Shown here one piece after another: positions 1 through 62,901 of a DNA stretch of 62,901 nucleotides. Position 1 is the stretch's first letter; every line of letters begins with the position of its first letter. The position numbers and the translations under genes were made by a program. The notes beneath the pieces were generated by a model. That model was not told the DNA's origin and did not search any database. It worked only from the letters and a program-made list of their open reading frames with translations. The DNA comes from Thermobifida cellulosilytica TB100 (lineage in GTDB: Bacteria; Actinomycetota; Actinomycetes; Streptosporangiales; Streptosporangiaceae): the NCBI RefSeq assembly GCF_001517975.1, contig NZ_KQ950189.1, positions 13,232 to 76,132 of the forward strand. Direction: 5' to 3'.

Positions 1-1966
1 CCGGGGAGAGCAGCAGCAGGGCCTCGGCGGACAGCGTGGGGTTGACGATCTCGGAGCGGTTGATGCCCGCTTCCAGCAGCCACAGCGACGGGTGCAGGAA
101 CAGCTCCAGCGTCCACGGCAGCAGCAGCACCAGCGGGGTGACCAGGCTGATGGCCAGGCTGACGTGCAGGCGGCGGCCGAGGTGGCCGAAGGCGACCGCG
201 ATGAGCACCCCGGTGACCAGGGCCAGGGCCCACACCAGCGGCACGAACGCCATGAGCAGGGCCAGGGCCAGGCCGAGCGCCCAGGCGGCGCGGCGGGACC
301 GGCGCGGGTTGAGGGTGAGCACCCGGGTGATGAGCAGGCCCAGCACCGGGAAGAGCGCGTGGACCAGGGCGGTGCCGACGCGTCCCTGCGAGATCGCCCC
401 GGTGGCCACGGGCAGCAGCGCGTAGGAGGCCGCCATCCACAGTTGGGCGGGGCGGTAGCGCAGCACCCGGCGGGCCAGCCGGTAGGCGGTGAACCCGGCC
501 AGCGGCACGCAGCCGAGCAGGATGCCGAGGACCGCCAGCCACGGCTTGCCGAAGGCGAGGGTGGACAGCAGGGCGAGCACGGCGAGGTAGGGCGGGGCCA
601 CCGCGTCGGAGCCGACCCCGACGTCGTGCCAGCTCGCCAGGTACATCGCCCACAGGTCCGAGGCGCCGCCCCACACCGGCGGCAGGGCGCCTCCGGCGAG
701 CCGGCCGCCCAGCAGCAGGCTCCGTCCGGCGACGAGGGAGACCACCGTGAGGCCGGTGATGAGCAGCACGGCGGGGTTGGTGATGGCCCGGCGCAGCAGC
801 CCGGAGTCGTCGCGCAGCGGATCGTCGTCGTCCTCGGCCCGGGGGGCCACGGTGACCGCCTGGTGCCGTCCCGCCCCGTCCAGGGGGGTGGGGTCGCCGC
901 TGAGGAGGTTGGCGACGGCCTCGGTGAACTGGCGCAGGGCCACGCCGCGCGCCATGAACGGCCGGATGGCGCTGTAGGTGCGGCGGCGGCCCTTGCGCCG
1001 CCTGATCCTGGCCGCCAGCAGCCGGAACGGCATGACGAAGAACACCGAGGTGATGGCCGCGGCCTCGTCGAGGGCGTTGGCGGGCTGCTTGGCGACCAGG
1101 TAGGTGAGCACGCGCAGCGCCGAGGCGAAGGAGTTGCGCAGCAGCGCGGCCACCATCGCGCCCGTGGGCAGGTTGGCGAGCAGCACGTAGAGGGCGTTGC
1201 GCCGGTCGACGCGGCGGGGGTGGTCGCCGGTGGCGTGGATGCGGCGGCGGCGCCGGGCGGCGGCCTCGGCGTGGTAGGCGACGGCCTCGGTGACGATGAG
1301 GACCCGGTGGCCCGCGCCGCCGACCCGCCAGCAGAAGTCGATGTCGTCGCGGAACAGCCGCAGGGAGCGGTCGAACCCGCCGAGCTCCTCCCACACGTCC
1401 CGGCGGATCAGCATCCCGGCGCTGGAGACCGCCAGGACCTGCCGGGTGCCGTCGTGCTGCCCGTGGTCGAACTCGGAGGACTCCAGCCCGGTCTCGCGGC
1501 GTCCCGCGCCGTCGATGGTGACGCCGACCTCCACCAGGAGTCTTCGGTCGAACCAGTCGCGCAGTTTGGGGCCCAGGACGGCGGCGCGCGGGTTGTCGTC
1601 GGCCGCGGCGAGGAGCTGTTGCAGGGCGTCCGGTTCGGGGGTGCAGTCGTCGTGGATCAGCCAGATCCACTCGACGGTCCCCTCTGTTCCGGCGAGTCCG
1701 GAACGGGAGCGCGGATGGTCCAGGGCCGCCTGGATGGCTTCTCCGTAGCCGGTGTTCCGGGGGAGAGTGAGGATCGACTCGGAGTTGAGGTACTCGGCGA
1801 GAATGGCACCGCTGCGGTCACGGCTTCCGGTGTCCACTCCGATGACCCGCTGCACCGGTCGGACCTGGGAGCGGAGCGCCTCCAGGGTTTCGGGCAGCCA
1901 GCGGGCACCGTCGTGGGTGACCACGACGGCGGTGACGATGTGCCGAGCGGAGTCCAGGGGTAACAC
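1..1966 (-). CDS. Large membrane glycosyltransferase, GT2 family (3' end outside window)
   Basis: Reading frame open from a GTG at 1966 to the window edge, about 655 codons, so the C-terminus is missing. The N-terminal ~250 residues are a GT-A fold family 2 glycosyltransferase: VTAVVVTHDGARWLPETL near the start, a GVDTGSRDRS segment, the metal-binding region as IHDDCTPEPD and a later FRDDIDFCWR motif. After residue ~300 the protein becomes a series of hydrophobic segments, typical of the ~1,000-residue actinobacterial GT2 proteins with a polytopic membrane C-terminal half. It probably transfers a sugar at the cytoplasmic membrane face for an envelope glycan; donor and acceptor cannot be read from sequence. 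The start was chosen because a GAGG sequence lies about 10 bases upstream and the domain begins 10 residues in. whiB lies upstream on the same strand but has its own terminator. Confidence 0.85.
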   Translation of the reverse strand, partial: MLPLDSARHIVTAVVVTHDGARWLPETLEALRSQVRPVQRVIGVDTGSRDRSGAILAEYLNSESILTLPRNTGYGEAIQAALDHPRSRSGLAGTEGTVEWIWLIHDDCTPEPDALQQLLAAADDNPRAAVLGPKLRDWFDRRLLVEVGVTIDGAGRRETGLESSEFDHGQHDGTRQVLAVSSAGMLIRRDVWEELGGFDRSLRLFRDDIDFCWRVGGAGHRVLIVTEAVAYHAEAAARRRRRIHATGDHPRRVDRRNALYVLLANLPTGAMVAALLRNSFASALRVLTYLVAKQPANALDEAAAITSVFFVMPFRLLAARIRRRKGRRRTYSAIRPFMARGVALRQFTEAVANLLSGDPTPLDGAGRHQAVTVAPRAEDDDDPLRDDSGLLRRAITNPAVLLITGLTVVSLVAGRSLLLGGRLAGGALPPVWGGASDLWAMYLASWHDVGVGSDAVAPPYLAVLALLSTLAFGKPWLAVLGILLGCVPLAGFTAYRLARRVLRYRPAQLWMAASYALLPVATGAISQGRVGTALVHALFPVLGLLITRVLTLNPRRSRRAAWALGLALALLMAFVPLVWALALVTGVLIAVAFGHLGRRLHVSLAISLVTPLVLLLPWTLELFLHPSLWLLEAGINRSEIVNPTLSAEALLLLSP

Positions 1967-2156
1967 TGCTGGTGCTCGCCTCAGAAGTTCGTGAAATGGG
2001 ACAAAAAGGCTATTGCGGTCAGGCCGCTACCGGAGGATCACGATACGCCACTCACGCCTTCTCCGGGGACCCTCCGCCCGCAGCAACCCCGCCCCGGCAC
2101 GGGCCGTCCCTTCCGCCCTCCCGGAAAACCGGACAGGTAAAGAACCGACAAAAAAG

Positions 2157-2191
2157 GCGTGCGCCCCGGACAAAAAAACCGGGGCGCACGC
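2157..2191 (-). terminator. Rho-independent terminator of whiB
   Basis: Perfect 13-bp inverted repeat, gcgtgcgccccgg (2157-2169) and its complement (2179-2191), with a 9-base loop. On the minus strand it is followed by a run of T residues (2156-2149 side). It begins 17 bases after the whiB stop codon. Confidence 0.85.
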
Positions 2192-2207
2192 CACGACGTG
2201 CCGCGAC

Positions 2208-2495
2208 CTAGACCGCTCCGGAGGAGAAATCGAAATCCTGTCCCGCGGCCTTCTTGAGGCGGCGCCGCTCACGCTCGGAGAGGCCGCCCCAGATACCGAA
2301 GCGTTCGTCATGCTCCAGCGCGTATTCCAGACATTCCGCCCGCACCTCGCACGAGTGGCAGACCTTCTTGGCCTCCCTGGTCGAGCCGCCCTTCTCGGGG
2401 AAGAACGCCTCAGGATCGGTCTGCGCACACAGCGCACGCTCCTGCCAGCCCAGGTCTTCGCCTGGACCGTGCGCCAGCGGGATAACCTCGCTCAT
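2208..2495 (-). CDS. whiB: WhiB transcription factor (WhiB/WhmD class)
   Basis: 95-residue WhiB-like protein. Family members bind a [4Fe-4S] cluster through four cysteines and contact the region 4 domain of the principal sigma factor to control sporulation or septation genes. The cysteines are at 23, 46, 49 and 55 (C-x22-C-x2-C-x5-C), followed by GIWGG at 67-71 and a basic tail (RERRRLKKA). The PEAFFPEKGGSTREAKKVC stretch is that of Streptomyces WhiB and mycobacterial WhiB2/WhmD, so I assign that subfamily rather than WhiB1/3/7. The ATG at 2495 is preferred over a GTG six bases upstream because a full GGAGG (2505-2501) sits five bases before the ATG and overlaps that GTG. It is a single-gene transcript with a promoter near 2570-2598 and its own terminator. 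Confidence 0.95.
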   Translation of the reverse strand: MSEVIPLAHGPGEDLGWQERALCAQTDPEAFFPEKGGSTREAKKVCHSCEVRAECLEYALEHDERFGIWGGLSERERRRLKKAAGQDFDFSSGAV

Positions 2496-2568
2496 GCGCA
2501 CCTCCTATTGCCCCCCTGGATGTACCCTCCCTTTACGACCCCCGGGAGGGTGGAATCACACCTTAGAA

Positions 2569-2598
2569 ATTACACGCGTGGTCTCCGCTATGCGTCAA
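2569..2598 (-). promoter_or_regulatory. Probable whiB promoter
   Basis: Minus-strand TTGACG (2598-2593), an 18-base spacer and TGTAAT (2574-2569). This predicts a leader of about 65 bases. The leader contains a small inverted repeat, ccctcc/ggaggg, around 2526-2552. Confidence 0.5.
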
Positions 2599-2711
2599 CC
2601 GCGTTAGCTGGTAATCCCCTGAATATCATGTAACAAACAAGCTTCCGAGTACGGTCACACCCATCCAGGGGATTGTCCCGTCCTTTTCGTCAGTGTTCGG
2701 GGGGAAGGAGG

Positions 2712-4142
2712 TCAGGCCCGGTTGTCGTCCCGGTACTGGCCGGGCCACGAGTCGCCGGCCTCCGACCCGGGGCGCTGCTGGTCGGCGGGGTAGCCGCCGG
2801 AGGAGGGGTCGTAGGGCTGGGCGGGGTAGCCGCCGGTCCGGTACTGGCCGTGGTCGTAGGGCTGGTTCCCGCCGCTCTGGCTGTCGGTCGCCCCGGCCGC
2901 GGGCTGCGACCAGCCGTGCTGGATCGCCTCCTGGGCCGCACGCTCCTCGGCGACGGCGTCGGCGTCGCGCGGGAGCGGGTAGGAGCCCGACGCGTCGTCG
3001 GAGACCGCGGGCTGCACCAGGGTGGCCTCGGAGTCGCCGGCGGTGTATCCGGGCTGCTGGTACTGCTGGCCGTAGGCGGACTGGTCGTAACCCGCAGCCT
3101 GCTGACCACCGCTCTGCGAATACGCAGCCTGGTCGTAGCCCTGCTGCTGGTACTGCTGGCCGTAGGCGGACTGGTCGTAACCCGCAGCCTGCTGACCACC
3201 GCTCTGCGAGTACCCAGCCTGGTCGTAGCCCTGCTGCTGGTACTGCTGGCCGTAGGCGGACTGGTCGTAACCCGCAGCCTGCTGACCACCGCTCTGCGAA
3301 TACGCAGCCTGGTCGTAACCCTGCTGCTGGTACTGCTGGCCGTAGGCGGACTGGTCGTAACCCGCAGCCTGCTGACCACCGCTCTGCGAATACGCAGCCT
3401 GGTCGTAGCCCTGCTGCTGGTACTGCTGGCCGTAGGCGGACTGGTCGTAACCCGCAGCCTGCTGACCACCGCTCTGCGCGGTGGCGGGCTGGGCCTGGGT
3501 GTAGGCGTCGCCCTGCTGCTGCCAGGCGCCGGTCTGCGCGGTGGCGGGCTGGGCCTGGGTGTAGCTGTCGCCCTGCTGCTGCCAGGCGCCGGTCTGCGCG
3601 GAGGGCTGGGCGCCGGTGAGGTAGCCGGGCTGCTGCTGGGCGAAGGAGGGCTGCGCGCCGGTCGGGTAGGCCTGGGCGGCCGAGGCGCGGGGGACCAGGG
3701 TGGGGTCGTTGAAGACCCGGAGCAGGAACAGCCCGGCGAAGACCACCACCGTCAGGAAGGCACCGGTGGTGAAGAAGTGCTGGAAGGCGCTGGCGAGGAA
3801 GCCGTAGCCGCCGTAGACGACGAAGCCCATGATGAGCGAGATCACCCCGAGGAGCGCGCCCACGCCCAGTTCGATCATCGCCATCATCACGATGCCGAAG
3901 GCGCGCGGCGAGCGGTTGGGGCCGGTCAGGATGAGCGCCACGGCGGCCAGGACCATCGCGACGGTGCCGGGGCCGAGGACGGCGTCGCGGATGTCCACGA
4001 ACGCTCCGGAGACTCCGCCCATGCCCGTGCCCGACTCCCCGCCGAAGACGTAGATCAGTGCGCCGAGCTGGATCGCCGCCACGGCACCGAGGAGCGCCCA
4101 GGCGGCCGGCTCGCGCAACCGTTGGATCGATTCGTTGTTCAA
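2712..4142 (-). CDS. Four-helix membrane protein with Gln/Tyr/Gly-rich tandem-repeat tail
   Basis: 476-residue protein of unknown function. The N-terminal ~190 residues contain four clear membrane segments (for example AAWALLGAVAAIQLGALIYV and AFLTVVVFAGLFLLRVF). The remaining ~280 residues are low complexity and rich in Q, Y, G, S and A. First come two copies of a 20-residue unit (GAWQQQGD-YTQAQPATA), then nearly five copies of a 30-residue unit containing YGQQYQQQGYDQ and YSQSGGQQAAGYDQS, then an acidic end. The tail is presumably cytoplasmic. The start is a TTG at 4142: GGAGGGG lies eight bases upstream, the membrane segment begins shortly after, and the longer upstream reading has no RBS. 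It is divergent from cofD. The membrane part is reminiscent of small actinobacterial integral membrane proteins; I cannot name a family. Confidence 0.8.
   Translation of the reverse strand: MNNESIQRLREPAAWALLGAVAAIQLGALIYVFGGESGTGMGGVSGAFVDIRDAVLGPGTVAMVLAAVALILTGPNRSPRAFGIVMMAMIELGVGALLGVISLIMGFVVYGGYGFLASAFQHFFTTGAFLTVVVFAGLFLLRVFNDPTLVPRASAAQAYPTGAQPSFAQQQPGYLTGAQPSAQTGAWQQQGDSYTQAQPATAQTGAWQQQGDAYTQAQPATAQSGGQQAAGYDQSAYGQQYQQQGYDQAAYSQSGGQQAAGYDQSAYGQQYQQQGYDQAAYSQSGGQQAAGYDQSAYGQQYQQQGYDQAGYSQSGGQQAAGYDQSAYGQQYQQQGYDQAAYSQSGGQQAAGYDQSAYGQQYQQPGYTAGDSEATLVQPAVSDDASGSYPLPRDADAVAEERAAQEAIQHGWSQPAAGATDSQSGGNQPYDHGQYRTGGYPAQPYDPSSGGYPADQQRPGSEAGDSWPGQYRDDNRA
3052..3478. repeat. 90-bp tandem repeat, about 4.7 copies, in frame
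   Basis: The segment beginning tactgctggccgtaggcgga recurs at 3061, 3151, 3241, 3331 and 3421, exactly 90 bp apart. Copies differ at only a few bases (tacgcagcct versus tacccagcct, tcgtagcc versus tcgtaacc). Each unit encodes 30 residues of the repeat tail of the membrane protein. Confidence 0.95.
3478..3600. repeat. 60-bp tandem repeat, two copies, in frame
   Basis: Two adjacent 60-bp copies (3481-3540 and 3541-3600) differ at about two bases and encode a 20-residue GAWQQQGD-YTQAQPATA unit, distinct from the neighbouring 90-bp repeat. Confidence 0.95.
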
Positions 4143-4343
4143 GAGAGGTTCCCCTCCGCAGGCTGCTTCTTGTCGCGTCGGTGGAAGCTTTGCATATCGC
4201 TGGTGCGCCTCAGGAATCCCGACAGGAAGGTCTCGGGAGGCCACGGCCTGAACGTCGCCCGACATGCCACACCTGTACGCGTCCGTGTCCGCGGCAGCAC
4301 TGGCACGCGACACCGCAGAGCGCGGCACACGTTCCCAGACTGC

Positions 4344-4349
4344 CAGACT
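4344..4349 (+). promoter_or_regulatory. -10 element for a leaderless cofD transcript
   Basis: CAGACT lies seven bases before the cofD ATG and no Shine-Dalgarno sequence precedes it. The spacing places the transcription start at or next to the start codon. Confidence 0.45.
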
Positions 4350-4356
4350 TGACCCT

Positions 4357-5325
4357 ATGCGGATAGTCGTACTGGCTGGCGGCATCGGTGGCGCACGGTT
4401 CCTCCGAGGCCTCAAAGACGCCCTTCACAACCGTGCTGACCAGGCCGAATCCCAGAACTCCATCACAGTGGTCGGAAACACCGGGGACGACATCACCCTT
4501 TTCGGTCTGCGCGTATGTCCCGATCTGGACACTGTGATGTACACCCTGGGCGGCGGGATCAACGAGGAGCAGGGCTGGGGACGCGCCGACGAGACCTTCT
4601 CGGTCCGTGAGGAACTCATAGCCTACGGTATGCAGCCGCAGTGGTTCGGTCTGGGCGACCGGGACGTGGCTACCCACATCGTGCGCTCCCAGATGCTGGC
4701 GGCCGGGTACCCGCTCTCGGCGATCACCGAGGCGCTGTGCGACCGCTGGAAGCCGGGGGTGCGGCTGCTGCCGATGACCGACGACCAGGTGGAGACGCAC
4801 GTCGTGGTGGCGGACGGTGCGGGCCGCCGCGCCATCCACTTCCAGGAGTGGTGGGTGCGCCACCGCGCGCAGATCCCCGCGGAGTCGTTCGTGAGCGTGG
4901 GGGCCGACACGGCCGAGCCGGCACCCGGGGTGCTGGCCGCCATCGAGGAGGCCGACTTCGTCCTGTTCCCGCCCTCCAACCCGGTGGTGAGCATCGGCTC
5001 CATCCTCGGCATCCCCGGCATCCGGGAGGCGGTGGCCGCCAAGACCGTGGTGGGGGTCTCCCCCATCATCGGCGGCGCCCCGGTGCGGGGCATGGCCGAC
5101 GCCTGCCTGCGCACGATCGGCGTGGAGACCAGCGCCCGGGCCGTGGCCGAGCACTACGGGTCCGACCTGCTGGACGGCTGGCTGGTGGACGAGGCCGACG
5201 CCGACACCGTGGTGGAGGGGGTGGAGGTGCGCGCCCTGCCGCTCTACATGAGCGATCCGGAGCGCACCGCGGCCATCGCGCGCGCCGCCGTGGACCTCGC
5301 CGTCGAACTGGGGGAGAAGTCATGA
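4357..5325 (+). CDS. cofD: 2-phospho-L-lactate transferase CofD/FbiA (F420 biosynthesis)
   Basis: 322-residue CofD/FbiA. It joins the phospho-lactyl or phosphoenolpyruvyl moiety of a GDP-activated donor (LPPG/EPPG) to the deazaflavin Fo, giving F420-0 or dehydro-F420-0 in the cytoplasm. The N-terminus [19 protein letters not shown] is the diagnostic nucleotide-binding motif; later family signatures include [15 protein letters not shown] and the Pro/Ser-rich [14 protein letters not shown]. Length matches the family (~320-330). The ATG at 4357 is used because the motif starts at once; a longer reading from 4264 would add 31 unconserved residues. The stop overlaps the fbiB start by four bases (ATGA), so the two are translationally coupled. 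A leaderless promoter is likely. Confidence 0.95.
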
Positions 5326-6593
5326 TCACGGTCCTGGGCGTCGAGGGGCTGCCCGAGGTGCGCCCCGGGGACGACCTCGCCGCGCTGATCGCGGAGCGGG
5401 CCGAGCTCGCCGACGGCGACGTGCTCGTCGTCACCTCCAAGGTCGTCAGCAAGGCCGAGGGCCGCCTGCGCCGGATGGGCCGCGAGGAGGCCGTGGCGGC
5501 CGAGACCGTGCGCGTGGTGGCCCGCCGGGACAGCACCCGCATCGTGCAGACCCGGCACGGCCTGGTGATGGCGGCGGCCGGGGTGGACTCCTCCAACGTG
5601 GAGCCGGGGCACGTGCTGCTGCTGCCCGAGGACCCGGACGCGTCGGCGCGGCGCATCCGCGCGGGACTGCGCGAACGCCTGGGGGTGCGGGTCGCCGTCA
5701 TCGTCTCCGACACCTTCGGGCGCCCGTGGCGGGTGGGGCAGACCGACATCGCGATCGGCGCCGCCGGGATCGCCGCGCTGGAGGACCTGCGGGGGCGGCG
5801 CGACACCCACGGCAACGTGCTGGAGGTGACGCTGAACGCGGTCGCCGACGAGATCGCCTCGGCCGGGGAGCTGGTCAAGGGGAAGACGTCGGGGGTCCCG
5901 GTGGCGGTGGTCCGCGGCCTGGGCCACCTGGTCACCGACGACGACGGCGAGGGGGCGCGCGTCCTGGTCCGCCCCGCCGACAAGGACATGTTCCGCTACG
6001 GCTCCCGGGACGTGCTGTTCGCGCGCCGCACCGTCCGCGAGTTCACCGACGCGCCGGTGGACCCGGAGGCGGTGCGCCGCGCGGTGGCCGCCGCGATCGC
6101 CGCGCCCGCCCCGCACCACACCACGCCGTGGCGCTTCGTGCTGGTGGAGTCCGCGGCCGAGCGCACGCGGCTGCTGGACGCGATGCTGGACGCCTGGGTG
6201 GCGGACCTGCGCGCGGACGGGTTGTCCGAGGAGCGGATCGCGCGGCGGACCCGCCGCGGCGACGTGCTGCGGCGCGCCCCCTACCTGGTGGTGCCGTGCC
6301 TGGTGGCCGACGGCGCGCACGCCTACCCGGACGAGCGCCGCTCCGCCGCGGAGCGCGCCATGTTCCTGGTGGCCATGGGCGCGGGCGTGCAGAACCTGCT
6401 GGTGGCCCTGGCCGTGGAGGGCCTGGGCTCGGCGTGGGTGTCGTCCACGCTGTTCTGCCCCGACGTGGTCCGCCGGGTGCTGTCCCTGCCCGACGACTGG
6501 GAGCCGATGGGCGCGGTGGCGGTCGGGCACCCCGCGGCCCCGCCGAAGGAGCGCCCGCCCCGCGACCCGGCGGCGTTCATCGAGGTGCGGTGA
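5322..6593 (+). CDS. fbiB: Coenzyme F420:L-glutamate ligase FbiB, with nitroreductase-like domain
   Basis: 423-residue bifunctional protein. Residues 1 to ~225 are the CofE domain, which adds gamma-linked glutamates to F420-0 using GTP ([50 protein letters not shown]). Residues ~230-423 are an FMN-binding nitroreductase fold beginning [12 protein letters not shown]; in mycobacterial FbiB this domain reduces dehydro-F420-0. This is the normal actinobacterial fusion, longer than archaeal CofE (~250 residues). The start overlaps the cofD stop, with GGGGAGAAG as RBS inside cofD. A large hairpin follows the stop. Confidence 0.95.
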
Positions 6594-6594
6594 G

Positions 6595-6634
6595 CGCGGC
6601 CCCGGCCCCGCCGAGCGGCGGGGCCGGGGCCGCG
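6595..6634. terminator. Bidirectional hairpin between convergent fbiB and fbiC
   Basis: Seventeen-base perfect arms (6596-6612 and 6617-6633), extendable by one pair, with loop gagc. It lies immediately after the fbiB stop and just before the fbiC stop. It has no T tract, so it may act by structure alone. Confidence 0.7.
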
Positions 6635-6636
6635 GC

Positions 6637-9285
6637 TCAGACCACGGGCAGCCGGGTGCGGCGCAGGCTCGGGGCCACCCCGTCGTGGGCCTCGGCCACG
6701 GCGCGGCGCTCGGCGGGCACCTCGCGGTAGAGGGTGTCGCGCTGCCGCAGCGGGCGCCCGGTCGGCTCCACCATGGCGCGGATCTCGCTGATGGTCTTGA
6801 ACGAGCCGTTGTCGGAGCCCGCCATGCGGCTGATGGTCTCCTCCATCAGGGTGCCGCCGACGTCGTTGACGCCGCCGTTGAGGAGGCGGCGGCACTGCTC
6901 CTCCGACAGCTTCACCCACGAGCACTGGATGTTGTCGATCGCGCCGTGCAGCAGCAGCCGGGCCAGCGCGTGCACCGCCCGGTTCTCCCGCTCGGTGGGA
7001 CCGGTGCGCGACAGCCCGGCCAGGTAGATGGGCGTGTTGGTGTGCACGAACGGCAGCAGCACGAACTCGGTGAAGCCGGGGCGCCCGGTGCGCTCCAGGG
7101 CGCGCTCCTGGAGGGAGCGGATGAGCCGGATGTGCGCCACCCAGTGCTCGGGGGTGTCCACGTGCCCGTACATCATCGTGGCCGTGGTGGGGATGCCCAG
7201 TTCGTGCGCCGTGGTGATGACCTCGATCCACTGCGAGGTGGGCAGCTTGCCCTTGGTGAGCACCCAGCGCACGTCGTCGTCGAGGATCTCCGCGGCGGTG
7301 CCGGGCAGCGAGTCCAGCCCGGCCTCGCGCGCCCGCAGCAGCCACTCGCGCACCGGGAGGTCGGTGCGGGCCACGCCGTTCATCACCTCCATGGGGCTGA
7401 AGGCGTGGACGTGCATGTCCGGCGTCCGCTCCTTGACCGCCCGGGCGATGTCGAAGTAGGCGGTGCCGGGCAGGTCGGGGTGGATGCCGCCCTGCATGCA
7501 CACCTCGGTGGCGCCCGCCTCCCACGCCTCGGCGGCCCGGTCGGCGACCTGCTCCAGGGAGAGGGTGTAGGCGTCGGCGTCGGTGCGCCGCTGCGCGAAG
7601 GCGCAGAACCGGCAGCCGGTGTAGCAGACGTTGGTGAAGTTGATGTTGCGGGTGACGATGAAGGTCACCTCGTCGCCGACGGCGTCGCGGCGCACCCGGT
7701 CGGCGAGGTCGGCCAGCGCCTCCAGTTCCGGGCCGTGCGCGTACATCAGGGCCAGCGCCTCGTCGTCGGTGAGGGCGGCGGGGTCGCTCTCGGCACGGCG
7801 CAGGGCGGCGCGGATCTCCGGGTCGAAGCGGCGGGGCGCGCCCGTGCCGAGCGCGGGCCGCGCGATGCGCTGCCGCAGTTCGGACCAGTCGCCGTAGACG
7901 GCGTCGAAGTCGCTGCGCCGGTCGGTGCGGCGGCCCTCGGTGTCCACCTCCACGTGCAGTTCGGTGCGCCCGGCGGAGGCCATGCCCGCCTCGGGCTCCT
8001 GCCAGGGGAGCCCGGTGACGACGGCGTCGGCGCGCGCCAGCCCGGTGGCGGGGTCGGCGAGCGCGGCCACGTGCCCCAGCAGGCGCGGGTCGATCCACGG
8101 TTCGCCCTGGCGCACGTACTCGGGGTAGACGGTGAGGCGTTCCCGCAGCGTGAAGCCCGCCTCGGCGGTGCGTTCGGCGAGCGCGTCGATCTGCGGCCAG
8201 GGGCGCTCCGGGTTGACGTGGTCGGGGGTCAGCGGGGAGACGCCGCCCCAGTCGTCGATGCCCGCGCGCAGCATCAGCGCGAACTCGCCGCCGGTGCCCT
8301 CCTCCGGGGTCCCGCCCTCGGTGATGAGGTTGGGCGGGGCCTGGATGCGCGCCTTGGGCCCCAGCACGATGCGGGTGACGGCGATGGTGGCGGCCAGGTC
8401 CTCCAGTTCGGCGTCGGGCCGGTCGCGCATCGCGGTGTCCGGCTTGGCGCGGAAGTTCTGGACGATGACTTCCTGGATCGCGTTGTACTCGCGGGCCGTC
8501 CTGCGGATGGCGAAGATCGAGTCGACGCGTTCGGCGAGGGTCTCGCCGATGCCGATGAGGATCCCGGTGGTGAAGGGGACGGCGGAGCGTCCGGCGTCCT
8601 CCAGGACGCGCAGCCGCACCGCGGGGTCCTTGTCTGGGCTGCCGTAGTGGACCTGGCCGCGTTCGGTGAACAGCCGCGTGGAGGTGGTCTCCAGCATCAT
8701 CCCCATGGACGGGGCGACGGGCTTGAGCCGCTGGAAGTCGCTCCAGGTGAGCACCCCGGGGTTGAGGTGCGGCAGCAGGCCGGTCTCCTCCAGCACCAGG
8801 ATGGCCATGGCGCGCACGTAGGAGAGGGTGTCGTCGTAGCCGCGCTCGTCGAGCCACTGCCGGGCCTGCGGCCAGCGGTCCTCGGGCCGGTCGCCGAGGG
8901 TGAACAGCGCCTCCTTGCAGCCGAGGGCGGCGCCCTCGCGGGCGATGGCGAGGACCTCGTCGGGGGAGAGGTAGGGGGCGGGCAGCTTCGCGGGGGCGGT
9001 GGCGAAGGTGCAGTAGTGGCAGCGGTCCCGGCACAGCCTGGTCAGGGGGATGAAGACCTTGCGGCTGTAGGTGATGACACCGGGGCGTCCGGCTGCGGCC
9101 AGCCCTGCGTCGCGGATGCGCGAGGCGTGGTCGAGCAGGGCCTCCAGATCGTCGCCGCGGGCGTGCAGCAGGACCTCGGCTTCGGTCAGGTCCAGCGGTT
9201 TGCCGTCTCTGACCCGGGCCAGTGCACGCCGCATGGCGGCGGCCGAGGGGACCGCTTCCTTGTTCCCGTTTCCAGAACCACTCAT
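6637..9285 (-). CDS. fbiC: FO synthase FbiC (fused CofG and CofH radical SAM domains)
   Basis: 882-residue FO synthase, which builds the deazaflavin Fo from tyrosine and 5-amino-6-ribitylamino-uracil. It contains two radical SAM modules in CofG-CofH order. The first cluster motif is C85-x3-C89-x2-C92 (CRDRCHYC) and the second C554-x3-C558-x2-C561 (CYTGCRFC). Archaea and cyanobacteria usually carry these as two genes; the fusion is the actinobacterial form (~850-880 residues), so the gene looks complete. The ATG at 9285 has no Shine-Dalgarno but a TATTGT box six bases upstream, consistent with leaderless translation. With cofD and fbiB next door, only the guanylyltransferase FbiD is missing from the F420 set in this window. 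Confidence 0.97.
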
Positions 9286-9291
9286 GGGCGC

Positions 9292-9297
9292 ACAATA
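9292..9297 (-). promoter_or_regulatory. -10 element for leaderless fbiC
   Basis: TATTGT on the minus strand, six bases before the fbiC ATG; no RBS between them. Confidence 0.55.
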
Positions 9298-9402
9298 CGC
9301 TCCGTGGCGCGCGTCACGAAGGCCCGGACCGCCCGTGTGTCCTGCTCGTCTCGCTCGGCGTGACCGCTCCTGTCGTGCCCGTGTCCGCCCCGCAGGTCCG
9401 GA

Positions 9403-10104
9403 TCAGCGCCTGCGGGCGCGCAGCAGCACAATGCTGCCCCGGGTGTTGGGGTGGCGGCGGTCGTCCAGCGCGACCAGGGGGATCAGCGGCGCGGCGGCGT
9501 TGAAGCCGGCCCGTCCCCCGTAGGCCGAGAGCGTCAGGTAGAGGCGCTCGGCGGTACGGGACCGGAACTGGTAGCGGTGTTCGAGCACGTCGAGCCCGCA
9601 CCCGTCGAGCAGTGTGCGCAACGTCTCGTGGGTGTAGGTGCGCCGGACGTGGTAGCGGCGGCGGTGCGCGTCGAACAGGTGCGGCCACTCCCCCGCGCGG
9701 GACAGGCAGTCGGCGGACAGGACGAGTTCGCCGCCGGGCCGCAGCACCCGCGCCATCTCGCGCAGCGCCGCGGGGCCGTCGGCGAAGTGTTCGAGGGCGC
9801 AGATCGACATGACCCGGTCGACGGAGGCGTCGGCGAACGGCAGCCGCAGCGCGTCGCCCTCGACGAGGGCGGGGGCGTGGGCGAGCCGCTGTCCGCGCCG
9901 CAGCTTGTGCCGGGCCATGTCGAGGGAGACGGCCCGCGCGCCGCGCCTGCGCGCCTGCGCCGCCCAGTAGCCGTCGCCGCCCGCGACGTCGAGCACCACC
10001 TGCCCGGTCAGGTCGCGGCCGAGCCAGCGCAGCAGGGCGCCCGCCTCCCGGTAGCGGCACACGTGGATCTGGTGGCCGGCGAAGGCCACGGCGTCGGTGA
10101 GCAC
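9403..10104 (-). CDS. Class I SAM-dependent methyltransferase
   Basis: 233-residue methyltransferase with a Rossmann fold. Motif I is VLDVAGGDGYWAAQA at ~38-52, followed by a short acidic strand end (AVSLDMA), EGDALRLPFADASVD at ~82-96 (motif II/III region) and VLRPGGELVLSADCL. This is the Methyltransf_11 pattern, so the protein most likely methylates a small molecule or a glycan. The C-terminal part (RTAERLYLTLSAYGGRAGFNAAAPLI) may lie against the membrane. The GTG start at 10104 has no RBS but a TAGGGT box six bases upstream. It is transcribed away from the membrane protein at 10167, with only 62 bases between start codons. It lies upstream of fbiC, but fbiC has its own promoter, so I do not infer a role in F420. 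Confidence 0.85.
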   Translation of the reverse strand: MLTDAVAFAGHQIHVCRYREAGALLRWLGRDLTGQVVLDVAGGDGYWAAQARRRGARAVSLDMARHKLRRGQRLAHAPALVEGDALRLPFADASVDRVMSICALEHFADGPAALREMARVLRPGGELVLSADCLSRAGEWPHLFDAHRRRYHVRRTYTHETLRTLLDGCGLDVLEHRYQFRSRTAERLYLTLSAYGGRAGFNAAAPLIPLVALDDRRHPNTRGSIVLLRARRR

Positions 10105-10110
10105 GGCCCC

Positions 10111-10116
10111 ACCCTA
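10111..10116 (-). promoter_or_regulatory. -10 element for the leaderless methyltransferase gene
   Basis: TAGGGT on the minus strand, six bases before the GTG at 10104. Confidence 0.55.
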
Positions 10117-10154
10117 CTGGCGCGCGGCCCCGCGGGCCGGGCTTCGGGGTGGCC

Positions 10155-10160
10155 TAGGCT
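10155..10160 (+). promoter_or_regulatory. -10 element for the leaderless membrane protein gene at 10167
   Basis: TAGGCT six bases before the GTG at 10167. It forms a back-to-back pair with the methyltransferase -10 only 39 bases away, so the two -35 regions must interleave. Confidence 0.55.
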
Positions 10161-10166
10161 GGCCGG

Positions 10167-11105
10167 GTGGTGAACCGTCCGAGCCTGCGCCGGTGGGGGC
10201 GCGCCGCCGTCGGGGTCCTCGTCCTGGGCTGCGCCGCCCTGGCGCTGCGCGCCCGGTGGCACGAGGCGGGGGCCGCGCTGGCCGCCCTGTCGCCGTGGAC
10301 GGTCGCGGGCGCGCTGGCCGCCGCGATGGCCGGACTCGGCGCGCAGATGCTGGCGTGGCGGGCGCTCCTGGCCGACCTGGGCTCGCCGCTGCCGCTGCCG
10401 GTGGCCGCCCGCGTCATGTTCGTCGGCCAGCTCGGCAAGTACCTGCCCGGGTCGGTGTGGGCGTTCGTCGCCCAGGTGGAGCTAGCCCGGGACCGCGCGG
10501 TGCCGCGCCGCCGGGGGGCCGCCGCCACGGTGCTGGCGATTGCCGTGACGCTGACGGTGAACCTGCTGGTCGCCGCGGTGCTGCTGCCGCTGTCCGCGCC
10601 GGAGGCGGCGCGGCGCTGGTGGTGGGTGTGGGCGGCGGTCCCCCTCCTGGCGGCCGTGCTGCACCCGCGGGTGGTGACGTGGCTGCTGCACCGGGCGGGC
10701 CGCCTGGTCGGCCGCCTGCGCGCCGGGTCCGGTCCGGAGCTGGACCGCCTGGACGGGCGCGGCATGGCGGCCGCCGTGGCCTGGACCCTGGCCTCCTGGG
10801 TGCCGTTGGGCGTCCACGTGTGGCTGCTGACGGCCGGGGTGGGCGGCGGCTGGGGGTCGTGGGCGCCCGCTGTCGGCGGCTACGCCCTGGCCTGGACGCT
10901 GGGCGTGGCGGCGGTGTTCGCGCCCGCCGGGCTGGGGGTGCGCGAGGCCGTGCTGGTGGCGGCCCTGGCCCCGGTGCTCGATCCCGGTTCGGCGCTGGTG
11001 GTGGCCGCCCTGTCCCGGCTGGTGACGACCGTCGCCGACCTCCTGTGGGCGCTGCTGTGCCTGGTCGCGGTGGGCTCCCCGCCGCGGACCAGGGCTGAGC
11101 GCTAG
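10167..11105 (+). CDS. Lysylphosphatidylglycerol-synthase-like membrane protein (YbhN/UPF0104 family)
   Basis: 312-residue integral membrane protein with about eight hydrophobic segments. It carries the family hallmarks GQLGKYLPGSVW (~90-101) and PAGLGVREA (~253-261), which match the flippase-like transmembrane domain of MprF and the stand-alone UPF0104 proteins. It lacks the MprF cytosolic aminoacyl-transferase domain, so lysyl transfer is not expected. In this setting, beside glycosyltransferases, a lipid or lipid-linked sugar transport role is plausible but inferred. GTG start, leaderless arrangement. Its TAG stop shares a CTAG with the stop of the convergent gene at 11102. Confidence 0.85.
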   Translation: MVNRPSLRRWGRAAVGVLVLGCAALALRARWHEAGAALAALSPWTVAGALAAAMAGLGAQMLAWRALLADLGSPLPLPVAARVMFVGQLGKYLPGSVWAFVAQVELARDRAVPRRRGAAATVLAIAVTLTVNLLVAAVLLPLSAPEAARRWWWVWAAVPLLAAVLHPRVVTWLLHRAGRLVGRLRAGSGPELDRLDGRGMAAAVAWTLASWVPLGVHVWLLTAGVGGGWGSWAPAVGGYALAWTLGVAAVFAPAGLGVREAVLVAALAPVLDPGSALVVAALSRLVTTVADLLWALLCLVAVGSPPRTRAER

Positions 11106-12196
11106 CCGGACAGGCCGGTCAGGGCCGCCAGGTACCGGTCCCAGTAGGCGTCCGCGTCCACCGGCCGCACCCCGGCGCGCAGCGCGGCGAGGCGGCCGGG
11201 CGCGTAGCAGTCGGCGATGGCCCGAGCCAGGTCCTCCGGGTCGTCGGGCGCGCACAGCAGCCCGTCCACGCCGTCGCGCACGTGGTCGGGCAGGGTGCCC
11301 ACGCGGGTGGCGATCACCGGCAGGCCGTGGGCGTGGGCCAGCCACACGTTCTGGGTGGCGGTGGCCGACCGGTAGGGCAGCACCACCGCGTCGCACTCGG
11401 CGAACAGGTCGGGCAGCTCCCCGGCGGGCACGTACCCCTCGCGCCAGCGCACCCGGTGGGCCACGCCCAGCTGCTCCGCCAGCGCGCGCAGTTGCGCCGA
11501 GCCGCCCCAGAACTCGCCCGCGACGGTCAGCTCCACGCCGGGCGGTCCGGCCGCCAGCGCGCGCAGCAGCACGTCCACTCCCTTGTAGGGGCGGACGATC
11601 CCGAGGAACAGCAGCCGACGGCGGGTTCCGGGGGGCCGGGGGCGGCGGGGGCCGGTGTCCGGCAGGTGCGGGGGCAGCTCGGCCGCGGCCACCGGCGGGC
11701 CGGCGGCGCCCGCCAGGCGCTCGGCGAGCTCCCTCTGCTGGGGGGAGTGGGTCAGCACCGCGTCGACGCGGCCGAGCAGCAGCCGCATGAGGGCGGCGTC
11801 GAAGCGCCCGCGTTCGTGCGGCAGCACGTTGTGGCAGAGCGCCGCCACGCGCGCCGCCCGGCCGCATCCGGCGCGCACCCCCAGGTAGGCGGGCACCTGC
11901 ACGGGGGTGAAGACGGTCAGCACCACCAGGTCGGACTCCCGTCCGGCCCGGCGGCCGACCCGGTACCAGCCGTCGGGCCGGTACCAGGCGAGGTCGCGGC
12001 GGGTGTGCGGGAAGGGCGGCCCCTCCGGTTCGGCCACGGTCTGGCGTCCGGGGTAGAGCGCCGCCGGGTACTGGGCCCGCCACGACTCGACGACCACGCG
12101 GTGCCCGGCGGCGGCCAGCCGGTGGGCGAGCTCGGTGGTGTGCCGGGCTCCCCCGCCCTTGTACGGGTGGACCGGCCCCACCAGGGTGATCCGCAC
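11102..12196 (-). CDS. Glycosyltransferase, GT4 family
   Basis: 364-residue GT-B glycosyltransferase. The N-terminal domain starts ITLVGPVHPYKGGGARHTTELAHRL, where the glycine-rich loop contacts the donor. The C-terminal Rossmann domain has LFLGIVRPYKGVDVLLRAL (~190-210) and the acidic EX7E-like region ECDAVVLPYRSATATQNVW (~270-290), typical of retaining GT4 enzymes. Donor and acceptor are unknown. The GTG start at 12196 has GAGAGGAG five bases upstream, which rules out a longer reading from 12823 that overlaps the next gene. It ends 11 bases downstream of the GT2 gene at 12208, with which it is probably co-transcribed. Confidence 0.9.
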   Translation of the reverse strand: MRITLVGPVHPYKGGGARHTTELAHRLAAAGHRVVVESWRAQYPAALYPGRQTVAEPEGPPFPHTRRDLAWYRPDGWYRVGRRAGRESDLVVLTVFTPVQVPAYLGVRAGCGRAARVAALCHNVLPHERGRFDAALMRLLLGRVDAVLTHSPQQRELAERLAGAAGPPVAAAELPPHLPDTGPRRPRPPGTRRRLLFLGIVRPYKGVDVLLRALAAGPPGVELTVAGEFWGGSAQLRALAEQLGVAHRVRWREGYVPAGELPDLFAECDAVVLPYRSATATQNVWLAHAHGLPVIATRVGTLPDHVRDGVDGLLCAPDDPEDLARAIADCYAPGRLAALRAGVRPVDADAYWDRYLAALTGLSG

Positions 12197-12207
12197 CTGC
12201 GCTCCTC

Positions 12208-13125
12208 TCAGGCGTCGCGCGAGCGCACGATCAGGTCGGCCAGCAGCGCCATCGACCCGATCATCAGCCCCGCCATGAGCAGCATGATCGTGTTGTTGCG
12301 GATGTAGACCGGGTCGGTGACGACGTCGTAGACGACCTTGAGCGCGCCGATGCCCAGCAGCCACAGCGCGGGCGGCATGAGCACCTTGAGCGGGTTGAAG
12401 TACATGACCATCCGCAGCACCTGGAGGATGTAGCCGTAGGCGTCGCGCACCGGGTGGAACTTGGAGCGCCCGGACCGCCGGGCGTAGCTGACCGGCTCGT
12501 AGCGGACGGCGTGCTGGTTGGACAGGAAGGCCAGGGTGATCGTGGTGACGCAGGAGAAGCCGGGCGGCAGCAGCCGCAGGTAGGGCAGGGCCACCTCGCG
12601 GCGGAACGCGCGCATGCCCGAGTTGAGGTCGGGGATGCGCGTGTTGGTGAGCTTCTCGGCGAGCTTGCGGATCAGCCACTTGGCGGGCACCCGCAGGAAG
12701 CGGTGGCTGCCCATCTCCTGGTCGCGCGCGCCCACCACCTGGTCGACGGTGTCGTCGGCGAGCAGGACCTCCACCAGGTCGGGGATGCGCTCGTTGGGGT
12801 AGGACATGTCCGCGTCGGTCCACACCACGATCTCGCCGCGCGCCCGCTGGGTGCCGATGCGCCGCACCGTGCCCGCGCCGCCGTTGGTGGCGAACGCGAC
12901 CACTCTCAGGTGCGGGAAGCGGGACTCGACGGAGCGCAGCCGGGCGAGGGTGTCGTCGGTGGAGGCGTCGTCGACGGCCAGCAGCTCGTAGGAGTGGCCG
13001 CTGGCGTCCATCGCCGCGCAGATCCGCTCGACCTCGGCGACCACGTGGTCCTGCTCGTTGTAGCAGGGCAGCACGATCGTGACGCGGGGGTCGTCGGTGC
13101 CGCGGGCGGGGCTGGAGTCAGTCAC
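12208..13125 (-). CDS. Polyprenyl-phosphate-type GT2 glycosyltransferase
   Basis: 305-residue family 2 glycosyltransferase of the dolichyl/polyprenyl-phosphate type. It has VTIVLPCYNEQDHV at 14-27, AVDDASTDDTL at ~50-60, the metal-binding DADMS at ~104-108 and VPAKWLIRKLAEKLTNTRIPDLNSGMRAF, a DPM1-like signature. Two C-terminal membrane segments (LKVLMPPALWLLGIGAL and LLMAGLMIGSMALLADLIV) anchor it. By family it would move a sugar from a nucleotide donor to a lipid phosphate carrier. Such donors feed GT-C enzymes, and a GT-C-like gene lies 30 bases upstream, which supports a functional pair. GTG start, with TATCCT nine bases upstream and no clear RBS. Confidence 0.9.
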   Translation of the reverse strand: MTDSSPARGTDDPRVTIVLPCYNEQDHVVAEVERICAAMDASGHSYELLAVDDASTDDTLARLRSVESRFPHLRVVAFATNGGAGTVRRIGTQRARGEIVVWTDADMSYPNERIPDLVEVLLADDTVDQVVGARDQEMGSHRFLRVPAKWLIRKLAEKLTNTRIPDLNSGMRAFRREVALPYLRLLPPGFSCVTTITLAFLSNQHAVRYEPVSYARRSGRSKFHPVRDAYGYILQVLRMVMYFNPLKVLMPPALWLLGIGALKVVYDVVTDPVYIRNNTIMLLMAGLMIGSMALLADLIVRSRDA

Positions 13126-13155
13126 AGTGCGCCCAGGATATCGGCGGGGCCGCCG

Positions 13156-15171
13156 TCAGGGCCGGGGAAGGACGGCGATCCACAGGTCCCCGTTGAACCG
13201 CCACGCGCCCGCCGGGGGCTTCATCAGGGTGCTGGGGTCCTGTTCGGTGTGGACGTCGAACGGGTGGGTGGGTGTGACGCCGGGCGGCAGGTAGGGGGTC
13301 AGCGCCTCGGCCCGGTCGGCGGCCAGCACCACGTCGCGGCCGCGGTCGTGGACCTCGGTGACCAGGCGGCGCACGGTCTCGGGGTCGGCCGGGTCCACGT
13401 GCGCCGCGGGCACCCCGCACATGCCGCGCAGGAGCTGGAGGAACTTGCTGGCCGTGTTGGGCTCGACCACCAGGACGCTGGCGGTGTCGGGGATGTCGGC
13501 GCAGGTCTGCCGGGTGGCCGCGATCGAGCCGACGTCCATCCGGTAGGTCATGATCCCGGCCGCCGTGACGGCGGTGGGCACGAGCAGGGCCGCGGCGCCG
13601 AGGGCGGCCACCGCGGGGCGCAGCCAGTCCGGCCAGCCCACCAGGTCCTCGCGCATGCGGCGCCGGACCCAGGCCAGGAAGGAGACCGCGAACAGCACGA
13701 ACGCGGGGAGGACCAGGGTGACCAGGCGGCGGCTGGCCCACGGGTGGTCGGGGGTGATGGCGGGCCGCAGCAGGGTGGTGGCGGCCGACCAGGCCAGCAC
13801 CGTCAGCGGCAGCACCCACCGGGGTTCGCGCCGCAGCGCCGTGCGGTAGACCAGCAGGGCCGCGCCGAGGGCGGCCAGCAGCACGGCGGGCCAGCCGACG
13901 TACCAGCCGACCCAGTTCAGGCTCATCTCCTCGTAGGTGCGGTGGGAGTCCACGGCCAGCCCCTCGATCTGCTGGACCTGGCCGATGTAGACGGCGGTGG
14001 CCTCGTCGCCGTGGCCGCGCTGGGTGATCAGCAGCGGGCGCACCCCGAGGGCCGCCACGGCCGCGACCGCGAGGACCGCCAGGGCGGCCGGCAGCCAGGA
14101 GGGGCGGTCCAGCCGGGGCACGCCGCGCCGCCACAGCAGGAGCACCCCGAGCACGGTGAGGACGACCACGGCGCCGCTGACGACGAGCAGCGGGATGAGC
14201 GACTCGGAGAGGTAGTCCAGGTAGGGCCGGGAGTAGCCGTACCCGGCGAGGAGCCCGTAGCCGACGCCGACGGCCAGCCCGGCCCCCAGCGGCAGGGCCT
14301 CGCGGCGCCGGGCGAGCAGCAGCAGCCCCGTGAAGGCCACGACCGGCAGCAGGTCGCGCAGCACGTCGATGCGTACCAGCAGTCCCAGTCCCAGGCTCAG
14401 CCCGGCGGCCAGGGCGAGCGTGTGCCCCGCCGACCAGCGTCCCCGCGCCCCGCGGGCGAGCGCGTCGCAGGCGAGCGCGAGCCCGCCGAGCAGCAGCACC
14501 TGGGCGACCGGTTCGCTGTAGGTGGAGCGGCTGACCCACTGCTGGGGCAGGCACACCGCGAGCACCAGCGCGGCCAGCGGCGCCCAGCGCGCGCCGACCA
14601 GCCGGGCGGCCAGCCCGGCGAAGGTGAGCACGGCCAGCGCGCCCGCCAGCGGCGGCACGAGGACCATGCCGTCCAGGTCCGCGGCCCAGAAGCCGAGCGT
14701 GTACACCAGGGGCGCGCCGGCCAGGAACTGCGGCCAGACCACGTCGTCCACCTGGTAGTAGGCGAGGCTGTCGTAGGTCAGTGCGGGGTCGCTGCCGGCG
14801 AGGAGCTCCCGCTGCTGCGGGATCGGGAGGTACCCGTTGGCCGCGATCCACGCGGTGTACTGGGCGTAGGAGGCGGCGTCCCGCCGGATGACGAGCTGCT
14901 CGGAGTGGTAGGCGAGCTGCACCGCGGCGAAGGCGACGGTGACCGCGGCCACCAGCAGCACCGGCCACCAGGGCGTGTCGTCGGTGTCCGGGGCCAGCCG
15001 GGGCAGCAGGGCCAGCGCGGCGGCGACCGCCGGCCCGCCCAGCAGCAGCCCGGTCAGCGGGGTGAGCTGGCCGAGGCACAGCAGCGGGAAGGCGACCAGC
15101 AGCCAGGCCGCGACGGCCACGGCCGGGGCGAGGGTGACCCGTGCGAGCAGAGTGCCGGGGGACAGACGCAT
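13156..15171 (-). CDS. Polytopic membrane glycosyltransferase-like protein (GT-C fold)
   Basis: 671-residue protein with about twelve hydrophobic segments and a hydrophilic C-terminal ~130 residues. Between the first helices lies an extracytoplasmic loop with RRDAASYAQYTAWIAANG. An acidic residue in the first large loop is the usual catalytic feature of GT-C/ArnT/PMT-like enzymes that use lipid-phosphate sugars. I see no diagnostic signature beyond this, so the assignment rests on topology, the loop and the partner GT2 gene just downstream. ATG start at 15171; CATTGT seven bases upstream suggests a leaderless start. It is divergent from the gene at 15342. Confidence 0.7.
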   Translation of the reverse strand: MRLSPGTLLARVTLAPAVAVAAWLLVAFPLLCLGQLTPLTGLLLGGPAVAAALALLPRLAPDTDDTPWWPVLLVAAVTVAFAAVQLAYHSEQLVIRRDAASYAQYTAWIAANGYLPIPQQRELLAGSDPALTYDSLAYYQVDDVVWPQFLAGAPLVYTLGFWAADLDGMVLVPPLAGALAVLTFAGLAARLVGARWAPLAALVLAVCLPQQWVSRSTYSEPVAQVLLLGGLALACDALARGARGRWSAGHTLALAAGLSLGLGLLVRIDVLRDLLPVVAFTGLLLLARRREALPLGAGLAVGVGYGLLAGYGYSRPYLDYLSESLIPLLVVSGAVVVLTVLGVLLLWRRGVPRLDRPSWLPAALAVLAVAAVAALGVRPLLITQRGHGDEATAVYIGQVQQIEGLAVDSHRTYEEMSLNWVGWYVGWPAVLLAALGAALLVYRTALRREPRWVLPLTVLAWSAATTLLRPAITPDHPWASRRLVTLVLPAFVLFAVSFLAWVRRRMREDLVGWPDWLRPAVAALGAAALLVPTAVTAAGIMTYRMDVGSIAATRQTCADIPDTASVLVVEPNTASKFLQLLRGMCGVPAAHVDPADPETVRRLVTEVHDRGRDVVLAADRAEALTPYLPPGVTPTHPFDVHTEQDPSTLMKPPAGAWRFNGDLWIAVLPRP

Positions 15172-15341
15172 GAGGGCAACAATGCCAGGTCACAGCCGAC
15201 ACGGCACGGGCTCCCTCCGGATCCGCGCCCGGAACCGGCGGCGGCCGCAGGAAGCGGAACCGCAGCGCTCCCCCGCTGGTCGGACCGCTTCGCGGGTACC
15301 ATGTGCCCCGTTGCGCAGCCGAACCCGAAAGAAGGTCCGCC

Positions 15342-16142
15342 GTGTCAGCGCAGACGCCGGGAGAGCTGTGGCTGGCGGCCCGGAGCGTGGACGCCGCCCG
15401 CCCCTTCCTCACCTCCTACGACCCGGCCACCGGCGTCCGGGTGGAGATGTCCTTCGCCACCTTCGACAACTGGGTGGCCAAGACCGCCAACATGCTCGTG
15501 GACGGGCTGGGCGTGCTGCCCGGGGAGCGGGTGGCGCTGGCGCTCCCGCTGCACTGGCAGAGCCTGGCCTGGGCGGTGGCGTGCTGGTCGGCGGGGGCGA
15601 CCGTGGTGCTGGCCGGGGAGGACTCCTGGGAGGCGGACCTCGCCGTCGCCGAGGCGGCCCGGGTGGACGCGGCGTTCAACTCGGGGGCGCGCGAGGTGGT
15701 CGCGGCCTCGCTGCACCCGCTGGGACTGCCGCTGGACGACTGCCTGCCCGCCGCCATGGACTACACCGTGGAGGTCCGCGGCTACGGCGACCGCTTCTCC
15801 CCCGTGCGCGTGGATCCGCTGGCGGCGGCTCTGGAGCACGGCGGCACCGTGTACTCCGGAGCCGAGCTGGCCGACACCGGCCGGGAGTACGCGCGCCTCG
15901 GCAAGCTGACAGCCGAGGACAGAGTGGCTATCATCACTCCCGACTCAGCGCCCCTTACGCTACTTGGGGATGATCTGTCCCGTTTCTTGGGCGTGCTGGC
16001 GGCTGCCTCGTCGATCGTGCTGATTCCGGCCCAGGACTCCACTACGCTGCAATCGCGGCTTGGCATGGAGCGAGTCACGGCAGTCGTCGGGGACCTGCCC
16101 AGTCCCCCGCTGTCGCAGACCGCCCCCAGGTCGCTTTCCTGA
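15342..16142 (+). CDS. TIGR03089-type protein (truncated AMP-binding fold)
   Basis: 266-residue member of the actinobacterial family I know as TIGR03089, related to the N-terminal part of acyl-CoA synthetases. It shows FLTSYDPATGVRVEMSFATFDNWVAKTANML near the N-terminus, then LPGERVALALPLHWQSLAWAVACWSAGATVV, which corresponds to the AMP-binding enzymes. The ATP-binding P-loop and the C-terminal catalytic domain are absent, so no ligase activity is expected and the function is unknown. GTG start at 15342 with an AAGAAGG site about six bases upstream. It ends 23 bases before the LCP gene, and both probably share a transcript. Confidence 0.85.
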   Translation: MSAQTPGELWLAARSVDAARPFLTSYDPATGVRVEMSFATFDNWVAKTANMLVDGLGVLPGERVALALPLHWQSLAWAVACWSAGATVVLAGEDSWEADLAVAEAARVDAAFNSGAREVVAASLHPLGLPLDDCLPAAMDYTVEVRGYGDRFSPVRVDPLAAALEHGGTVYSGAELADTGREYARLGKLTAEDRVAIITPDSAPLTLLGDDLSRFLGVLAAASSIVLIPAQDSTTLQSRLGMERVTAVVGDLPSPPLSQTAPRSLS

Positions 16143-16165
16143 CGCCTCACTGCCCCGGGTGTTCG

Positions 16166-17599
16166 ATGCCGAAGAGACCCTCCTCCTGCAGATCCGCAGG
16201 ATCGCGTGCCGTCCGCCGCGGACTCAGCCTCGGCGGCTGGGTCGCCGTCGCGACGACGGCGGTCGTCATCGGCAGCAGCCTCACCGCCTACGGCGCCTAC
16301 TACGACATCTACGGCAACATCAGCCAGGAGACCGTCGACACCGACTCCTGGGACCGGCCGACCAAGGTCGAGGGCGCGCTCAACATCATGATCATCGGCT
16401 CCGACGTGCGCAGCGGCGACAACGCCCAGTACGGCGGCCAGATCGAGGGCGAGCGTCCCGACACCCTGCTCATCGCGCACATCTCCCCCAGCTACGACGG
16501 GGCGGTCCTGGTCAACCTGCCCCGCGACTCCATCGTGGACATGCCCTCCTGCGAGCCCAACGGCGACCGCCCGGGCATGGAGGCGCACCGCGGCATGATC
16601 AACTCCGCGATGAACTACGGCGGGGTGCAGTGCCAGTGGAAGGTCGTGGAGCAGCTCACCGGCATCCACATCGACCACTTCGTCAGCGTGGACTTCACCG
16701 GGTTCAAGGAGATGGTCGACGCCATCGGGGGCGTGGAGATGTGCATCCCCGAGCCGGTCGACGACCCCAAGGCGCAGCTCACCCTGGAGGCGGGCCTCCA
16801 GACCCTCAACGGCGAGCAGGCCCTGGGGTACATGCGCTCCCGCTACGGGCAGGGCGACGGCAGCGACCTGAGCCGGATCGACCGCCAGCAGGTCTTCCTC
16901 GGCGCCATGCTGCGCAAGGTCATGAGCGGCGAGATCATGTCCAGCCCCAGCAGCATCTACTCCTTCCTCGGCTCGGTCACCGACTCCATCACCGTCGACG
17001 ACCAGTTCACCGTCGACAAGATGACCGACATCGCCATCCAGATGCGCGAGGTCGACATGGGCAACATCCGGTTCATCACCGTGCCCAACGGCGCCCACCC
17101 CGACGACCCCAACCGGGTGGCCTGGACCCAGCCCGACGCCGACCAGCTCTTCCAGGCGATCGCCAACGACACCGAGATCGTCGAGGACAAGCCCGAGGAG
17201 GGCGACGGCGGGGACGAGAAGGAGGAAGCGGCCCCCACGGTCGACCCCTCCCAGGTCTCCGTCGAGGTCCTCAACGGCACCGACACCTCCGGGCTGGCCG
17301 GGACCGTGGGCGCGGCGCTCCAGGAGAAGGGCTTCGTGCTGGCGGGCACCGGCAACCCGCAGGGGCCGATCCCCGGGCAGACCACCGTCTACTACGGCCC
17401 CGGCATGGAGGAGCACGCCAACACCGTGGCCGCGCAGTTGAAGAAGGCGGTCGTCGCGGAGAACCCGGCGCTGGGCACGACGGTGCAACTGGTGATCTCC
17501 GCCGACTGGGACGGCCTCAAGGGCGAGCCCTCCTCGTCCGGCGACGTCCTGGACTCCATCGAAGCCAAGACCGCCGAGGAGTCCGAGAGCGCCTGCTAG
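16166..17599 (+). CDS. LytR-CpsA-Psr (LCP) wall-polymer ligase with LytR_C domain
   Basis: 477-residue LCP protein. One membrane anchor (~24-45) is followed by the extracellular LCP catalytic domain (~70-260): IMIIGSDVRSG, GERPDTLLIAH, VNLPRDS (~117-123), HFVSVDFTGF, IGGVEMCIPEPV and YMRSRYGQGDGSDLSRIDRQQ. The Asp/Arg residues in these motifs bind the polyprenyl pyrophosphate and metal. The LytR_C domain (~275-370) begins VSVEVLNGTDTSGLAG. LCP proteins transfer lipid-linked glycopolymers (teichoic acid, arabinogalactan, capsule) to peptidoglycan. A second LCP gene is at 34436. No obvious RBS; coupling from the upstream gene is possible. Its stop overlaps the stop of the convergent glycosyltransferase in a shared CTAG. 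Confidence 0.93.
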   Translation: MPKRPSSCRSAGSRAVRRGLSLGGWVAVATTAVVIGSSLTAYGAYYDIYGNISQETVDTDSWDRPTKVEGALNIMIIGSDVRSGDNAQYGGQIEGERPDTLLIAHISPSYDGAVLVNLPRDSIVDMPSCEPNGDRPGMEAHRGMINSAMNYGGVQCQWKVVEQLTGIHIDHFVSVDFTGFKEMVDAIGGVEMCIPEPVDDPKAQLTLEAGLQTLNGEQALGYMRSRYGQGDGSDLSRIDRQQVFLGAMLRKVMSGEIMSSPSSIYSFLGSVTDSITVDDQFTVDKMTDIAIQMREVDMGNIRFITVPNGAHPDDPNRVAWTQPDADQLFQAIANDTEIVEDKPEEGDGGDEKEEAAPTVDPSQVSVEVLNGTDTSGLAGTVGAALQEKGFVLAGTGNPQGPIPGQTTVYYGPGMEEHANTVAAQLKKAVVAENPALGTTVQLVISADWDGLKGEPSSSGDVLDSIEAKTAEESESAC

Positions 17600-19791
17600 T
17601 CCCGGTCCGGCAGGTCCCCGCGGGGCTCCGGCCGCTCGTCCGCCACGATCAGACGGGTCCACTGCTCCAGCACCCGCGGCAGCGCGTAGTGCTCGGCGAC
17701 CTCCTGCTGGGCCCGGACCCGCAGCTCGTCGAAGCGGCCGCCGGTGACGGCCTCGTGCACCGCGTCGGCCATGGCCGCGACGTCCCGGTGGATCCACCGG
17801 GAGGAGTACACGGTGTCCGCGCCCGGCCAGTCCCAGAGCACGGGCACGCTGCCCGACGCCGCGCCTTCGGCCACCGCCCGGTGGAAGCTCTCGTCGTCGC
17901 TGGTGGACAGCACGAACCCGACCCGGCGCAGCCACGCCGCGACGTCGGGGCCGTAGGGGTCGAACACCACGGCCTCCGCGAGCCTCCCGGAGCGCTGGAT
18001 GCGCCGGTAGGCGCGCTCGTAGTGGGCGCGCTCCTCGGGGCGGTTCCACACCCACCAGTAGTCCCACGGCTGCCGGGTCTTGACCGCCAGCGTGTAGCGG
18101 GGGTCGCGGTCGCGCAGTTCGGCGAGCAGGTCCAGGGCCCGGTCCAGGCGCTTGCGCGACGGGATGGCGCCGAGCAGGCCCAGCGTGTACTGGGCGCCCT
18201 CCAGCTTGGGCCGGGCCAGTTGCGCCGTGTCGATCCCCTCGGGCACCACCACCATCCGGTCGGCGGGCCAACTGGCGTGCTCGCGGGCGCGTTCGGCGTA
18301 GTGGCGGCTGACGCAGACGACGGCGTCCACCTTCTCGATGTCGAGGCGCCGGGGCCACTCGGTGGCCAGTTCGAACCGGTGCAGCCGCACCAGCAGCCGC
18401 TGCCCGGAGCGCTTGTGCCGGGCGTAGAACAGCGCGTGCGGCCCGCACCACTCGCAGAGCACCACGTCGGCCCAGGCCGCCAGCTCCCGGCTGAGGTACT
18501 GGTCGTGGGTGTGCGGGCCCTCCCACTCGTCGAGCCGCAGCTCCACGCCGGGCAGCGTCTTGAGGTGCTCGACCAGTCCGGCCAGGCCGCCGAGGTCGGT
18601 GCCGACGACGGCGACCTTCAGCGGCAGGTTCGGGTTGGTGCCGCGCGGCGCGTCGGGCAGGGCCTTGCGCAGCAGGGTGCGCAGCCGCCCGACGAGCCGT
18701 TCCCGGGTGAACGCCGCGGCGGCGTCCGCGCAGCGCGCCGCGGCCTCCCGGCGGACCTCCGGCAGGCTCGCCCGCTCCAGCGCGGCGACCGCCCCCTGGA
18801 GGGCCGGCTCGGCGTACAGGGGGTAGTCGCGGCCGAACAGCCCCTCGTTCAGCGGGGTGCGGTTGACGACGGCGGGGATGCCCAGGGAGCCCGGTTCCAG
18901 GGCGGTCAGCGCCGGGAGCAGCGCGGCGTCGAGGTCGGAGCGGTGCCAGGACAGGGCGACGTGGCAGTCGGCGAGCAGGCCCAGGGCCTCCTCCCGGGAG
19001 CGGCCGCCGTGCCAGACCACGTTGGGGGTGTCCTGCAACGCCCTGGTCGCGCGCCGCACCCACTCCGGTGAGGACCCGCGGACGGTGTCGCCGACCACGT
19101 GCAGTTCGGCGGGGATGCCGCGCGCGGCGAGGGCCGCGGGCAGCTCGGTCATCTCCACGACGTTGCGGGAGGCCGTGAGCGCCCCGGCGTAGCCGATCCG
19201 CAGCGGCACGTCCGGCCGGTCGGCGGCCGTGCCGCGCGGTGCGGCGAGCGCCGGGGGCAGCAGCACGGTGCGGCCGCAGGCGGCGGGGACGTTCGACTCC
19301 AGGAAGCAGCGCAGCTCCTCGCCCGAGCACAGCAGGAACCGGGAGGCCAGCGCGATGTCGGTGAGTTCGGCGACCACCCCGGAGGTTATCCCCGCCAGGC
19401 TGCGCGGGCTGTCGTCCACGCAGGTCCACAGCCGTCCGGCGAGCGCCTCGGCGTGCGCGGCGACCGCGGCCGTGCGCCGTCCGCGCAGCACCACCAGGTG
19501 GAAGCGCCGTTCGGCGTCGAGCCGGGTGATCAGGTCCACGGCCTGCTCCGGGGTGAGCCCGTGCGGTCCGGGGTCGACGCGGTGCCGGCCCTCCTGCGGG
19601 TGGCGGACCACGATCCCGGCCTCCCCGGCCAGGGAGGCGGTCAGCCGTTCGGTGGCGGGGCGGGACCTGAGCAGCAGCATGGTCGAACATCCGGCCGCCG
19701 CCAGCGCCCGGGTCACGGACTGCGTCCACACGGTCGCCGCGTCCGCGGAGTCGGGGTCGGCGTCGCAGTAGACGAGTGCGCGGATGCTCAC
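17596..19791 (-). CDS. Tandem double glycosyltransferase (two GT-B-like halves)
   Basis: 731-residue protein. The first half (1 to ~345) ends in a GT4-like donor domain with RIGYAGALTASRNVVEMTEL and LHVVGD. The second half (~350-731) restarts with a Rossmann strand LKVAVVGTDLGGLAGL and contains VVCVSRHYAERAREH, VVVPEGIDTAQL, LGLLGAIPSRKRLDRALDLL and ESFHRAVAEGAASGSVPVLW, again GT4-like. It therefore reads as a fusion of two glycosyltransferases, perhaps adding two residues in turn or with one half degenerate. The GTG at 19791 with GAAAGGAAG five bases upstream sets the start; a longer reading to 21378 overlaps the upstream gene and is not real. The upstream gene (19878-21575) is 86 bases away and probably in the same operon. 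Confidence 0.8.
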   Translation of the reverse strand: MSIRALVYCDADPDSADAATVWTQSVTRALAAAGCSTMLLLRSRPATERLTASLAGEAGIVVRHPQEGRHRVDPGPHGLTPEQAVDLITRLDAERRFHLVVLRGRRTAAVAAHAEALAGRLWTCVDDSPRSLAGITSGVVAELTDIALASRFLLCSGEELRCFLESNVPAACGRTVLLPPALAAPRGTAADRPDVPLRIGYAGALTASRNVVEMTELPAALAARGIPAELHVVGDTVRGSSPEWVRRATRALQDTPNVVWHGGRSREEALGLLADCHVALSWHRSDLDAALLPALTALEPGSLGIPAVVNRTPLNEGLFGRDYPLYAEPALQGAVAALERASLPEVRREAAARCADAAAAFTRERLVGRLRTLLRKALPDAPRGTNPNLPLKVAVVGTDLGGLAGLVEHLKTLPGVELRLDEWEGPHTHDQYLSRELAAWADVVLCEWCGPHALFYARHKRSGQRLLVRLHRFELATEWPRRLDIEKVDAVVCVSRHYAERAREHASWPADRMVVVPEGIDTAQLARPKLEGAQYTLGLLGAIPSRKRLDRALDLLAELRDRDPRYTLAVKTRQPWDYWWVWNRPEERAHYERAYRRIQRSGRLAEAVVFDPYGPDVAAWLRRVGFVLSTSDDESFHRAVAEGAASGSVPVLWDWPGADTVYSSRWIHRDVAAMADAVHEAVTGGRFDELRVRAQQEVAEHYALPRVLEQWTRLIVADERPEPRGDLPDRD

Positions 19792-19877
19792 ACGTGCTTC
19801 CTTTCTCGCCTTGCGGTGGTGGGCCGTCGGCGCCGCCGTCGGGGGTCGGGGCGGCGCCCGTCGTCCCCAGTGTGCCG

Positions 19878-21575
19878 TCAGCCGGCGTGTGCGTGGTCGG
19901 GGGCCGCGTCGTGGCCGGCGGGACGCGGGTCGCCGAGGGCGAGGAGGCGGGCGCCGTGGCGGCTCCACACCCCCGGGTGCAGGCCCCTGCGGACGAGGTC
20001 GCGGCGGGCCAGGAAGGGCCGCACCTCGTTGACGAACACGTACTCCTGGGCGGCGGCGGCCCAGCCCAGGTCGGTGCCGCGGGCGGGCCGGTCCGCGCTC
20101 CCTCCGGCGAGCACGGCCGCGCCGACCGCGTCGGCTCCGGAGCACTCGGCCGCGCACAGCGCGTCGACCAGGAGCGTCTGCCCCGCGGGGCGGTCCCACA
20201 GCAGCGTCCACGGCGTGGTGGCGGCCCGGGCGAGGCGCGCCCATGCGGCGGGCGTCCAGCGGTCCACCGGGCCGACGCCGAGGTCGGCTGCCGTGCGCAC
20301 CGGGTACCCGTGGGCGCGCAGCCGCTGGACGCCAGCGTAGGCGGCGCACGGGGCGGGCACGACGACCTCGGCGGGCGGGTGCTGCTGGTGGAGCACGTCG
20401 TCGGCGAGGGCCAGCGACTCGGTGTCGTCGAGCGGGCTGGCCAGCACCGCGACGGCGCGCCCGGCCAGCGGCTGCGTCCGGGTGCCGCCGCCGGGGAGCA
20501 GCCGCACCCGGTCCAGGAGCTCCGACAGGACCACGGGGGTGGCCCGGGTCAGGAAGAGGGAGCGCAGCACCGAGCGCAGTTCGCCCGGGGTGAGGGGGCC
20601 CTCGCCGACGGTCCGGGCCGGCCCGGTGCCGTCGGCGGTGGTGCGCACGGCCGCGGGGGGCAGCCCGGGTCCGGGCTGCCCGGAGGTGAGCAGGACCCGG
20701 GCACCGCAGGCCAGCGCCCGGTCGGCCAGGGACGGGGTGTCCACGACCGCGACCGCGGCGGCGCGCAGCACCTCGGGCAGTTCCTCCCAGCAGGTGTCGG
20801 CGTCGAGGATCTCGTCCTCGCCCGCGGCCGGGAGGCGTCCGGTCCCCGAGACGCGCACCGGGGTGCTCAGGCGGTCCGGTTCGGCCGCGACCGGGTTGTA
20901 CCGGTGCAGGGGGACGCCGAGGTCGCCGTCGTGGACGTGGTCGAAGCCGAGCTCGGCCAGGGCCGGGGCCGCGGGGACGTCGCGGACGAGGACCGAGGCC
21001 ACCCCGCGCGCTCCGGCCGCCTCCAGGACCCAGCGCAGCGCCCGGGTGCGGTCCACCGCGGCCGGGTCGCCGGCGTGCGCCCACGGGTTTCCCGGCCGGG
21101 TGGCCGAGGTGGTCACCAGCACCAGGTCGACGTCGGCGGAGTCGAAGACGACCTGGACGTCGTGCGGGCGCAGCGGGATGATCCGGGCGTACGGCGCCAG
21201 GGCGGCGCGGGCCTCGGCGGAGAGCACCCCGGCGACGACGATCCGCTCGTCGCCGAAGGCGGGCTGTCCCGCGAGCAGCCGGGCCTCCTGCCGTTCGGCC
21301 TCGTAGGAGCGGACCGGTTCGGGGATGCGGGCGCGGTCGCGCTGGGCGGAGCCGGTACCGCGGGTGCTGCCCCGCCACAGCCGGTACAGCTCCCGGGGCA
21401 GCCGCACCAGGCCCCGGGCGGGGCGGCGGGCGGCTCCGGCCAGTGCCCGCCCCACTTGCAGCGAGGTCGAGCCCTCCAGGGCCGCCAGGCGCGCCCGGGC
21501 CTCCTGGAGCTGCGCCTCGCGTTCGGCCAACGCCTTGCGGAGCTGTTCGGTCTGGCTCTGCTCACGCCGCTTCAT
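19878..21575 (-). CDS. Hypothetical envelope-glycan protein, coiled-coil N-terminus
   Basis: 565 residues, not confidently assigned. Residues 1-40 form a charged coiled coil (TEQLRKALAEREAQLQEARARL). They are followed by a basic stretch LVRLPRELYRLWRG, a pattern I associate with N-terminal extensions of actinobacterial glycosyltransferases. The middle (~110-400) has alternating hydrophobic strands and could be a Rossmann-like domain. The C-terminal ~170 residues (VAVLASPLDDTESLALADDVLHQQHPPAEVVV, ATTPWTLLWDRPAGQTLL) loosely resemble a GT2 domain without clear DxD. Start ATG at 21575 with GGGAGGAC upstream; an alternative GTG lies ten codons earlier. It lies just upstream of the double glycosyltransferase, so a role in the same glycan is likely. 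Confidence 0.65.
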   Translation of the reverse strand: MKRREQSQTEQLRKALAEREAQLQEARARLAALEGSTSLQVGRALAGAARRPARGLVRLPRELYRLWRGSTRGTGSAQRDRARIPEPVRSYEAERQEARLLAGQPAFGDERIVVAGVLSAEARAALAPYARIIPLRPHDVQVVFDSADVDLVLVTTSATRPGNPWAHAGDPAAVDRTRALRWVLEAAGARGVASVLVRDVPAAPALAELGFDHVHDGDLGVPLHRYNPVAAEPDRLSTPVRVSGTGRLPAAGEDEILDADTCWEELPEVLRAAAVAVVDTPSLADRALACGARVLLTSGQPGPGLPPAAVRTTADGTGPARTVGEGPLTPGELRSVLRSLFLTRATPVVLSELLDRVRLLPGGGTRTQPLAGRAVAVLASPLDDTESLALADDVLHQQHPPAEVVVPAPCAAYAGVQRLRAHGYPVRTAADLGVGPVDRWTPAAWARLARAATTPWTLLWDRPAGQTLLVDALCAAECSGADAVGAAVLAGGSADRPARGTDLGWAAAAQEYVFVNEVRPFLARRDLVRRGLHPGVWSRHGARLLALGDPRPAGHDAAPDHAHAG

Positions 21576-22156
21576 AGTCCGTCCTCCCGGCACGTTCGCA
21601 GCCACCGGCGGTGGTGCGGGCGCCGACCCACTTCCCTGCCGTCCACGGTGGCGAACCTGGATGAACAGGTGATGAACCCGACTTCACGGCCGACGGTCGA
21701 TCCGGCGGTCCGCGCCCTCGGCCCCGGGGCCCGGACAGCGGGCAGGGCCATCGTAGTGCCCGGCGCCCCGCCCCGGGCGGTCGGGCATTCCCATCCACAC
21801 CGCTGAGTCAATACGCGAATGCGGTCGGTGACGCACTGATCTTGAAAAATAGTCAAACTTGTTGATGACGCGGCTGTATTTTCTTTGTCTCGCTACTATT
21901 CGCCGCTCTGTGCGAAATCTGTTTCCCAGTGCCTCCGGCTCCCTGTTTCCGCCGTATGGGCGATATCATCATGCGCGCGCCGAGAGCAGCCCGCAGCCGC
22001 ATACCCAGATATCAGGCCCTCATGTCAGCCCCACGCAAGAATGTCCTGTTCAGGCCAAGTGCGATATCGGAAGGCAACGCGGTACCGAGCTCGGGCGTCC
22101 AGCTACCGGAAAAACACATCCCGTGAGCATGCTTTTCCATATGAGGGAGATCAACT
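21576..22156. other. Intergenic region between divergent glycan genes
   Basis: 581 bases between the start of the 19878-21575 gene and the wecC-like gene. A relatively AT-rich patch at about 21837-21905 stands out against the GC-rich surroundings, and AGTCAA occurs twice (21806-21811, 21851-21856). I see no convincing gene and no clear -35/-10 pair; the promoters of both flanking genes must lie here. Confidence 0.5.
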
Positions 22157-23473
22157 GTGGGCGTCTCGACCTACACCTCTGACCTAGTGGTCGTCGGCCT
22201 GGGGTACGTGGGCCTGCCGCTGGCGCACGAGGCTTCCCGGTCCGGCCTGAAAGTCACCGGGCTCGACGTGAACCAGCGCGTGGTCGACGGGCTGAACGCC
22301 GGAAGGTCGCACATCGACGATCTGTCCGAGGTGGACATCGCGGACATGCGGGCAGCCGGGTTCACCGCGACCTCGGATCCGAGCGTTCTCGGGAGTACCC
22401 AGACCATCGTGGTCTGCGTCCCCACCCCCCTGTCCGAGGAGGGCTCCCCGGATCTCAGCGCGGTCACCTCCGCGGCCGAGTCGATCGCGGCGCACCTGTC
22501 CCCGGGGACCCTGGTCATCCTGGAGTCGACCACTTTCCCCGGCACCACCGACGAGGTGCTCCGCCCCATCCTGGAGCGCTCCGGCCTGACCGCGGGACGG
22601 GACTTCCACCTGGCCTTCTCGCCCGAGAGGATCGACCCCGGCAACCCGGTCTTCGGGGTGGCCAACACCCCGAAGGTGGTGGGCGGCTACACCGAGCTCT
22701 GCGGTGAGCTGGCCGCGGCCTTCTACGGCAAGTTCGTGCGCACCGTGGTGCGGGCGCGCGGCACCCGGGAGGCGGAGATGGCCAAGCTCCTGGAGAACAC
22801 CTACCGCCACATCAACATCGCCCTGGTGAACGAGATGGCGGTCTTCTGCCGGGAGCTGGGGGTGGACCTGTGGGACTCGATCGCCTGCGCCGCCACCAAG
22901 CCCTTCGGCTTCCAGGCGTTCTACCCGGGGCCGGGGGTGGGCGGGCACTGCATCCCCATCGACCCCAACTACCTGTCCTACAAGGTCAAGACGCTGGGCT
23001 ACCCGTTCCGCTTCGTGGAGCTGGCCCAGGAGATCAACGCGCGGATGCCGGACTACGTGCTGCGGCGCGCCCAGGACATGCTCAACGACGCGGGGCTGGC
23101 GCTGTCGCGGTCCACCGTTCTGCTGCTGGGGGTCACCTACAAGGCGGACATCGCCGACCAGCGCGAGTCCCCGGCGCGCCCGGTGGCCGCCAAGCTCGCG
23201 GAGAAGGGGGCGACGCTGCTCTTCCACGACCCGCACGTCTCCGAGTGGGAGGTGGGCGGCCGGCCGGTGAAGCGCGTGGACGACCTGGAGCGGGCGATGG
23301 CCGAGGCCGACCTGACCATCCTGCTCACCGACCACCGCGAGTACACGGCCGAGCTGCTGCTGGAGCGGTGCCGACGGCTGCTGGACACCCGGGGAGTGCT
23401 GCCCCGTACCACCCCGGGCACGGAGGGCCGGATCACCTCTCCGGTCACCCGCGAGGGCGTCGAGGTGCTGTGA
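22157..23473 (+). CDS. Nucleotide-sugar 6-dehydrogenase (UDP-GlcNAc/ManNAc type)
   Basis: 438-residue UDP-sugar dehydrogenase. These NAD-dependent enzymes oxidise the C6 alcohol of a UDP-hexose(amine) to a uronate in two steps. The N-terminal NAD site is VVGLGYVGLPLAHEA (~13-27); the central domain has NTYRHINIALVNEMA; the catalytic cysteine lies in GPGVGGHCIPIDP (~261-273); the C-terminal domain has LLGVTYKADIADQRESPA. The HCIPIDP form points to the UDP-N-acetylhexosamine dehydrogenase branch (WecC/WbpA/WbpO-like) rather than UDP-glucose dehydrogenase, whose clear representative is at 36946. No WecB-type epimerase is nearby, so ManNAc versus GlcNAc is open. GTG start with GGGAGATC upstream. 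A hairpin follows the stop. Confidence 0.88.
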   Translation: MGVSTYTSDLVVVGLGYVGLPLAHEASRSGLKVTGLDVNQRVVDGLNAGRSHIDDLSEVDIADMRAAGFTATSDPSVLGSTQTIVVCVPTPLSEEGSPDLSAVTSAAESIAAHLSPGTLVILESTTFPGTTDEVLRPILERSGLTAGRDFHLAFSPERIDPGNPVFGVANTPKVVGGYTELCGELAAAFYGKFVRTVVRARGTREAEMAKLLENTYRHINIALVNEMAVFCRELGVDLWDSIACAATKPFGFQAFYPGPGVGGHCIPIDPNYLSYKVKTLGYPFRFVELAQEINARMPDYVLRRAQDMLNDAGLALSRSTVLLLGVTYKADIADQRESPARPVAAKLAEKGATLLFHDPHVSEWEVGGRPVKRVDDLERAMAEADLTILLTDHREYTAELLLERCRRLLDTRGVLPRTTPGTEGRITSPVTREGVEVL

Positions 23474-23485
23474 CCGTCGTCGGCT

Positions 23486-23508
23486 GTGGGACGGCCCGAC
23501 CGTCCCAC
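23486..23508 (+). terminator. Hairpin after the nucleotide-sugar dehydrogenase gene
   Basis: Perfect 9-bp arms gtgggacgg/ccgtcccac with loop cccga, 12 bases after the stop. No T tract. Confidence 0.55.
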
Positions 23509-23628
23509 CGCCCAGCGTGAGGCAGTACACACGGCACCGGCGAAATACTTTCCGAGGAAGACAAGTTGGCTCTCTTTGCCCGGCAGTACCGCCGGGCGGA
23601 CGTGTCGACGAAACTTCCAGGAGAGACC

Positions 23629-24243
23629 TTGTCCCAGATCTCCGAACCGCTGGAGCTTGCCAAGGACGCCCAGGACCTGCTATTCCGTGAGGCGCGGACC
23701 GCGAACACCTTCTCCGACGAGCCCGTCACCGAGGAGCAGGTGCGCGCCGTCCACGACCTGGTCAAGTACGGTCCCACCGCGATGAACTCCCAGCCGCTGC
23801 GCATCGTCCTGCTGCGGTCGCCGCAGAGCCGGGAGCGCCTCGTCCGGCACATGTCCGAGGGCAACCAGGCCAAGACCCGCACCGCACCGCTCACGGCGAT
23901 CCTGGCCTACGACAGCGAGTTCTACGAGAAGGCGGACCGGTTCTTCCCGGACCGCGCCCAGAGCGTCCGGGACATGTTCTCCGGCAACGCCGAGGCGCGC
24001 GCGAACTTCGCGAAGCTCAACGCCACACTACAGATCGGCTACTTCCTGGTCGGCGTGCGCGCCGCCGGTCTGGCCGCGGGGCCGATGACCGGCTTCGACG
24101 CCGCCGCGGTCGACGCCGAGTTCTTCCCCGAGGGCCGGTACCGCTCCCTCGTGGTGATGAACATCGGCCGCCCGGGCGCGGACCACCCGCAGTTCCCGCG
24201 GCTGCCCCGGCTGGAGTACGAGGACATGGTCACCGAGCTCTAG
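23629..24243 (+). CDS. Nitroreductase-family FMN oxidoreductase (RutE/HadB-like)
   Basis: 204-residue FMN-dependent oxidoreductase of the RutE-like subgroup, whose members include malonic semialdehyde reductase. Motifs: LLFREARTANTFSDEPVTEEQV (~15-36), LVKYGPTAMNSQPLRIV (~45-61, FMN phosphate contacts), LNATLQIGYFLVGVRAAGLAAGPMTGFD (~130-157) and VMNIGRPG. Length equals the family norm (~196-205). Two TTG starts are possible: 23629 with AGGAGAG just upstream, and 23566 with GAGGAAG upstream, which adds 21 residues. I prefer 23629 because it fits the family length. The physiological substrate is unknown; it could be an independent housekeeping gene inserted in the glycan region. Convergent with the next gene. 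Confidence 0.85.
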   Translation: MSQISEPLELAKDAQDLLFREARTANTFSDEPVTEEQVRAVHDLVKYGPTAMNSQPLRIVLLRSPQSRERLVRHMSEGNQAKTRTAPLTAILAYDSEFYEKADRFFPDRAQSVRDMFSGNAEARANFAKLNATLQIGYFLVGVRAAGLAAGPMTGFDAAAVDAEFFPEGRYRSLVVMNIGRPGADHPQFPRLPRLEYEDMVTEL

Positions 24244-24259
24244 GCCGCACCGACCCGCA

Positions 24260-24286
24260 GGCCCGTCCCGCTCGGCAGGGCGGGCC
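24260..24286. terminator. Hairpin between convergent genes
   Basis: ggcccg-t-ccc pairs with ggg-cgggcc (one bulged base, 8-base loop) in the 71-base gap between the nitroreductase and the GT2 gene. Confidence 0.5.
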
Positions 24287-24314
24287 GCGTCCGTGTCCGG
24301 GGCCGCACCGCGGC

Positions 24315-25325
24315 TCAGATGATCGGCGGTCGTCCGTCCAGGGTCATCCGCCAGGCGGTGGACCACCGGATCGGCCTGCGCTGCCCGGGGTCGGTGCGCC
24401 ACCCCTCGCGGAATCCCGCGAACCAGGGGCGCAGCGCCGTCGCGGAGCGCTCGCGCAGCACCGTCAGCGTCACCCACACGGCCAGGTAGAGCACGGCCAG
24501 CGGCCACGGCAGGTTGCGCCGGGCCAGCCAGACCCGGTTGCGCGCGTTGAGCCGGTAGAAGTCGGCGTGCCGGGTCGGGGAGGTCGCCGGGTGGTACATG
24601 ACCGCCTCGGCGTCGTACTCGATGTGGAAGCCCGCGTCCAGGATGCGCCAGGCCAGGTCGGTCTCCTCGTGGGCGTAGAAGAACCTGTCCGGCAGTCCGC
24701 CGCCCCGCTCGAACGCGGTGCGCCGGATCGCCGACGCCCCGCCCAGGAAGGTGGTCACCCGGCTGGAGCGGCCCGGGTCGCCCACCCGCAGCCGGGGCAC
24801 GTGCCGCCGCTGGTCGGGGCCGCCGTCGGGATCGGCGATCCGGAAGGACAGCGCCCCGAGGGAGGGGTCCGCGGCGAACCGGTCGTGGACGTGCCGTCCC
24901 AGGTCGCGGGACCGGTACCAGCCGTCGTCGTCGAGGAACAGGATGACGTCGCCGCTGCTGGCCCTCACCCCGGCGTTGCGGCCCGCCGGGATGCCGACGT
25001 TCTCGGGCAGCCGCACCGTGACCACCCGCTCGTCCAGCTCCGGCAGGTCCGCCCCGTTGCCGACGACGACGACCTCGATGTCGACGCCCTCCTGGTCGAA
25101 CACGCTGGCGATGGCCCGGCGCAGCTCCGCCGGGCGGTTGCCCATCGTCAGCAGCACGCAGGAGAGCTTCAACTGCTGCGTACCTCCGCTCTCCGGCCCG
25201 GACTCCTGCTCCTGCGCGGCCTGCTCGACCCCGTCGTAGGGGTGCTTGTCCTGGGGGGACACGGCGGCCTCGCGGGACGCCGCGCTCTGCTGCGCCGTGT
25301 GCGGGGAAGGGACCGGACTGTTCAT
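24315..25325 (-). CDS. Glycosyltransferase, GT2 family
   Basis: 336-residue GT2 enzyme with a disordered N-terminal tail (~50 residues, Gln/Glu/Ser rich). The GT-A domain shows LSCVLLTMGNRPAELRRAIASV, VVVVGNGADLP, ENVGIPAGRNAGVRASSGDVILFLDDDGW (DDD metal site) and FYAHEETDLAWRILDAGF, a pattern seen in rhamnosyl- and galactofuranosyltransferase-like members. A membrane-associated helix (LAVLYLAVWVTLTVL) lies near the C-terminus. The ATG at 25325 is used; a TTG two codons earlier is equally possible and no RBS is visible. It is the last gene on the strand of the polyol-phosphate module, 107 bases after the CDP-alcohol phosphatidyltransferase. Confidence 0.85.
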   Translation of the reverse strand: MNSPVPSPHTAQQSAASREAAVSPQDKHPYDGVEQAAQEQESGPESGGTQQLKLSCVLLTMGNRPAELRRAIASVFDQEGVDIEVVVVGNGADLPELDERVVTVRLPENVGIPAGRNAGVRASSGDVILFLDDDGWYRSRDLGRHVHDRFAADPSLGALSFRIADPDGGPDQRRHVPRLRVGDPGRSSRVTTFLGGASAIRRTAFERGGGLPDRFFYAHEETDLAWRILDAGFHIEYDAEAVMYHPATSPTRHADFYRLNARNRVWLARRNLPWPLAVLYLAVWVTLTVLRERSATALRPWFAGFREGWRTDPGQRRPIRWSTAWRMTLDGRPPII

Positions 25326-25432
25326 CGACAACCGTTCATCGAGGTGTGGGACAGGCCAACGGAATCCAACGATCGCATGAACCCGCTAACGACCGTATCA
25401 ATTCCGGGGAGGTGTGCAGCGCGGTCCGCGGT

Positions 25433-26203
25433 TCACCGCAGCCGGTTGGACGCCAGGATGCTCACCAGGTGCAGCACCGTCTGCAACGCCGCCACCGCGA
25501 CGCACGCGACCGTGAGCACCTGGGTGGCGAGCAGGTCGCCGCGGACCGCGTCCACCACCGCCGCCACCACGACCAGCAGCGACAGCTCCACCGCCTGGAT
25601 GATGCGGTGGAAGCGCAGCGCGGAGGCGACCGTGCGGGCCAGGTTCAGCCCGGCGGAGCGGGGCCGCAGGGCCTCGTCCGACACCCGCTCGCCCAGGCCG
25701 GCCTTGGCCCGGGCCACCACCACGTTGTCGGTCTCGGCCTTGATCAGCGCCGCGCCCAGGGCCGCGGCCATGCCGGCGACCACCCAGGTCCCGGCGGCGA
25801 ACTCGCCCTGGGCCCGCACCCCCAGCCCGATCAGCAGCGCGACCTCGGACAGGTAGTGGCCGATGCGGTCCAGGTAGACGCCGGTCACGCTGGTCCGCCC
25901 GGTGAACCGGGCCACCTCGCCGTCGGAGCAGTCCAGCAGCAGGTAGACCTGGACGAGGAGGGCGGACAGCAGGGCCGACCACAGCCCGCCGAAGGCCAGC
26001 ACCACCCCGGCCAGCACGCCGCAGACCATCATCAGGTAGGTGATCGGGTTCGGCGGCACGCCCAGGCGGACGAAGAACGTGCTCACGTAGGGCGAGATGT
26101 CCCGCATGTAGAGGCGGCCCGCCCAGTGCTCCTCGTTGACCCGTTCCTTGATTCCTTCGGGCTGGCCACCGGCCCGAACCTCAGCGACCGAAGGCTTGGA
26201 CAT
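25433..26203 (-). CDS. CDP-alcohol phosphatidyltransferase
   Basis: 256-residue membrane enzyme of the CDP-alcohol phosphotransferase family, which displaces CMP from a CDP-alcohol with an acceptor hydroxyl. The signature runs D91-x2-D94-G95-x2-A98-R99-x8-G108-x3-D112-x3-H116. The last position is His where the consensus has Asp, an oddity given that this Asp is usually treated as the catalytic base; the other five key residues are intact. About six membrane segments. It starts 23 bases inside the 3' end of the G1P-dehydrogenase-like gene, indicating tight coupling. With that gene and a cytidylyltransferase immediately upstream, the CDP-alcohol may be CDP-activated glycerol or another polyol made locally, but the substrate is inferred. 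Confidence 0.88.
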   Translation of the reverse strand: MSKPSVAEVRAGGQPEGIKERVNEEHWAGRLYMRDISPYVSTFFVRLGVPPNPITYLMMVCGVLAGVVLAFGGLWSALLSALLVQVYLLLDCSDGEVARFTGRTSVTGVYLDRIGHYLSEVALLIGLGVRAQGEFAAGTWVVAGMAAALGAALIKAETDNVVVARAKAGLGERVSDEALRPRSAGLNLARTVASALRFHRIIQAVELSLLVVVAAVVDAVRGDLLATQVLTVACVAVAALQTVLHLVSILASNRLR

Positions 26204-27248
26204 AGTCGCGAACGCTCCGCCTGATCTCGTCGTCGGAAAGGTTGAGGTGCTCCAGGATCGTATAGCGGCCCGGCCGGGTGGACGGCGCGAAGGCCACGGC
26301 GCGCACGAACTGCTCCTCGTCCAGCCCCACGTCGGAGGGGAGGGTCGGCAGTCCGTGGCGCAGCAGGCAGGCGTGGACGTCCCGGAGCCGCTGCTCGCCC
26401 TCGCCCAGGTGCCGGGAGCGCAGGAAGAAGGCGTACAGCGTGCCCAGACCGGCCAGCTCCCCGTGGTTGCTGGTGCCCGGGTAGAGCTGGTCCACGGCGT
26501 GCAGGATCTCGTGGTCGGCGCCGCTGGCGGGGCGGCTGGAACCGGCCACCGACATCGCCATCCCCGACAGCACCAGCGCCTCGGCCAGCGCGGTCAGGAA
26601 GTCCTGGGACTCGATCGAGTCGGTGCGGTGCAGCACCGCCTCGGCCGCGACCCGGGCGAAGGTGACGGCCATGCCGTCCACCGGCTCGCCCGTCTCGGCC
26701 CCCGCCAGCTCCCAGTCGGCGATCGCGGACAGGTTGCTCAGCACGTCACCGACCCCCGAGCGGACCAGCCGCTCCGGGGCGGCACGCACGTAGTCCACGT
26801 CCACCACCACCGCGATCGGCAGGTTCACCCCGTAGGAGCCCTTGCCGCTCTCGTGCTCCAGCGAGCTGACCGGGGAGGCGATGCCGTCGTGGGAGAGGTT
26901 GGTGGCGACCGCGATCATGGGGATGCCCGCCATGGTGGCGGCGAACTTGGTGACGTCGATGGTCTTGCCCCCGCCGATCCCCGCGACCGCCTCGTAGGCC
27001 CCCGCCCGCAGCTTCTTGCCGAGCTCGTTGGCGGTGTCCACGGTGGCGTTCTCGACCCGGAACACCTCGCAGTTGGGCAGGTCGAGGTCGGCGGCGATCT
27101 GGGCGCCCTGGCCGGGGCCGACCGCCACCGCGATCCGCCCCTCGTGGGCGATGCGCCGGTCGGCGAGCAGCAGCCCGAGGCCCGAGATCGCCCCGCGCCG
27201 CACGTCGATGGAGAGTGGCGAGGCGAGCATCCGGGCTAGTAGCGGCAT
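26181..27248 (-). CDS. sn-Glycerol-1-phosphate dehydrogenase-like enzyme (Fe-ADH superfamily)
   Basis: 355-residue iron/zinc alcohol dehydrogenase superfamily protein. It follows the G1P dehydrogenase (archaeal EgsA, Bacillus AraM) pattern rather than classical glycerol dehydrogenase: the NAD(P) loop GIGGGKTIDVTKFAA (90-104), NLSHDGIASPVSS (117-129), and metal-ligand candidates D168 in SGVGDVLSN, H246/H250 in SGADHEILHAVD and H262 in SNHGELAGLGT. G1P dehydrogenases reduce dihydroxyacetone phosphate to sn-glycerol-1-phosphate, the opposite stereoisomer to bacterial glycerol-3-phosphate. ATG at 27248, RBS GGGAG five bases upstream. It overlaps the cytidylyltransferase gene by 13 bases and the CDP-alcohol transferase gene by 23. 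A 3-dehydroquinate-synthase-like or other polyol phosphate role is possible. Confidence 0.8.
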   Translation of the reverse strand: MPLLARMLASPLSIDVRRGAISGLGLLLADRRIAHEGRIAVAVGPGQGAQIAADLDLPNCEVFRVENATVDTANELGKKLRAGAYEAVAGIGGGKTIDVTKFAATMAGIPMIAVATNLSHDGIASPVSSLEHESGKGSYGVNLPIAVVVDVDYVRAAPERLVRSGVGDVLSNLSAIADWELAGAETGEPVDGMAVTFARVAAEAVLHRTDSIESQDFLTALAEALVLSGMAMSVAGSSRPASGADHEILHAVDQLYPGTSNHGELAGLGTLYAFFLRSRHLGEGEQRLRDVHACLLRHGLPTLPSDVGLDEEQFVRAVAFAPSTRPGRYTILEHLNLSDDEIRRSVRDYVQAFGR

Positions 27249-27967
27249 GCGATCTCCCGAGCGCGGGCCAGGTCGTCGTGGTTGTCCACCTCGACCCACT
27301 CGACCTCGCCGATCGGCGCCACGGCGATCCTGCCGCCCCGGTCGACCAGCTCCTGGTAACCGTCCTCGTAGTACAACTGGGGGTCGCGCTCCCAGGTGGC
27401 CTTCAGCGCGTCGGCCAGCCGCCCGGCGACGCCGCCCTCGATGAGGGTGACCCCGATGTACTCGCCCGCGGCCGTCGCGGGGTCCATCAGCTTGGTGATC
27501 CGCTTCAGGTGCCCCGTCTCGTCCAGGGTCACCTTCATCTCCTCGTCGGCGAGTGTTTTCACGTTGTCCACCGCGAGGAGGATCTCCGGTCCCCTGTGGG
27601 CGAGCAGCGTCTTCTCCACACCGACCGGGTGCACGGTGTCGCCGTTGGCCAGGAGCACGCCCTCGGCGAAGTAGTCGCGCGCGGTCCACAGCGAGTAGGC
27701 GTTGTTCCACTCCTCGGCCTTGTCGTTGAAGACCGTGGTGATCTTCACCCCGTGGCGGCGCTCCAGGGTCTCCTTGCGCTCCTCGACCGCCTCGGAGCGG
27801 TAGCCCACGACGACCACCACGTCGGTGAGCCCCACCTCGGCGAAGTTGCGCAGCGTGATGTCCATGACCGTGGTGTCGCCGTCCACCGGCACCAGGGCCT
27901 TGGGCAGGGTGTCGGTGTAGGGGCGCAGTCGGCGACCCGCGCCCGCGGCGAGAACCATACCGAGCAT
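27236..27967 (-). CDS. Nucleotidyltransferase, phosphocholine cytidylyltransferase-like (NTP_transf_3)
   Basis: 243-residue sugar-phosphate/alcohol-phosphate nucleotidyltransferase. The NTP-binding signature MVLAAGAGRRLRPYTDTLPK begins at residue ~4. LVPVDGDTTVMDITLRNFAEVG, NDKAEEWNNAYSLWTARDYF and LLANGDTVHP follow; the NNAYSLW segment is characteristic of LicC-like phosphocholine cytidylyltransferases. Such enzymes make CDP-alcohols from CTP and an alcohol phosphate. The adjacent G1P-dehydrogenase-like and CDP-alcohol transferase genes suggest the alcohol phosphate is glycerol-1-phosphate or a related polyol phosphate, not choline. ATG at 27967; a GAGGAGGGAG sequence lies upstream. A longer start at 28021 would overlap the previous gene. 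Confidence 0.85.
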   Translation of the reverse strand: MLGMVLAAGAGRRLRPYTDTLPKALVPVDGDTTVMDITLRNFAEVGLTDVVVVVGYRSEAVEERKETLERRHGVKITTVFNDKAEEWNNAYSLWTARDYFAEGVLLANGDTVHPVGVEKTLLAHRGPEILLAVDNVKTLADEEMKVTLDETGHLKRITKLMDPATAAGEYIGVTLIEGGVAGRLADALKATWERDPQLYYEDGYQELVDRGGRIAVAPIGEVEWVEVDNHDDLARAREIACRY

Positions 27968-27983
27968 GTCGGCGTCTCCCTCC

Positions 27984-28622
27984 TCAACTGTCGGAGGCTG
28001 CGACGCCTCCTCGTGTGTCACCCGGGTCGTCCCCCGCTGCGGTCACCGGCGCCGCGAGCCAGCTCGTGGCGGTCTCCCACGCGAACAGGACAGCCAGGTA
28101 CCCCAGGAGCAGGCCGTAGGCGAAGGGAAGCCATCCCATCGCTCCTCCGGCCGCGACCAGGAGCATCCGGCCGTCCCAGCCCAGCATGGCCCAGCGGGCC
28201 CATTCGGGCGGGAGGACGCCGTGGCGCGCTCGGAGCACGGTGGAGCCGTGGTGCAGGACGACCAGCGCGACAAGCGCGAACACCAGGGGACCCGGTACTC
28301 CTGCACCGTAGCCGAGCGCGAACAGGTACAGGTATTCGGCTCCGTGCAACAGCGGCGGCACGACCCAGTCGAACCGTCCGTCGTGCGGATGGGCGGAGGC
28401 GACCCCTGACAGCAGGAGCGCCGCCGCCGGTGCGAACAGGGTAACCCCGGTCAGATCACCGAAACCGGCGACCAGCAAGACACCCATCACCAGAATTCCG
28501 GCGAAGGCGGGCAGCACGGGCGGAAGCGCCCCCTGGACGAGCGTGCCGATGCCCGTGCTCAGGTGACCGTCGTCACGGAGAAAACGCAGGTCAACGGGGT
28601 GGGACTGCGGAGTGGGGTGCAT
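27984..28622 (-). CDS. Small polytopic membrane protein (DUF5941-like)
   Basis: 212 residues with about five hydrophobic segments. From memory, the arrangement FLRDDGHLSTGIGTLVQGALPPV followed by GHPHDG-like (AHPHDGRFDW) and GWDGRML resembles the C-terminal membrane domain named DUF5941, which in other actinomycetes is fused behind a CDP-alcohol phosphatidyltransferase-like domain. Here the two parts appear as adjacent genes, 8 bases apart (this one and 28630-29484). Function unknown; location between a CDP-alcohol-transferase-like gene and a cytidylyltransferase suggests a structural partner in the polyol-phosphate pathway. ATG at 28622, weak AGGG RBS. Confidence 0.65.
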   Translation of the reverse strand: MHPTPQSHPVDLRFLRDDGHLSTGIGTLVQGALPPVLPAFAGILVMGVLLVAGFGDLTGVTLFAPAAALLLSGVASAHPHDGRFDWVVPPLLHGAEYLYLFALGYGAGVPGPLVFALVALVVLHHGSTVLRARHGVLPPEWARWAMLGWDGRMLLVAAGGAMGWLPFAYGLLLGYLAVLFAWETATSWLAAPVTAAGDDPGDTRGGVAASDS

Positions 28623-28629
28623 GGGGCCC

Positions 28630-29484
28630 TCACGGAGTGTGTCGGCGGGGGGTCATTGCCGCACCGGCCACCGCGACGGCGAAGCCAGCGACCAGTGCCG
28701 GGAAGGCCGCTGAAACGTCCCAAATCGTTACCGTAGCGGCGATCACCAGGAAGCGCTCGGAGGGGCCGAAGGCCACCAGATCCCAGAGGAGTCCGCTGCC
28801 CTTCCGCAGCCGCGCCGGGCCGCGCTCCGGCTCGGCGGTCCCGGAACGGTCGCCGTCGGGGAGCCGCCGTCCGCCGTCCCGGCGCGGCGGGGCGGTCCGG
28901 ATGCGGACCAGGCCGCCGGGCTCGGTGTCCTCCCGGGCCGGAGGGCCGCCCAGCAGTTCGGCGGTGAACTCCGGGTCGGAGTCGTCGCGGTCGGTGCGGC
29001 TGGGGTCGATCGCCTCGATCGGGGAGAGTCTCTCCTCCTCGGCGTCGCGCAGGACCGGTGCGTACCGGGCGGCGCGGGCCGCCACCACCGACTCGCGCAC
29101 CGCGTAGGCGACGAGCGCGCCCGCAGCCCACGCCCAGGCGTCGGCGCGGCCGTCCAGGTCGGCTCCGACCGCCAGGGCGGCGTAGAGCACGAACTCGCGC
29201 AGGTGGACCAGGAAGGAGACGCTCCAGGCGGTGAGCGTGTCGCGGCCCCGCTCGCCGAGCCGGTCGCCGACCGCGTCGCAGTAGAGCACCAGCGCCAGCG
29301 CGAGGACTCCGGCCAGCCTGCCCAGGAGGGTGGGGGCGGTGAACCACACGGCGGCCACGACGGTGAGGACGCCCCCGGCCCGGGCCATGGCCGCCGCGGT
29401 GGTGCCCCGGCGCTCGGCCCAGCGCACGACGGGGTCGGCCAGCGGTCGCAGTCCGCGGGCGGTGAGTACTCCGGTCTCCGTCAC
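28630..29484 (-). CDS. Degenerate CDP-alcohol phosphatidyltransferase homologue
   Basis: 284-residue membrane protein whose shape matches CDP-alcohol phosphatidyltransferases (N-terminal RRGTTAAAMARAGGVL region, then five or six helices, a polar insert, then PSERFLVIAATVTIWD). The place where D-x2-D-G-x2-A-R should stand reads YCDAVGDRLGER, followed by HLREFVLYAALAVGAD where the active homologues I recall have KEYAYYAGLALGA. No DxxDGxxAR motif occurs anywhere, so catalysis is not expected. The polar insert (~165-250) is Arg/Glu/Pro rich and probably disordered. GTG at 29484, AAGG about 10 bases upstream. It is followed after 7 bases by the DUF5941-like gene. Homology is my judgement from pattern alone. 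Confidence 0.6.
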   Translation of the reverse strand: MTETGVLTARGLRPLADPVVRWAERRGTTAAAMARAGGVLTVVAAVWFTAPTLLGRLAGVLALALVLYCDAVGDRLGERGRDTLTAWSVSFLVHLREFVLYAALAVGADLDGRADAWAWAAGALVAYAVRESVVAARAARYAPVLRDAEEERLSPIEAIDPSRTDRDDSDPEFTAELLGGPPAREDTEPGGLVRIRTAPPRRDGGRRLPDGDRSGTAEPERGPARLRKGSGLLWDLVAFGPSERFLVIAATVTIWDVSAAFPALVAGFAVAVAGAAMTPRRHTP

Positions 29485-29515
29485 TCGCCGCGCCCTTCCC
29501 ACACGTGTCTGTGGT

Positions 29516-29526
29516 GTAACCGTTAC
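29516..29526. promoter_or_regulatory. Palindrome GTAACCGTTAC
   Basis: An 11-base palindrome about 30 bases upstream of the GTG of the degenerate CDP-alcohol transferase gene, in an 86-base gap that also carries a small ccgcttg/caagcgg hairpin. It could be an operator for the downstream six genes; weak on its own. Confidence 0.25.
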
Positions 29527-29570
29527 CCATGCGGGGACCGCTTGGCAAGCGGCCACACGGATCGGCGGTG

Positions 29571-30362
29571 TCAGGCGGCCTTGCCGTCGTCCTTCTTCTT
29601 GCGCTCGGCGATCTCGGCCTTGGTGTCGGCGTTGTAGGCGTCCAGCGCGCCCTTGATGTCGGTGTCGAGCACCAGCTCGCCGTTGCGGATGTACAGGCCG
29701 CGGTCGCAGAAGCGTTTCAGGTCGCCCTCGTTGTGCGAGACCAGAACCATGGTGCGCTGGTTCTGAAGCATCCGCTCGATGGCGTCGTAGCACTTGTTGC
29801 GGAAGGACTTGTCGCCCACCGCGAGCACCTCGTCCACGAGCATGATGGGGTGCTCCAACTGGGAGATCAGCGCGAAGCCGAGCCGCACCTTCATACCGCT
29901 GGAGTAGTGCCGCACGGGGGTGTCGATGAACCGCGGCTTGATCTCGGCGAAGTCGATGATCTCGTCGAACCGTTCCTGGATCGTCTCCGGGCTCATGCCG
30001 TGCAGGGAGCCCACGAGGTGCACGTTCTCCCGGCCGGTGAGCTGGTCGTTGAAGCCCGCGCGCAGCTCCAGCAGCGGGGCGACCTTGCCGCGGACGGTGA
30101 CGGTGCCCTCGTCGGGGATGAGCACCCCGGCGATCAGCTTGAGCAGGGTCGACTTGCCGGTGCCGTTCTTGCCGACGATGCCGACGCACTCGCCCTTGGT
30201 CACCGTGAAGGAGACGTTGCGCAGCGCCCAGAAGTCGGCGGCACCGCGGTTGGGGTCGCGCTTGGTCCCGTGGATGAACATCTCCCGCAGGCTGCGCTTG
30301 CGTCGGCGGTTCGTCGCGAACTTGATGCCGAGCCCCTTGGCCTCGATGACCGGCTCCGCCAT
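29571..30362 (-). CDS. ABC transporter ATP-binding protein, Wzt/TagH family
   Basis: 263-residue ATPase of the polysaccharide/teichoic acid exporter class. Walker A GKNGTGKST (~64-72), Q-loop area PLLELRAGFNDQLTGRENV typical of TagH/Wzt, signature YSSGMKVRLGFAL, Walker B PIMLVDEVLAVGD and switch His in VSHNEGDL. It lacks the C-terminal substrate-binding domain of long Wzt proteins, so export would not need a terminal chain modification. Coupled to the permease gene by TAATG (the permease stop and this start share a base), with AAGGAG inside the permease end. Confidence 0.93.
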   Translation of the reverse strand: MAEPVIEAKGLGIKFATNRRRKRSLREMFIHGTKRDPNRGAADFWALRNVSFTVTKGECVGIVGKNGTGKSTLLKLIAGVLIPDEGTVTVRGKVAPLLELRAGFNDQLTGRENVHLVGSLHGMSPETIQERFDEIIDFAEIKPRFIDTPVRHYSSGMKVRLGFALISQLEHPIMLVDEVLAVGDKSFRNKCYDAIERMLQNQRTMVLVSHNEGDLKRFCDRGLYIRNGELVLDTDIKGALDAYNADTKAEIAERKKKDDGKAA

Positions 30363-31192
30363 TACAACTCCTTAAGAACGGCGCTCTCGAGTCGTCGGAA
30401 CGTGACATACCCGATCAGCAGCACAAGGATGGAGCCCCCGACCGTGGCCCACAGTACGGACGCGGGAGGCGCTTCGGAGGCATACCACACCGCATGGTGC
30501 ATCTGGAAGATACCGGCCAGCGGGTTGTGTGCGTAAAGCGCCTTGAACCAGTCGGGAAGCGCCTCGACCTCCATGACGCGGAACATCGGGTAGATAACGG
30601 GCGTGCCGTAGAACAGCACCCGGTTCAGAATACGGACGATCCGCTCCACATCGCGCAACAGCACGTTGATGGAGGACAGCAGCAGCGTCACCCCGAGCGA
30701 CAGCACGAGCTGCACCGCGACGGCCGGGATGATCCAGAAGAAGTTCCAGCCGGTCTGACCGCCCAGGGCGAACACGAACACCAGCAGGACCGGCCAGGTG
30801 AGCAGGTACTCCACGAACTTGGTCTGCACGATGGCGAGCGGGAAGATCTCCCGGGGCACCTTCATCGTGGTGATCAGCTTGGAGTGGGTGATGAGAGCCT
30901 TGGGGGCGTCGTTGAGCGCGGCGCTGAACCACATCCACGGCAGCAGGCCCGAGAGCAGGAACAGGGCATAGCCGCCGGGCGCGTCGGGACCGCCGGGCGC
31001 CTGGCGCGCCCCGCCGGTGGCCGCGAACACCACGCCGAAGACGAAGTAGTAGACGCAGGCCATCGCCAGCGGCTCCAACATCGACCAGGCGTAGCCGAGG
31101 ATCGAGTTCTGGTATTTGACCTTGAGATCGCGGCGGACCAGGTGTCCGACGATTTTCCGGTTCTGCCAGACGGCCAGCGTCCTCGACGCCAC
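30362..31192 (-). CDS. ABC-2 type permease, Wzm/TagG family
   Basis: 276-residue membrane permease with six hydrophobic segments. The N-terminal RRDLKVKYQNSILGYAWSMLEPL motif is diagnostic of polysaccharide and teichoic acid ABC-2 permeases; later WFSAALNDAPKALITHSKLITTMKVPREIFPLA fits too. With the ATPase it should flip an undecaprenyl-pyrophosphate-linked glycopolymer to the outer face. Two GTG codons lie six bases apart; the second (31192) has GAGGAG at proper distance while the first overlaps it, so the second is used. It is the first gene of the minus-strand set that runs through the polyol-phosphate module. Confidence 0.93.
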   Translation of the reverse strand: MASRTLAVWQNRKIVGHLVRRDLKVKYQNSILGYAWSMLEPLAMACVYYFVFGVVFAATGGARQAPGGPDAPGGYALFLLSGLLPWMWFSAALNDAPKALITHSKLITTMKVPREIFPLAIVQTKFVEYLLTWPVLLVFVFALGGQTGWNFFWIIPAVAVQLVLSLGVTLLLSSINVLLRDVERIVRILNRVLFYGTPVIYPMFRVMEVEALPDWFKALYAHNPLAGIFQMHHAVWYASEAPPASVLWATVGGSILVLLIGYVTFRRLESAVLKEL

Positions 31193-31623
31193 CGCCACCT
31201 CCTCGGGGTGCAGTCGTTCGGGTACGATCGCGCGACGCGTATCGCCGTGGGATCAGGGGTGTGCCTGCGGCGCCCGGGGCGACCAACGGGGGCGACGGGG
31301 CGCCACAGCGGCGTGTCCGGGCCACCGCCGCAGAACGTCTCACGCGCGGCGGCGGAAGGCTCGGGGGTTCGGCGGCGCCGCTCGGAACCGGCCGGGACAC
31401 GTCCGCCACGCCTCCGGGAGAACACCGGGCCGGACCCAATACTTGCACGATCGGCAGCCCCGGTGATTCCAGGCGCACTAAGGTTACCGGCCAGACAGGC
31501 AGAGATGTCCCGTTCCGGGCGAATCATTCCTTCATTGTTGAGTTGCGGTCGGGAACTCCCCGTGACCGTGGGCTAGCCTCTCCCCTTGACCCACGACACG
31601 TCCACCACACGGGGAGAGAGGCC
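31193..31623. other. Intergenic region between divergent exporter and IspD/TarI-like genes
   Basis: 431 bases without a supported gene. On the plus strand TAGCCT (31574-31579) is a possible -10 element, giving a leader of about 38 bases for the gene at 31624; no matching -35 is visible. Upstream of the permease I see no clear promoter. Confidence 0.4.
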
Positions 31624-32373
31624 ATGCCGAACGACCAGCCCGAACGCGGCCGACCGCACGTGACGGCAGCCGTCCTCGCCGGCGGAGTGGGCTCGCGTGT
31701 GGGAGGCCCGCTCCCCAAGCAGCTACTGTCGCTGGCCGGACGGACCATCCTGGAGCGCTCGATCGCGGCGTTCTGCACCGCCCCGGAGGTGGACGAGGTC
31801 GTCGTGGTCATGGTCGCCGACCACGTCGCCGCCGCCGAGAAGATCGTCGCCGAGGGCGGGTACGCCAAGGTGTCCCGGGTCGTCCCCGGCGGCGCGAGCC
31901 GCTCCGAGAGCTCCCTCGCGGCGCTGCGCGCGGTCGCCCACCGCGCCGACGACGACCTGGTGCTGCTGCACGACACCGCGCGCCCCCTGGTGAGCGGGCG
32001 CACCATCGCCGCCTGCGTGGCCGCGCTCGCCGAGGCCGGAGCGGTCGGCGTGGCCGTGCCCTCCAGTGACACGGTGGTGCAGGTCGCCGCCGACGCGCGG
32101 GGCCGCGAGGTGATCGCCTCGGTTCCCGACCGTGCCGGACTGCGCCGGATGCAGACCCCGCAGGGCTTCCGGCTCGGGGTGGTCCGCCGCGCCTACGCGC
32201 GCGCCTGCGCCGACCCCGCCTTCACCGCCACCGACGACTGCGGCGTGGTGCTGCGCTACCTGCCGGAGGAGCCGGTCCGCATCGTCCCCGGCGAGGAGTC
32301 CAACATCAAGGTGACCCACCCCGGCGACCTCGCGGTGGCCGAGGTCCTGCTGCGCGGCACGGCGGAGCGGTGA
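31624..32373 (+). CDS. IspD/TarI-family cytidylyltransferase
   Basis: 249-residue CTP transferase. The N-terminal site AAVLAGGVGSRVGGPLPKQLL (~15-35) and HDTARPLVSGRTIAA, VPDRAGLRRMQTPQGF and DDCGVVLRYLPEEPVRIVPGEESNIKVTHPGDL place it in the IspD family. The LPKQ form, the D-D-C-G-V segment and the ESNIKVT ending are closer to ribitol-5-phosphate cytidylyltransferase (TarI) than to typical IspD (DD-A... LNFKIT), and the setting beside a TagGH exporter favours CDP-polyol synthesis. MEP-pathway IspD cannot be excluded, since no other ispD is visible here and no TarJ dehydrogenase is adjacent. ATG at 31624 with GGGGAGAGAGG upstream. Its stop overlaps the next start (TGATG). Confidence 0.82.
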   Translation: MPNDQPERGRPHVTAAVLAGGVGSRVGGPLPKQLLSLAGRTILERSIAAFCTAPEVDEVVVVMVADHVAAAEKIVAEGGYAKVSRVVPGGASRSESSLAALRAVAHRADDDLVLLHDTARPLVSGRTIAACVAALAEAGAVGVAVPSSDTVVQVAADARGREVIASVPDRAGLRRMQTPQGFRLGVVRRAYARACADPAFTATDDCGVVLRYLPEEPVRIVPGEESNIKVTHPGDLAVAEVLLRGTAER

Positions 32374-33143
32374 TGTTCGCCCCAACCGAGGTGATCGGGC
32401 ACCGGGGGTACGGCCGCGGCACGGTCGACGGCCTGGTGGAGAACACCCCCGAGTCGGTCGCCGCCGCCGCGGAGGCCGGGGCCTCCTGGGTGGAGGTCGA
32501 CGTCCGGCGCAGCGCCGACGACGTGCTGCTCGCCTACCACAACGCCGCCCTGCCCGACGGCCGCCTGGTCGTGGACCTGCCCGCCGCGGAGTCCCGGGCC
32601 GCCGGAGTGGCCACCCTGGACGAGGTGCTCGACGCCGTCCCCGCGGACGTCGGCCTGGACGTGGACGTCAAGACCGTGCTGGAGGACGCGGTGGACCCGC
32701 CCGGGCGGCGCACCGTGGCGCTGCTCGCCCCCTACCTGCGGCGGCAGGCCCGGCTGCGGAGGGTCTTCGTGTGCTCCTTCGACCCGTCGGTGGTGCTGGC
32801 GGTGCGCGAGCAGGCGCCCGGGGTGGCCACCGCGTGGATGCCGTTCGTCCGCAACCCGGTGGACCACGCGGTGGCGGGCGCGGCGGGCCTGGGCTGCGCA
32901 CTGGTCGCGGTCGACGTCCGCTCCTTCGGGCTGGCCGGAGAGCCGGAACGCCCCGGCCGCCGCTCCCCGGAGGAGACCGTGGCGGCGGCGCACCAGGCGG
33001 GCCTGGGGGTGGTGGCGTGGTGCCCCGACCCCGAGGACTCGGTCCGCCTCGCCGCGGCCGGGACGGACGCCGTCGTCGTCGACGACGTGCCGGGCACCGT
33101 GCAGGCGCTCGCCGAGGCGGCCCAGCCCTGGTCCGCGGACTGA
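32373..33143 (+). CDS. Glycerophosphodiester phosphodiesterase
   Basis: 256-residue GDPD-family TIM barrel, which hydrolyses glycerophosphodiesters to glycerol-3-phosphate and an alcohol. Catalytic set present: H10-R11 (GHRGYGRG), E24-N25 (ENTPES), E41-x-D43 (WVEVDVRRS), H56 (LLAYHNAAL) and the barrel-closing GVVAWCPDPEDSVRLAAAGTDAVVVDD. There is no signal peptide, so it acts in the cytoplasm. Translationally coupled to the upstream cytidylyltransferase (TGATG overlap), which is unusual and suggests a shared phosphate-alcohol pathway, for instance recycling or proofreading of glycerol-phosphate units. Confidence 0.9.
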   Translation: MFAPTEVIGHRGYGRGTVDGLVENTPESVAAAAEAGASWVEVDVRRSADDVLLAYHNAALPDGRLVVDLPAAESRAAGVATLDEVLDAVPADVGLDVDVKTVLEDAVDPPGRRTVALLAPYLRRQARLRRVFVCSFDPSVVLAVREQAPGVATAWMPFVRNPVDHAVAGAAGLGCALVAVDVRSFGLAGEPERPGRRSPEETVAAAHQAGLGVVAWCPDPEDSVRLAAAGTDAVVVDDVPGTVQALAEAAQPWSAD

Positions 33144-33169
33144 GCGGGGCCGCGCCTCCGCTGCTCCCC

Positions 33170-34186
33170 TCAGCCTGCCTGGGCGCCCTCGCGCTGCGCC
33201 CGGGCGGTGCGGGAGTCGGAGCCCAGACTCGGCGGGCTGGTGATGAAGCCCGCGCCCCACGCCATGTGCATGGTGGCCAGCGCCACGGGGATGGCGAGGC
33301 GGGAGGCCAGGGGCAGCCCGGAGCCGAGCGGGATCGAGGCGGCCAGGATCGCGGCCAGGTAGCCGCCCGGGACCAGCCAGGCGGGCCAGAAGAAGAACCC
33401 GCCGACCAGCCCCAGCACGATCGCGGTCAGCGCGACCGGGGGCGCCAGGTAGCGCAGGTTGAGGGTGCCCCGGTGCTGCCGGGCCACCACCCGGCGCCAC
33501 CGGCCGTAGTGGAAGTACTGCTTGGCCAGCGCCCGGACGTTGGGCCGGGGCCGGTAGGAGACCCGCATGCGCGGCTGGAACCACACGGTGCCGCCGGTCA
33601 TGCGGATGCGGTAGTTCATCTCCCAGTCCTGGGCGCGCAGGAACGCCTCGTCGTAGCCCTGGACCCGGTCCAGCGCCGAGCGCCGGAACACGCCCAGGTA
33701 GACGGTGTCGGCCGGGCCGCCCTCGCCGCCGGTGTGGAACCGCGCGTTGCCCACACCGATCTTCGAGGTCATCGCGGCGGCCACCGCCTTCTCCCACGGG
33801 GTCTCCCCCTCGGCGGCCATGATGCCGCCCACGTTGTCGGCGCCGGTCTCCTCCAGCGTCTCCACCGCGATGCGCAGGTAGTCGGCGGGCATCATGGCGT
33901 GGCCGTCGATGCGCGCGACGATGTCGTGCGAGGAGGCGGCGATCGCCGCGTTGAGCCCCGACGGGGTGCGTCCCGACGGGTTGGGCACCACCTTGACCCG
34001 GGGGTCGGAGGCGGCGAGTTCGTCCGCGACCTCCTGGGTCCGGTCCTGGGACGGACCCACGGCGAGCACGACCTCCAGCTCACCTGGGTAGTCCTGGCTC
34101 AGGACGTGGCGCACGGCGGAGGCGAGGTGGCGTTCCTCGTTCAGGACGGGCATGACGACCGAGACGGCAGGCCAGCTCACGGGCAT
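33170..34186 (-). CDS. Glycosyltransferase, GT2 family (membrane-anchored)
   Basis: 338-residue GT2 enzyme of the exopolysaccharide/succinoglycan type: VSVVMPVLNEERHLASAVRHVLSQDYPGELEVVLAVGPSQD (1-55), RVKVVPNPSGRTPSGLNAAI, ARIDGHAMMP (metal-binding DxH form), ETGADNVGGIM and AQDWEMNYRIRM. Two or three C-terminal membrane helices (APPVALTAIVLGLVGGFFFW and following) anchor it. The ATG at 34186 is used; a GTG two codons upstream is also possible and no RBS is clear. It is convergent with the GDPD gene and divergent from the second LCP gene. Confidence 0.88.
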   Translation of the reverse strand: MPVSWPAVSVVMPVLNEERHLASAVRHVLSQDYPGELEVVLAVGPSQDRTQEVADELAASDPRVKVVPNPSGRTPSGLNAAIAASSHDIVARIDGHAMMPADYLRIAVETLEETGADNVGGIMAAEGETPWEKAVAAAMTSKIGVGNARFHTGGEGGPADTVYLGVFRRSALDRVQGYDEAFLRAQDWEMNYRIRMTGGTVWFQPRMRVSYRPRPNVRALAKQYFHYGRWRRVVARQHRGTLNLRYLAPPVALTAIVLGLVGGFFFWPAWLVPGGYLAAILAASIPLGSGLPLASRLAIPVALATMHMAWGAGFITSPPSLGSDSRTARAQREGAQAG

Positions 34187-34435
34187 ATCCACAAGAGTTT
34201 CACGCGATCCGGAAGGAAGTCTGGGTATCTGGGCGCGGGATTCCGCTGTCGCAACGGTACTGCACAGCGGGGGCGGCCGGGGCGGCGTCTGTTCCGGGCG
34301 CAAACGACCGGGAGGCGGAGCAACACGCCGTGATCGGATTTTCCCGATCCGACACGGTCCTGCTGCCACCCTGGAGAGGTCGGCGGCCCGAAACCCCGGA
34401 GGGGCGGCGGGCCGGATGGTTCGGGAGGACGACCG

Positions 34436-35965
34436 GTGAACGAGGACGGCAGCGACACGACCCGCCCCTCCGCGGAGGTTCCGGAGTTCCGACGCATCCG
34501 CTCGGAACCGCTTCCCCCACAGCAGGTCCCGCCGCGGCGGTCCGGGGCCGGGCGCCCCCTCCCCTGGATGCCGAGCGCGGCGGCCCGGCGGCGCCGCGCC
34601 GCGCTGCTGCTGTCGGGTTTCCTCTCCGCCCTGGTCCTGCTGGCCTCGGGGACCGCGTGGTCGGTCACCGGATGGCTCTCCGGCCAGTTGCAGCGCTACG
34701 ACGTGTTCACGGGCCTGCTGGAGGGCGACCGGCCCGACGCCGGAGCGCGTGGCGCGCTGAACTTCCTGGTCATCGGCTCCGACGACCGCAGCGGCCTGGA
34801 CGCCGGGCAGCGCTCCGAGCTCGGTGTGGGCAACGTGGAGGGGCGGCGCTCGGACACCATCATGCTGGTCCACCTGAACCACGAACGGGACCACATCACC
34901 GTGGTGGGCATCCCCCGGGACTCCTGGGTGCAGATCCCCGGCCACGGGCCGCACAAGATCAACGCCGCCTACTCGCTGGGCGGCCCGAGCCTGGCCGTGC
35001 AGACGGTGGAGTCGGTCACGGGCGTGCGCATCGACCACTACGTGGAGATCGACTTCACCGGGTTCGTCGAGGTGGTGGACGCGCTCGGCGGGATCACCGT
35101 GTGCCTGCCCGAGGCCATCCACGACGAGAAGGCCCACCTGTCCCTGGAGGCGGGCACCCACGAGCTCGACGGCGTGCAGGCGCTGGCCTTCGCCCGCACC
35201 CGCAAGAGCCCCCACGGCGACCTGGACCGGATCGACCGGCAGCAGCAGGTGCTGTCCGCGCTGCTGGACCGGGCGCTCGACTCGCAGACCCTGAGCGACC
35301 CGGCCCGGTTCACCCGCTTCCTGGAGACGGCGCTCGGCTCGGTCACGGTCGACGAGGCGCTGGACACCGCGGCGCTCAACCAGCTCGGCTCGCAACTGCG
35401 CACCGTCGGCCTGGAGGACGTGACCTTCACCCAGGTGCCGGTGGACCGGATCGACTTCTGGACGCCCAGCGGCGAGGTCGCGGTCACCTGGCACGAGCAG
35501 CGCGCCGCGGAGCTGTTCAACGCGATCGCCGCGGACCGGCCGGTCCTCACCGAGGAGGCCGAGGCCGACCCGGTCCTCCCCGAGCCCGGCGAGGTGGTGG
35601 TGGAGGTCTACAACGGCACCGGGGTCTCCGGGCTGGGCGGACGGCTGCGCGCGGAGCTGCTGGCGGCGGGGTTCCAGGTCCCCGCGGAGGCGGGCAACTG
35701 GGTGCGCCACGACCTCGCCGAGACGCTGGTCCGCTACTCGTCCGACAGCCAGGACGCCGCCGTGCTGCTCCTGGAGAGCATCCCGGGGGCGCGCCCGGAG
35801 GAGGACCCGGCGCTGGGCGGCCGCGTCCAGGTGGTCGCCGGGGCGAACCTCACCGGGGTGGCCGTCCCGGCGGACCTGGCCTCCCGGGAGGCCGAGCAGC
35901 CCGTGGACGTGGGCGGCCGGGACGCGGTGCACACCAGCACCGCCGCGGACAACATCTGCCGGTGA
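34436..35965 (+). CDS. LytR-CpsA-Psr (LCP) wall-polymer ligase with LytR_C domain
   Basis: 509-residue LCP protein, the second in the window. It has a Pro/Arg-rich cytoplasmic tail (~1-52), a membrane helix (~55-75) and an LCP domain (~105-265) with FLVIGSDDRSG, EGRRSDTIMLVHL, VGIPRDSWVQIPG, KINAAYSLGGP, DHYVEIDFTGFVEVVDALGG and AFARTRKSPHGDLDRIDRQQ. A LytR_C domain follows (~380-460) starting VVVEVYNGTGVSGLGG. GTG start with GGGAGGACG upstream. It presumably attaches the polymer made by this region to peptidoglycan; having two LCP genes suggests either two polymers or redundancy. Confidence 0.93.
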   Translation: MNEDGSDTTRPSAEVPEFRRIRSEPLPPQQVPPRRSGAGRPLPWMPSAAARRRRAALLLSGFLSALVLLASGTAWSVTGWLSGQLQRYDVFTGLLEGDRPDAGARGALNFLVIGSDDRSGLDAGQRSELGVGNVEGRRSDTIMLVHLNHERDHITVVGIPRDSWVQIPGHGPHKINAAYSLGGPSLAVQTVESVTGVRIDHYVEIDFTGFVEVVDALGGITVCLPEAIHDEKAHLSLEAGTHELDGVQALAFARTRKSPHGDLDRIDRQQQVLSALLDRALDSQTLSDPARFTRFLETALGSVTVDEALDTAALNQLGSQLRTVGLEDVTFTQVPVDRIDFWTPSGEVAVTWHEQRAAELFNAIAADRPVLTEEAEADPVLPEPGEVVVEVYNGTGVSGLGGRLRAELLAAGFQVPAEAGNWVRHDLAETLVRYSSDSQDAAVLLLESIPGARPEEDPALGGRVQVVAGANLTGVAVPADLASREAEQPVDVGGRDAVHTSTAADNICR

Positions 35966-36101
35966 GCCCGGCCCGGTCCCGCCGGAGCGCGGCAGCGGAA
36001 CCCCGGGGCCGACACCGTCCGTTGTCCGTGTGCACCGGAACGCGTTAGTTCCGCCGCCTCCGGTGGTACTGGAAGGGAACACCGGTCCTAGGAGGGTCTT
36101 C

Positions 36102-36731
36102 GTGTTGCGCCACTCACTCGGCCTGCTGGCCGGGCTCGTCTTGACCCCGCTGCTGTGGGTGGGCACGGCGTGGTCGGCCGACCAGATCGCCGAGCACGCC
36201 CGTTCGTCGGCGTCCGGCGGCCCGCTGCTGACCGGCTGCGCGGCCATGATCGGGGTCGGCCTGGTCGGCGGGGTGCTGGCCGCCACCCGGGTCTCTCCCC
36301 TGGCCGCGTTCGTCTCCGGCGGGGTGCTGCTGGGCGTTCCCCTGTGGGCGCTGCTGGACCCCGCCTCGATGGACGCGTCCGTGCCGGGCTGGCTGAACGA
36401 CCCCGACTCGTTCCTGCGCCCGCTGGGACCGGGGCTGCCGCTCTTCCTGGCGCTGGGCACGCTGCTGTTCATCTCCTCGCTCGTGCTGTCCCGGTGGCGT
36501 TCGCCACACCGCGCCCGCGCCGAGGAGGCGTACCCGCCCGCCGTGGCCGCGCCCGTCCCCGCCCGCCGCTCCGGGGCCGTCCCGGCCGTCGACGACGCCC
36601 CCTCCGAGACCGGCTGGTCCGACGACCTGTCCGCCAAGACCACCACCCCGTTCCGCCGCCGCGAGGACGGCGTCCACCCGCTCGACGGCGAGGCGGACGA
36701 CCGCACCCGGGTCTTCGGCGACGACCGGTGA
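36102..36731 (+). CDS. Hypothetical membrane protein, four helices plus disordered tail
   Basis: 209 residues. Four hydrophobic segments (LLAGLVLTPLLWVGTAWS, LLTGCAAMIGVGLVGGVLAA, LAAFVSGGVLLGVPLWALL, PLFLALGTLLFISSLVL) are followed by a ~75-residue charged, Pro/Ala-rich tail ending DDRTRVFGDDR. I do not recognise the family. GTG at 36102 with AGGAGG six bases upstream settles the start; the 24 residues of a longer reading are unlikely. It follows the LCP gene by 136 bases and precedes the UDP-glucose dehydrogenase gene; it may have a wall-related role but nothing in the sequence proves it. Confidence 0.75.
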   Translation: MLRHSLGLLAGLVLTPLLWVGTAWSADQIAEHARSSASGGPLLTGCAAMIGVGLVGGVLAATRVSPLAAFVSGGVLLGVPLWALLDPASMDASVPGWLNDPDSFLRPLGPGLPLFLALGTLLFISSLVLSRWRSPHRARAEEAYPPAVAAPVPARRSGAVPAVDDAPSETGWSDDLSAKTTTPFRRREDGVHPLDGEADDRTRVFGDDR

Positions 36732-36945
36732 GCCGCTGTTTCGTACCCGGAAACCCGCTGTCCGGTGTTTGATGGTCTGATGTAGTGTGCGGGAGTTTCG
36801 CACGACTCCCGGTCCACCGCAGTGTCGCGGTGCCCCGCCGCCGCGGGAGGGCGAGACGGCCGCGGTCCCCCTGCCGAGCGGCCCTGTGGCGGCGGGCGGA
36901 CCGCGCATAGCATTCCTAGGCCGGTCGTGAGGAAGGACTGATCCG

Positions 36946-38277
36946 TTGGTGGAGAAACAGCACCTCAGAATCGCGGTGCTCGGTACCGGGTACCTCGGGG
37001 CGACCCACGCCGCCTGCATGGCGGAGCTGGGCTTCGAGGTCCTGGGAGTCGACGTCGACCAGAGCAAGATCGACTCCCTCTCCTCCGGACGGGTCCCCTT
37101 CTACGAGCCGGGCCTGGAAGACGTCCTCACCCGCAACCTCGCCGCCGGCCGCCTGCGCTTCACCACCGACTACGCGCAGGCCGCCGCCTTCGCCGACGTG
37201 TACTTCATCTGCGTGGGCACCCCGCAGCAGGCCACGTCCAACGCGGCCGACCTGCGGTACGTGGACGCCGCGGTGGAGACGCTGGCGCCGCTGCTGACCC
37301 GGCCCTCCGTCGTCATCGGCAAGTCGACGGTGCCGGTGGGCACCGCCGCCCGCATCACCGCTCAGTTCCACGCCCTGTCCCCCGCGGGCGAGGCCGTGGA
37401 GGTCGGCTGGAGCCCGGAGTTCCTGCGGGAGAGCCACGGCGTGGAGGACACGCTCAACCCGAACCGGATCGTGGTCGGCACCGACTCGCCGCGGGTGGAG
37501 CAGGTGATGCGGGAGATCTCCGCCAGCCAGATCGCGCGGGGCATCCCCTTCCTCGTCACCGACCTACAGACCGCCGAGCTGGTCAAGGTCGCCGCCAACG
37601 CCTTCCTCGCCACCAAGATCTCCTTCATCAACGCGATGGCCGAGGTGTGCGAGGCCGTGGGCGCGGACGTGATCCAGTTGGCCGAGGCGCTCTCCCACGA
37701 CGACCGCATCGGCGGCAAGTTCCTCGGCCCCGGCCTGGGCTTCGGGGGCGGCTGCCTGCCCAAGGACATCCGCGCGTTCATGGCGCGGGCCGACGAGCTG
37801 GGCGTGGAGCCCGCGCTGTCGTTCCTGCGCGAGGTGGACGCCATCAACCAGCGCCGCCGGGCGCGCACCATCGACATCGCGCGCGGCCTCATCGGCGGCA
37901 GCTTCGCCGGCCGCACGGTCGGCGTGCTGGGGGCCGCCTTCAAGCCCAACTCCGACGACATCCGCGACTCCCCCGCCCTGGACGTGGCGGCCACCATCGG
38001 CTCGCTGGGCGCGCGCGTCACCGTCTACGACCCGGAGGCGCTGGAGAACGCCAAGCGGGCCTACCCGCAGTTGAACTTCGCGCACACCATGGTGGAGGCG
38101 GTGCGCGACGCCGAGGTGGTGCTGCTGCTCACCGAGTGGGCGGAGTTCCGCAGTGCCGACCCCGACGAGCTGGGCAAGGTGGTGGCCGAGAAGCGGATCG
38201 TGGACGGCCGCAACGCGCTGGACCCCGACCACTGGCGTGCGCACGGCTGGACCTACCGGGCGCTGGGACGGCCCTGA
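36946..38277 (+). CDS. UDP-glucose 6-dehydrogenase
   Basis: 443-residue UDP-glucose/GDP-mannose dehydrogenase. It oxidises UDP-glucose to UDP-glucuronate with two NAD. The NAD site is IAVLGTGYLGATHAACMAELG (9-29), then VPFYEPGLEDVL, VGTPQQ, GKSTVPVGTA, WSPEFLRE, the catalytic cysteine in GFGGGCLPKDIRAF (~266-279) and GVLGAAFKPNSDDIRDSPALDV. The CLPKD form marks UDP-glucose dehydrogenase, unlike the HCIPIDP enzyme at 22157. TTG at 36946 (GGAAGG nine bases upstream) is preferred; the next codon, GTG, is an alternative. UDP-glucuronate would supply uronic acid residues to the wall polymer. The CoA-binding gene follows after 32 bases. Confidence 0.93.
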   Translation: MVEKQHLRIAVLGTGYLGATHAACMAELGFEVLGVDVDQSKIDSLSSGRVPFYEPGLEDVLTRNLAAGRLRFTTDYAQAAAFADVYFICVGTPQQATSNAADLRYVDAAVETLAPLLTRPSVVIGKSTVPVGTAARITAQFHALSPAGEAVEVGWSPEFLRESHGVEDTLNPNRIVVGTDSPRVEQVMREISASQIARGIPFLVTDLQTAELVKVAANAFLATKISFINAMAEVCEAVGADVIQLAEALSHDDRIGGKFLGPGLGFGGGCLPKDIRAFMARADELGVEPALSFLREVDAINQRRRARTIDIARGLIGGSFAGRTVGVLGAAFKPNSDDIRDSPALDVAATIGSLGARVTVYDPEALENAKRAYPQLNFAHTMVEAVRDAEVVLLLTEWAEFRSADPDELGKVVAEKRIVDGRNALDPDHWRAHGWTYRALGRP

Positions 38278-38309
38278 GGCGACCGGCCGGGGCCGAGGGA
38301 GGAGGAGGC

Positions 38310-38726
38310 ATGGCGCGGCTCAACGACCCCGAGGAGATCCGTCGGCTGCTGGCGGAGACCGAGGTGTGGGCGGTGGTCGGACTGGGCGACCACCCGGACC
38401 GGCCCGCCTACGGGGTGGCGCGCTTCCTCCAGGAGCACGGCAAGCGGATCGTGCCGGTGCACCCGGACGCGGCGACGGTGCACGGCGAGCGGGGCTACCC
38501 CTCGCTCGCCGACATCCCCTTCGACGTGGACGTGGTGGACGTGTTCCGCCGCTCCGACGCGGCGGGCGCGGTGGCCGACGCGGCGCTGGAGCGCCCCGAG
38601 GTCAGGGGCGTGTGGTTCCAGTTGGGCGTGGTCGACCACGCCGCGGCCGAACGGGTGCTGGCGGCGGGCCGCACCATGGTGATGGACCGCTGCCCGGCGA
38701 TCGAGTGGCCGAAGCTGCTGGGCTGA
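38310..38726 (+). CDS. CoA-binding domain protein (YccU-like)
   Basis: 138-residue single-domain Rossmann protein: VWAVVGLGDHPDRPAYGVARFLQEHGKRIVPVHP (~19-52) is the CoA_binding signature, followed by GYPSLADIPFDVDVVDVFRRSD and VWFQLGVVDHAAAERVLAAGRTMVMDRCPAIEWPKL. Related proteins bind CoA or acyl-CoA; the physiological role is not known. Start ATG at 38310 with GGAGGAGG immediately upstream. A weak ccccgg/ccgggg hairpin lies just after the stop (38728-38743). Confidence 0.88.
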   Translation: MARLNDPEEIRRLLAETEVWAVVGLGDHPDRPAYGVARFLQEHGKRIVPVHPDAATVHGERGYPSLADIPFDVDVVDVFRRSDAAGAVADAALERPEVRGVWFQLGVVDHAAAERVLAAGRTMVMDRCPAIEWPKLLG

Positions 38727-38901
38727 TCCCCGGAAATCCGGGGGAATCCGAATTCCCGCTGATTTTCCTCGGAATACCGCCTTCCGCCGCGCCGCGGGGG
38801 TGGAACCGCTTTTTCGGCCGAGTTCGGCCGCACAGTCTGAATCCCGAGATCGCGCGGTCGTCGCCTCCGGTAATCTCCGGGCCGCAGGAGGCGGCGTCGC
38901 A

Positions 38902-39500
38902 ATGGGAATCGCCGCTTTGGAGCATCCGACGACCGAAACTCACGTCGACGCTCGGTGGGCGTACTTGCTGCGCGCCTGGCATGAGCTCGACATACCCGAG
39001 GGATGGCGGGCGGAAATACGTGAGGAAGGCATCGTCGTCACACCTCCGCCGTCTGCTGCGCACGGAACGACCGCGGTCGTGCTCCAGTGACAGATCGACC
39101 GGAAGATCCCCGACGGCTGGGAGATCCGCCGGGGAACGGGCGTGGCCATCGTCTCGCTGGCCCGGCTACGGGCCCCGACCTGCTGGTCGTGCCCTCGGAG
39201 GCGGTTCCCGAAGAGCGGGGCGTCCCGATTCCCTCCGAGGAGGTGCTGCTGGCCGTGGAGATCGTCTCCCGGGACGACGCCACCGACGACCGCGTCACCA
39301 AGCGCGAGGAGTACGCCAGGGGCCAGATCCCGCTGTACCTCCTGGTCGACGGGTACGACCCGCGGGGCCGGCGTCACCCTGTTCGCCACGCCCAAGGGCG
39401 GGGACTACGCCGACAGCCGCCGGGTGGACTGGGGCGAACCCGTCGCGCTGCCCGAGCCGTTCGGCTTCGGGCTGGAGACCACCGGCTTCCGGGTGCCGCG
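38902..39500 (+). pseudogene. Decayed Uma2-family (PD-(D/E)XK-like) gene
   Basis: Remnant of a Uma2 endonuclease-like gene, common in multiple copies in actinobacteria. It begins ATG at 38902 (HPTTETHVDARWAYLLRAW, IREEGIVVTPPPSAAHG), then meets an in-frame TGA (39088-39090). The next pieces are in other frames: PDLLVVPSEAVPEERG, EEVLLAVEIVSRDD, KREEYARGQIPLYLLVDGY, then GVTLFATPKGGDYADSRRV and VALPEPFGFGLETTGFRV. So there is one stop and two frameshifts (about 39160-39175 and 39365-39375). The family catalytic PDLL and E-I-x-S pieces survive, but no intact protein can be made. The right end is approximate. Confidence 0.8.
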
Positions 39501-39557
39501 CGACCGACCCGGTGCCGCCCGTCCGCGCGGCTCCCCTCCGGTCCGGGGCCGACGGGG

Positions 39558-40091
39558 TCAGCGGGCGCCGAAGCCGAACGACGAGCCCTCGGTGAGCTTG
39601 CGGCGCAGCCGCTCGCCCTTCTCCTGGGCCTGCTGCTTGAGGTCGGCCTGGAACTGCGCCATCTTCGCGCGCAGCTCCTCGTCGTGGGCGGCGAGGATGC
39701 GCACCGCCAGCAGCCCGGCGTTGCGGGCCGCGCCCACCGCGACCGTGGCCACCGGCACCCCGGCGGGCATCTGCACGATGGACAGCAGCGAGTCGAGTCC
39801 GTCCAGGTACTTCAGCGGCACCGGGACCCCGATGACCGGCAGCGGGGTGACCGAGGCGAGCATGCCCGGCAGGTGCGCCGCACCGCCCGCGCCGGCGATG
39901 AGGACCTTCAGCCCCCGCTCGGCCGCCTGCGAGCCGTAGGCGATCATCTCGTGCGGCATCCGGTGCGCCGAGACCACGTCGGCCTCGTAGGAGACGCCGA
40001 ACTCGTCCAGCGCCTCCGCCGCGTCCTGCATGAACGGCCAGTCGGAGTCGCTTCCCATCACGATGCCGACGGTGGGCGGAGTCTGGCTCAC
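39558..40091 (-). CDS. purE: N5-carboxyaminoimidazole ribonucleotide mutase (class I PurE)
   Basis: 177-residue PurE. It converts N5-CAIR to CAIR in purine synthesis. Signatures: [12 protein letters not shown] (10-21), [17 protein letters not shown] (catalytic His in SAHRMP at 41-46) and [24 protein letters not shown]. Class I PurE needs PurK, which is adjacent. A Gln/Arg-rich extension of about 20 residues ends the protein. The GTG at 40091 overlaps the purK stop by four bases (GTGA) and has GGGAG upstream; a longer reading to 40769 lies wholly inside purK and is a shadow. Confidence 0.96.
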
Positions 40092-41245
40092 TGCGGGTCT
40101 CCCTTGAGGTACGCTGCGGCGTTCCGGGCCCGTTCCAGCAGGTCGGCGGGGTCGTCGCCGACCACGGTGACGTGCCCGATCTTGCGGCCGGGGCGGACCT
40201 CCTTGCCGTAGAAGTGGATCTTCAGCTCGGGGTCCCTGGCCATGACATGAATGTAGCGGTTGAACACGTGGGGGTCGTCGCCGCCGAGCAGGTTGGCCAT
40301 GACCGTGTAGGGGGCGACGGTCCGCGGCGACCCCAGCGGCAGGTCGAGCACCGCGCGCAGGTGCTGCTCGAACTGCGAGGTGCACGCGCCGTCGATGGTC
40401 CAGTGGCCGGAGTTGTGCGGCCGCATCGCCAGTTCGTTGACCACGATCCCGGTGTCGGTCTCGAACAGCTCGACGGCGAGCATGCCCACCACGTCCAGCG
40501 CGGCGGCCAGCTCGATCGCGAGCTGCTGGGCGGCCACGGCCCGCTCCTCCGACAGGCCGGGGGCGGGGGCGACCACCTCGTGGCAGATCCCGTCGCGCTG
40601 CACCGTCTCCACCACCGGGTAGGCCGCGACCTGCCCGTAGGGGGAGCGGGCGACCTGCACGGCCAGTTCGCGGCGGAAGGCGACCTTCTCCTCGACCAGC
40701 AGCGGCACCCCCTCCTGCGCGGCGCGCTCCACCACGGCCGCGGCCTCCGCCGCGTCGTCGACCACCCACACGCCCTTGCCGTCGTAGCCACCGCGGGCCG
40801 CCTTGAGCACGACCGGCCAGCCGGTCCGCGCGGCGAAGTCGGTGACGTGCCCGAGTTCGGCGACCTCGCGCCAGCGCGGGCAGGGGGCGCCCAGCTCGGT
40901 CAGCCGGGTGCGCATCACCAGCTTGTCCTGGGCGTGGCGCAGCGCGTCCGGCCCGGGCCGCAGCACCGCCCCGGCCTCCGCCAGTTCGCGCAGCACCGGC
41001 TGGGGCACGTGCTCGTGGTCGAAGGTCAGCACGTCGCAGCCCTTGGCGAAGGCGAGCAGGTCGGCGCGGCCCCGGTCGTCGCCGAGGTACACGTCGCCGG
41101 CGACGCGCGCCGCGCTGTCGGCGGGGGTGCCCGCCAGCACCCGGAAGTCCACGCCCAGGGCGATGCCCGCCTGGTGGGTCATCCGGGCGAGCTGGCCGCC
41201 GCCCACCATTCCGACCACGGGCACGCTCCGGTTAGTCTCGCTCAC
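40088..41245 (-). CDS. purK: 5-(carboxyamino)imidazole ribonucleotide synthase
   Basis: 385-residue ATP-grasp enzyme that carboxylates AIR with bicarbonate and ATP to N5-[26 protein letters not shown] (10-31) is the PurK N-terminus; [10 protein letters not shown] is the ATP-grasp lid, [20 protein letters not shown] and [18 protein letters not shown] (catalytic/metal region near 260) complete the fold. GTG at 41245 with GAGG and GTGAGG sequences upstream. First gene of the purK-purE pair, divergent from gtrA. Confidence 0.96.
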
Positions 41246-41346
41246 GGTTGCCTCACCTCTCGGGTCGACGGGTGCTGGGGTGCGGCCCCGCGAGACCGAC
41301 GCGGGTGCCCGGAAAAGTCTAGTGATGTCCCTGATCGGAACGGGTC

Positions 41347-41808
41347 GTGCGCGTGATCTCGACGTTGTACCGGCGCTTCGCCCAGCTCATCCACGAAGTG
41401 GCCAAGTTCGGCACGGTGGGCGCCTTCGCCTACGTGACGCAGTTGGCGGCGACCAACCTGTTCTGGTACGTGCTGGGCCTGCCGGAGCTGGTCGGGCAGG
41501 CGCTGGGCACGTTCTGCGCCACCGTGGTGGCCTTCCTCGGCAACCGGTTCTGGACGTTCCGGCACCGCTCGCACAGCGGGCTGCTGCTGGCCTACGTGCT
41601 GTTCTTCGGGCTGAACGGGGTGGGCCTGCTGATCCAGGTCGGCTGCCTGTGGTTCACGGTGGGGGTGCTGGGGCTGGACGGCCCGCTGGCGCGCAACATC
41701 GCGGGCAACGTGGTCGGGGTGGGCCTGGGATCGCTGTTCCGGTTCTGGAGCTACCGCAGGTGGGTGTTCCGCGCCCCGGTGGCCGCGGGGGAGTCGGAGC
41801 GGGCCTGA
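41347..41808 (+). CDS. GtrA family membrane protein
   Basis: 153-residue protein with four membrane segments. GtrA-like motifs: EVAKFGTVGAFAYVTQLAATNLFWYV at 17-42, ATVVAFLGNRFWTFRHR (N-R-F-W-T-F is the family hallmark) and GNVVGVGLGSLFRFWSYRRWVF. GtrA proteins are thought to help move polyprenyl-phosphate-linked sugars across the membrane for envelope glycosylation. GTG at 41347 without a convincing RBS; a second GTG two codons on is possible. It precedes the two-component system but is separated by a 257-base gap. Confidence 0.9.
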   Translation: MRVISTLYRRFAQLIHEVAKFGTVGAFAYVTQLAATNLFWYVLGLPELVGQALGTFCATVVAFLGNRFWTFRHRSHSGLLLAYVLFFGLNGVGLLIQVGCLWFTVGVLGLDGPLARNIAGNVVGVGLGSLFRFWSYRRWVFRAPVAAGESERA

Positions 41809-41998
41809 CTTGTGGTGCCGATCCGGTCTTTTTTCGTAAAAAAGTCTTTACCTGTTCTCCGTAACACCAGCACCAAAGAGGACAATTCACCCAGCCTTCT
41901 CTCCACGGCCCCGGAGAGTGAGCCGGAGCGGAATCCCCTGCGGGCAAGGCGTTTTGTGAAGTAAGAGAAATATGCCGGAGGCGGGGCTTGCGCATTTT

Positions 41999-42016
41999 TG
42001 GTCAACCACTGGTCAA
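41999..42016 (+). promoter_or_regulatory. Direct repeats TGGTCAA-N4-TGGTCAA
   Basis: Two exact TGGTCAA copies at 41999-42005 and 42010-42016, starts 11 bases apart (one helical turn). They lie about 50-67 bases before the predicted leaderless start of the response regulator gene. This is the usual layout of an OmpR-family dimer site and suggests autoregulation. Confidence 0.45.
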
Positions 42017-42052
42017 TCGGCGCGCGTGATCCGAAAATCTCGGCGAGAGTCT

Positions 42053-42058
42053 TACGAT
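42053..42058 (+). promoter_or_regulatory. -10 element for leaderless response regulator gene
   Basis: TACGAT seven bases before the ATG at 42066, with no RBS in between. Confidence 0.55.
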
Positions 42059-42065
42059 CAGTGCT

Positions 42066-42734
42066 ATGACCTGCGTTTTGCTGGCCGAAGACGATGCTTC
42101 GATCTCTGAACCGCTGGCCCGCGCACTCCGGCGGGAGGGCTACTCGGTCGACGTGACCGTCGACGGCATGGAGACACTCGACCGCGCCCGCACCGGCGAC
42201 ATCGACCTGTTGGTCCTGGACCTGGGACTGCCCGAGATGGACGGGCTCGAAGTGGCCAGACGGCTGCGCTCGGAAGGCCACGGCACTCCCATCCTGATCC
42301 TCACGGCCCGTGCCGACGAGGTCGACACCGTCGTGGGACTGGACGCGGGGGCCGACGACTACGTCACCAAGCCCTTCCGGCTGGCCGAACTCCTGGCCCG
42401 GGTCCGGGCGCTGCTGCGCCGCGGCGGCGGGGAGGTCCCCGTGGTCCACGGGGTCCGTATCGACAACGACTCGCGCCGCGCCTGGCTGGGCGACCGGGAG
42501 CTGCAACTGACCACCAAGGAGTTCGACCTGCTGCGCGTGCTCGTCCGCGACGCGGGCAAGGTGGTCACCCGGGAGCAGATCATGCGCGAGGTGTGGGACA
42601 CCAACTGGTGGGGGTCCACCAAGACCCTGGACATGCACATCTCCTGGCTGCGCCGCAAGCTCGGCGACGACGCCAACCAGCCCTCCTACATCACCACCGT
42701 CCGGGGGGTCGGGTTCCGGTTCGAGAAGGACTGA
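42066..42734 (+). CDS. OmpR/PhoB-family response regulator
   Basis: 222 residues. Receiver domain 1-115: acidic pocket D9/D10 (LAEDDASI), phosphorylation site D52 in LLVLDLGLPEMDG, T80 and K102 (VTKPF). The C-terminal winged helix is ~125-222, with LTTKEFDLLRVLVRDAGKVVTREQIM and the recognition helix region TKTLDMHISWLRRKLGDD. The partner kinase follows after 26 bases. The target signal and regulon are not readable from sequence; a TGGTCAA direct repeat upstream suggests self-control. From memory, a purE-purK-GtrA-regulator-kinase order also occurs in streptomycetes. Confidence 0.95.
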   Translation: MTCVLLAEDDASISEPLARALRREGYSVDVTVDGMETLDRARTGDIDLLVLDLGLPEMDGLEVARRLRSEGHGTPILILTARADEVDTVVGLDAGADDYVTKPFRLAELLARVRALLRRGGGEVPVVHGVRIDNDSRRAWLGDRELQLTTKEFDLLRVLVRDAGKVVTREQIMREVWDTNWWGSTKTLDMHISWLRRKLGDDANQPSYITTVRGVGFRFEKD

Positions 42735-42760
42735 CGAACGCGCGGCGTTGACGAGGCGAC

Positions 42761-44041
42761 ATGCGCAGGAGGATGCTGTTCTCCACCCTCGTGGTGGCCG
42801 TCATCGCGGTGCTGCTGCTGGGGCTGCCCCTGGGCGCCCTCACCTACCAGCAGGTGAACGACACGAACGTGGCCCAACTCCAGCGCGAGGCCGAGGTCAT
42901 CAGCACCGAGGTGGACGCACAACTGCTGCGGGAGGGCCGGGTCGACACCGCCTACTTCGCCAAGGTCTACCCCCAGCGGCACATCGAGATCACCCGCGAG
43001 GGCTCGCCCACGGTGGTCACCGGCGGCTGGGAGTACGACCCGCGCGATCCGGACGCCCCCGCGGCGCTGAACGCCACGGCCAGCTCCGCCCGCGCCTCGG
43101 TCTCCGTGTGGCGGGACACCCGCGGCGTGCGGGAGGAGATCATCAGCGCCTGGCTGGGCATCGCCTCCCTGTCCCTGCTGGCCATCGGCGTCGCGGTCGG
43201 GCTGGCCATCTTGCAGGCCCGCAGGCTCACCCTGCCCCTGGTCGACCTCGCCGCGACGGCCGAACGGCTCGGGTCGGGGGTGATCAGCCCGTGGGGGCAC
43301 CGCTACGGCATCCCCGAGGCCGACGCCGTGGCCGAGGTGCTGGACCGCAGCGCCGAACGCATCGCCAGTCTGATCTCGACCGAACGGCACTTCGCCACCG
43401 ACGCGTCCCACCAGTTGCGCACCCCGCTGACCGCGCTGTCGATGCGCCTGGAGGAGATCATCGCGGAGGCGGACAAGCCGGACGTGGTCCGGGAGGAGGG
43501 CGAGGCCGCGCTCGCCCAGACCGAGCGGCTCGTGGACATCGTGGAGAGCCTGCTGGGGCGGGCCCGCCGCACGCAGAACCCGAAGCTGGAACCGGTCGCC
43601 ATCGACGACGTGATCGAGCAGTTCATGGAGGAGTGGCGGCCGGTCTTCACCCAGGCGGGGCGGAAGATCCAACTGGTCGGACAGCCGGGCCTGACCGCCA
43701 TGACGGTGCCCACCGACCTGGCCCAGATCCTGGCCACCCTGGTGGAGAACTCCTTCAAGCACGGCGCCGGGACGGTGACCGTCCGCCGCGTGGAGACCGG
43801 GCAGTCGGTGCGGGTGGAGGTCAGCGACGAGGGCGAGGGCATCCCCGAGGAACTGGCCCCGCGCATCTTCGAACGCGAGGTGACCAGCGGGAACGGCACC
43901 GGGTTGGGCCTGGCGCTGGCCCGGCACATCGCCGAGTCCGAGGGGGCCCGGGTGGAGTTCGTCCACTCCAGGCCGACCACGTTCGCCCTCTTCCTGCCTC
44001 CCGGCCGGGCCAGCGCGCCGCGGACCACCGGCCCGGCCTGA
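42761..44041 (+). CDS. Sensor histidine kinase
   Basis: 426 residues. TM1 ~6-28, a short extracytoplasmic domain ~29-128 (VNDTNVAQLQREAEVISTEV...), TM2 ~130-152, HAMP-like linker ~153-205. The DHp domain has H217 in DASHQLRTPLTAL; the catalytic domain has N330 in LVENSFKHG, the D-box DEGEGIPEEL (356-365) and G2 GTGLGLALARH. A complete, canonical kinase. The sensor region is ~100 residues and does not match a domain I recognise. ATG with GAGGCGAC upstream, same operon as the response regulator. A hairpin covers the stop codon. Confidence 0.95.
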   Translation: MRRRMLFSTLVVAVIAVLLLGLPLGALTYQQVNDTNVAQLQREAEVISTEVDAQLLREGRVDTAYFAKVYPQRHIEITREGSPTVVTGGWEYDPRDPDAPAALNATASSARASVSVWRDTRGVREEIISAWLGIASLSLLAIGVAVGLAILQARRLTLPLVDLAATAERLGSGVISPWGHRYGIPEADAVAEVLDRSAERIASLISTERHFATDASHQLRTPLTALSMRLEEIIAEADKPDVVREEGEAALAQTERLVDIVESLLGRARRTQNPKLEPVAIDDVIEQFMEEWRPVFTQAGRKIQLVGQPGLTAMTVPTDLAQILATLVENSFKHGAGTVTVRRVETGQSVRVEVSDEGEGIPEELAPRIFEREVTSGNGTGLGLALARHIAESEGARVEFVHSRPTTFALFLPPGRASAPRTTGPA

Positions 44042-44048
44042 CCGGGCC
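44030..44048. terminator. Hairpin overlapping the kinase stop codon
   Basis: ggcccgg-cctga-ccgggcc, 7-bp arms, spanning the TGA at 44039-44041 in the 13-base gap between convergent genes. No T tract. Confidence 0.35.
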
Positions 44049-44054
44049 GCCGGG

Positions 44055-44684
44055 TCAGCCCAGCCGCGCCGCCTGGTCGGCGATCGTGGTGGGCTCGCCG
44101 TGGCCGGGGAAGACCGTGGTCTCGGGCGGCAGGGTGAGCAGGTGGTCGCCGATCGACGCGCGCAGCGCCGCCGGGTCCGAGTGTCCGTACTCGGCGCTGC
44201 CGGGACCGTGCGCGGACAGGGTGTCGCCGGTGAACACCGCGGCCAGGGCGGGCGCGTACAGGCAGACCGCGCCCGGCGAGTGGCCGGGCGTGTGCCGCAC
44301 TTGCAGTTCGACCCCGCCCACCTGGAGGACCTCGCCGTGCAGCAGGGGCGCGTCGGGTTCGCGCCCGGGGTGGAGCCGGTCCCACAGCCGCCCGTCGGCC
44401 GGGTGCAGCAGGATCGGCGCGTCGGCGAGGTCGGCCAGGGCCGCCGCCGCGTTGACGTGGCTCTCGTGGGCGTGGGTGCACACGACCGCCATCAGCTCGC
44501 GGTCGCCCAGGGCCAGGGAGATCGCGGTCGGGTCGTGGGCCGGGTCGACCACGATCGCGACGCGGTCGTCCCCGATGACCCAGACGTTGGAGCTGACCTC
44601 CCGCTCCGCGGAGCCGCCCCCGAGCAGACCCGTGGTGACGACTCTGCCGACCGTGACGGGTGCCGTGCCGGTGCTTTCGGTCAT
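44055..44684 (-). CDS. Metallo-beta-lactamase fold hydrolase (glyoxalase II-like)
   Basis: 209-residue MBL-fold enzyme. The metal motif reads T-H71-A-H73-E-S75-H76 where the family has HxHxDH, so the Asp that holds the second metal is Ser here; the third His (VRHTPGHSPGAV), the bridging Asp (VFTGDTL) and the last His (FPGHGEPTTI) are present. It might be a one-metal enzyme or have shifted activity. Typical substrates are thioesters such as S-lactoylglutathione or mycothiol adducts, or lipid hydroxyls; unknown here. ATG at 44684 is used; a GTG four codons upstream has GGAG very close and is the alternative. Confidence 0.82.
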   Translation of the reverse strand: MTESTGTAPVTVGRVVTTGLLGGGSAEREVSSNVWVIGDDRVAIVVDPAHDPTAISLALGDRELMAVVCTHAHESHVNAAAALADLADAPILLHPADGRLWDRLHPGREPDAPLLHGEVLQVGGVELQVRHTPGHSPGAVCLYAPALAAVFTGDTLSAHGPGSAEYGHSDPAALRASIGDHLLTLPPETTVFPGHGEPTTIADQAARLG

Positions 44685-44781
44685 GGGTCGGACCACCGCT
44701 CTCCGTCGTTGCGCGCCACACCCGCGTCCGCGGCCTCTCAGGAAGGTGTTCCCGCGGTGGGGGCGGAGTAACGCGGCGGGC

Positions 44782-45792
44782 TCACCCGCCCAGCGCCACT
44801 TTCGCCCCGAAGCTGCGGCGCAGCGCGTAGGGCTGGAGCTGTCCCAGGCCGTGGGCGTGGCGGGCGCGCACCGCCACCACCTGGAAGTCCTCCTCGTCCC
44901 TGAGCTGCTCGGCCAGGGCGTCGTCGATGAGGACGGTGCCCGGGCGGGCGAAGGAGGTGAGGCGGCTGGCCCGGTTGACGGTGGTGCCGAACACGTCGCC
45001 GAGCAGCGCGAGCACCGGCCCGTAGGCCACGCCGACCCGCACGTCGGGGATCTCGACGTGGGTCTTGACCCCGGCGGCCAGTTGCAGGGCGATGTCGGCG
45101 GCCTGCTGCGCCTCGTCGGCGACGTAGAGGATCTCGTCCCCCAGGGTCTTGACGATGCGCCCGCCGCAGGAGGCGACGATGTCGGCCGAGGTCGCCTCGA
45201 ACCCCTCCACCACGTCGGCCAGGCCCACCTCGTCCAGCTCGCGGCTGAGCGTGGTGAAGGAGACCAGGTCGGCGAAGCCGACGACGAGCGGGAAGTAGTG
45301 CGGGGAGGCGTGCTCGCTCTGCTGCTCCTGGACCGCCAGGCTGCGCGAGATCGCCGCGGCCAGTTGGCGCCGCCAGACGTGCAGCAGCAGCGTCTCCACG
45401 TCGGGCAGCAGCTCCTTGGCCAGGCCCACCAGCGGCCCCAGGTGCTCGTCCGTGTCGACCTCGGGCTTGTAGGACAGGGTGGTGAGGATGCTGGTCTGCC
45501 ACTCGGCGAGCCGGATCATGGTCTGGCCCATGGCCCGGGCCAGGCGGACCGACGCCTCCTCGGTGAGGATGCCGTCGCGGAGCAGTTCGGCGGTGACCCG
45601 CATGGCCTCGACGTCGCTGTCGGTATAGGCGGGGGTGTCGTCGCCGCGCGCGGCGAACCCCAGCGCCCGCCAGAGCCTGGCGGCCATCTCGGGCGAGGTC
45701 CCCGCGAGTTGCGCCACCTCGTCACGGGTGTACCGCGCCTCGCCTCCCATCAGGACGGCTTCGATCTCCTTGGGGTCAGGACGAGACGACAT
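44782..45792 (-). CDS. Class III adenylate cyclase with N-terminal regulatory domain (Rv1264-like)
   Basis: 336 residues. The N-terminal ~150 residues (YTRDEVAQLAGTSPEMAARLW..., then TDSDVEAMRVTAELLRDGIL) match the helical regulatory domain found in mycobacterial Rv1264, which inhibits the catalytic part at alkaline pH and releases it in acid. The catalytic domain is ~165-320: metal Asp D175 (FADLVSFT) and D219 (VKTLGDEI), the adenine-selecting K215 and D266 (GDVFG), and the transition-state pair N273/R277 (VNRASR). All are present, so it should be an active cAMP cyclase. No membrane segments. ATG at 45792 with GAGAG upstream; a longer start at 45867 has no support. A TTGACG box near 45920 may be part of the promoter. 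Confidence 0.92.
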   Translation of the reverse strand: MSSRPDPKEIEAVLMGGEARYTRDEVAQLAGTSPEMAARLWRALGFAARGDDTPAYTDSDVEAMRVTAELLRDGILTEEASVRLARAMGQTMIRLAEWQTSILTTLSYKPEVDTDEHLGPLVGLAKELLPDVETLLLHVWRRQLAAAISRSLAVQEQQSEHASPHYFPLVVGFADLVSFTTLSRELDEVGLADVVEGFEATSADIVASCGGRIVKTLGDEILYVADEAQQAADIALQLAAGVKTHVEIPDVRVGVAYGPVLALLGDVFGTTVNRASRLTSFARPGTVLIDDALAEQLRDEEDFQVVAVRARHAHGLGQLQPYALRRSFGAKVALGG

Positions 45793-45926
45793 GGGATTCT
45801 CTCGGATTCGAGGTCGGGGCGGTGGGGGTGACGCCCGTCGGACACGGGTCAGCCGACACCCCTCCACGGTGGTGAGGCGCGCATGACTGTCGGTTTAGTA
45901 CCTCCGGGGCGCCTCCGTCAAGAAAA

Positions 45927-45938
45927 CCGCCCGGGCGG
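45927..45938 (-). terminator. Terminator after birA
   Basis: Palindrome ccgcccgggcgg, followed on the minus strand by TTTTCT, 23 bases after the birA stop. The adjoining TTGACG (45920-45915) could be the -35 of the cyclase promoter. Confidence 0.6.
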
Positions 45939-45961
45939 GGTGCGGTCGGTGCGGGAGCGGG

Positions 45962-46801
45962 TCACGGTGCGACGGGGCGGACGTGGACGACGTCTCCCGA
46001 GGTGAGCGGGTGTGTCCGCCCGTCGTCCGCGCGCACCAGGAGCCTTCCCTCCGCGTCGGTCCCGGCGGCCGAGCCCTCCAGCGTGCCGCCGCCGGGCAGG
46101 TGCACTCTCACCCGCTGGCCCAGGGTGGTGCAGCAGGAGCGGTACTCCTCGGCCAGGCCGCCGGCCTCGGCGTCCCCGCCGTGCGCGGCCCAGCGGGTGT
46201 AGCGCTCGGCGAAGGCGCGCAGGACCTCGCGGAGCAGGGTGTCGCGGTCGGTGCACGCCGCCCCGGCCAGGGCCAGCGAGGTGGCGGTGTCGATCGGGAG
46301 CTCCTCGCGGGTCTGGGAGACGTTGAGCCCGGTGCCGATGACGACCGCGGCGCCCGCGGGGCCGAAGGCCGCCTCGGAGAGGATGCCGGCGAGTTTGCCG
46401 CCGTCCGCCAGGACGTCGTTGGGCCACTTGAGCCCCGCCTCGACCGAGGCGGTGCGCTGCACGGCGTGCACCACCGCCACGCCCATGAGCAGCGGGAGCC
46501 ACCCGTAGGTGCGGGGCGGCGCGGTGGGGCGCAGCAGCACCGAGAAGGTCAGCGCGGCCCGCGCGGGGGTGTGGAAGGAGCGGTCCAGCCGCCCGCGTCC
46601 GGCGGTCTGGTGCTCGGCGACCAGGACCGTTCCGGCGGGCGCACCGCGGCGCGCCCGCGCGACCAGTTCGGTGTTGGTGGACTCCAGCGACGGCACGACG
46701 TCGATCGCGGCCCACATCGTCTCCGGACCCACCAGGTCCCGCTCCAGTTCCTGTCGGTTCAGGGGCGGTCTGCCGGGGTCCGGGCGGAGCGAGGAAGGCA
46801 T
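45962..46801 (-). CDS. birA: Biotin-[acetyl-CoA carboxylase] ligase
   Basis: 279-residue monofunctional BirA. It activates biotin to biotinyl-5'-AMP and attaches it to the carrier lysine, here presumably the biotin carboxylase/carrier protein at 51721. Motifs: SLESTNTELVARARRG (~35-50), AEHQTAGRGRLDRSF (biotin/AMP loop, ~60-75), KWPNDVLADGGKLAGIL, IGTGLNVSQ and the C-terminal SH3-like domain starting LGQRVRVHLPGG. No N-terminal helix-turn-helix is present, so it is a ligase only and not a repressor. ATG at 46801; a GTG eight codons upstream is possible. Downstream of ppc on the same strand. Confidence 0.95.
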   Translation of the reverse strand: MPSSLRPDPGRPPLNRQELERDLVGPETMWAAIDVVPSLESTNTELVARARRGAPAGTVLVAEHQTAGRGRLDRSFHTPARAALTFSVLLRPTAPPRTYGWLPLLMGVAVVHAVQRTASVEAGLKWPNDVLADGGKLAGILSEAAFGPAGAAVVIGTGLNVSQTREELPIDTATSLALAGAACTDRDTLLREVLRAFAERYTRWAAHGGDAEAGGLAEEYRSCCTTLGQRVRVHLPGGGTLEGSAAGTDAEGRLLVRADDGRTHPLTSGDVVHVRPVAP

Positions 46802-46854
46802 GGCTCCATTCAACCAACGCTTCACCGCGGCCCGGTCCGCCCGTCCCCGGAGTC

Positions 46855-46884
46855 CGTCCGCCCGCCGCGCGCGGCGGGCGGACG
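46855..46884 (-). terminator. Hairpin after ppc
   Basis: Perfect 30-base palindrome (cgtccgcccgccgcg and its complement, no spacer), 14 bases past the ppc stop. No T tract follows. Confidence 0.5.
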
Positions 46885-46898
46885 GGCAGGCGCGGGCG

Positions 46899-49526
46899 TC
46901 AGCCGGTGTTCTGCAAGCCGGCGGCCACCCCGTTGACGGAGAGCAGCAGCAGCCGCTCCAGGTGGTCGCGGTCCTCCGCGGAGAGCCGGTCGGCCTCGCC
47001 GGTGCGCAGCGCCTCCAGGGCGCGCAGTTGCAGGTGCGACAGCGCGTCCACGTACGGGTTGCGCAGGTCCACGGCCCGGGAGAGCACCCGGCGGTTCTCC
47101 AGCAGCCGGGTGTGGCGGGTGACCCTGAGCACCAGCTCCCGGGTGCGGTCGTACTCGGTGAGCACCTGCTCGGTGAGTTCGGGCCGTCCGCCCAGGGCCA
47201 GGTAGCGCTCGGCGATCACCCGGTCGGTCTTGGCCAGGCTCATCTCGGCGTTGTCCAGCAGCGAGGCGAACAGCGGCCACTCCTGGTAGGCGGTGTGCAG
47301 CGCGTCGAGGTCGTCGACCGCGGCCAGGCCGCTGCCCAGCCCGTACCAGCCGGGCAGGTTGACGCGGGTCTGGGTCCAGGCGAACACCCAGGGGATCGCG
47401 CGCAGGTCGTCCAGGCCGCGGGCGGCCGACCGCCGGGCCGGGCGCGAGCCCAGGCGCAGCTCGCTCAGCTCCTCCAGCGGGCTGACCCGGGAGAACCACT
47501 CGGCGAAGCCCTCGGTGTCGACCAGGGCGCGGTAGGCGGCGTGCGCGGCCTCGGCGATCCGGTCGGCCAGGCCCCGGAAGCGGGCGGCGGCCTCCGTGGC
47601 CCTGCGCTGCACGCTCTCGGTGGAGGTCATCAGCACCGCGTGGCCCACCTGTTCGATGTGCCGGTGGGCGATGGCCCGCTGGCCGTAGCGGGCGAAGATG
47701 ACCTCTCCCTGCTCGGTGACCTTGAACCGGCCGTCCACCGATCCGGGGGCCTGGGCCAGCACCGCGCGGTTGGCGGGGCCGCCGCCCCGGCCGAGCGCGC
47801 CGCCGCGGCCGTGGAACAGGGTGAGCGTGATGTCGTTGGCGCGGGCCCACTCGGCCAGCCGCGCCTGGGCGTCGTAGAGCCGCAGGGTGGCGCTGACCGG
47901 GCCGACGTCCTTGGCGGAGTCGCTGTAGCCGAGCATGACCTCCAGGCGGCGTCCGGTCTGCTCCAGGCGGCGTTGGACCGGGGGCAGTTCGAGCATGCCG
48001 TCGAGCACCTGCGGGGAGGCGTCCAGGTCCGCACCGGTCTCGAACAGCGGGATCACGTCGAGGGCGGGTGCCCGGCCCGCGGGCACGGCGCGCTCGGCGA
48101 GCTCGTAGACGGCGGCGATGTCCTCGGCGGTGCGGGTGAAGCTGACGATGTAGCGGTGGCACGCCTCGACGCCGAAGCGCTCCTGGATCCAGGCGACGAC
48201 CCGCAGCGTGGCGAGGACCTCCTCGGTGCGCTCCGACAGCGCCCCGCCCGCGCGCAGCTCTTCCAGCGCGGCCGCGTGCACGGCGCTGTGCTGGCGGATC
48301 TCCAGCTCGGCCAGGTGGAAGCCGAAGGTCTCGGCCTGCCAGATGAGGTTCTGCAACTCGCCGTAGGCCTGGCGGACCGCGCCCGCGGCGGCCAGCGACT
48401 CCTGGACCACGCGCAGGTCGGCGAGGAACTCCTGGGGTCCGGAGTAGGCGAGGTCGGCGTCGCGCCGCCGGGTGGCGGCCAGCCGTTCGGCGGCGAACAG
48501 CAGGAGCTGGCGGTGGGGCTCGTTGGGCGAGCGCTTGACGATCTCCTGCATCAGGCGCGGGTGGGCGGCCTGGGCTCCGGCCAGGGCGGCGCGCAGGTCG
48601 GCGCTGGGCGGGGTGAGCTCGCTGTACTCGGTGTGGGTGCGGCCGATGCGCTCGCAGGCGGTCTCCAGGGCGGCGAGCACGTGCTCGGACTGGACGGCGA
48701 TGGCCTCGCGGGTCACCTCGTGGGTGACGAACGGGTTGCCGTCGCGGTCGCCGCCGATCCAACTGCCGTAGCGGACGAACGCCTTGGCCGGGGAGGGGCG
48801 CAGCCCGGCGCCCTCGGGGTCGAGCGCCCGGTCGAGGCTGCGGTAGACCTCGGGGATGACGCGGAAGATGGTCTCGTCGAAGGCGGCCATGGCGGTGCGC
48901 ACCTCGTCGAGCGGGTCCATCTTCTCGTAGCGGAGCTGTGAGGTTCGCCACAGCAGGTCGATCTCCTCCAGCAGCCTGCGGCGCGCCTCGGCCTCGGCGC
49001 CGCTGCCCTTGTGGGCCGCGCGCAGTTGTTCCAACTGGACGCTGATCCGCTGGATCGCGGTGGACACGGCGCGCCGCCGCGCCTCGGTGGGGTGAGCGGT
49101 CAGGACCGGGCGGAACTCCATCCCCGCGACGAGCTCTCGCAGCCGCTCCTCGCCCGCGTCCTCGCGGATGGTGCGCACCGCGGCGGCCAGCGACTCGCGC
49201 TGCGGGTTGGCCGCGTCGTCGCGTTCCCGCAGGGAGCGGATGCGGTGGTGTTCCTCGGCCAGGTTGACGAGGTGGAAGTACACGGTGAAGGCGCGCGCCA
49301 CCTGCTTGGCGCGCTCCAGGGGCCACGAGGCGACGAGCTGGGTGATCTCCTTGCCCTCGACCGTCCCCTCGCGGGCTCCGATGACGGCGTGGCGCAGCCG
49401 CTCCACGTCGTCGAGCAGGTCCTGGCCGCCGCTCTCGGCGAGCACGGTGCCGAGCATCTCGCCGAGCAGGCGGACGTCGCCACGAAGCTGGTCGGGCATC
49501 TCCTGGCGGGCGCTGTCGCGTGTCAT
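46899..49526 (-). CDS. ppc: Phosphoenolpyruvate carboxylase
   Basis: 875-residue bacterial-type PEPC, the usual length. It adds bicarbonate to PEP to give oxaloacetate. Signatures: LTAHPTEARRR (catalytic His, ~144-154), SWIGGDRDGNPFVT, LGYSDSAKDVG (Lys/Asp active-site loop), FHGRGGALGRGGGPA, AIPWVFAWTQTRVNLPGWYGLG and the C-terminal QNTG. All expected residues are present, including the invariant C-terminal Gly. ATG at 49526 has no RBS but TATCGT lies seven bases upstream, so leaderless. Divergent from the carboxylase beta-subunit gene and upstream of birA, forming a carboxylation island. Confidence 0.97.
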   Translation of the reverse strand: MTRDSARQEMPDQLRGDVRLLGEMLGTVLAESGGQDLLDDVERLRHAVIGAREGTVEGKEITQLVASWPLERAKQVARAFTVYFHLVNLAEEHHRIRSLRERDDAANPQRESLAAAVRTIREDAGEERLRELVAGMEFRPVLTAHPTEARRRAVSTAIQRISVQLEQLRAAHKGSGAEAEARRRLLEEIDLLWRTSQLRYEKMDPLDEVRTAMAAFDETIFRVIPEVYRSLDRALDPEGAGLRPSPAKAFVRYGSWIGGDRDGNPFVTHEVTREAIAVQSEHVLAALETACERIGRTHTEYSELTPPSADLRAALAGAQAAHPRLMQEIVKRSPNEPHRQLLLFAAERLAATRRRDADLAYSGPQEFLADLRVVQESLAAAGAVRQAYGELQNLIWQAETFGFHLAELEIRQHSAVHAAALEELRAGGALSERTEEVLATLRVVAWIQERFGVEACHRYIVSFTRTAEDIAAVYELAERAVPAGRAPALDVIPLFETGADLDASPQVLDGMLELPPVQRRLEQTGRRLEVMLGYSDSAKDVGPVSATLRLYDAQARLAEWARANDITLTLFHGRGGALGRGGGPANRAVLAQAPGSVDGRFKVTEQGEVIFARYGQRAIAHRHIEQVGHAVLMTSTESVQRRATEAAARFRGLADRIAEAAHAAYRALVDTEGFAEWFSRVSPLEELSELRLGSRPARRSAARGLDDLRAIPWVFAWTQTRVNLPGWYGLGSGLAAVDDLDALHTAYQEWPLFASLLDNAEMSLAKTDRVIAERYLALGGRPELTEQVLTEYDRTRELVLRVTRHTRLLENRRVLSRAVDLRNPYVDALSHLQLRALEALRTGEADRLSAEDRDHLERLLLLSVNGVAAGLQNTG

Positions 49527-49533
49527 GGCACAG

Positions 49534-49539
49534 ACGATA
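49534..49539 (-). promoter_or_regulatory. -10 element for leaderless ppc
   Basis: TATCGT on the minus strand, seven bases before the ppc ATG. Confidence 0.55.
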
Positions 49540-49568
49540 CCCAGATTGGTCTACGCCATTTGGGACGG

Positions 49569-49589
49569 GTGTCCCTTCGAGTGTCCCTT
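49569..49589 (-). promoter_or_regulatory. Direct repeats AAGGGACAC-N3-AAGGGACAC upstream of ppc
   Basis: Minus-strand AAGGGACAC occurs twice (49589-49581 and 49577-49569), starts 12 bases apart, just upstream of the predicted ppc -35 position. Possible activator or repressor site. Confidence 0.35.
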
Positions 49590-49622
49590 TGGTCGCCCAG
49601 AGTCGGCATCCCTGGCATTAAA

Positions 49623-49641
49623 GATGAGAACTGTTATCATC
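49623..49641. promoter_or_regulatory. Fur/Zur-type 7-1-7 palindrome
   Basis: GATGAGAACTGTTATCATC is a 19-base palindrome with one mismatched pair around the centre base. Its core TGAGAAC-T-GTTATCA matches the 7-1-7 Fur-family consensus TGATAAT-N-ATTATCA at 12 of 14 positions. It lies about 97 bases from the ppc start and 119 from the beta-subunit start, in a comparatively AT-rich patch. Confidence 0.35.
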
Positions 49642-49745
49642 AAAGCGTTTCACGGTGGGGGTAAACGACCTGCTCAGCGAGTTCCTCTCCGGCAGCGCCG
49701 GGGAACAACGCCCATCTCCCCGCCTGGCCGAAAAACCGCACCTAA

Positions 49746-49751
49746 TACTCT
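49746..49751 (+). promoter_or_regulatory. -10 element for the carboxylase operon
   Basis: TACTCT eight bases before the ATG at 49760; the leader would be only one or two bases. Confidence 0.45.
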
Positions 49752-49759
49752 GAGGCTTT

Positions 49760-51364
49760 ATGGCGACCCAAGCCCCTGAACCGCTGCCCGCGGACCAGAT
49801 CGACATCCACACCACCGCGGGCAAGCTCGCGGACCTGCAACGCCGCCGCTACGAGGCGGTCCACGCGGGATCCGAGCGAGCCGTAGAGAAACAGCACGCC
49901 AAGGGCAAGATGACCGCCCGCGAGCGCATCGACGCCCTCCTCGACCCGGGCTCCTTCGTCGAGTTCGACGCCTTCGCCCGCCACCGGTCCACCAACTTCG
50001 GCCTGGAGAAGAACCGCCCGTACAGCGACGGCGTCGTCACCGGCTACGGCACCGTGGACGGCCGCCCCGTCGCGGTGTTCAGCCAGGACGTCACCGTCTT
50101 CGGCGGCTCCCTCGGCGAGGTCTACGGCGAGAAGATCGTCAAGGTCCTCGACCACGCGCTCAAGACGGGCTGCCCGGTGATCGGCATCAACGAGGGCGGC
50201 GGCGCGCGCATCCAGGAGGGCGTGGTGGCCCTGGGCCTCTACGCCGAGATCTTCAAGCGCAACACCCACGCCTCCGGGGTCATCCCGCAGATCTCGCTGG
50301 TCATGGGCGCGGCCGCGGGCGGCCACGTCTACTCCCCCGCGCTCACCGACTTCATCGTGATGGTCGACCAGACCTCCCAGATGTTCATCACCGGTCCCGA
50401 CGTCATCAAGACGGTCACCGGCGAGGACGTCACCATGGAGGAGCTGGGCGGCGCCCGCACCCACAACACCAGGTCGGGCGTGGCCCACTACATGGCGGCG
50501 GACGAGAACGACGCCCTGGACTACGTCCGGGCGCTGCTGTCCTACCTGCCCTCCAACAACCTGGAGGACCCGCCGGTGGAGCCGACCGCCGTGGACCTGG
50601 AGGTGACCGAGGCCGACCTGGAGCTGGACACCTTCATCCCGGACTCGGCCAACCAGCCCTACGACATGCACCAGGTCATCGAGCACATCGTCGACGACGG
50701 CGAGTTCCTGGAGGTCCACGAGCTGTTCGCGCCGAACATCATCGTGGGCTACGGGCGGGTGGAGGGCCACCCGGTCGGCATCGTCGCCAACCAGCCGATG
50801 AACTTCGCGGGCTGCCTGGACATCGACGCCTCCGAGAAGGCCGCCCGGTTCGTGCGCACCTGCGACGCCTTCAACATCCCCGTGCTGACCCTGGTGGACG
50901 TCCCCGGCTTCCTGCCCGGCACCGACCAGGAGTTCAACGGCATCATCCGGCGCGGGGCCAAGCTGCTCTACGCCTACGCCGAGGCGACCGTGCCGCTGGT
51001 GACCGTCATCACCCGCAAGGCGTTCGGCGGCGCCTACGACGTCATGGGCTCCAAGCACCTGGGCGCCGACATCAACCTGGCCTGGCCCACCGCGCAGATC
51101 GCGGTGATGGGCGCCCAGGGAGCGGTCAACATCCTGCACCGGCGCACCCTGGCCGCCGCCGACGACGTCGAGGCGACCCGGGCCCAGCTCATCGCCGAGT
51201 ACGAGGACACCCTGCTCAACCCGTACAGCGCGGCCGAACGCGGCTACGTGGACGGCGTCATCATGCCCTCGGAGACCCGCACCTCCGTGGTCAAGGCGCT
51301 GCGCGCGCTGCGCGGCAAGCGCAAGCAGCTTCCGCCCAAGAAGCACGGAAACATCCCGCTCTGA
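49760..51364 (+). CDS. Acyl-CoA carboxylase, carboxyltransferase beta subunit (PccB/AccD5-like)
   Basis: 534 residues. Transfers the carboxyl from carboxybiotin to acetyl- or propionyl-CoA, giving malonyl- or methylmalonyl-CoA. [23 protein letters not shown] (50-72), [19 protein letters not shown], the oxyanion [14 protein letters not shown] (~146-159), [16 protein letters not shown] and in the second half [18 protein letters not shown] and [23 protein letters not shown] (second oxyanion). Propionyl-CoA-type sequence and the presence of an epsilon subunit fit actinobacterial AccD5/PccB. Start at the ATG with a TACTCT promoter element directly upstream. First gene of a beta-epsilon-alpha operon. 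Confidence 0.95.
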
Positions 51365-51606
51365 TGGCCAGCGAACGACCCCCGTCGCCCTCCGCTCCCT
51401 TCCTGCAGGTCGTGCGGGGCGACCCCAGCCACGAGGAGATCGCGGCGCTCGTCGCGGTCCTGACCGCCCGTGCCCGGGCCGCCCGGGCCGCCCGCGAGCG
51501 GGCCGCCGCCCCGGGGAGCCGCTCGGGCTGGCGCGACCACGCCCGGCGCCTGGGGGTGTCGCGCCCGGGACCCGACTCCTGGCGTCGCAGCTTCCACCCG
51601 GGGTGA
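51364..51606 (+). CDS. Acyl-CoA carboxylase epsilon subunit
   Basis: 80-residue small subunit (AccE/PccE) known only from actinobacteria, which stabilises the alpha-beta complex. The pattern FLQVVRGDPSHEEIAALVAVLTARA at ~13-37 is the family core; the rest is Ala/Arg rich and ends RPGPDSWRRSFHPG, typical of the family. Its ATG overlaps the beta-subunit stop (TGATG). Confidence 0.92.
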   Translation: MASERPPSPSAPFLQVVRGDPSHEEIAALVAVLTARARAARAARERAAAPGSRSGWRDHARRLGVSRPGPDSWRRSFHPG

Positions 51607-51720
51607 CCCCGCCCGTTCCCGGGTCCGTACACCCGGACGCGGCGGCCCCGCCGTCCTCAGAGACCCGCCTACGGCATCGGCGTCGAGCAGCCGGTGCCCC
51701 TTCCGGAGGAGTGTTCGACC

Positions 51721-53484
51721 GTGCGTAAAGTTCTCATCGCCAACCGGGGCGAGATCGCTGTCCGGGTGGCACGAGCCTGCCGCGACGCGGGCCTCGGCAG
51801 CGTCGCGATCTACGCCGAACCCGACCTCGACGCACTGCACGTCAAGGTCGCCGACGAAGCCTACGCCCTCGGGGGGCAGACCCCCGCCGACAGCTATCTG
51901 AACATCGACAAGATCCTGGCCATCGCGGCCGAGTCCGGTGCGGACGCGGTCCACCCCGGCTACGGGTTCCTCGCCGAGAACGCCGAGTTCGCCCAGGCCG
52001 TCATCGACGCCGGGCTGACCTGGATCGGCCCCCCGCCCGCGGCGATCACCGCGCTGGGCGACAAGGTCCGGGCCCGCCACATCGCGCAGAAGGTGGGCGC
52101 CCCGCTGGTCGCGGGCACCCCCGACCCGGTGTCGGGCGTGGACGAGGTGGTGGCCTTCGCCGAGCAGCACGGCCTGCCGATCGCGATCAAGGCGGCGTTC
52201 GGCGGCGGCGGGCGCGGCCTGAAGGTCGCCCGCACCCTGGAGGAGATCCCCGACCTCTACGAGTCGGCGGTGCGCGAGGCCGTCACCGCGTTCGGCCGCG
52301 GCGAGTGCTTCGTGGAGCGCTACCTGGACCGCCCCCGGCACGTGGAGACCCAGTGCCTGGCCGACGCGCACGGCAACGTCGTGGTGGTCTCCACCCGCGA
52401 CTGCTCGTTGCAGCGCCGCCACCAGAAGCTGGTCGAGGAGGCCCCCGCGCCCTTCCTCACCGACGAGCAGGTCGAGCTGCTGTACTCCTCCTCCAAGGCG
52501 ATCCTGCGCGAGGCGGGCTACGTGGGCGCCGGCACCTGCGAGTTCCTGGTGGGCGCCGACGGCACCATCTCCTTCCTGGAGGTCAACACCCGGCTCCAGG
52601 TGGAGCACCCGGTCACCGAGGAGGTCGCCGGGATCGACCTGGTGCGGGAGATGTTCCGCATCGCCGACGGCGAGGAGCTGGGCTACGACGACCCGGTGCT
52701 GCGCGGCCACTCCTTCGAGTTCCGCATCAACGCCGAGGACGCCGGACGCAACTTCATGCCCGCCCCCGGCACCATCACCTCGATGCGGCTGCCCGGCGGC
52801 CCCGGCGTGCGCGTGGACACCGGCTGCGAGCCGGGTTTCACCGTGCCGCAGGCGTTCGACTCGATGGTCGCCAAGCTCATCGTGACCGGGCGCACCCGCG
52901 CCGAGGCCCTGGAGCGGTCCCGCCGCGCCCTCGCCGAGTTCGAGGTCGGCGGCATGCCCACCGTCATCCCGTTCCACCAGGCCGTGGTCTCCCACCCGGC
53001 GTTCGCCCCGGAGGACCCCGCACAGCCGTTCCGCGTGCACACCCGGTGGATCGAGACCGAGTTCGACGGCGTCATCGAGCCGTTCGCGGGCGAGACCGAG
53101 CAGGCCGAGGCCGCCGAGCGCGAGCGGGTCACCGTCGAGGTCGGCGGCAAGCGGGTCGAGGTCGTGCTGCCCGCCGGCCTGGGTGCGGACCTGGCGTCGG
53201 CCCCCGCCGCCAGGAAGTCCGGCCGACGCGGCGGCTCCCGGAAGAAGGGCGCGGCCGCCGTCAGCGGCGACGCCCTGGTCAGCCCGATGCAGGGCACCGT
53301 GGTCAAGGTCGTGGCGGCCGACGGCCAGGAGGTCGCCGAGGGCGACACCGTCGTGGTCATCGAGGCCATGAAGATGGAGCAGCCGCTCACCGCGCACAAG
53401 GCGGGCACCGTCACGGGCCTGTCGGTGAGCGCGGGCGAGACGGTCGGCAACGGCGCGGTGATCTGCGAGATCAAGGACTCCTAG
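51721..53484 (+). CDS. Acyl-CoA carboxylase alpha subunit: biotin carboxylase and BCCP (AccA3-like)
   Basis: 587 residues. Biotin carboxylase domain ~1-450 ([23 protein letters not shown]-grasp loop [32 protein letters not shown] with Glu/Asn metal ligands), then a linker ~460-515, then the carrier domain at the C-terminus with the biotinylated lysine in EAMKMEQ (~550). This is the fused alpha chain that carboxylates its own biotin for the beta subunit encoded upstream. GTG at 51721 with GGAGGAG about nine bases upstream; a start nine codons earlier is not needed. The gap of 114 bases from the epsilon gene may hold a second start site. Confidence 0.95.
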
Positions 53485-53516
53485 GCGCGGCGCCGACCGC
53501 GGCGCAGCAGACCGGC

Positions 53517-53549
53517 AGGGCGGGCCGTTCCCCGGGAGCGGCCCGCCCT
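53517..53549 (+). terminator. Terminator of the acyl-CoA carboxylase operon
   Basis: Arms agggcgggccg (53517-53527) and cggcccgccct (53539-53549), 11 bp perfect, loop 11 bases, 33 bases after the stop. Confidence 0.65.
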
Positions 53550-53624
53550 CGGCACCTACCGACCGGCTCGCATGCCTGGTGAGAGCAGTCACACCCCGGT
53601 TCCGGCCCGCCCGGCCCAACCCTC

Positions 53625-53630
53625 TAGGCT
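53625..53630 (+). promoter_or_regulatory. -10 element for the leaderless CHCC gene at 53637
   Basis: TAGGCT six bases before the ATG at 53637, the same layout as at 10155. Confidence 0.5.
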
Positions 53631-53636
53631 CTCTCC

Positions 53637-54027
53637 ATGCTCTTCTGGCACCGCCTGGCCGTGGGGGCTGGTCCTGCTCGACCTGTGCGACGCCCACGCC
53701 GACCAGGTGTCCGCCGCGCGGCCGGACCCCGTCCCGGCGCGGCACTGCTTCTTCGACCCGCTGCACGGCACCCGCACCCGCACCACGCCGTGGCGCAGGC
53801 TCGGCAGCCGCCGCAAGGTCACCGTGTGGGCCTGCGGCGACTGCGCCGCCGCGCTCCGCAACCACCGGCAGCCCGAGGCGCTGCCCGCCGTCCTCGACGG
53901 CGGGCAGCGGATCCCCTACGACGAGCTTCCGCCGGAACGCAGCGTGTGGGCCGCCACCGGGTACGGAACCCTCCACGACGACCTGGTGGCCCGAGTGCTG
54001 CGCGGCGACCCGCGGGACGGACGGTGA
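53637..54027 (+). pseudogene. Frameshifted small CHCC-domain gene
   Basis: A leaderless-type ATG at 53637 reads MLFWHRLAVG, then hits a run of five G (53663-53667). Skipping one base continues into LVLLDLCDAHADQVSAARP, then C-F-F-D-P-L-H-G, WACGDCAAALRNH, GGQRIPYDELPPERSVW. The two pieces are in different frames, so the gene has a +1 frameshift, a sequencing error, or programmed slippage. The CFFDPLHG...CxxC...GGxRIPY domain matches the C-terminal part of the next gene (CFFNPQHG), so this was probably a membrane-associated protein with the same putative metal site. An intact alternative is a start at 53572 (151 residues), without promoter support. Confidence 0.55.
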
Positions 54028-54110
54028 CGCCGCGGACGCAGCCCGCCCGCCGGGAACGATCCCCCCTCTTCGTACGTCTACACAGGTGAGAGAGGCGAGA
54101 GGAACGGATC

Positions 54111-55391
54111 ATGTTGCGCCGACTGGCAGTCACATTGCTCGCCGCGGCGGCCGCGGTCGTCACGGTGGCCGCGCCCGCGGGCGCGAAGACCAGCGCGGAC
54201 GAGGTCGCCGACGCGCTGAACAGCTCCCACGTCTACGTCGACCCCGACGCGGCCGAGGTCGTCTCCGACCGTGACGCGGACCTGATGAGCCAGGCCGCGG
54301 AGAACGTCGACACCCCCGTCTACTTCGTGGTGCTGCCCGACGACGGCGAGTTCACCTCGCAGGCGGCACTCGGTTCGTTCATGGCCGACGTGCAGCAGGA
54401 CGTCGGCGACGGCTCCTACCTGGTCTTCATCGGCAACACCACCGCGGCCGACTCCACCGTGCTCGACTCCTCCGACGTGGCCGCGGCCGAGCAGGCCGCC
54501 CAGCGCATGAGCACCGTTCCCGACGCGGCGGTCGCCTTCGCCAACGAGGCCGAGGCGCGGGCCGACGCCGCCGCGGCCTCCGGGATCTTCAGCATGGTCC
54601 TGCTGGGCCTGCTCGCCCTCGCGGTCGTCGGCGGCGGCTTCCTCCTGTACCGCGCCAAGAAGAAGAGCGAGGCCCGGGCCGCGCGGGAGCTGGAGGAGGT
54701 CAAGAAGACGGTCACCGAGGACGTGGTGCTGCTCGGCGAGGACATCGCCGCCCTCGACCTCGACCTCAGCCAGGCCGACGAGGCCACCCGCACCGACTAC
54801 ACCAACGCGCTGAACGCCTACGACCGGGCCAAGGCCGAACTGGAGACCATCAAGCGGGCCGACGAGATCCAGCGGGTCACCGAAGCCCTGGAGGACGGCC
54901 GCTACTACATGACCGCCACCCGGGCCCGGCTGGCGGGCGAACCGGTTCCGGAGCGCCGCGCCCCCTGCTTCTTCAACCCGCAGCACGGCCCGTCCGTCCA
55001 GGACGCGGACTGGGCTCCGCCCGGCGGTACGGCGCGACCGGTCCCGGTCTGCCGCGCCTGCACCAGCGAGCTCCACTCCGGCGGCCACCCCAGCGTGCGC
55101 ATGGTCGAGGCGGGCGGACGCCGGGTGCCCTACTACGACGCCGGTCCCGCCTACGCCCCTTATGCGGGCGGCTACTTCGGCACGGACCTGATGGTGGGCA
55201 TGTTCACCGGCATGATGCTCGGCAACATGATGGGCTCGATGGTCGGGGCCAGCATGCTGGGCGCCGGCATGGGCGACTTCGGCGGCGGCGACGCAGACGG
55301 CTTCGGCGACTTCGGAGACGGAGGCGGCTTCGGCGACTTCGGCGGCGGCGGATTCGACGGAGGCGACTTCGGCGGTTTCGGCGACTTCTGA
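54111..55391 (+). CDS. Exported membrane protein with TPM-like domain, CHCC site and Gly-rich tail
   Basis: 426 residues. Signal peptide ~1-25 (cut near AGA|KT), extracytoplasmic domain ~30-150 resembling TPM_phosphatase proteins, one membrane helix ~158-180, a cytoplasmic coiled coil ~185-270, then a putative metal domain: C286 (CFFNPQHG), H292, C314-x2-C317 (VCRACTSE), GGRRVPYYDAGP. The last ~85 residues are Gly/Met/Asp/Phe rich (MGNMMGSMVGASMLGAGMGDFGG then GFGDFG repeats), reminiscent of the ends of YgcG-type proteins. Function unknown. Start ATG 54111 with AGAGGAAC upstream. Confidence 0.8.
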   Translation: MLRRLAVTLLAAAAAVVTVAAPAGAKTSADEVADALNSSHVYVDPDAAEVVSDRDADLMSQAAENVDTPVYFVVLPDDGEFTSQAALGSFMADVQQDVGDGSYLVFIGNTTAADSTVLDSSDVAAAEQAAQRMSTVPDAAVAFANEAEARADAAAASGIFSMVLLGLLALAVVGGGFLLYRAKKKSEARAARELEEVKKTVTEDVVLLGEDIAALDLDLSQADEATRTDYTNALNAYDRAKAELETIKRADEIQRVTEALEDGRYYMTATRARLAGEPVPERRAPCFFNPQHGPSVQDADWAPPGGTARPVPVCRACTSELHSGGHPSVRMVEAGGRRVPYYDAGPAYAPYAGGYFGTDLMVGMFTGMMLGNMMGSMVGASMLGAGMGDFGGGDADGFGDFGDGGGFGDFGGGGFDGGDFGGFGDF

Positions 55392-55419
55392 CCTCCGCTC
55401 TCCGGCGCAGCAGGCAACG

Positions 55420-55454
55420 GAGGGGGTCCCGGCCCGCGCGGCCGGGACCCCCTC
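55420..55454. terminator. Bidirectional terminator between convergent genes
   Basis: 15-bp perfect arms (gagggggtcccggcc, 55420-55434, and its complement, 55440-55454) with a five-base loop, in the 100-base gap between the TPM-like gene and lpdA. Confidence 0.75.
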
Positions 55455-55491
55455 CCGCGTTCCGGAGGCCGCGGGGCGGCCGGAAGGCCCC

Positions 55492-56874
55492 CTACTCGGG
55501 GGAGCCCTGCATCAGGGAGCGGGCGGCCTCGGTGACGCTGCCCGACAGCGACGGGTAGACCGCGAAGGTGTGCGCGACGTCGTCGACGGTGAGCCGCTGC
55601 TGCACCGCCAGGGAGACGCCCAGGATCAGCTCGCTGGCCCGCGGCCCGACGATGACCCCGCCCAGCACGATGCCGGTGTGCTGGCGGCAGATCAGCTTGA
55701 CGAAGCCGTCGCGGGTGCCGTGCATCTTGGCGCGCGGGTTGGTGTCCAGCGGCAGTTTCACGATGCGGCCGTCGACCCGTCCGGAGATCACGTCGTCCTC
55801 GGTGACGCCGACCGCGGCCAGCTCGGGGTGGGTGAACACGGTGGAGGAGACGGTGGACAGCCGCAGCGGGGCCACCGCCTCGCCGAGGGCGTGCCACATC
55901 GCGATGCGGCCCTGCATGGCCGCCACCGAGGCGAGCATGTTGACGCCCGTGCAGTCCCCGGCCGCGTACACCCCGGGGGTGGAGGTCCGCGACACCCGGT
56001 CCACCTGGACGAACCCGCGCTCGTCCAGCCGCACCCCGGCCTCCTCCAGGCCGAGGTTGGCGGTGTTGGGGATCATGCCGACCGTCATGAGGCAGTGGCT
56101 GCCCTCGAGGGTGCGGCCGTCGGCGAGCCGCACGAGCACGCCGTCGTCGGTGCGGGTCACCGACTCGGCCCGGGAGTTGCCCAGCACCGTCATGCCGCGG
56201 CGGGCGAAGACCTCCTCCAGCACGCGGGCGGCGTCGGCGTCCTGGGTGGGCATGACGCGGTCGCGGGAGGAGACGAGGGTGACGTTGGAGCCGAGTGCCT
56301 GGTAGGCGTTGGCGAACTCGGCGCCGGTGACCCCGGAGCCGACCACGATGAGCTTCTCGGGGAGTTCGTTGAGGTCGTACAACTGGCGCCAGGTGAGGAT
56401 GCGCTCCCCGTCGGGGCGGGCGGTGGGCAGCTCGCGCGGGTGCGCACCGGTGGCGATGAGCACCACGTCGGCGTGGATGCGCTGGTCGCCGACGGCGACG
56501 ATGTGCGGGTCGACCAGCCTGGCCTCGCCGATGATGATCTCCACGCCCTCGGTCCGCAGCCGGTTGGCGGTGTCGACGGACTGGGCCTGCGCCAGCCGCT
56601 TGACCCGGGCGTTGACGGTCTTGAGCTCCACCCGGACCAGGTCCTTGTCCTCGGGCTCGTTGCCGACGATGATGCCGAGCGTCGCGGCCTCCTTGACGTA
56701 GGAGGTGCGCACCGAGGTGGCGATGAGCGTCTTGGAGGGCACGCAGTCGGTGAGCACGGACGCGCCCCCGATGCCGTCCCGTTCGATGACCGTGACGTCC
56801 GCCCCCAGTTGGGCGGCGACGAGGGCCGCCTCATATCCTCCGGGTCCGCCTCCGATGATGACGACCTTCGTCAC
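55492..56874 (-). CDS. lpdA: NAD(P)H dehydrogenase/flavoprotein LpdA (pyridine nucleotide-disulfide oxidoreductase family)
   Basis: 460-residue FAD protein. FAD site VVIIGGGPGGYEAALVAAQLG (4-24), NAD site KLIVVGSGVTGAEFANAY, FAD site TPGVYAAGDCTGVNMLASVA. The redox pair is incomplete: where lipoamide dehydrogenases have C-x4-C the sequence is S39-x4-C44 (GGASVLTDCVPSKT), and the C-terminal His-x-Pro/Glu catalytic pair is replaced by VYPSLSGSVTEAA. This is the pattern of mycobacterial LpdA (Rv3303c), which is not a lipoamide dehydrogenase but an NAD(P)H quinone-type oxidoreductase. GTG at 56874 (AAGGAG ten bases upstream) is chosen over a start 36 codons earlier, whose extra residues are unconserved. 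Confidence 0.9.
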   Translation of the reverse strand: MTKVVIIGGGPGGYEAALVAAQLGADVTVIERDGIGGASVLTDCVPSKTLIATSVRTSYVKEAATLGIIVGNEPEDKDLVRVELKTVNARVKRLAQAQSVDTANRLRTEGVEIIIGEARLVDPHIVAVGDQRIHADVVLIATGAHPRELPTARPDGERILTWRQLYDLNELPEKLIVVGSGVTGAEFANAYQALGSNVTLVSSRDRVMPTQDADAARVLEEVFARRGMTVLGNSRAESVTRTDDGVLVRLADGRTLEGSHCLMTVGMIPNTANLGLEEAGVRLDERGFVQVDRVSRTSTPGVYAAGDCTGVNMLASVAAMQGRIAMWHALGEAVAPLRLSTVSSTVFTHPELAAVGVTEDDVISGRVDGRIVKLPLDTNPRAKMHGTRDGFVKLICRQHTGIVLGGVIVGPRASELILGVSLAVQQRLTVDDVAHTFAVYPSLSGSVTEAARSLMQGSPE

Positions 56875-57035
56875 GTTCCATCCACTCCTTACATCCTTCG
56901 GCCGCAAGGTCCGCCCGTGGTGGACACGCCCCGGCCTGGTGGGCCGCGGACGCCGGTATCGCCTACTGGTCGGTGGCTCCATTGTCGCGCATATCGAAGG
57001 CGGCGGTTCGGAAAGCGCGGCAGCGCCGAAAGCCG

Positions 57036-57041
57036 TAGCAT
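57036..57041 (+). promoter_or_regulatory. -10 element for leaderless gene at 57049
   Basis: TAGCAT seven bases before the GTG at 57049; supports this start over the ATG at 57040, which it overlaps. Confidence 0.5.
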
Positions 57042-57048
57042 GGCCCGC

Positions 57049-57498
57049 GTGCCCCTATACGCCGCATACGCCAACAATCTCGATCCGGACCAGATGGCCG
57101 AGTGCGCGCCGCACTCGCCGCTGTGGAACACCGGTTGGTTGCAGGGCTGGAGACTGACCTTCGGCGGCGGCAGCGCCCAGGGCGACGGCGCACTGGCCAC
57201 CGTGGTGGAAGACCCCGGTTCCAGCGTGTTCGTGGCGCTCTACGACGTCGCCGACTGGGACCTGCAACGACTGGACGGCTGGGAGGGCGGCGACATCGGC
57301 GTCTACACCCGGATCAAGGTGCGGGTCACCACCCTGCTGGACGGGGAGGTCACCGCGTGGACCCACGTTCTCAACGACTACGAGGGCGGCCTGCCCACCG
57401 CCCGGTACCTGGAGATGCTCGCCACCGCGGCGGAGAAGGCCGGCGCGCCCCTCGACTACGTGCTGGACCTGCGTTCCCGACCGTGTGAGCCGAGATAG
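57049..57498 (+). CDS. Gamma-glutamylcyclotransferase-like protein
   Basis: 149-residue protein. The N-terminus PLYAAYANNLDPDQM is close to the gamma-glutamylcyclotransferase YGSN signature (Y-A-N-N here), followed by PHSPLWNTGWLQGWRLTFGGGSAQGDGALATVV and VFVALYDVADWDLQRLDGWEG, which fit the fold. Such proteins release 5-oxoproline from gamma-glutamyl compounds; actinobacterial members may act on other substrates. A GCS2-type gamma-glutamyl ligase gene lies 4 kb away. The GTG at 57049 follows a TAGCAT box and gives the PLYAAY start; the ATG nine bases upstream is the alternative. Confidence 0.8.
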   Translation: MPLYAAYANNLDPDQMAECAPHSPLWNTGWLQGWRLTFGGGSAQGDGALATVVEDPGSSVFVALYDVADWDLQRLDGWEGGDIGVYTRIKVRVTTLLDGEVTAWTHVLNDYEGGLPTARYLEMLATAAEKAGAPLDYVLDLRSRPCEPR

Positions 57499-57504
57499 CG
57501 GACA

Positions 57505-57802
57505 CGAAAGAAGGCTCCCGGAGCAGAGGCGCCGCGTCCGCATGGTCCGAGCCGGACGCCCGCCTCTCCTCCGGGAGCCGTGTGCCCGGGGCGCCGGTTC
57601 GGCACCGGAGCGGCGTGGCGAGCAGCATCCCGATGTCGAGATGGTTCCGCGCCGATGCCGTGGCCGACGGTCCGTGACACTGCGTACGCCGGGCACCTGT
57701 CCGCGCAACCTGTGCCGAGACGTACTCACTGCTTTCGGGTGACCCGCGCTTCACCCGGGGACGTTCGGGGCCGGTCCTGCACCGCCCCCATCCCTTTAGG
57801 CA
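57505..57802 (-). ncRNA. Candidate iron-responsive small RNA
   Basis: Predicted minus-strand transcript of roughly 300 bases, from about seven bases past the -10 TAGGTT (57814-57809) to the hairpin-T-tract terminator (57579-57513, then TTCTTTC). It sits between two convergent genes with no other apparent purpose. A reading of the first 78 bases gives a 25-codon frame from ATG 57804-57802 to a TGA, so a tiny leaderless peptide is the main alternative. Existence is inferred, not shown. Confidence 0.4.
57513..57579 (-). terminator. Hairpin and T-tract terminator of the candidate small RNA
   Basis: Long stem: ggctcccggag (57513-57523) pairs with ctccgggagcc (57569-57579), then agaggcg with cgcctct and a further six pairs, with small bulges. 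On the minus strand the stem is followed by TTCTTTC (57512-57506). On the plus strand it lies 14 bases after the preceding gene but without a T tract, so it may also end that gene. Confidence 0.65.
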
Positions 57803-57815
57803 TGCCTAACCTAAC
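57797..57815 (-). promoter_or_regulatory. DtxR/IdeR-type iron box over a -10 element
   Basis: TTAGGCATGCCTAACCTAA on the plus strand matches the iron-box consensus TTAGGTTAGGCTAACCTAA at 15 of 19 positions. On the minus strand it overlaps the -10 TAGGTT (57814-57809), with TTGACC (57838-57833) 18 bases upstream as -35. Iron-bound regulator would block this promoter. Confidence 0.65.
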
Positions 57816-57849
57816 CCGTATGGGGCATGCGGGTCAAGTGGGACGGCGG

Positions 57850-58419
57850 TCACAGCAGCGCCAGCGACGCCAGCCACAGCGCCACCGGGACGGCCAGCGC
57901 GGCCACCGCGTCCGGCGACCACACCACCGTCGGCCCGGTCGACGCGCCCCCGGCCGCGAGGCGGGCCTTGTGCCGCTCCGCCTCCGAGCGCAGCGTCCGG
58001 GCCACCCGCTCCGTGGGGCGCAGCTCGCGCGGGTCGTCCTTCTCCTCACCGAAGCCGTTGAGGCGGCGCAGGTTCCGCCGCACCTCGGCGCGCTTGTTCT
58101 CCCGCAGCGACCAGGAGCGGAACACCTGGTCGCCGGCGTGCACCCGCAGGACGTCGGTGACGTCGGCCCAGGTGAAGTCGGCCCACGGCACGAAGACCTC
58201 GCGCAGCGGGTTGACCAGGCGCACGCCCTCCTCGGTCGCCACGACCTTGGGGCGCACCGCCAGCACGTACACGGCCCCCACGGTGACCAGCAGCACCGCC
58301 CCGGAGACGACCGCGCGGAAGTCGGTCCCCCGCACCACCAGGTCCACGAGCAGGAACACCGAGATCACCACCCAGGCCCACCCGAGGACGTGGGAGACGG
58401 GCTGCCGGAAGGTGGTCAT
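57850..58419 (-). CDS. Small membrane protein with PH-domain-like region
   Basis: 189 residues. Two N-terminal membrane helices ([22 protein letters not shown] and [20 protein letters not shown]), a soluble domain starting [32 protein letters not shown] (the bacterial PH-like pattern), a charged middle, and one C-terminal helix ([19 protein letters not shown]). Function unknown. The ATG at 58419 overlaps the adenosine deaminase stop by four bases (ATGA), so it is translated with it; GGAAG lies just upstream. Confidence 0.78.
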
Positions 58420-59513
58420 CGCACTTCCCATCTGAGTCGGGCGAAGCCCGGTTTGATCAGGCCGTTGATGAGCGCCAGACGCTCGTCGAAGGGCGCGAAG
58501 GCCGATTTCATCGCGTTCACCGTGAACCACTCCAGATCGTCCCAGTCGTAGCCGAACGCGTCCACCAGCGCAGCGAACTCGTCAGACAGGGTAATTCCAC
58601 CCAACAGCCGGTTGTCGGTGTTGACCGTGACCCGGAACCGCAGCCGGCGCAGCAGGCCGATCGGATGGTCCGCGACGGAGGACGCCGCTCCCGTCTGCAC
58701 GTTCGAGCTCGGGCACATCTCCAGTGGAACACGCTTGTCCCGCACGTAGGCGGCCAGCCTCCCCAACCGCACCTCGCCGGAGTCGTCCACCCCGATGTCG
58801 TCGACGATGCGCACCCCGTGCCCCAGCCGGTCCGCGCCGCACCACTGCAACGCCTCCCAGATCGACGGCAGCCCGAACGCCTCCCCGGCGTGGATGGTGA
58901 AGTGCGCGTTCTCCCGCCTCAGGTACTCGAACGCGTCCAGGTGCCTGGTGGGCGGATGGCCCGCCTCGGCTCCGGCGATGTCGAACCCGACCACGCCGTC
59001 GTCCCGGTAGCGCACCGCGAGCTCGGCGATCTCCCGGGACCGCGCGGCGTGCCGCATCGCGGTCAGCAGCGTGCCCACCCGGATCGGCGTGCCGCGTCCG
59101 GCGGCCCGGCGGCACCCCTCGGCGACCCCCGCCAGCACCGCCTCGACGACCTCCTCCAGGCGCAGCCCTGCCCGCAGGTGCTGCTCGGGGGCGTAGCGCA
59201 CCTCGGCGTAGACGACCCCGTCGGCGGCCAGGTCCTCGACGCACTCGGCGGCGACCCGCTCCAGCGCCTCCCGGGTCTGCATCACCGCGACCGTGTGGCG
59301 GAAGGTCTCCAGGTAGCGGTCGAGCGAACCGGAGGCGGCCGCCGCGGTGAACCAGGCGCCGAGCGCTTCCGGCTCGTCGGCGGGCAGGTCGGGGTAGCCG
59401 ACCGCGTCGGCGAGCTCGACGACCGTGCGCGGTCGCAGCCCTCCGTCGAGGTGGTCGTGCAGCAGCACCTTGGGGGCGCGGCGGATCTGTTCCAGAGTCG
59501 GTCTGCGGTCCAC
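58416..59513 (-). CDS. add: Adenosine deaminase
   Basis: 365-residue zinc hydrolase that converts adenosine to inosine. H19-x-H21 ([12 protein letters not shown]), [23 protein letters not shown], the catalytic [15 protein letters not shown] (His and Glu), DRLGHGVRI, and [10 protein letters not shown] with NTDNRLLGG (metal Asp; the family usually reads NTDNRLM). Length is normal (~340-370). GTG at 59513, with CAAGCT six bases upstream as a weak leaderless-type box. The PH-like gene follows in the same transcript. Confidence 0.95.
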
Positions 59514-59565
59514 CAGCCCAGCTTGCCACCCGGGACGGGCCGTCCCCGGCAGCCCGGGCGCGGTG

Positions 59566-60795
59566 TCAGGCCACCTCGGTGCCCTCGAGGGCGCCCGACC
59601 GCTCCGCCCGCAGCGCGGTCAGCGCGGTGGCGGCCATGAGCTGCACCCCCACGCCGATGGCGGCCTCGTCCACGTCGAAGGTGCCGCGGTGCAGGTCGAG
59701 CATGGGGCGGTCGGAGCCAGCCCAGTGCGTGCCCAGCCGGGCGTAGGCGCCCGGGGTGCTCTCCAGGTACCAGGCGAAGTCCTCGCCGCCCAGGCTCTGC
59801 GCGGTGGACACCACCGCCTGCGGCCCCAGCACCCGGGTGCAGGCGTCGCGGAGGATCTCCACGCTGCTCGGCTCGTTCACGGTGGGCGGCACGCCCCGCC
59901 GGTAGTCCAGTTCGACCCGCACCCCGTAGGCGGCGGTGACCGACTCCAGCAGCTCCTTGACCAGGTCGGGGGCGGCGTGCCAGGCCGCGTCGTCCAGGCA
60001 GCGCACCGTTCCCGCCACGACCCCGTCGTCGGGGATGGCGTTGGGCGCCGACCCCGCGCTGATGCGGCCCCACACCAGGCTGAGCCCGGCACGCGGGTCC
60101 ACCCGCCGCGACAGCGCGGCGGGCAGTTCGGTGACGATCTTGCCCAGGGCGTAGACCAGGTCGGCGGTCAGGTGCGGCCGGGCGGTGTGGCCTCCCGGCC
60201 CCGACAGGCGCACCAGCACCTGGTCGCAGGCCGCGGTGATCGGCCCGGGCCGCAGCCCCACCTGGCCCACGGGCAGCCGCGGGTCGCAGTGCAGCGCGAA
60301 GATCCGGTCCACGCCCTCCAGGCCGCCCGCGTTGATCACCTCGCGGGCGCCTCCCGGGAGCTCCTCGGCCGGTTGGAAGACCAGGCGGACCCGGCCGGGC
60401 AGCGCGCCGGCCCGCTCCTGCTGCGCCAGGAACAGGCCGGCGGCCAGCACGACCGTGGTGTGCACGTCGTGGCCGCAGGCGTGGGCGGCCCCCGGCACGG
60501 TGGAACGGTAGGGGACGTCCTTCTCGTCGTTGAGGGGCAGGGCGTCGATGTCGGCGCGCAGCGCCACGGTGGGACCGCTGTCCGCGCCGATGTCACAGAT
60601 CAGCCCGGTTCCCTGGGGCAGACGCAGCGGTTTGAGGCCGGCTTCGGTGAGCCGCTCCTCGATCCGCTGCGTCGTCCGGTGCTCGGCGAAGGCGAGTTCG
60701 GGGTGCCGGTGAAGGTCCCGGCGGAACTCGACGAACTCCCGTTCCCGGCGCGCCAGGAACACGGCCAACTGCTCCCGCAGGTCACGCCCCTGCAT
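59566..60795 (-). CDS. M20 family amidohydrolase (M20D, aminoacylase/IAA-hydrolase type)
   Basis: 409-residue dizinc amidohydrolase that cleaves N-acyl amino acids or related amides. [18 protein letters not shown] (25-40), metal motif H105-A-C107-G-H109-D-V-H112, catalytic Glu in [11 protein letters not shown] (E144/E145), [18 protein letters not shown] (dimerisation domain) and [11 protein letters not shown] (metal-bridging region). It has no signal peptide, so it is cytoplasmic. The ATG at 60795 lies inside the 3' end of the GCS2 gene (14-base overlap); an ATG five codons upstream is the alternative. The close coupling suggests that it hydrolyses or remodels a product of that ligase. Confidence 0.9.
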
Positions 60796-61981
60796 GCGAG
60801 GGACCCCCATTTCTTGACGGATCTGTTCGACCGTGGTCCGCCATGCCCGCGGGCACTCCGGCCCGGAACTCCTCGGCGAGGGCGTCGACCACGTCGGTGA
60901 GTGTGCCTCCCTGCTTGATGATGGCCCGCTGCCGCTCGTAGGAGGCGCCGTGGTTGAGGATCTCGGCGACGACGTCGAGGTCCTCGGCACAGCCCAGGCG
61001 CTCGGCCACCGGCCTCAGTTCATGCAGCAGTTCGTACAGGTCGTCGCGCAGGGAGACGGTGCTCCCGCGCTCGTCGGTGATGATACGGGCGTCCAACCCG
61101 TAGCGGGTGGCACGCCACTTGTTGTCGTTGACCACCCAGGTCGACGGGCTGGGCAGCCGGTAGCCCCGGTCCAGTTGCTGCTCGAACAGTTGCACCAGGC
61201 TCTGCGACAGCGCCGCCGCCATGCCGACCTCGCGCACCGTGGGAATGCCGTCGAACATCCGGATCTCGACCGTGCCGAACTCCGGGTGCGGACGGATGTC
61301 CCACCACACCTCCTTGATGCTGGAGATGGTGCCCGCGCGCAGCAGGGTGTCCATGTACTCCTCGAAGGCCCCCCAGTGCGCCAGGCGCGGCGGCGGACCG
61401 GCCGTGGGCAGCGCACCGAAGACGACGGAGCGGCTGGAGGCCAGGCCGGTGTCGTGCCCGCTCCAGAAGGGGCTGGAGGCGGTCAGCGCGAGGAAGTGCG
61501 GCAGGTAGCGGGAGAGCGCGTTGACGATCGGGACGACCTTGTCCTGGTCGGTCACGCCGACGTGGACGTGGACGCCGAAGGTGAGGATGCGCCGCGCCAG
61601 CCACTGCAACTGCTCGACCAGTTCGCCGTAGCGCTGCCCCGGGGCCATCGTCTGGTCGCGCCAGTCGTCCATCGGGTGGGTGCCCGCACAGGCCAGGGCG
61701 ATCGCGCGGCGGTCCGCGGCCTGGGCGAGCCGGGCGATGGTGGCGGAGAGGTCCTCCCGGACCTCCTCCACGGTCTCGCAGATGCCGGTGACCACCTCGA
61801 TCGTGCTCTGCATGAGCTCGTGCCGCAGCGGGGGGTTGCTCTCCGTGCGGCTCAGGTCGGGCAGTTCCCCGAGCAGTTGCTCGGCCTCCTGGCGCAGGTG
61901 CCCGCTGCCCCGGTCCACCAGTTGCAGTTCCCACTCCACCCCGAGGGTGGCTCTCTTCGAGGGGTTGAATTCGATGGTCAT
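60782..61981 (-). CDS. GCS2-type carboxylate-amine ligase (YbdK-like glutamate-cysteine ligase family)
   Basis: 399-residue glutamate-cysteine ligase-related enzyme. Members join a glutamate gamma-carboxyl to an amine (for example EgtA, YbdK); the true substrate here is unknown. MTIEFNPSKRATLGVEWELQLVD is the characteristic start, then GTHPMDDWRDQ, GVHVHVGVTDQDK, SSPFWSGHDTGLASSR, VEIRMFDGIPTVREVG (ATP/Mg site) and NKWRATRYGLDARI. Length is typical (~370-400). ATG at 61981 with GGAGGG six bases upstream. It runs straight into the M20 amidohydrolase gene with overlapping ends. Confidence 0.92.
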   Translation of the reverse strand: MTIEFNPSKRATLGVEWELQLVDRGSGHLRQEAEQLLGELPDLSRTESNPPLRHELMQSTIEVVTGICETVEEVREDLSATIARLAQAADRRAIALACAGTHPMDDWRDQTMAPGQRYGELVEQLQWLARRILTFGVHVHVGVTDQDKVVPIVNALSRYLPHFLALTASSPFWSGHDTGLASSRSVVFGALPTAGPPPRLAHWGAFEEYMDTLLRAGTISSIKEVWWDIRPHPEFGTVEIRMFDGIPTVREVGMAAALSQSLVQLFEQQLDRGYRLPSPSTWVVNDNKWRATRYGLDARIITDERGSTVSLRDDLYELLHELRPVAERLGCAEDLDVVAEILNHGASYERQRAIIKQGGTLTDVVDALAEEFRAGVPAGMADHGRTDPSRNGGPSHAGA

Positions 61982-62589
61982 GTCCGCCCTCCGCGCTGCT
62001 CGGCCGGGAACCGCTTCGGCCGCGCGGCACACCGGGCGTCGCCGCCGACACCGTGGGTACGCCGCATAGCCGTTCCGCTCCCTGTTGATCTCCGACGCGC
62101 GTGGCCGACCGCAGGACACCGGATCGCGGAACCGACGGAACACCGATCCGTTCCGTCAGGAGACGTACAGATCCCACCGGACCCGCGAAGAGGCGGCGAA
62201 GTGTGTTCTCGCACCGTGCCGCCCCGCCGTCTCGGGGTGCCGTCTCCGGTCCGTTCCGGTCGGGACGCGGCCCTCGGGGACGGCGCTCGGGTGCGGCCGG
62301 TGGGTCCCGGACTCCGCAACACGTCGCCAGGCACCACGCTACCGAAAGAACACGGAAACTGCCCCGAAGTGACAAACACGTAATGCCTCCGTCACACTCC
62401 AGTGGAGTTCCGCCACACGCGTCATTCGGATTCCCTACCCACCAGATGGGCATCTCCCCCGCACCGGGCGCCTCCCCCGCACGCCCCTACAGTGGGACAG
62501 GCGCTTCTTTGTCCCCTGTGGTCTGCAATGACCTGCGTTTTCGTCGTCTGCGGCGCCGCCCGTCGAATTTTCCCGAAAGGAGGGGCATC
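61982..62589. other. Intergenic region between divergent GCS2 and galactokinase-like genes
   Basis: 608 bases with no supported gene. An 8-bp inverted repeat (gacggaac at 62134-62141, gttccgtc at 62150-62157, spacer 8) lies about 155 bases upstream of the GCS2 start and could be an operator. I see no strong promoter. Confidence 0.45.
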
Positions 62590-62901
62590 GTGAGACTGTT
62601 CGGGTCCGGCCGGAAGGAGCCCCCGGTGGACGACGGCGCCGTCGCGGCGTCGCGGGCCGCGGAGCGGGCCGAGGAGGCGTTCCGCTCCGTCCACGGCTGC
62701 GCCCCGGCCGGGGTGTGGTGGGCCCCCGCGACCGTCCCGCTGCTCGGCGACCACTTCGGCGCCGCCGACGCGCGGGTGCTGTCGGCGGCCCTGCCGTGGG
62801 GGACGGCGGTCGCGCTCGCCCCCGCGGACGGGGACGCCGTGGAGGTCCGCTCCGCCCGCGCCCCCTCCCGCGCCGTCCGCCTCACCGCGCGGCGACCACC
62901 G
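62590..62901 (+). CDS. Galactokinase-like GHMP kinase, partial (3' end outside window)
   Basis: First 104 residues only; the reading frame is open at the window edge. It starts GTG with GAAAGGAGG six bases or so upstream. AAERAEEAFRSVHGCAPAGVWWAP is the galactokinase N-terminus. Where galactokinases carry the G-R-V-N-L-I-G-E-H-T-D-Y signature, this protein has ATVPLLGDHFGA, position by position, keeping G-x-H but losing the Arg, Asn and Asp that hold galactose. The following LSAALPWGTAVALAPADGDAVEVRS keeps the usual hydrophobic pattern. So it is probably a divergent GHMP protein whose substrate may not be galactose. The remainder of the kinase (P-loop region) is outside the window. Confidence 0.7.
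   Translation, partial: MRLFGSGRKEPPVDDGAVAASRAAERAEEAFRSVHGCAPAGVWWAPATVPLLGDHFGAADARVLSAALPWGTAVALAPADGDAVEVRSARAPSRAVRLTARRPP

Follow-up and report, generated by a model that had tools for sequence, protein, structure and literature searches.

A predicted iron-repressed, iron-sparing small RNA of the Nocardiopsaceae with complementary sites at the acn and sdhC translation starts

What purpose could be served by a promoter that is covered by an iron-regulator box and followed on the same strand by a long terminator-like hairpin, if the ~215 nt of minus strand that separate box from hairpin hold no conserved open reading frame (ORF)? One stretch of the window—by which we mean the whole 62,901 nucleotides of Thermobifida cellulosilytica TB100 DNA that were analysed—raises this question, and the original prediction answered it with a short iron-responsive RNA of about 300 bases. 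Family members, conserved structure and complementary sites at acn and sdhC, all of them read from genomes, lend support to that answer. We argue here that the locus very probably encodes an iron-repressed, trans-acting small RNA, which would be iron-sparing by pairing with the acn and sdhC mRNAs.

Read directly, the minus-strand promoter that had been proposed (TTGACC-N18-TAGGTT) is confirmed, as is the long hairpin followed by TTCTTTC, and the iron box does lie over the -10 hexamer, one base away from where it had first been placed (Table 1). On the plus strand the box agrees at 16 of 19 positions with the DtxR consensus, and its core, TTAGGNNNNSCTAA, occurs at just 2 places in the 4.43-Mb genome. 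The folding z is -6.64 for the terminator stretch (57506-57582) and -4.65 for the whole 297-nt stretch. A generic sigma-70 scan listed no promoter at the locus, and a terminator scan did not list the hairpin, whose predicted apical loop exceeds the length that the scan permits; the case thus rests on conservation and not on consensus alone. Promoter, box and terminator frame a non-coding unit of ~296 nt, a stand-alone unit with conserved structure and its own terminator, the transcript itself being predicted.

Table 1. Features of the locus, in positions of the window.
Feature	Positions	Strand	Remarks
-35 hexamer TTGACC	57832..57837	minus	read directly; kept in relatives
-10 hexamer TAGGTT	57808..57813	minus	inside the iron box
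DtxR/IdeR-type box TTAGGTTAGGCATGCCTAA (minus)	57796..57814	.	covers the -10 and the inferred transcription start
Predicted small RNA, ~296 nt	57506..57801	minus	start inferred ~7 nt past the -10; 3' end taken as the T-rich tract
CACCCGAAA, diverged counterpart of the CAACUGAAUA element of other genera	57733..57741	minus	
Module H5, an outer stem around an inner hairpin and a single-stranded bulge that bears the putative targeting motif	57599..57661	minus	
H5 inner hairpin CAUCUC-loop-GGGAUG	57626..57643	minus	
Predicted seed CUCGCCAC	57615..57622	minus	core UCGCCAC at 57615-57621
Terminator hairpin	57513..57579	minus	read directly; folding z
T-rich tract TTCTTTC	57506..57512	minus	directly 3' of the terminator hairpin
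Bacterial PH-domain protein gene (bPH_6)	57850..58419	minus	upstream neighbour; conserved, separate gene
Gamma-glutamylcyclotransferase-like protein gene	57040..57498	plus	convergent neighbour

How far does this unit extend beyond a single genome? By DNA search, three congeners carry the stretch at 75-76% identity and further genera give short matches; in the congener alignment the box and its flanks form a long invariant block, followed ~165 nt downstream by a second conserved block. R1, a covariance model built on this downstream block and not including the box, matches 28 of 341 family genomes. Twenty-five of these matches are preceded on the same strand by TTGAC and a box (at most 2 mismatches) that lies over the -10 as in the window; the same strand of the remaining 3 is without a box, its best candidate having 8-9 mismatches. 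The pattern box-N55-85-YGAATA, to which UCGCCAC does not belong, was run over GTDB r220 contigs and returned 37 stretches, 35 of them under names that we take to be those of Nocardiopsaceae, a family known for its producers of antibiotics and cellulases. The names are Nocardiopsis, Streptomonospora, Murinocardiopsis, Marinitenerispora, Actinorugispora and an unnamed Nocardiopsaceae bacterium; the other two stretches are one labelled Glycomyces fuscus and one metagenome-assembled genome named Actinomycetes bacterium. The record labelled Glycomyces fuscus (L058, NYMS01000004.1) carries both the RNA and its PH-domain neighbour; NCBI places that species in the Glycomycetaceae, and the label may be wrong.

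Sixty-three candidate loci were reduced to 50 distinct members by removing 13 with identical first 120 nt, and these 50, nearly all from the Nocardiopsaceae, carry promoter, box and structured non-coding RNA, with the proviso that 37 of them came through the pattern demanding box and YGAATA, so that conservation of the box among members gathered by it is partly a matter of construction. All 48 members with upstream sequence have TTGAC spaced 17-19 nt from TAGGTW. Box and structured RNA, for which the original prediction had proposed a comparison across relatives, occur together in 50 distinct members, and stems covary. Sixteen genera of the family have the RNA: 14 from the R1 search, plus the genus of G013, plus g60. 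R1 matches 47 of the 50 members at E <=0.1, and it misses or scores low most of the Nocardiopsis members. Searched against 394 genomes of the class, it gave 39 matches at E <=0.05, partly known carriers; four loci from matches outside the family (L206-L209) have no box, and among three weak matches inside it G129 and G155 have both box and UCGCCAC, and G127 is without a box. Rfam returned no family for positions 57000-58300 at E up to 1 and, for six relatives, nothing within the RNA, the single match being a viral leader outside it.

The neighbourhood is partly kept as well. The PH-domain gene lies on the same strand within 500 nt upstream in 45 members out of the 47 whose upstream sequence exceeds 700 nt, and this recurrence argues for a single ancestral locus. 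The gamma-glutamylcyclotransferase-like gene is convergent in 18 of the 50 members, at <=340 nt from the box in 4 and >1.2 kb away in 14.

What, then, does such an RNA display? The motif UCGCCAC is present in every one of the 50 RNAs and in 2 of 47 length-matched controls taken from upstream; 20 RNAs hold at least 2 copies, and the copies are placed in hairpin loops or in an unpaired bulge (in the window, the core has a mean unpaired probability of 0.95). Around it lie further recurrent parts. A 5' hairpin carries a GCGCGGA-type loop, which lies within the first 45 nt in 46 of the 50 members and is missing from the window, and GCGCGGA shows again in the terminator hairpin of many members; L025 and L031 are examples in which the loop stands in both the first and the terminator hairpins. 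The CAACUGAAUA element, replaced in the window's genus, is counted in 44 of 50, largely by construction, YGAATA being part of the search pattern. A UCUGCGGGGA loop is found in 33 of 50. Judgement by eye lies behind hairpins 1 and 4, the terminators of members and the ends that give the RNAs a range of ~290-440 nt. In one member (L047) an apparent extra insertion, ~80-220 nt past the box, separates the CAACTGAATA element from the AUCGCCAC hairpin.

Two of the stems can be examined for paired change. Hairpin H3 (stem 7 bp, loop 8 nt) was found in 20 of the 50 members within the scanned part, not in the window, and its alignment holds 16 distinct sequences of 21 candidates from those 20 members (one second site was omitted), 15 of the 16 with AUCGCCAC. 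Its loop stays constant while the stem sequence changes: 90.2% of stem cells are paired and 20 cells are doubly changed, compared with 6.3 for shuffled versions, none of the 500 reaching 20, and the number of pairs with a double change is less clear (equalled in 101 of 500 shuffles). Module H5, in which an outer stem encloses an inner hairpin CAUCCC-loop-GGGAUG and the UCGCCAC bulge, recurs in many members. Forty-five of the 50 fitted the expression for the inner hairpin, and in them 268 of 270 pairs form, the 5' arm having been picked for best pairing, which favours structure; the third pair is UA in 27, CG in 13 and UG in 5. Two alignments were selected by equal loop and spacer length. The covariation score of A7 (16 rows) is reached by 0 of 500 shuffles, its outer stem being just 70.5% paired and its number of pair types ordinary (191/500), and A8 (14 rows of H5 from close relatives) is 100% paired with weak covariation, 34 of 500 shuffles reaching its score.

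If the exposed motif is a seed, where are its partners? UCGCCAC was noticed before any gene was examined; the complements of six motifs were then tried, six gene groups were covered in all, and complementarity to the translation starts of iron-protein mRNAs was found for acn and sdhC. At acn, GUGGCGA stands just 5' of the Shine-Dalgarno (SD) sequence, 24-26 nt ahead of the start, in 14 of 14 carriers inspected (10/10 first inspected and 4/4 further ones reached through named loci), a count of orthologous sites that share ancestry and hence not of 14 independent events. The site is absent from ten genomes in which the RNA is not known (0/10; an eleventh, G019, gave no locus), though in several of them the first acn codons are identical. 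Of these 11 comparison genomes, G006 has a weak R1 match (E 0.02), and G025, G026, G031 and G040 come from outside the family and were not part of the R1 family search. At sdhC, all 14 carriers inspected have GUGGCGAACAG at the inferred GUG start. None of 5 comparison genomes does; these are the 5 of 11 with a PF01127 match (L205 left out), and only G012, G041 and G046 among them resemble true orthologues. In the carrier G010, the sdhC that bears the site (L133) falls below the Pfam cut-off, and the other PF01127 matches (L122, L132) are without it. Sites that are present in carriers and absent from comparison genomes suggest that the RNA and its putative targets have been evolving together.

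How often would one meet GUGGCGA anyway? It occurs 165 times over 699,554 positions, a background of 0.014 per 60 nt. Placed before an SD sequence and a start, it gives 141 matches in 10 genomes versus 87 for the reversed pattern, and acn is the only SD-linked site that was noticed, by eye, in all ten. Judged by the duplex energy of the exposed segment, acn is not set apart (195 of 500 shuffles, and 65 of 128 SD-like sites of the window, are as good), and sdhC is (6 of 500 shuffles as good). Seed and sites hardly vary, so that there is no usable covariation between RNA and mRNA. A strict acn pattern occurs in 78 of the 341 family genomes, in 17 genera; 61 of the 78 lie in 16 genera other than g72, each of which has the RNA in at least one genome. 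Among R1-found carriers, 23 of 25 have the pattern (G158 and G161 are without it), and it is missing in G155, where the RNA is present. The 17 genomes of g72 (within G250-G301) have GUGGCGA directly before the acn SD sequence, mostly as GTGGCGAC and in a different context, and no RNA was detected in those 17; the site there may be either chance or a diverged counterpart.

Other genes fared less well, and some side observations belong with them. As further conserved targets they have weak support or none: the leuC site is present 46-65 nt upstream in 5 of 14 carriers and in 0 of 11 others, ferritin loci have GUGGCGA in 2/9, at differing places and with uncertain starts, and nuoA (1/12) and dps (0/8) are negative. 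The complements TCCGCGC, TCCCCGC, TTCAGTTG, CTATTCA and GAGGCC had no conserved site at the genes examined, and no partner was found for the GCGCGGA-type and UCUGCGGGGA loops. Upstream of ferritin genes (L108, L111, L113) there are CCTAACTTTGGGA and TTACCTTAA-like repeats that resemble DtxR/IdeR boxes, and they look like signs of iron storage under the same regulator. Upstream of sdhC, carriers (L123-L131) repeatedly show a palindrome of the type CATAGCC-TA-YGGCTATG, and two other genomes (L201, L202) have a similar one there. At G095:C58:109477-109563 three 28-bp repeats stand in tandem, each with GTGGCGA and GGGAGG.

Complementary sites at the acn and sdhC starts are what one would expect of an iron-sparing RNA, and a mechanism can be sketched. 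While iron is present, a metal-bound DtxR-type repressor would cover the promoter; in iron starvation, the RNA would be made. Its segment CUCGCCAC could then pair over 8 bp with GUGGCGAG, just before the acn SD sequence, and CUG together with the inner-hairpin loop GCCUC could extend the pairing across the acn CAG and the SD sequence GAGGC. UCGCCAC would likewise pair over the sdhC GUG start codon. With ribosome entry blocked, translation of acn and sdhC would fall, iron-rich enzymes of the tricarboxylic acid (TCA) cycle would be lowered and iron would be freed for essential uses, that is, an iron-sparing response. A more elaborate version, which we put forward tentatively, sees the RNA as a multi-armed hub of ~290-440 nt, showing UCGCCAC in 2-3 separate loops in many members and GCGCGGA and UCUGCGGGGA for further mRNA or protein partners, such that several targets might be held at once. 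No Hfq, the RNA chaperone that usually assists such RNAs, is known from this lineage.

Could the same DNA be read in some other way? Leaderless mRNAs are common in actinobacteria, and the original prediction had kept as its other option a 25-codon peptide from ATG 57804. The ATG in question (57803-57801) does sit inside the box, at or before the inferred transcript start, as a short leaderless mRNA would have it, but ATGCCTAA is forced by the box, and the ORF that follows differs in frame among the 50 members, its length ranging from 4 to >150 codons; the many ORFs that end near 24-31 codons do so at the CAACUGAAUAG element, two frames of which contain stops. On this variation in length and frame the peptide was rejected, and we give it next to no credence. 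One might also suppose that the transcript is a 3' untranslated extension of, or read-through from, the PH-domain gene, with the box incidental. That gene's place upstream on the same strand, in nearly all members in which it could be seen, would allow it, but the spacing from TTGAC to box is kept in 48/48 and G024 has a hairpin and T-run between PH gene and promoter, and we think such an origin very unlikely.

Harder to dismiss are the readings that accept the RNA and doubt its use. It might be real and iron-controlled and yet act mainly by binding protein through its repeated loops (UCGCCAC, GCGCGGA, UCUGCGGGGA), in the manner of a sponge, its mRNA matches being secondary. Short loop motifs that recur while stems change would suit a protein, as would the loops for which no mRNA partner has turned up so far (GCGCGGA-type in 46/50, UCUGCGGGGA in 33/50), but the complement of UCGCCAC lies at the acn and sdhC starts in all 14 carriers and not in the comparison genomes, and we judge a primarily protein-binding role improbable. 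Then there is the chance that GUGGCGA at acn and sdhC serves another purpose, for example as a protein site, and that its match to the RNA is coincidence. The acn site of the 17 g72 genomes in which no RNA was detected, and duplex energies that fail to single out acn, speak for this; against it, two genes of the same pathway carry a motif so rare in the background, and the comparison genomes are without the sites. We consider coincidence unlikely, and a trans-acting, iron-sparing RNA remains the reading that we prefer.

How does this predicted RNA stand beside those already known? The original prediction called it a counterpart of RyhB or the mycobacterial MrsI, and of this the iron-sparing logic, which the locus resembles, survives; a search of Rfam gave no match that would point to a relation in sequence. 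RyhB, of the enterobacteria, belongs to a Fur/Hfq system and is ~90 nt long. Our candidate is like it in its predicted repression by iron and lowering of iron enzymes of the TCA cycle, and unlike it in that Rfam gives no RyhB-family match over positions 57000-58300 (E up to 1). A search of the open-licence PMC literature gave no description of the RNA, nor of any iron-sparing RNA for the Nocardiopsaceae; a paper on Streptomyces non-coding RNAs mentions Thermobifida fusca a single time, in connection with two convergent genes that have nothing to do with the locus described here (PMC3765725).

According to its description, MrsI (ncRv11846) is a mycobacterial iron-sparing small RNA of 100-106 nt with an IdeR site in its promoter, made in iron starvation and equipped with a short, 6-nt seed against iron-protein mRNAs, its targets being hypF, bfrA and fprA (PMC8628891). 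The RNA predicted here shares its actinobacterial home, a DtxR/IdeR-type site in the promoter, the predicted production in iron starvation and a short predicted seed against iron-protein mRNAs. It is set apart by length (~296 nt versus 100-106 nt) and by targets: acn and sdhC match here, and no conserved site was seen at the ferritin loci examined, in contrast with hypF, bfrA and fprA. IsrR of staphylococci and FsrA of Bacillus, described in a further paper, have Fur boxes and C-rich motifs, and such iron RNAs are said there not to be orthologues and yet to share targets (PMC9410917). The likeness lies in multiple single-stranded motifs carried by, or lying next to, separate stems, in iron regulation (predicted here) and in iron-enzyme targets, and the difference in lineage and in the Fur boxes and C-rich motifs of those RNAs, any relation in sequence having been examined through Rfam alone.

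Why should one more such RNA matter? Its predicted target sites are precise enough for a test by one seed mutation, and its other conserved loops, for which no partner is known, pose the testable question of how such an RNA presents its seeds. If true, actinobacteria outside the mycobacteria would have arrived at the RyhB logic independently. Our best reading, by analogy, is that the RNA would work like MrsI, RyhB, FsrA and IsrR, and we claim for it membership in none of these families.
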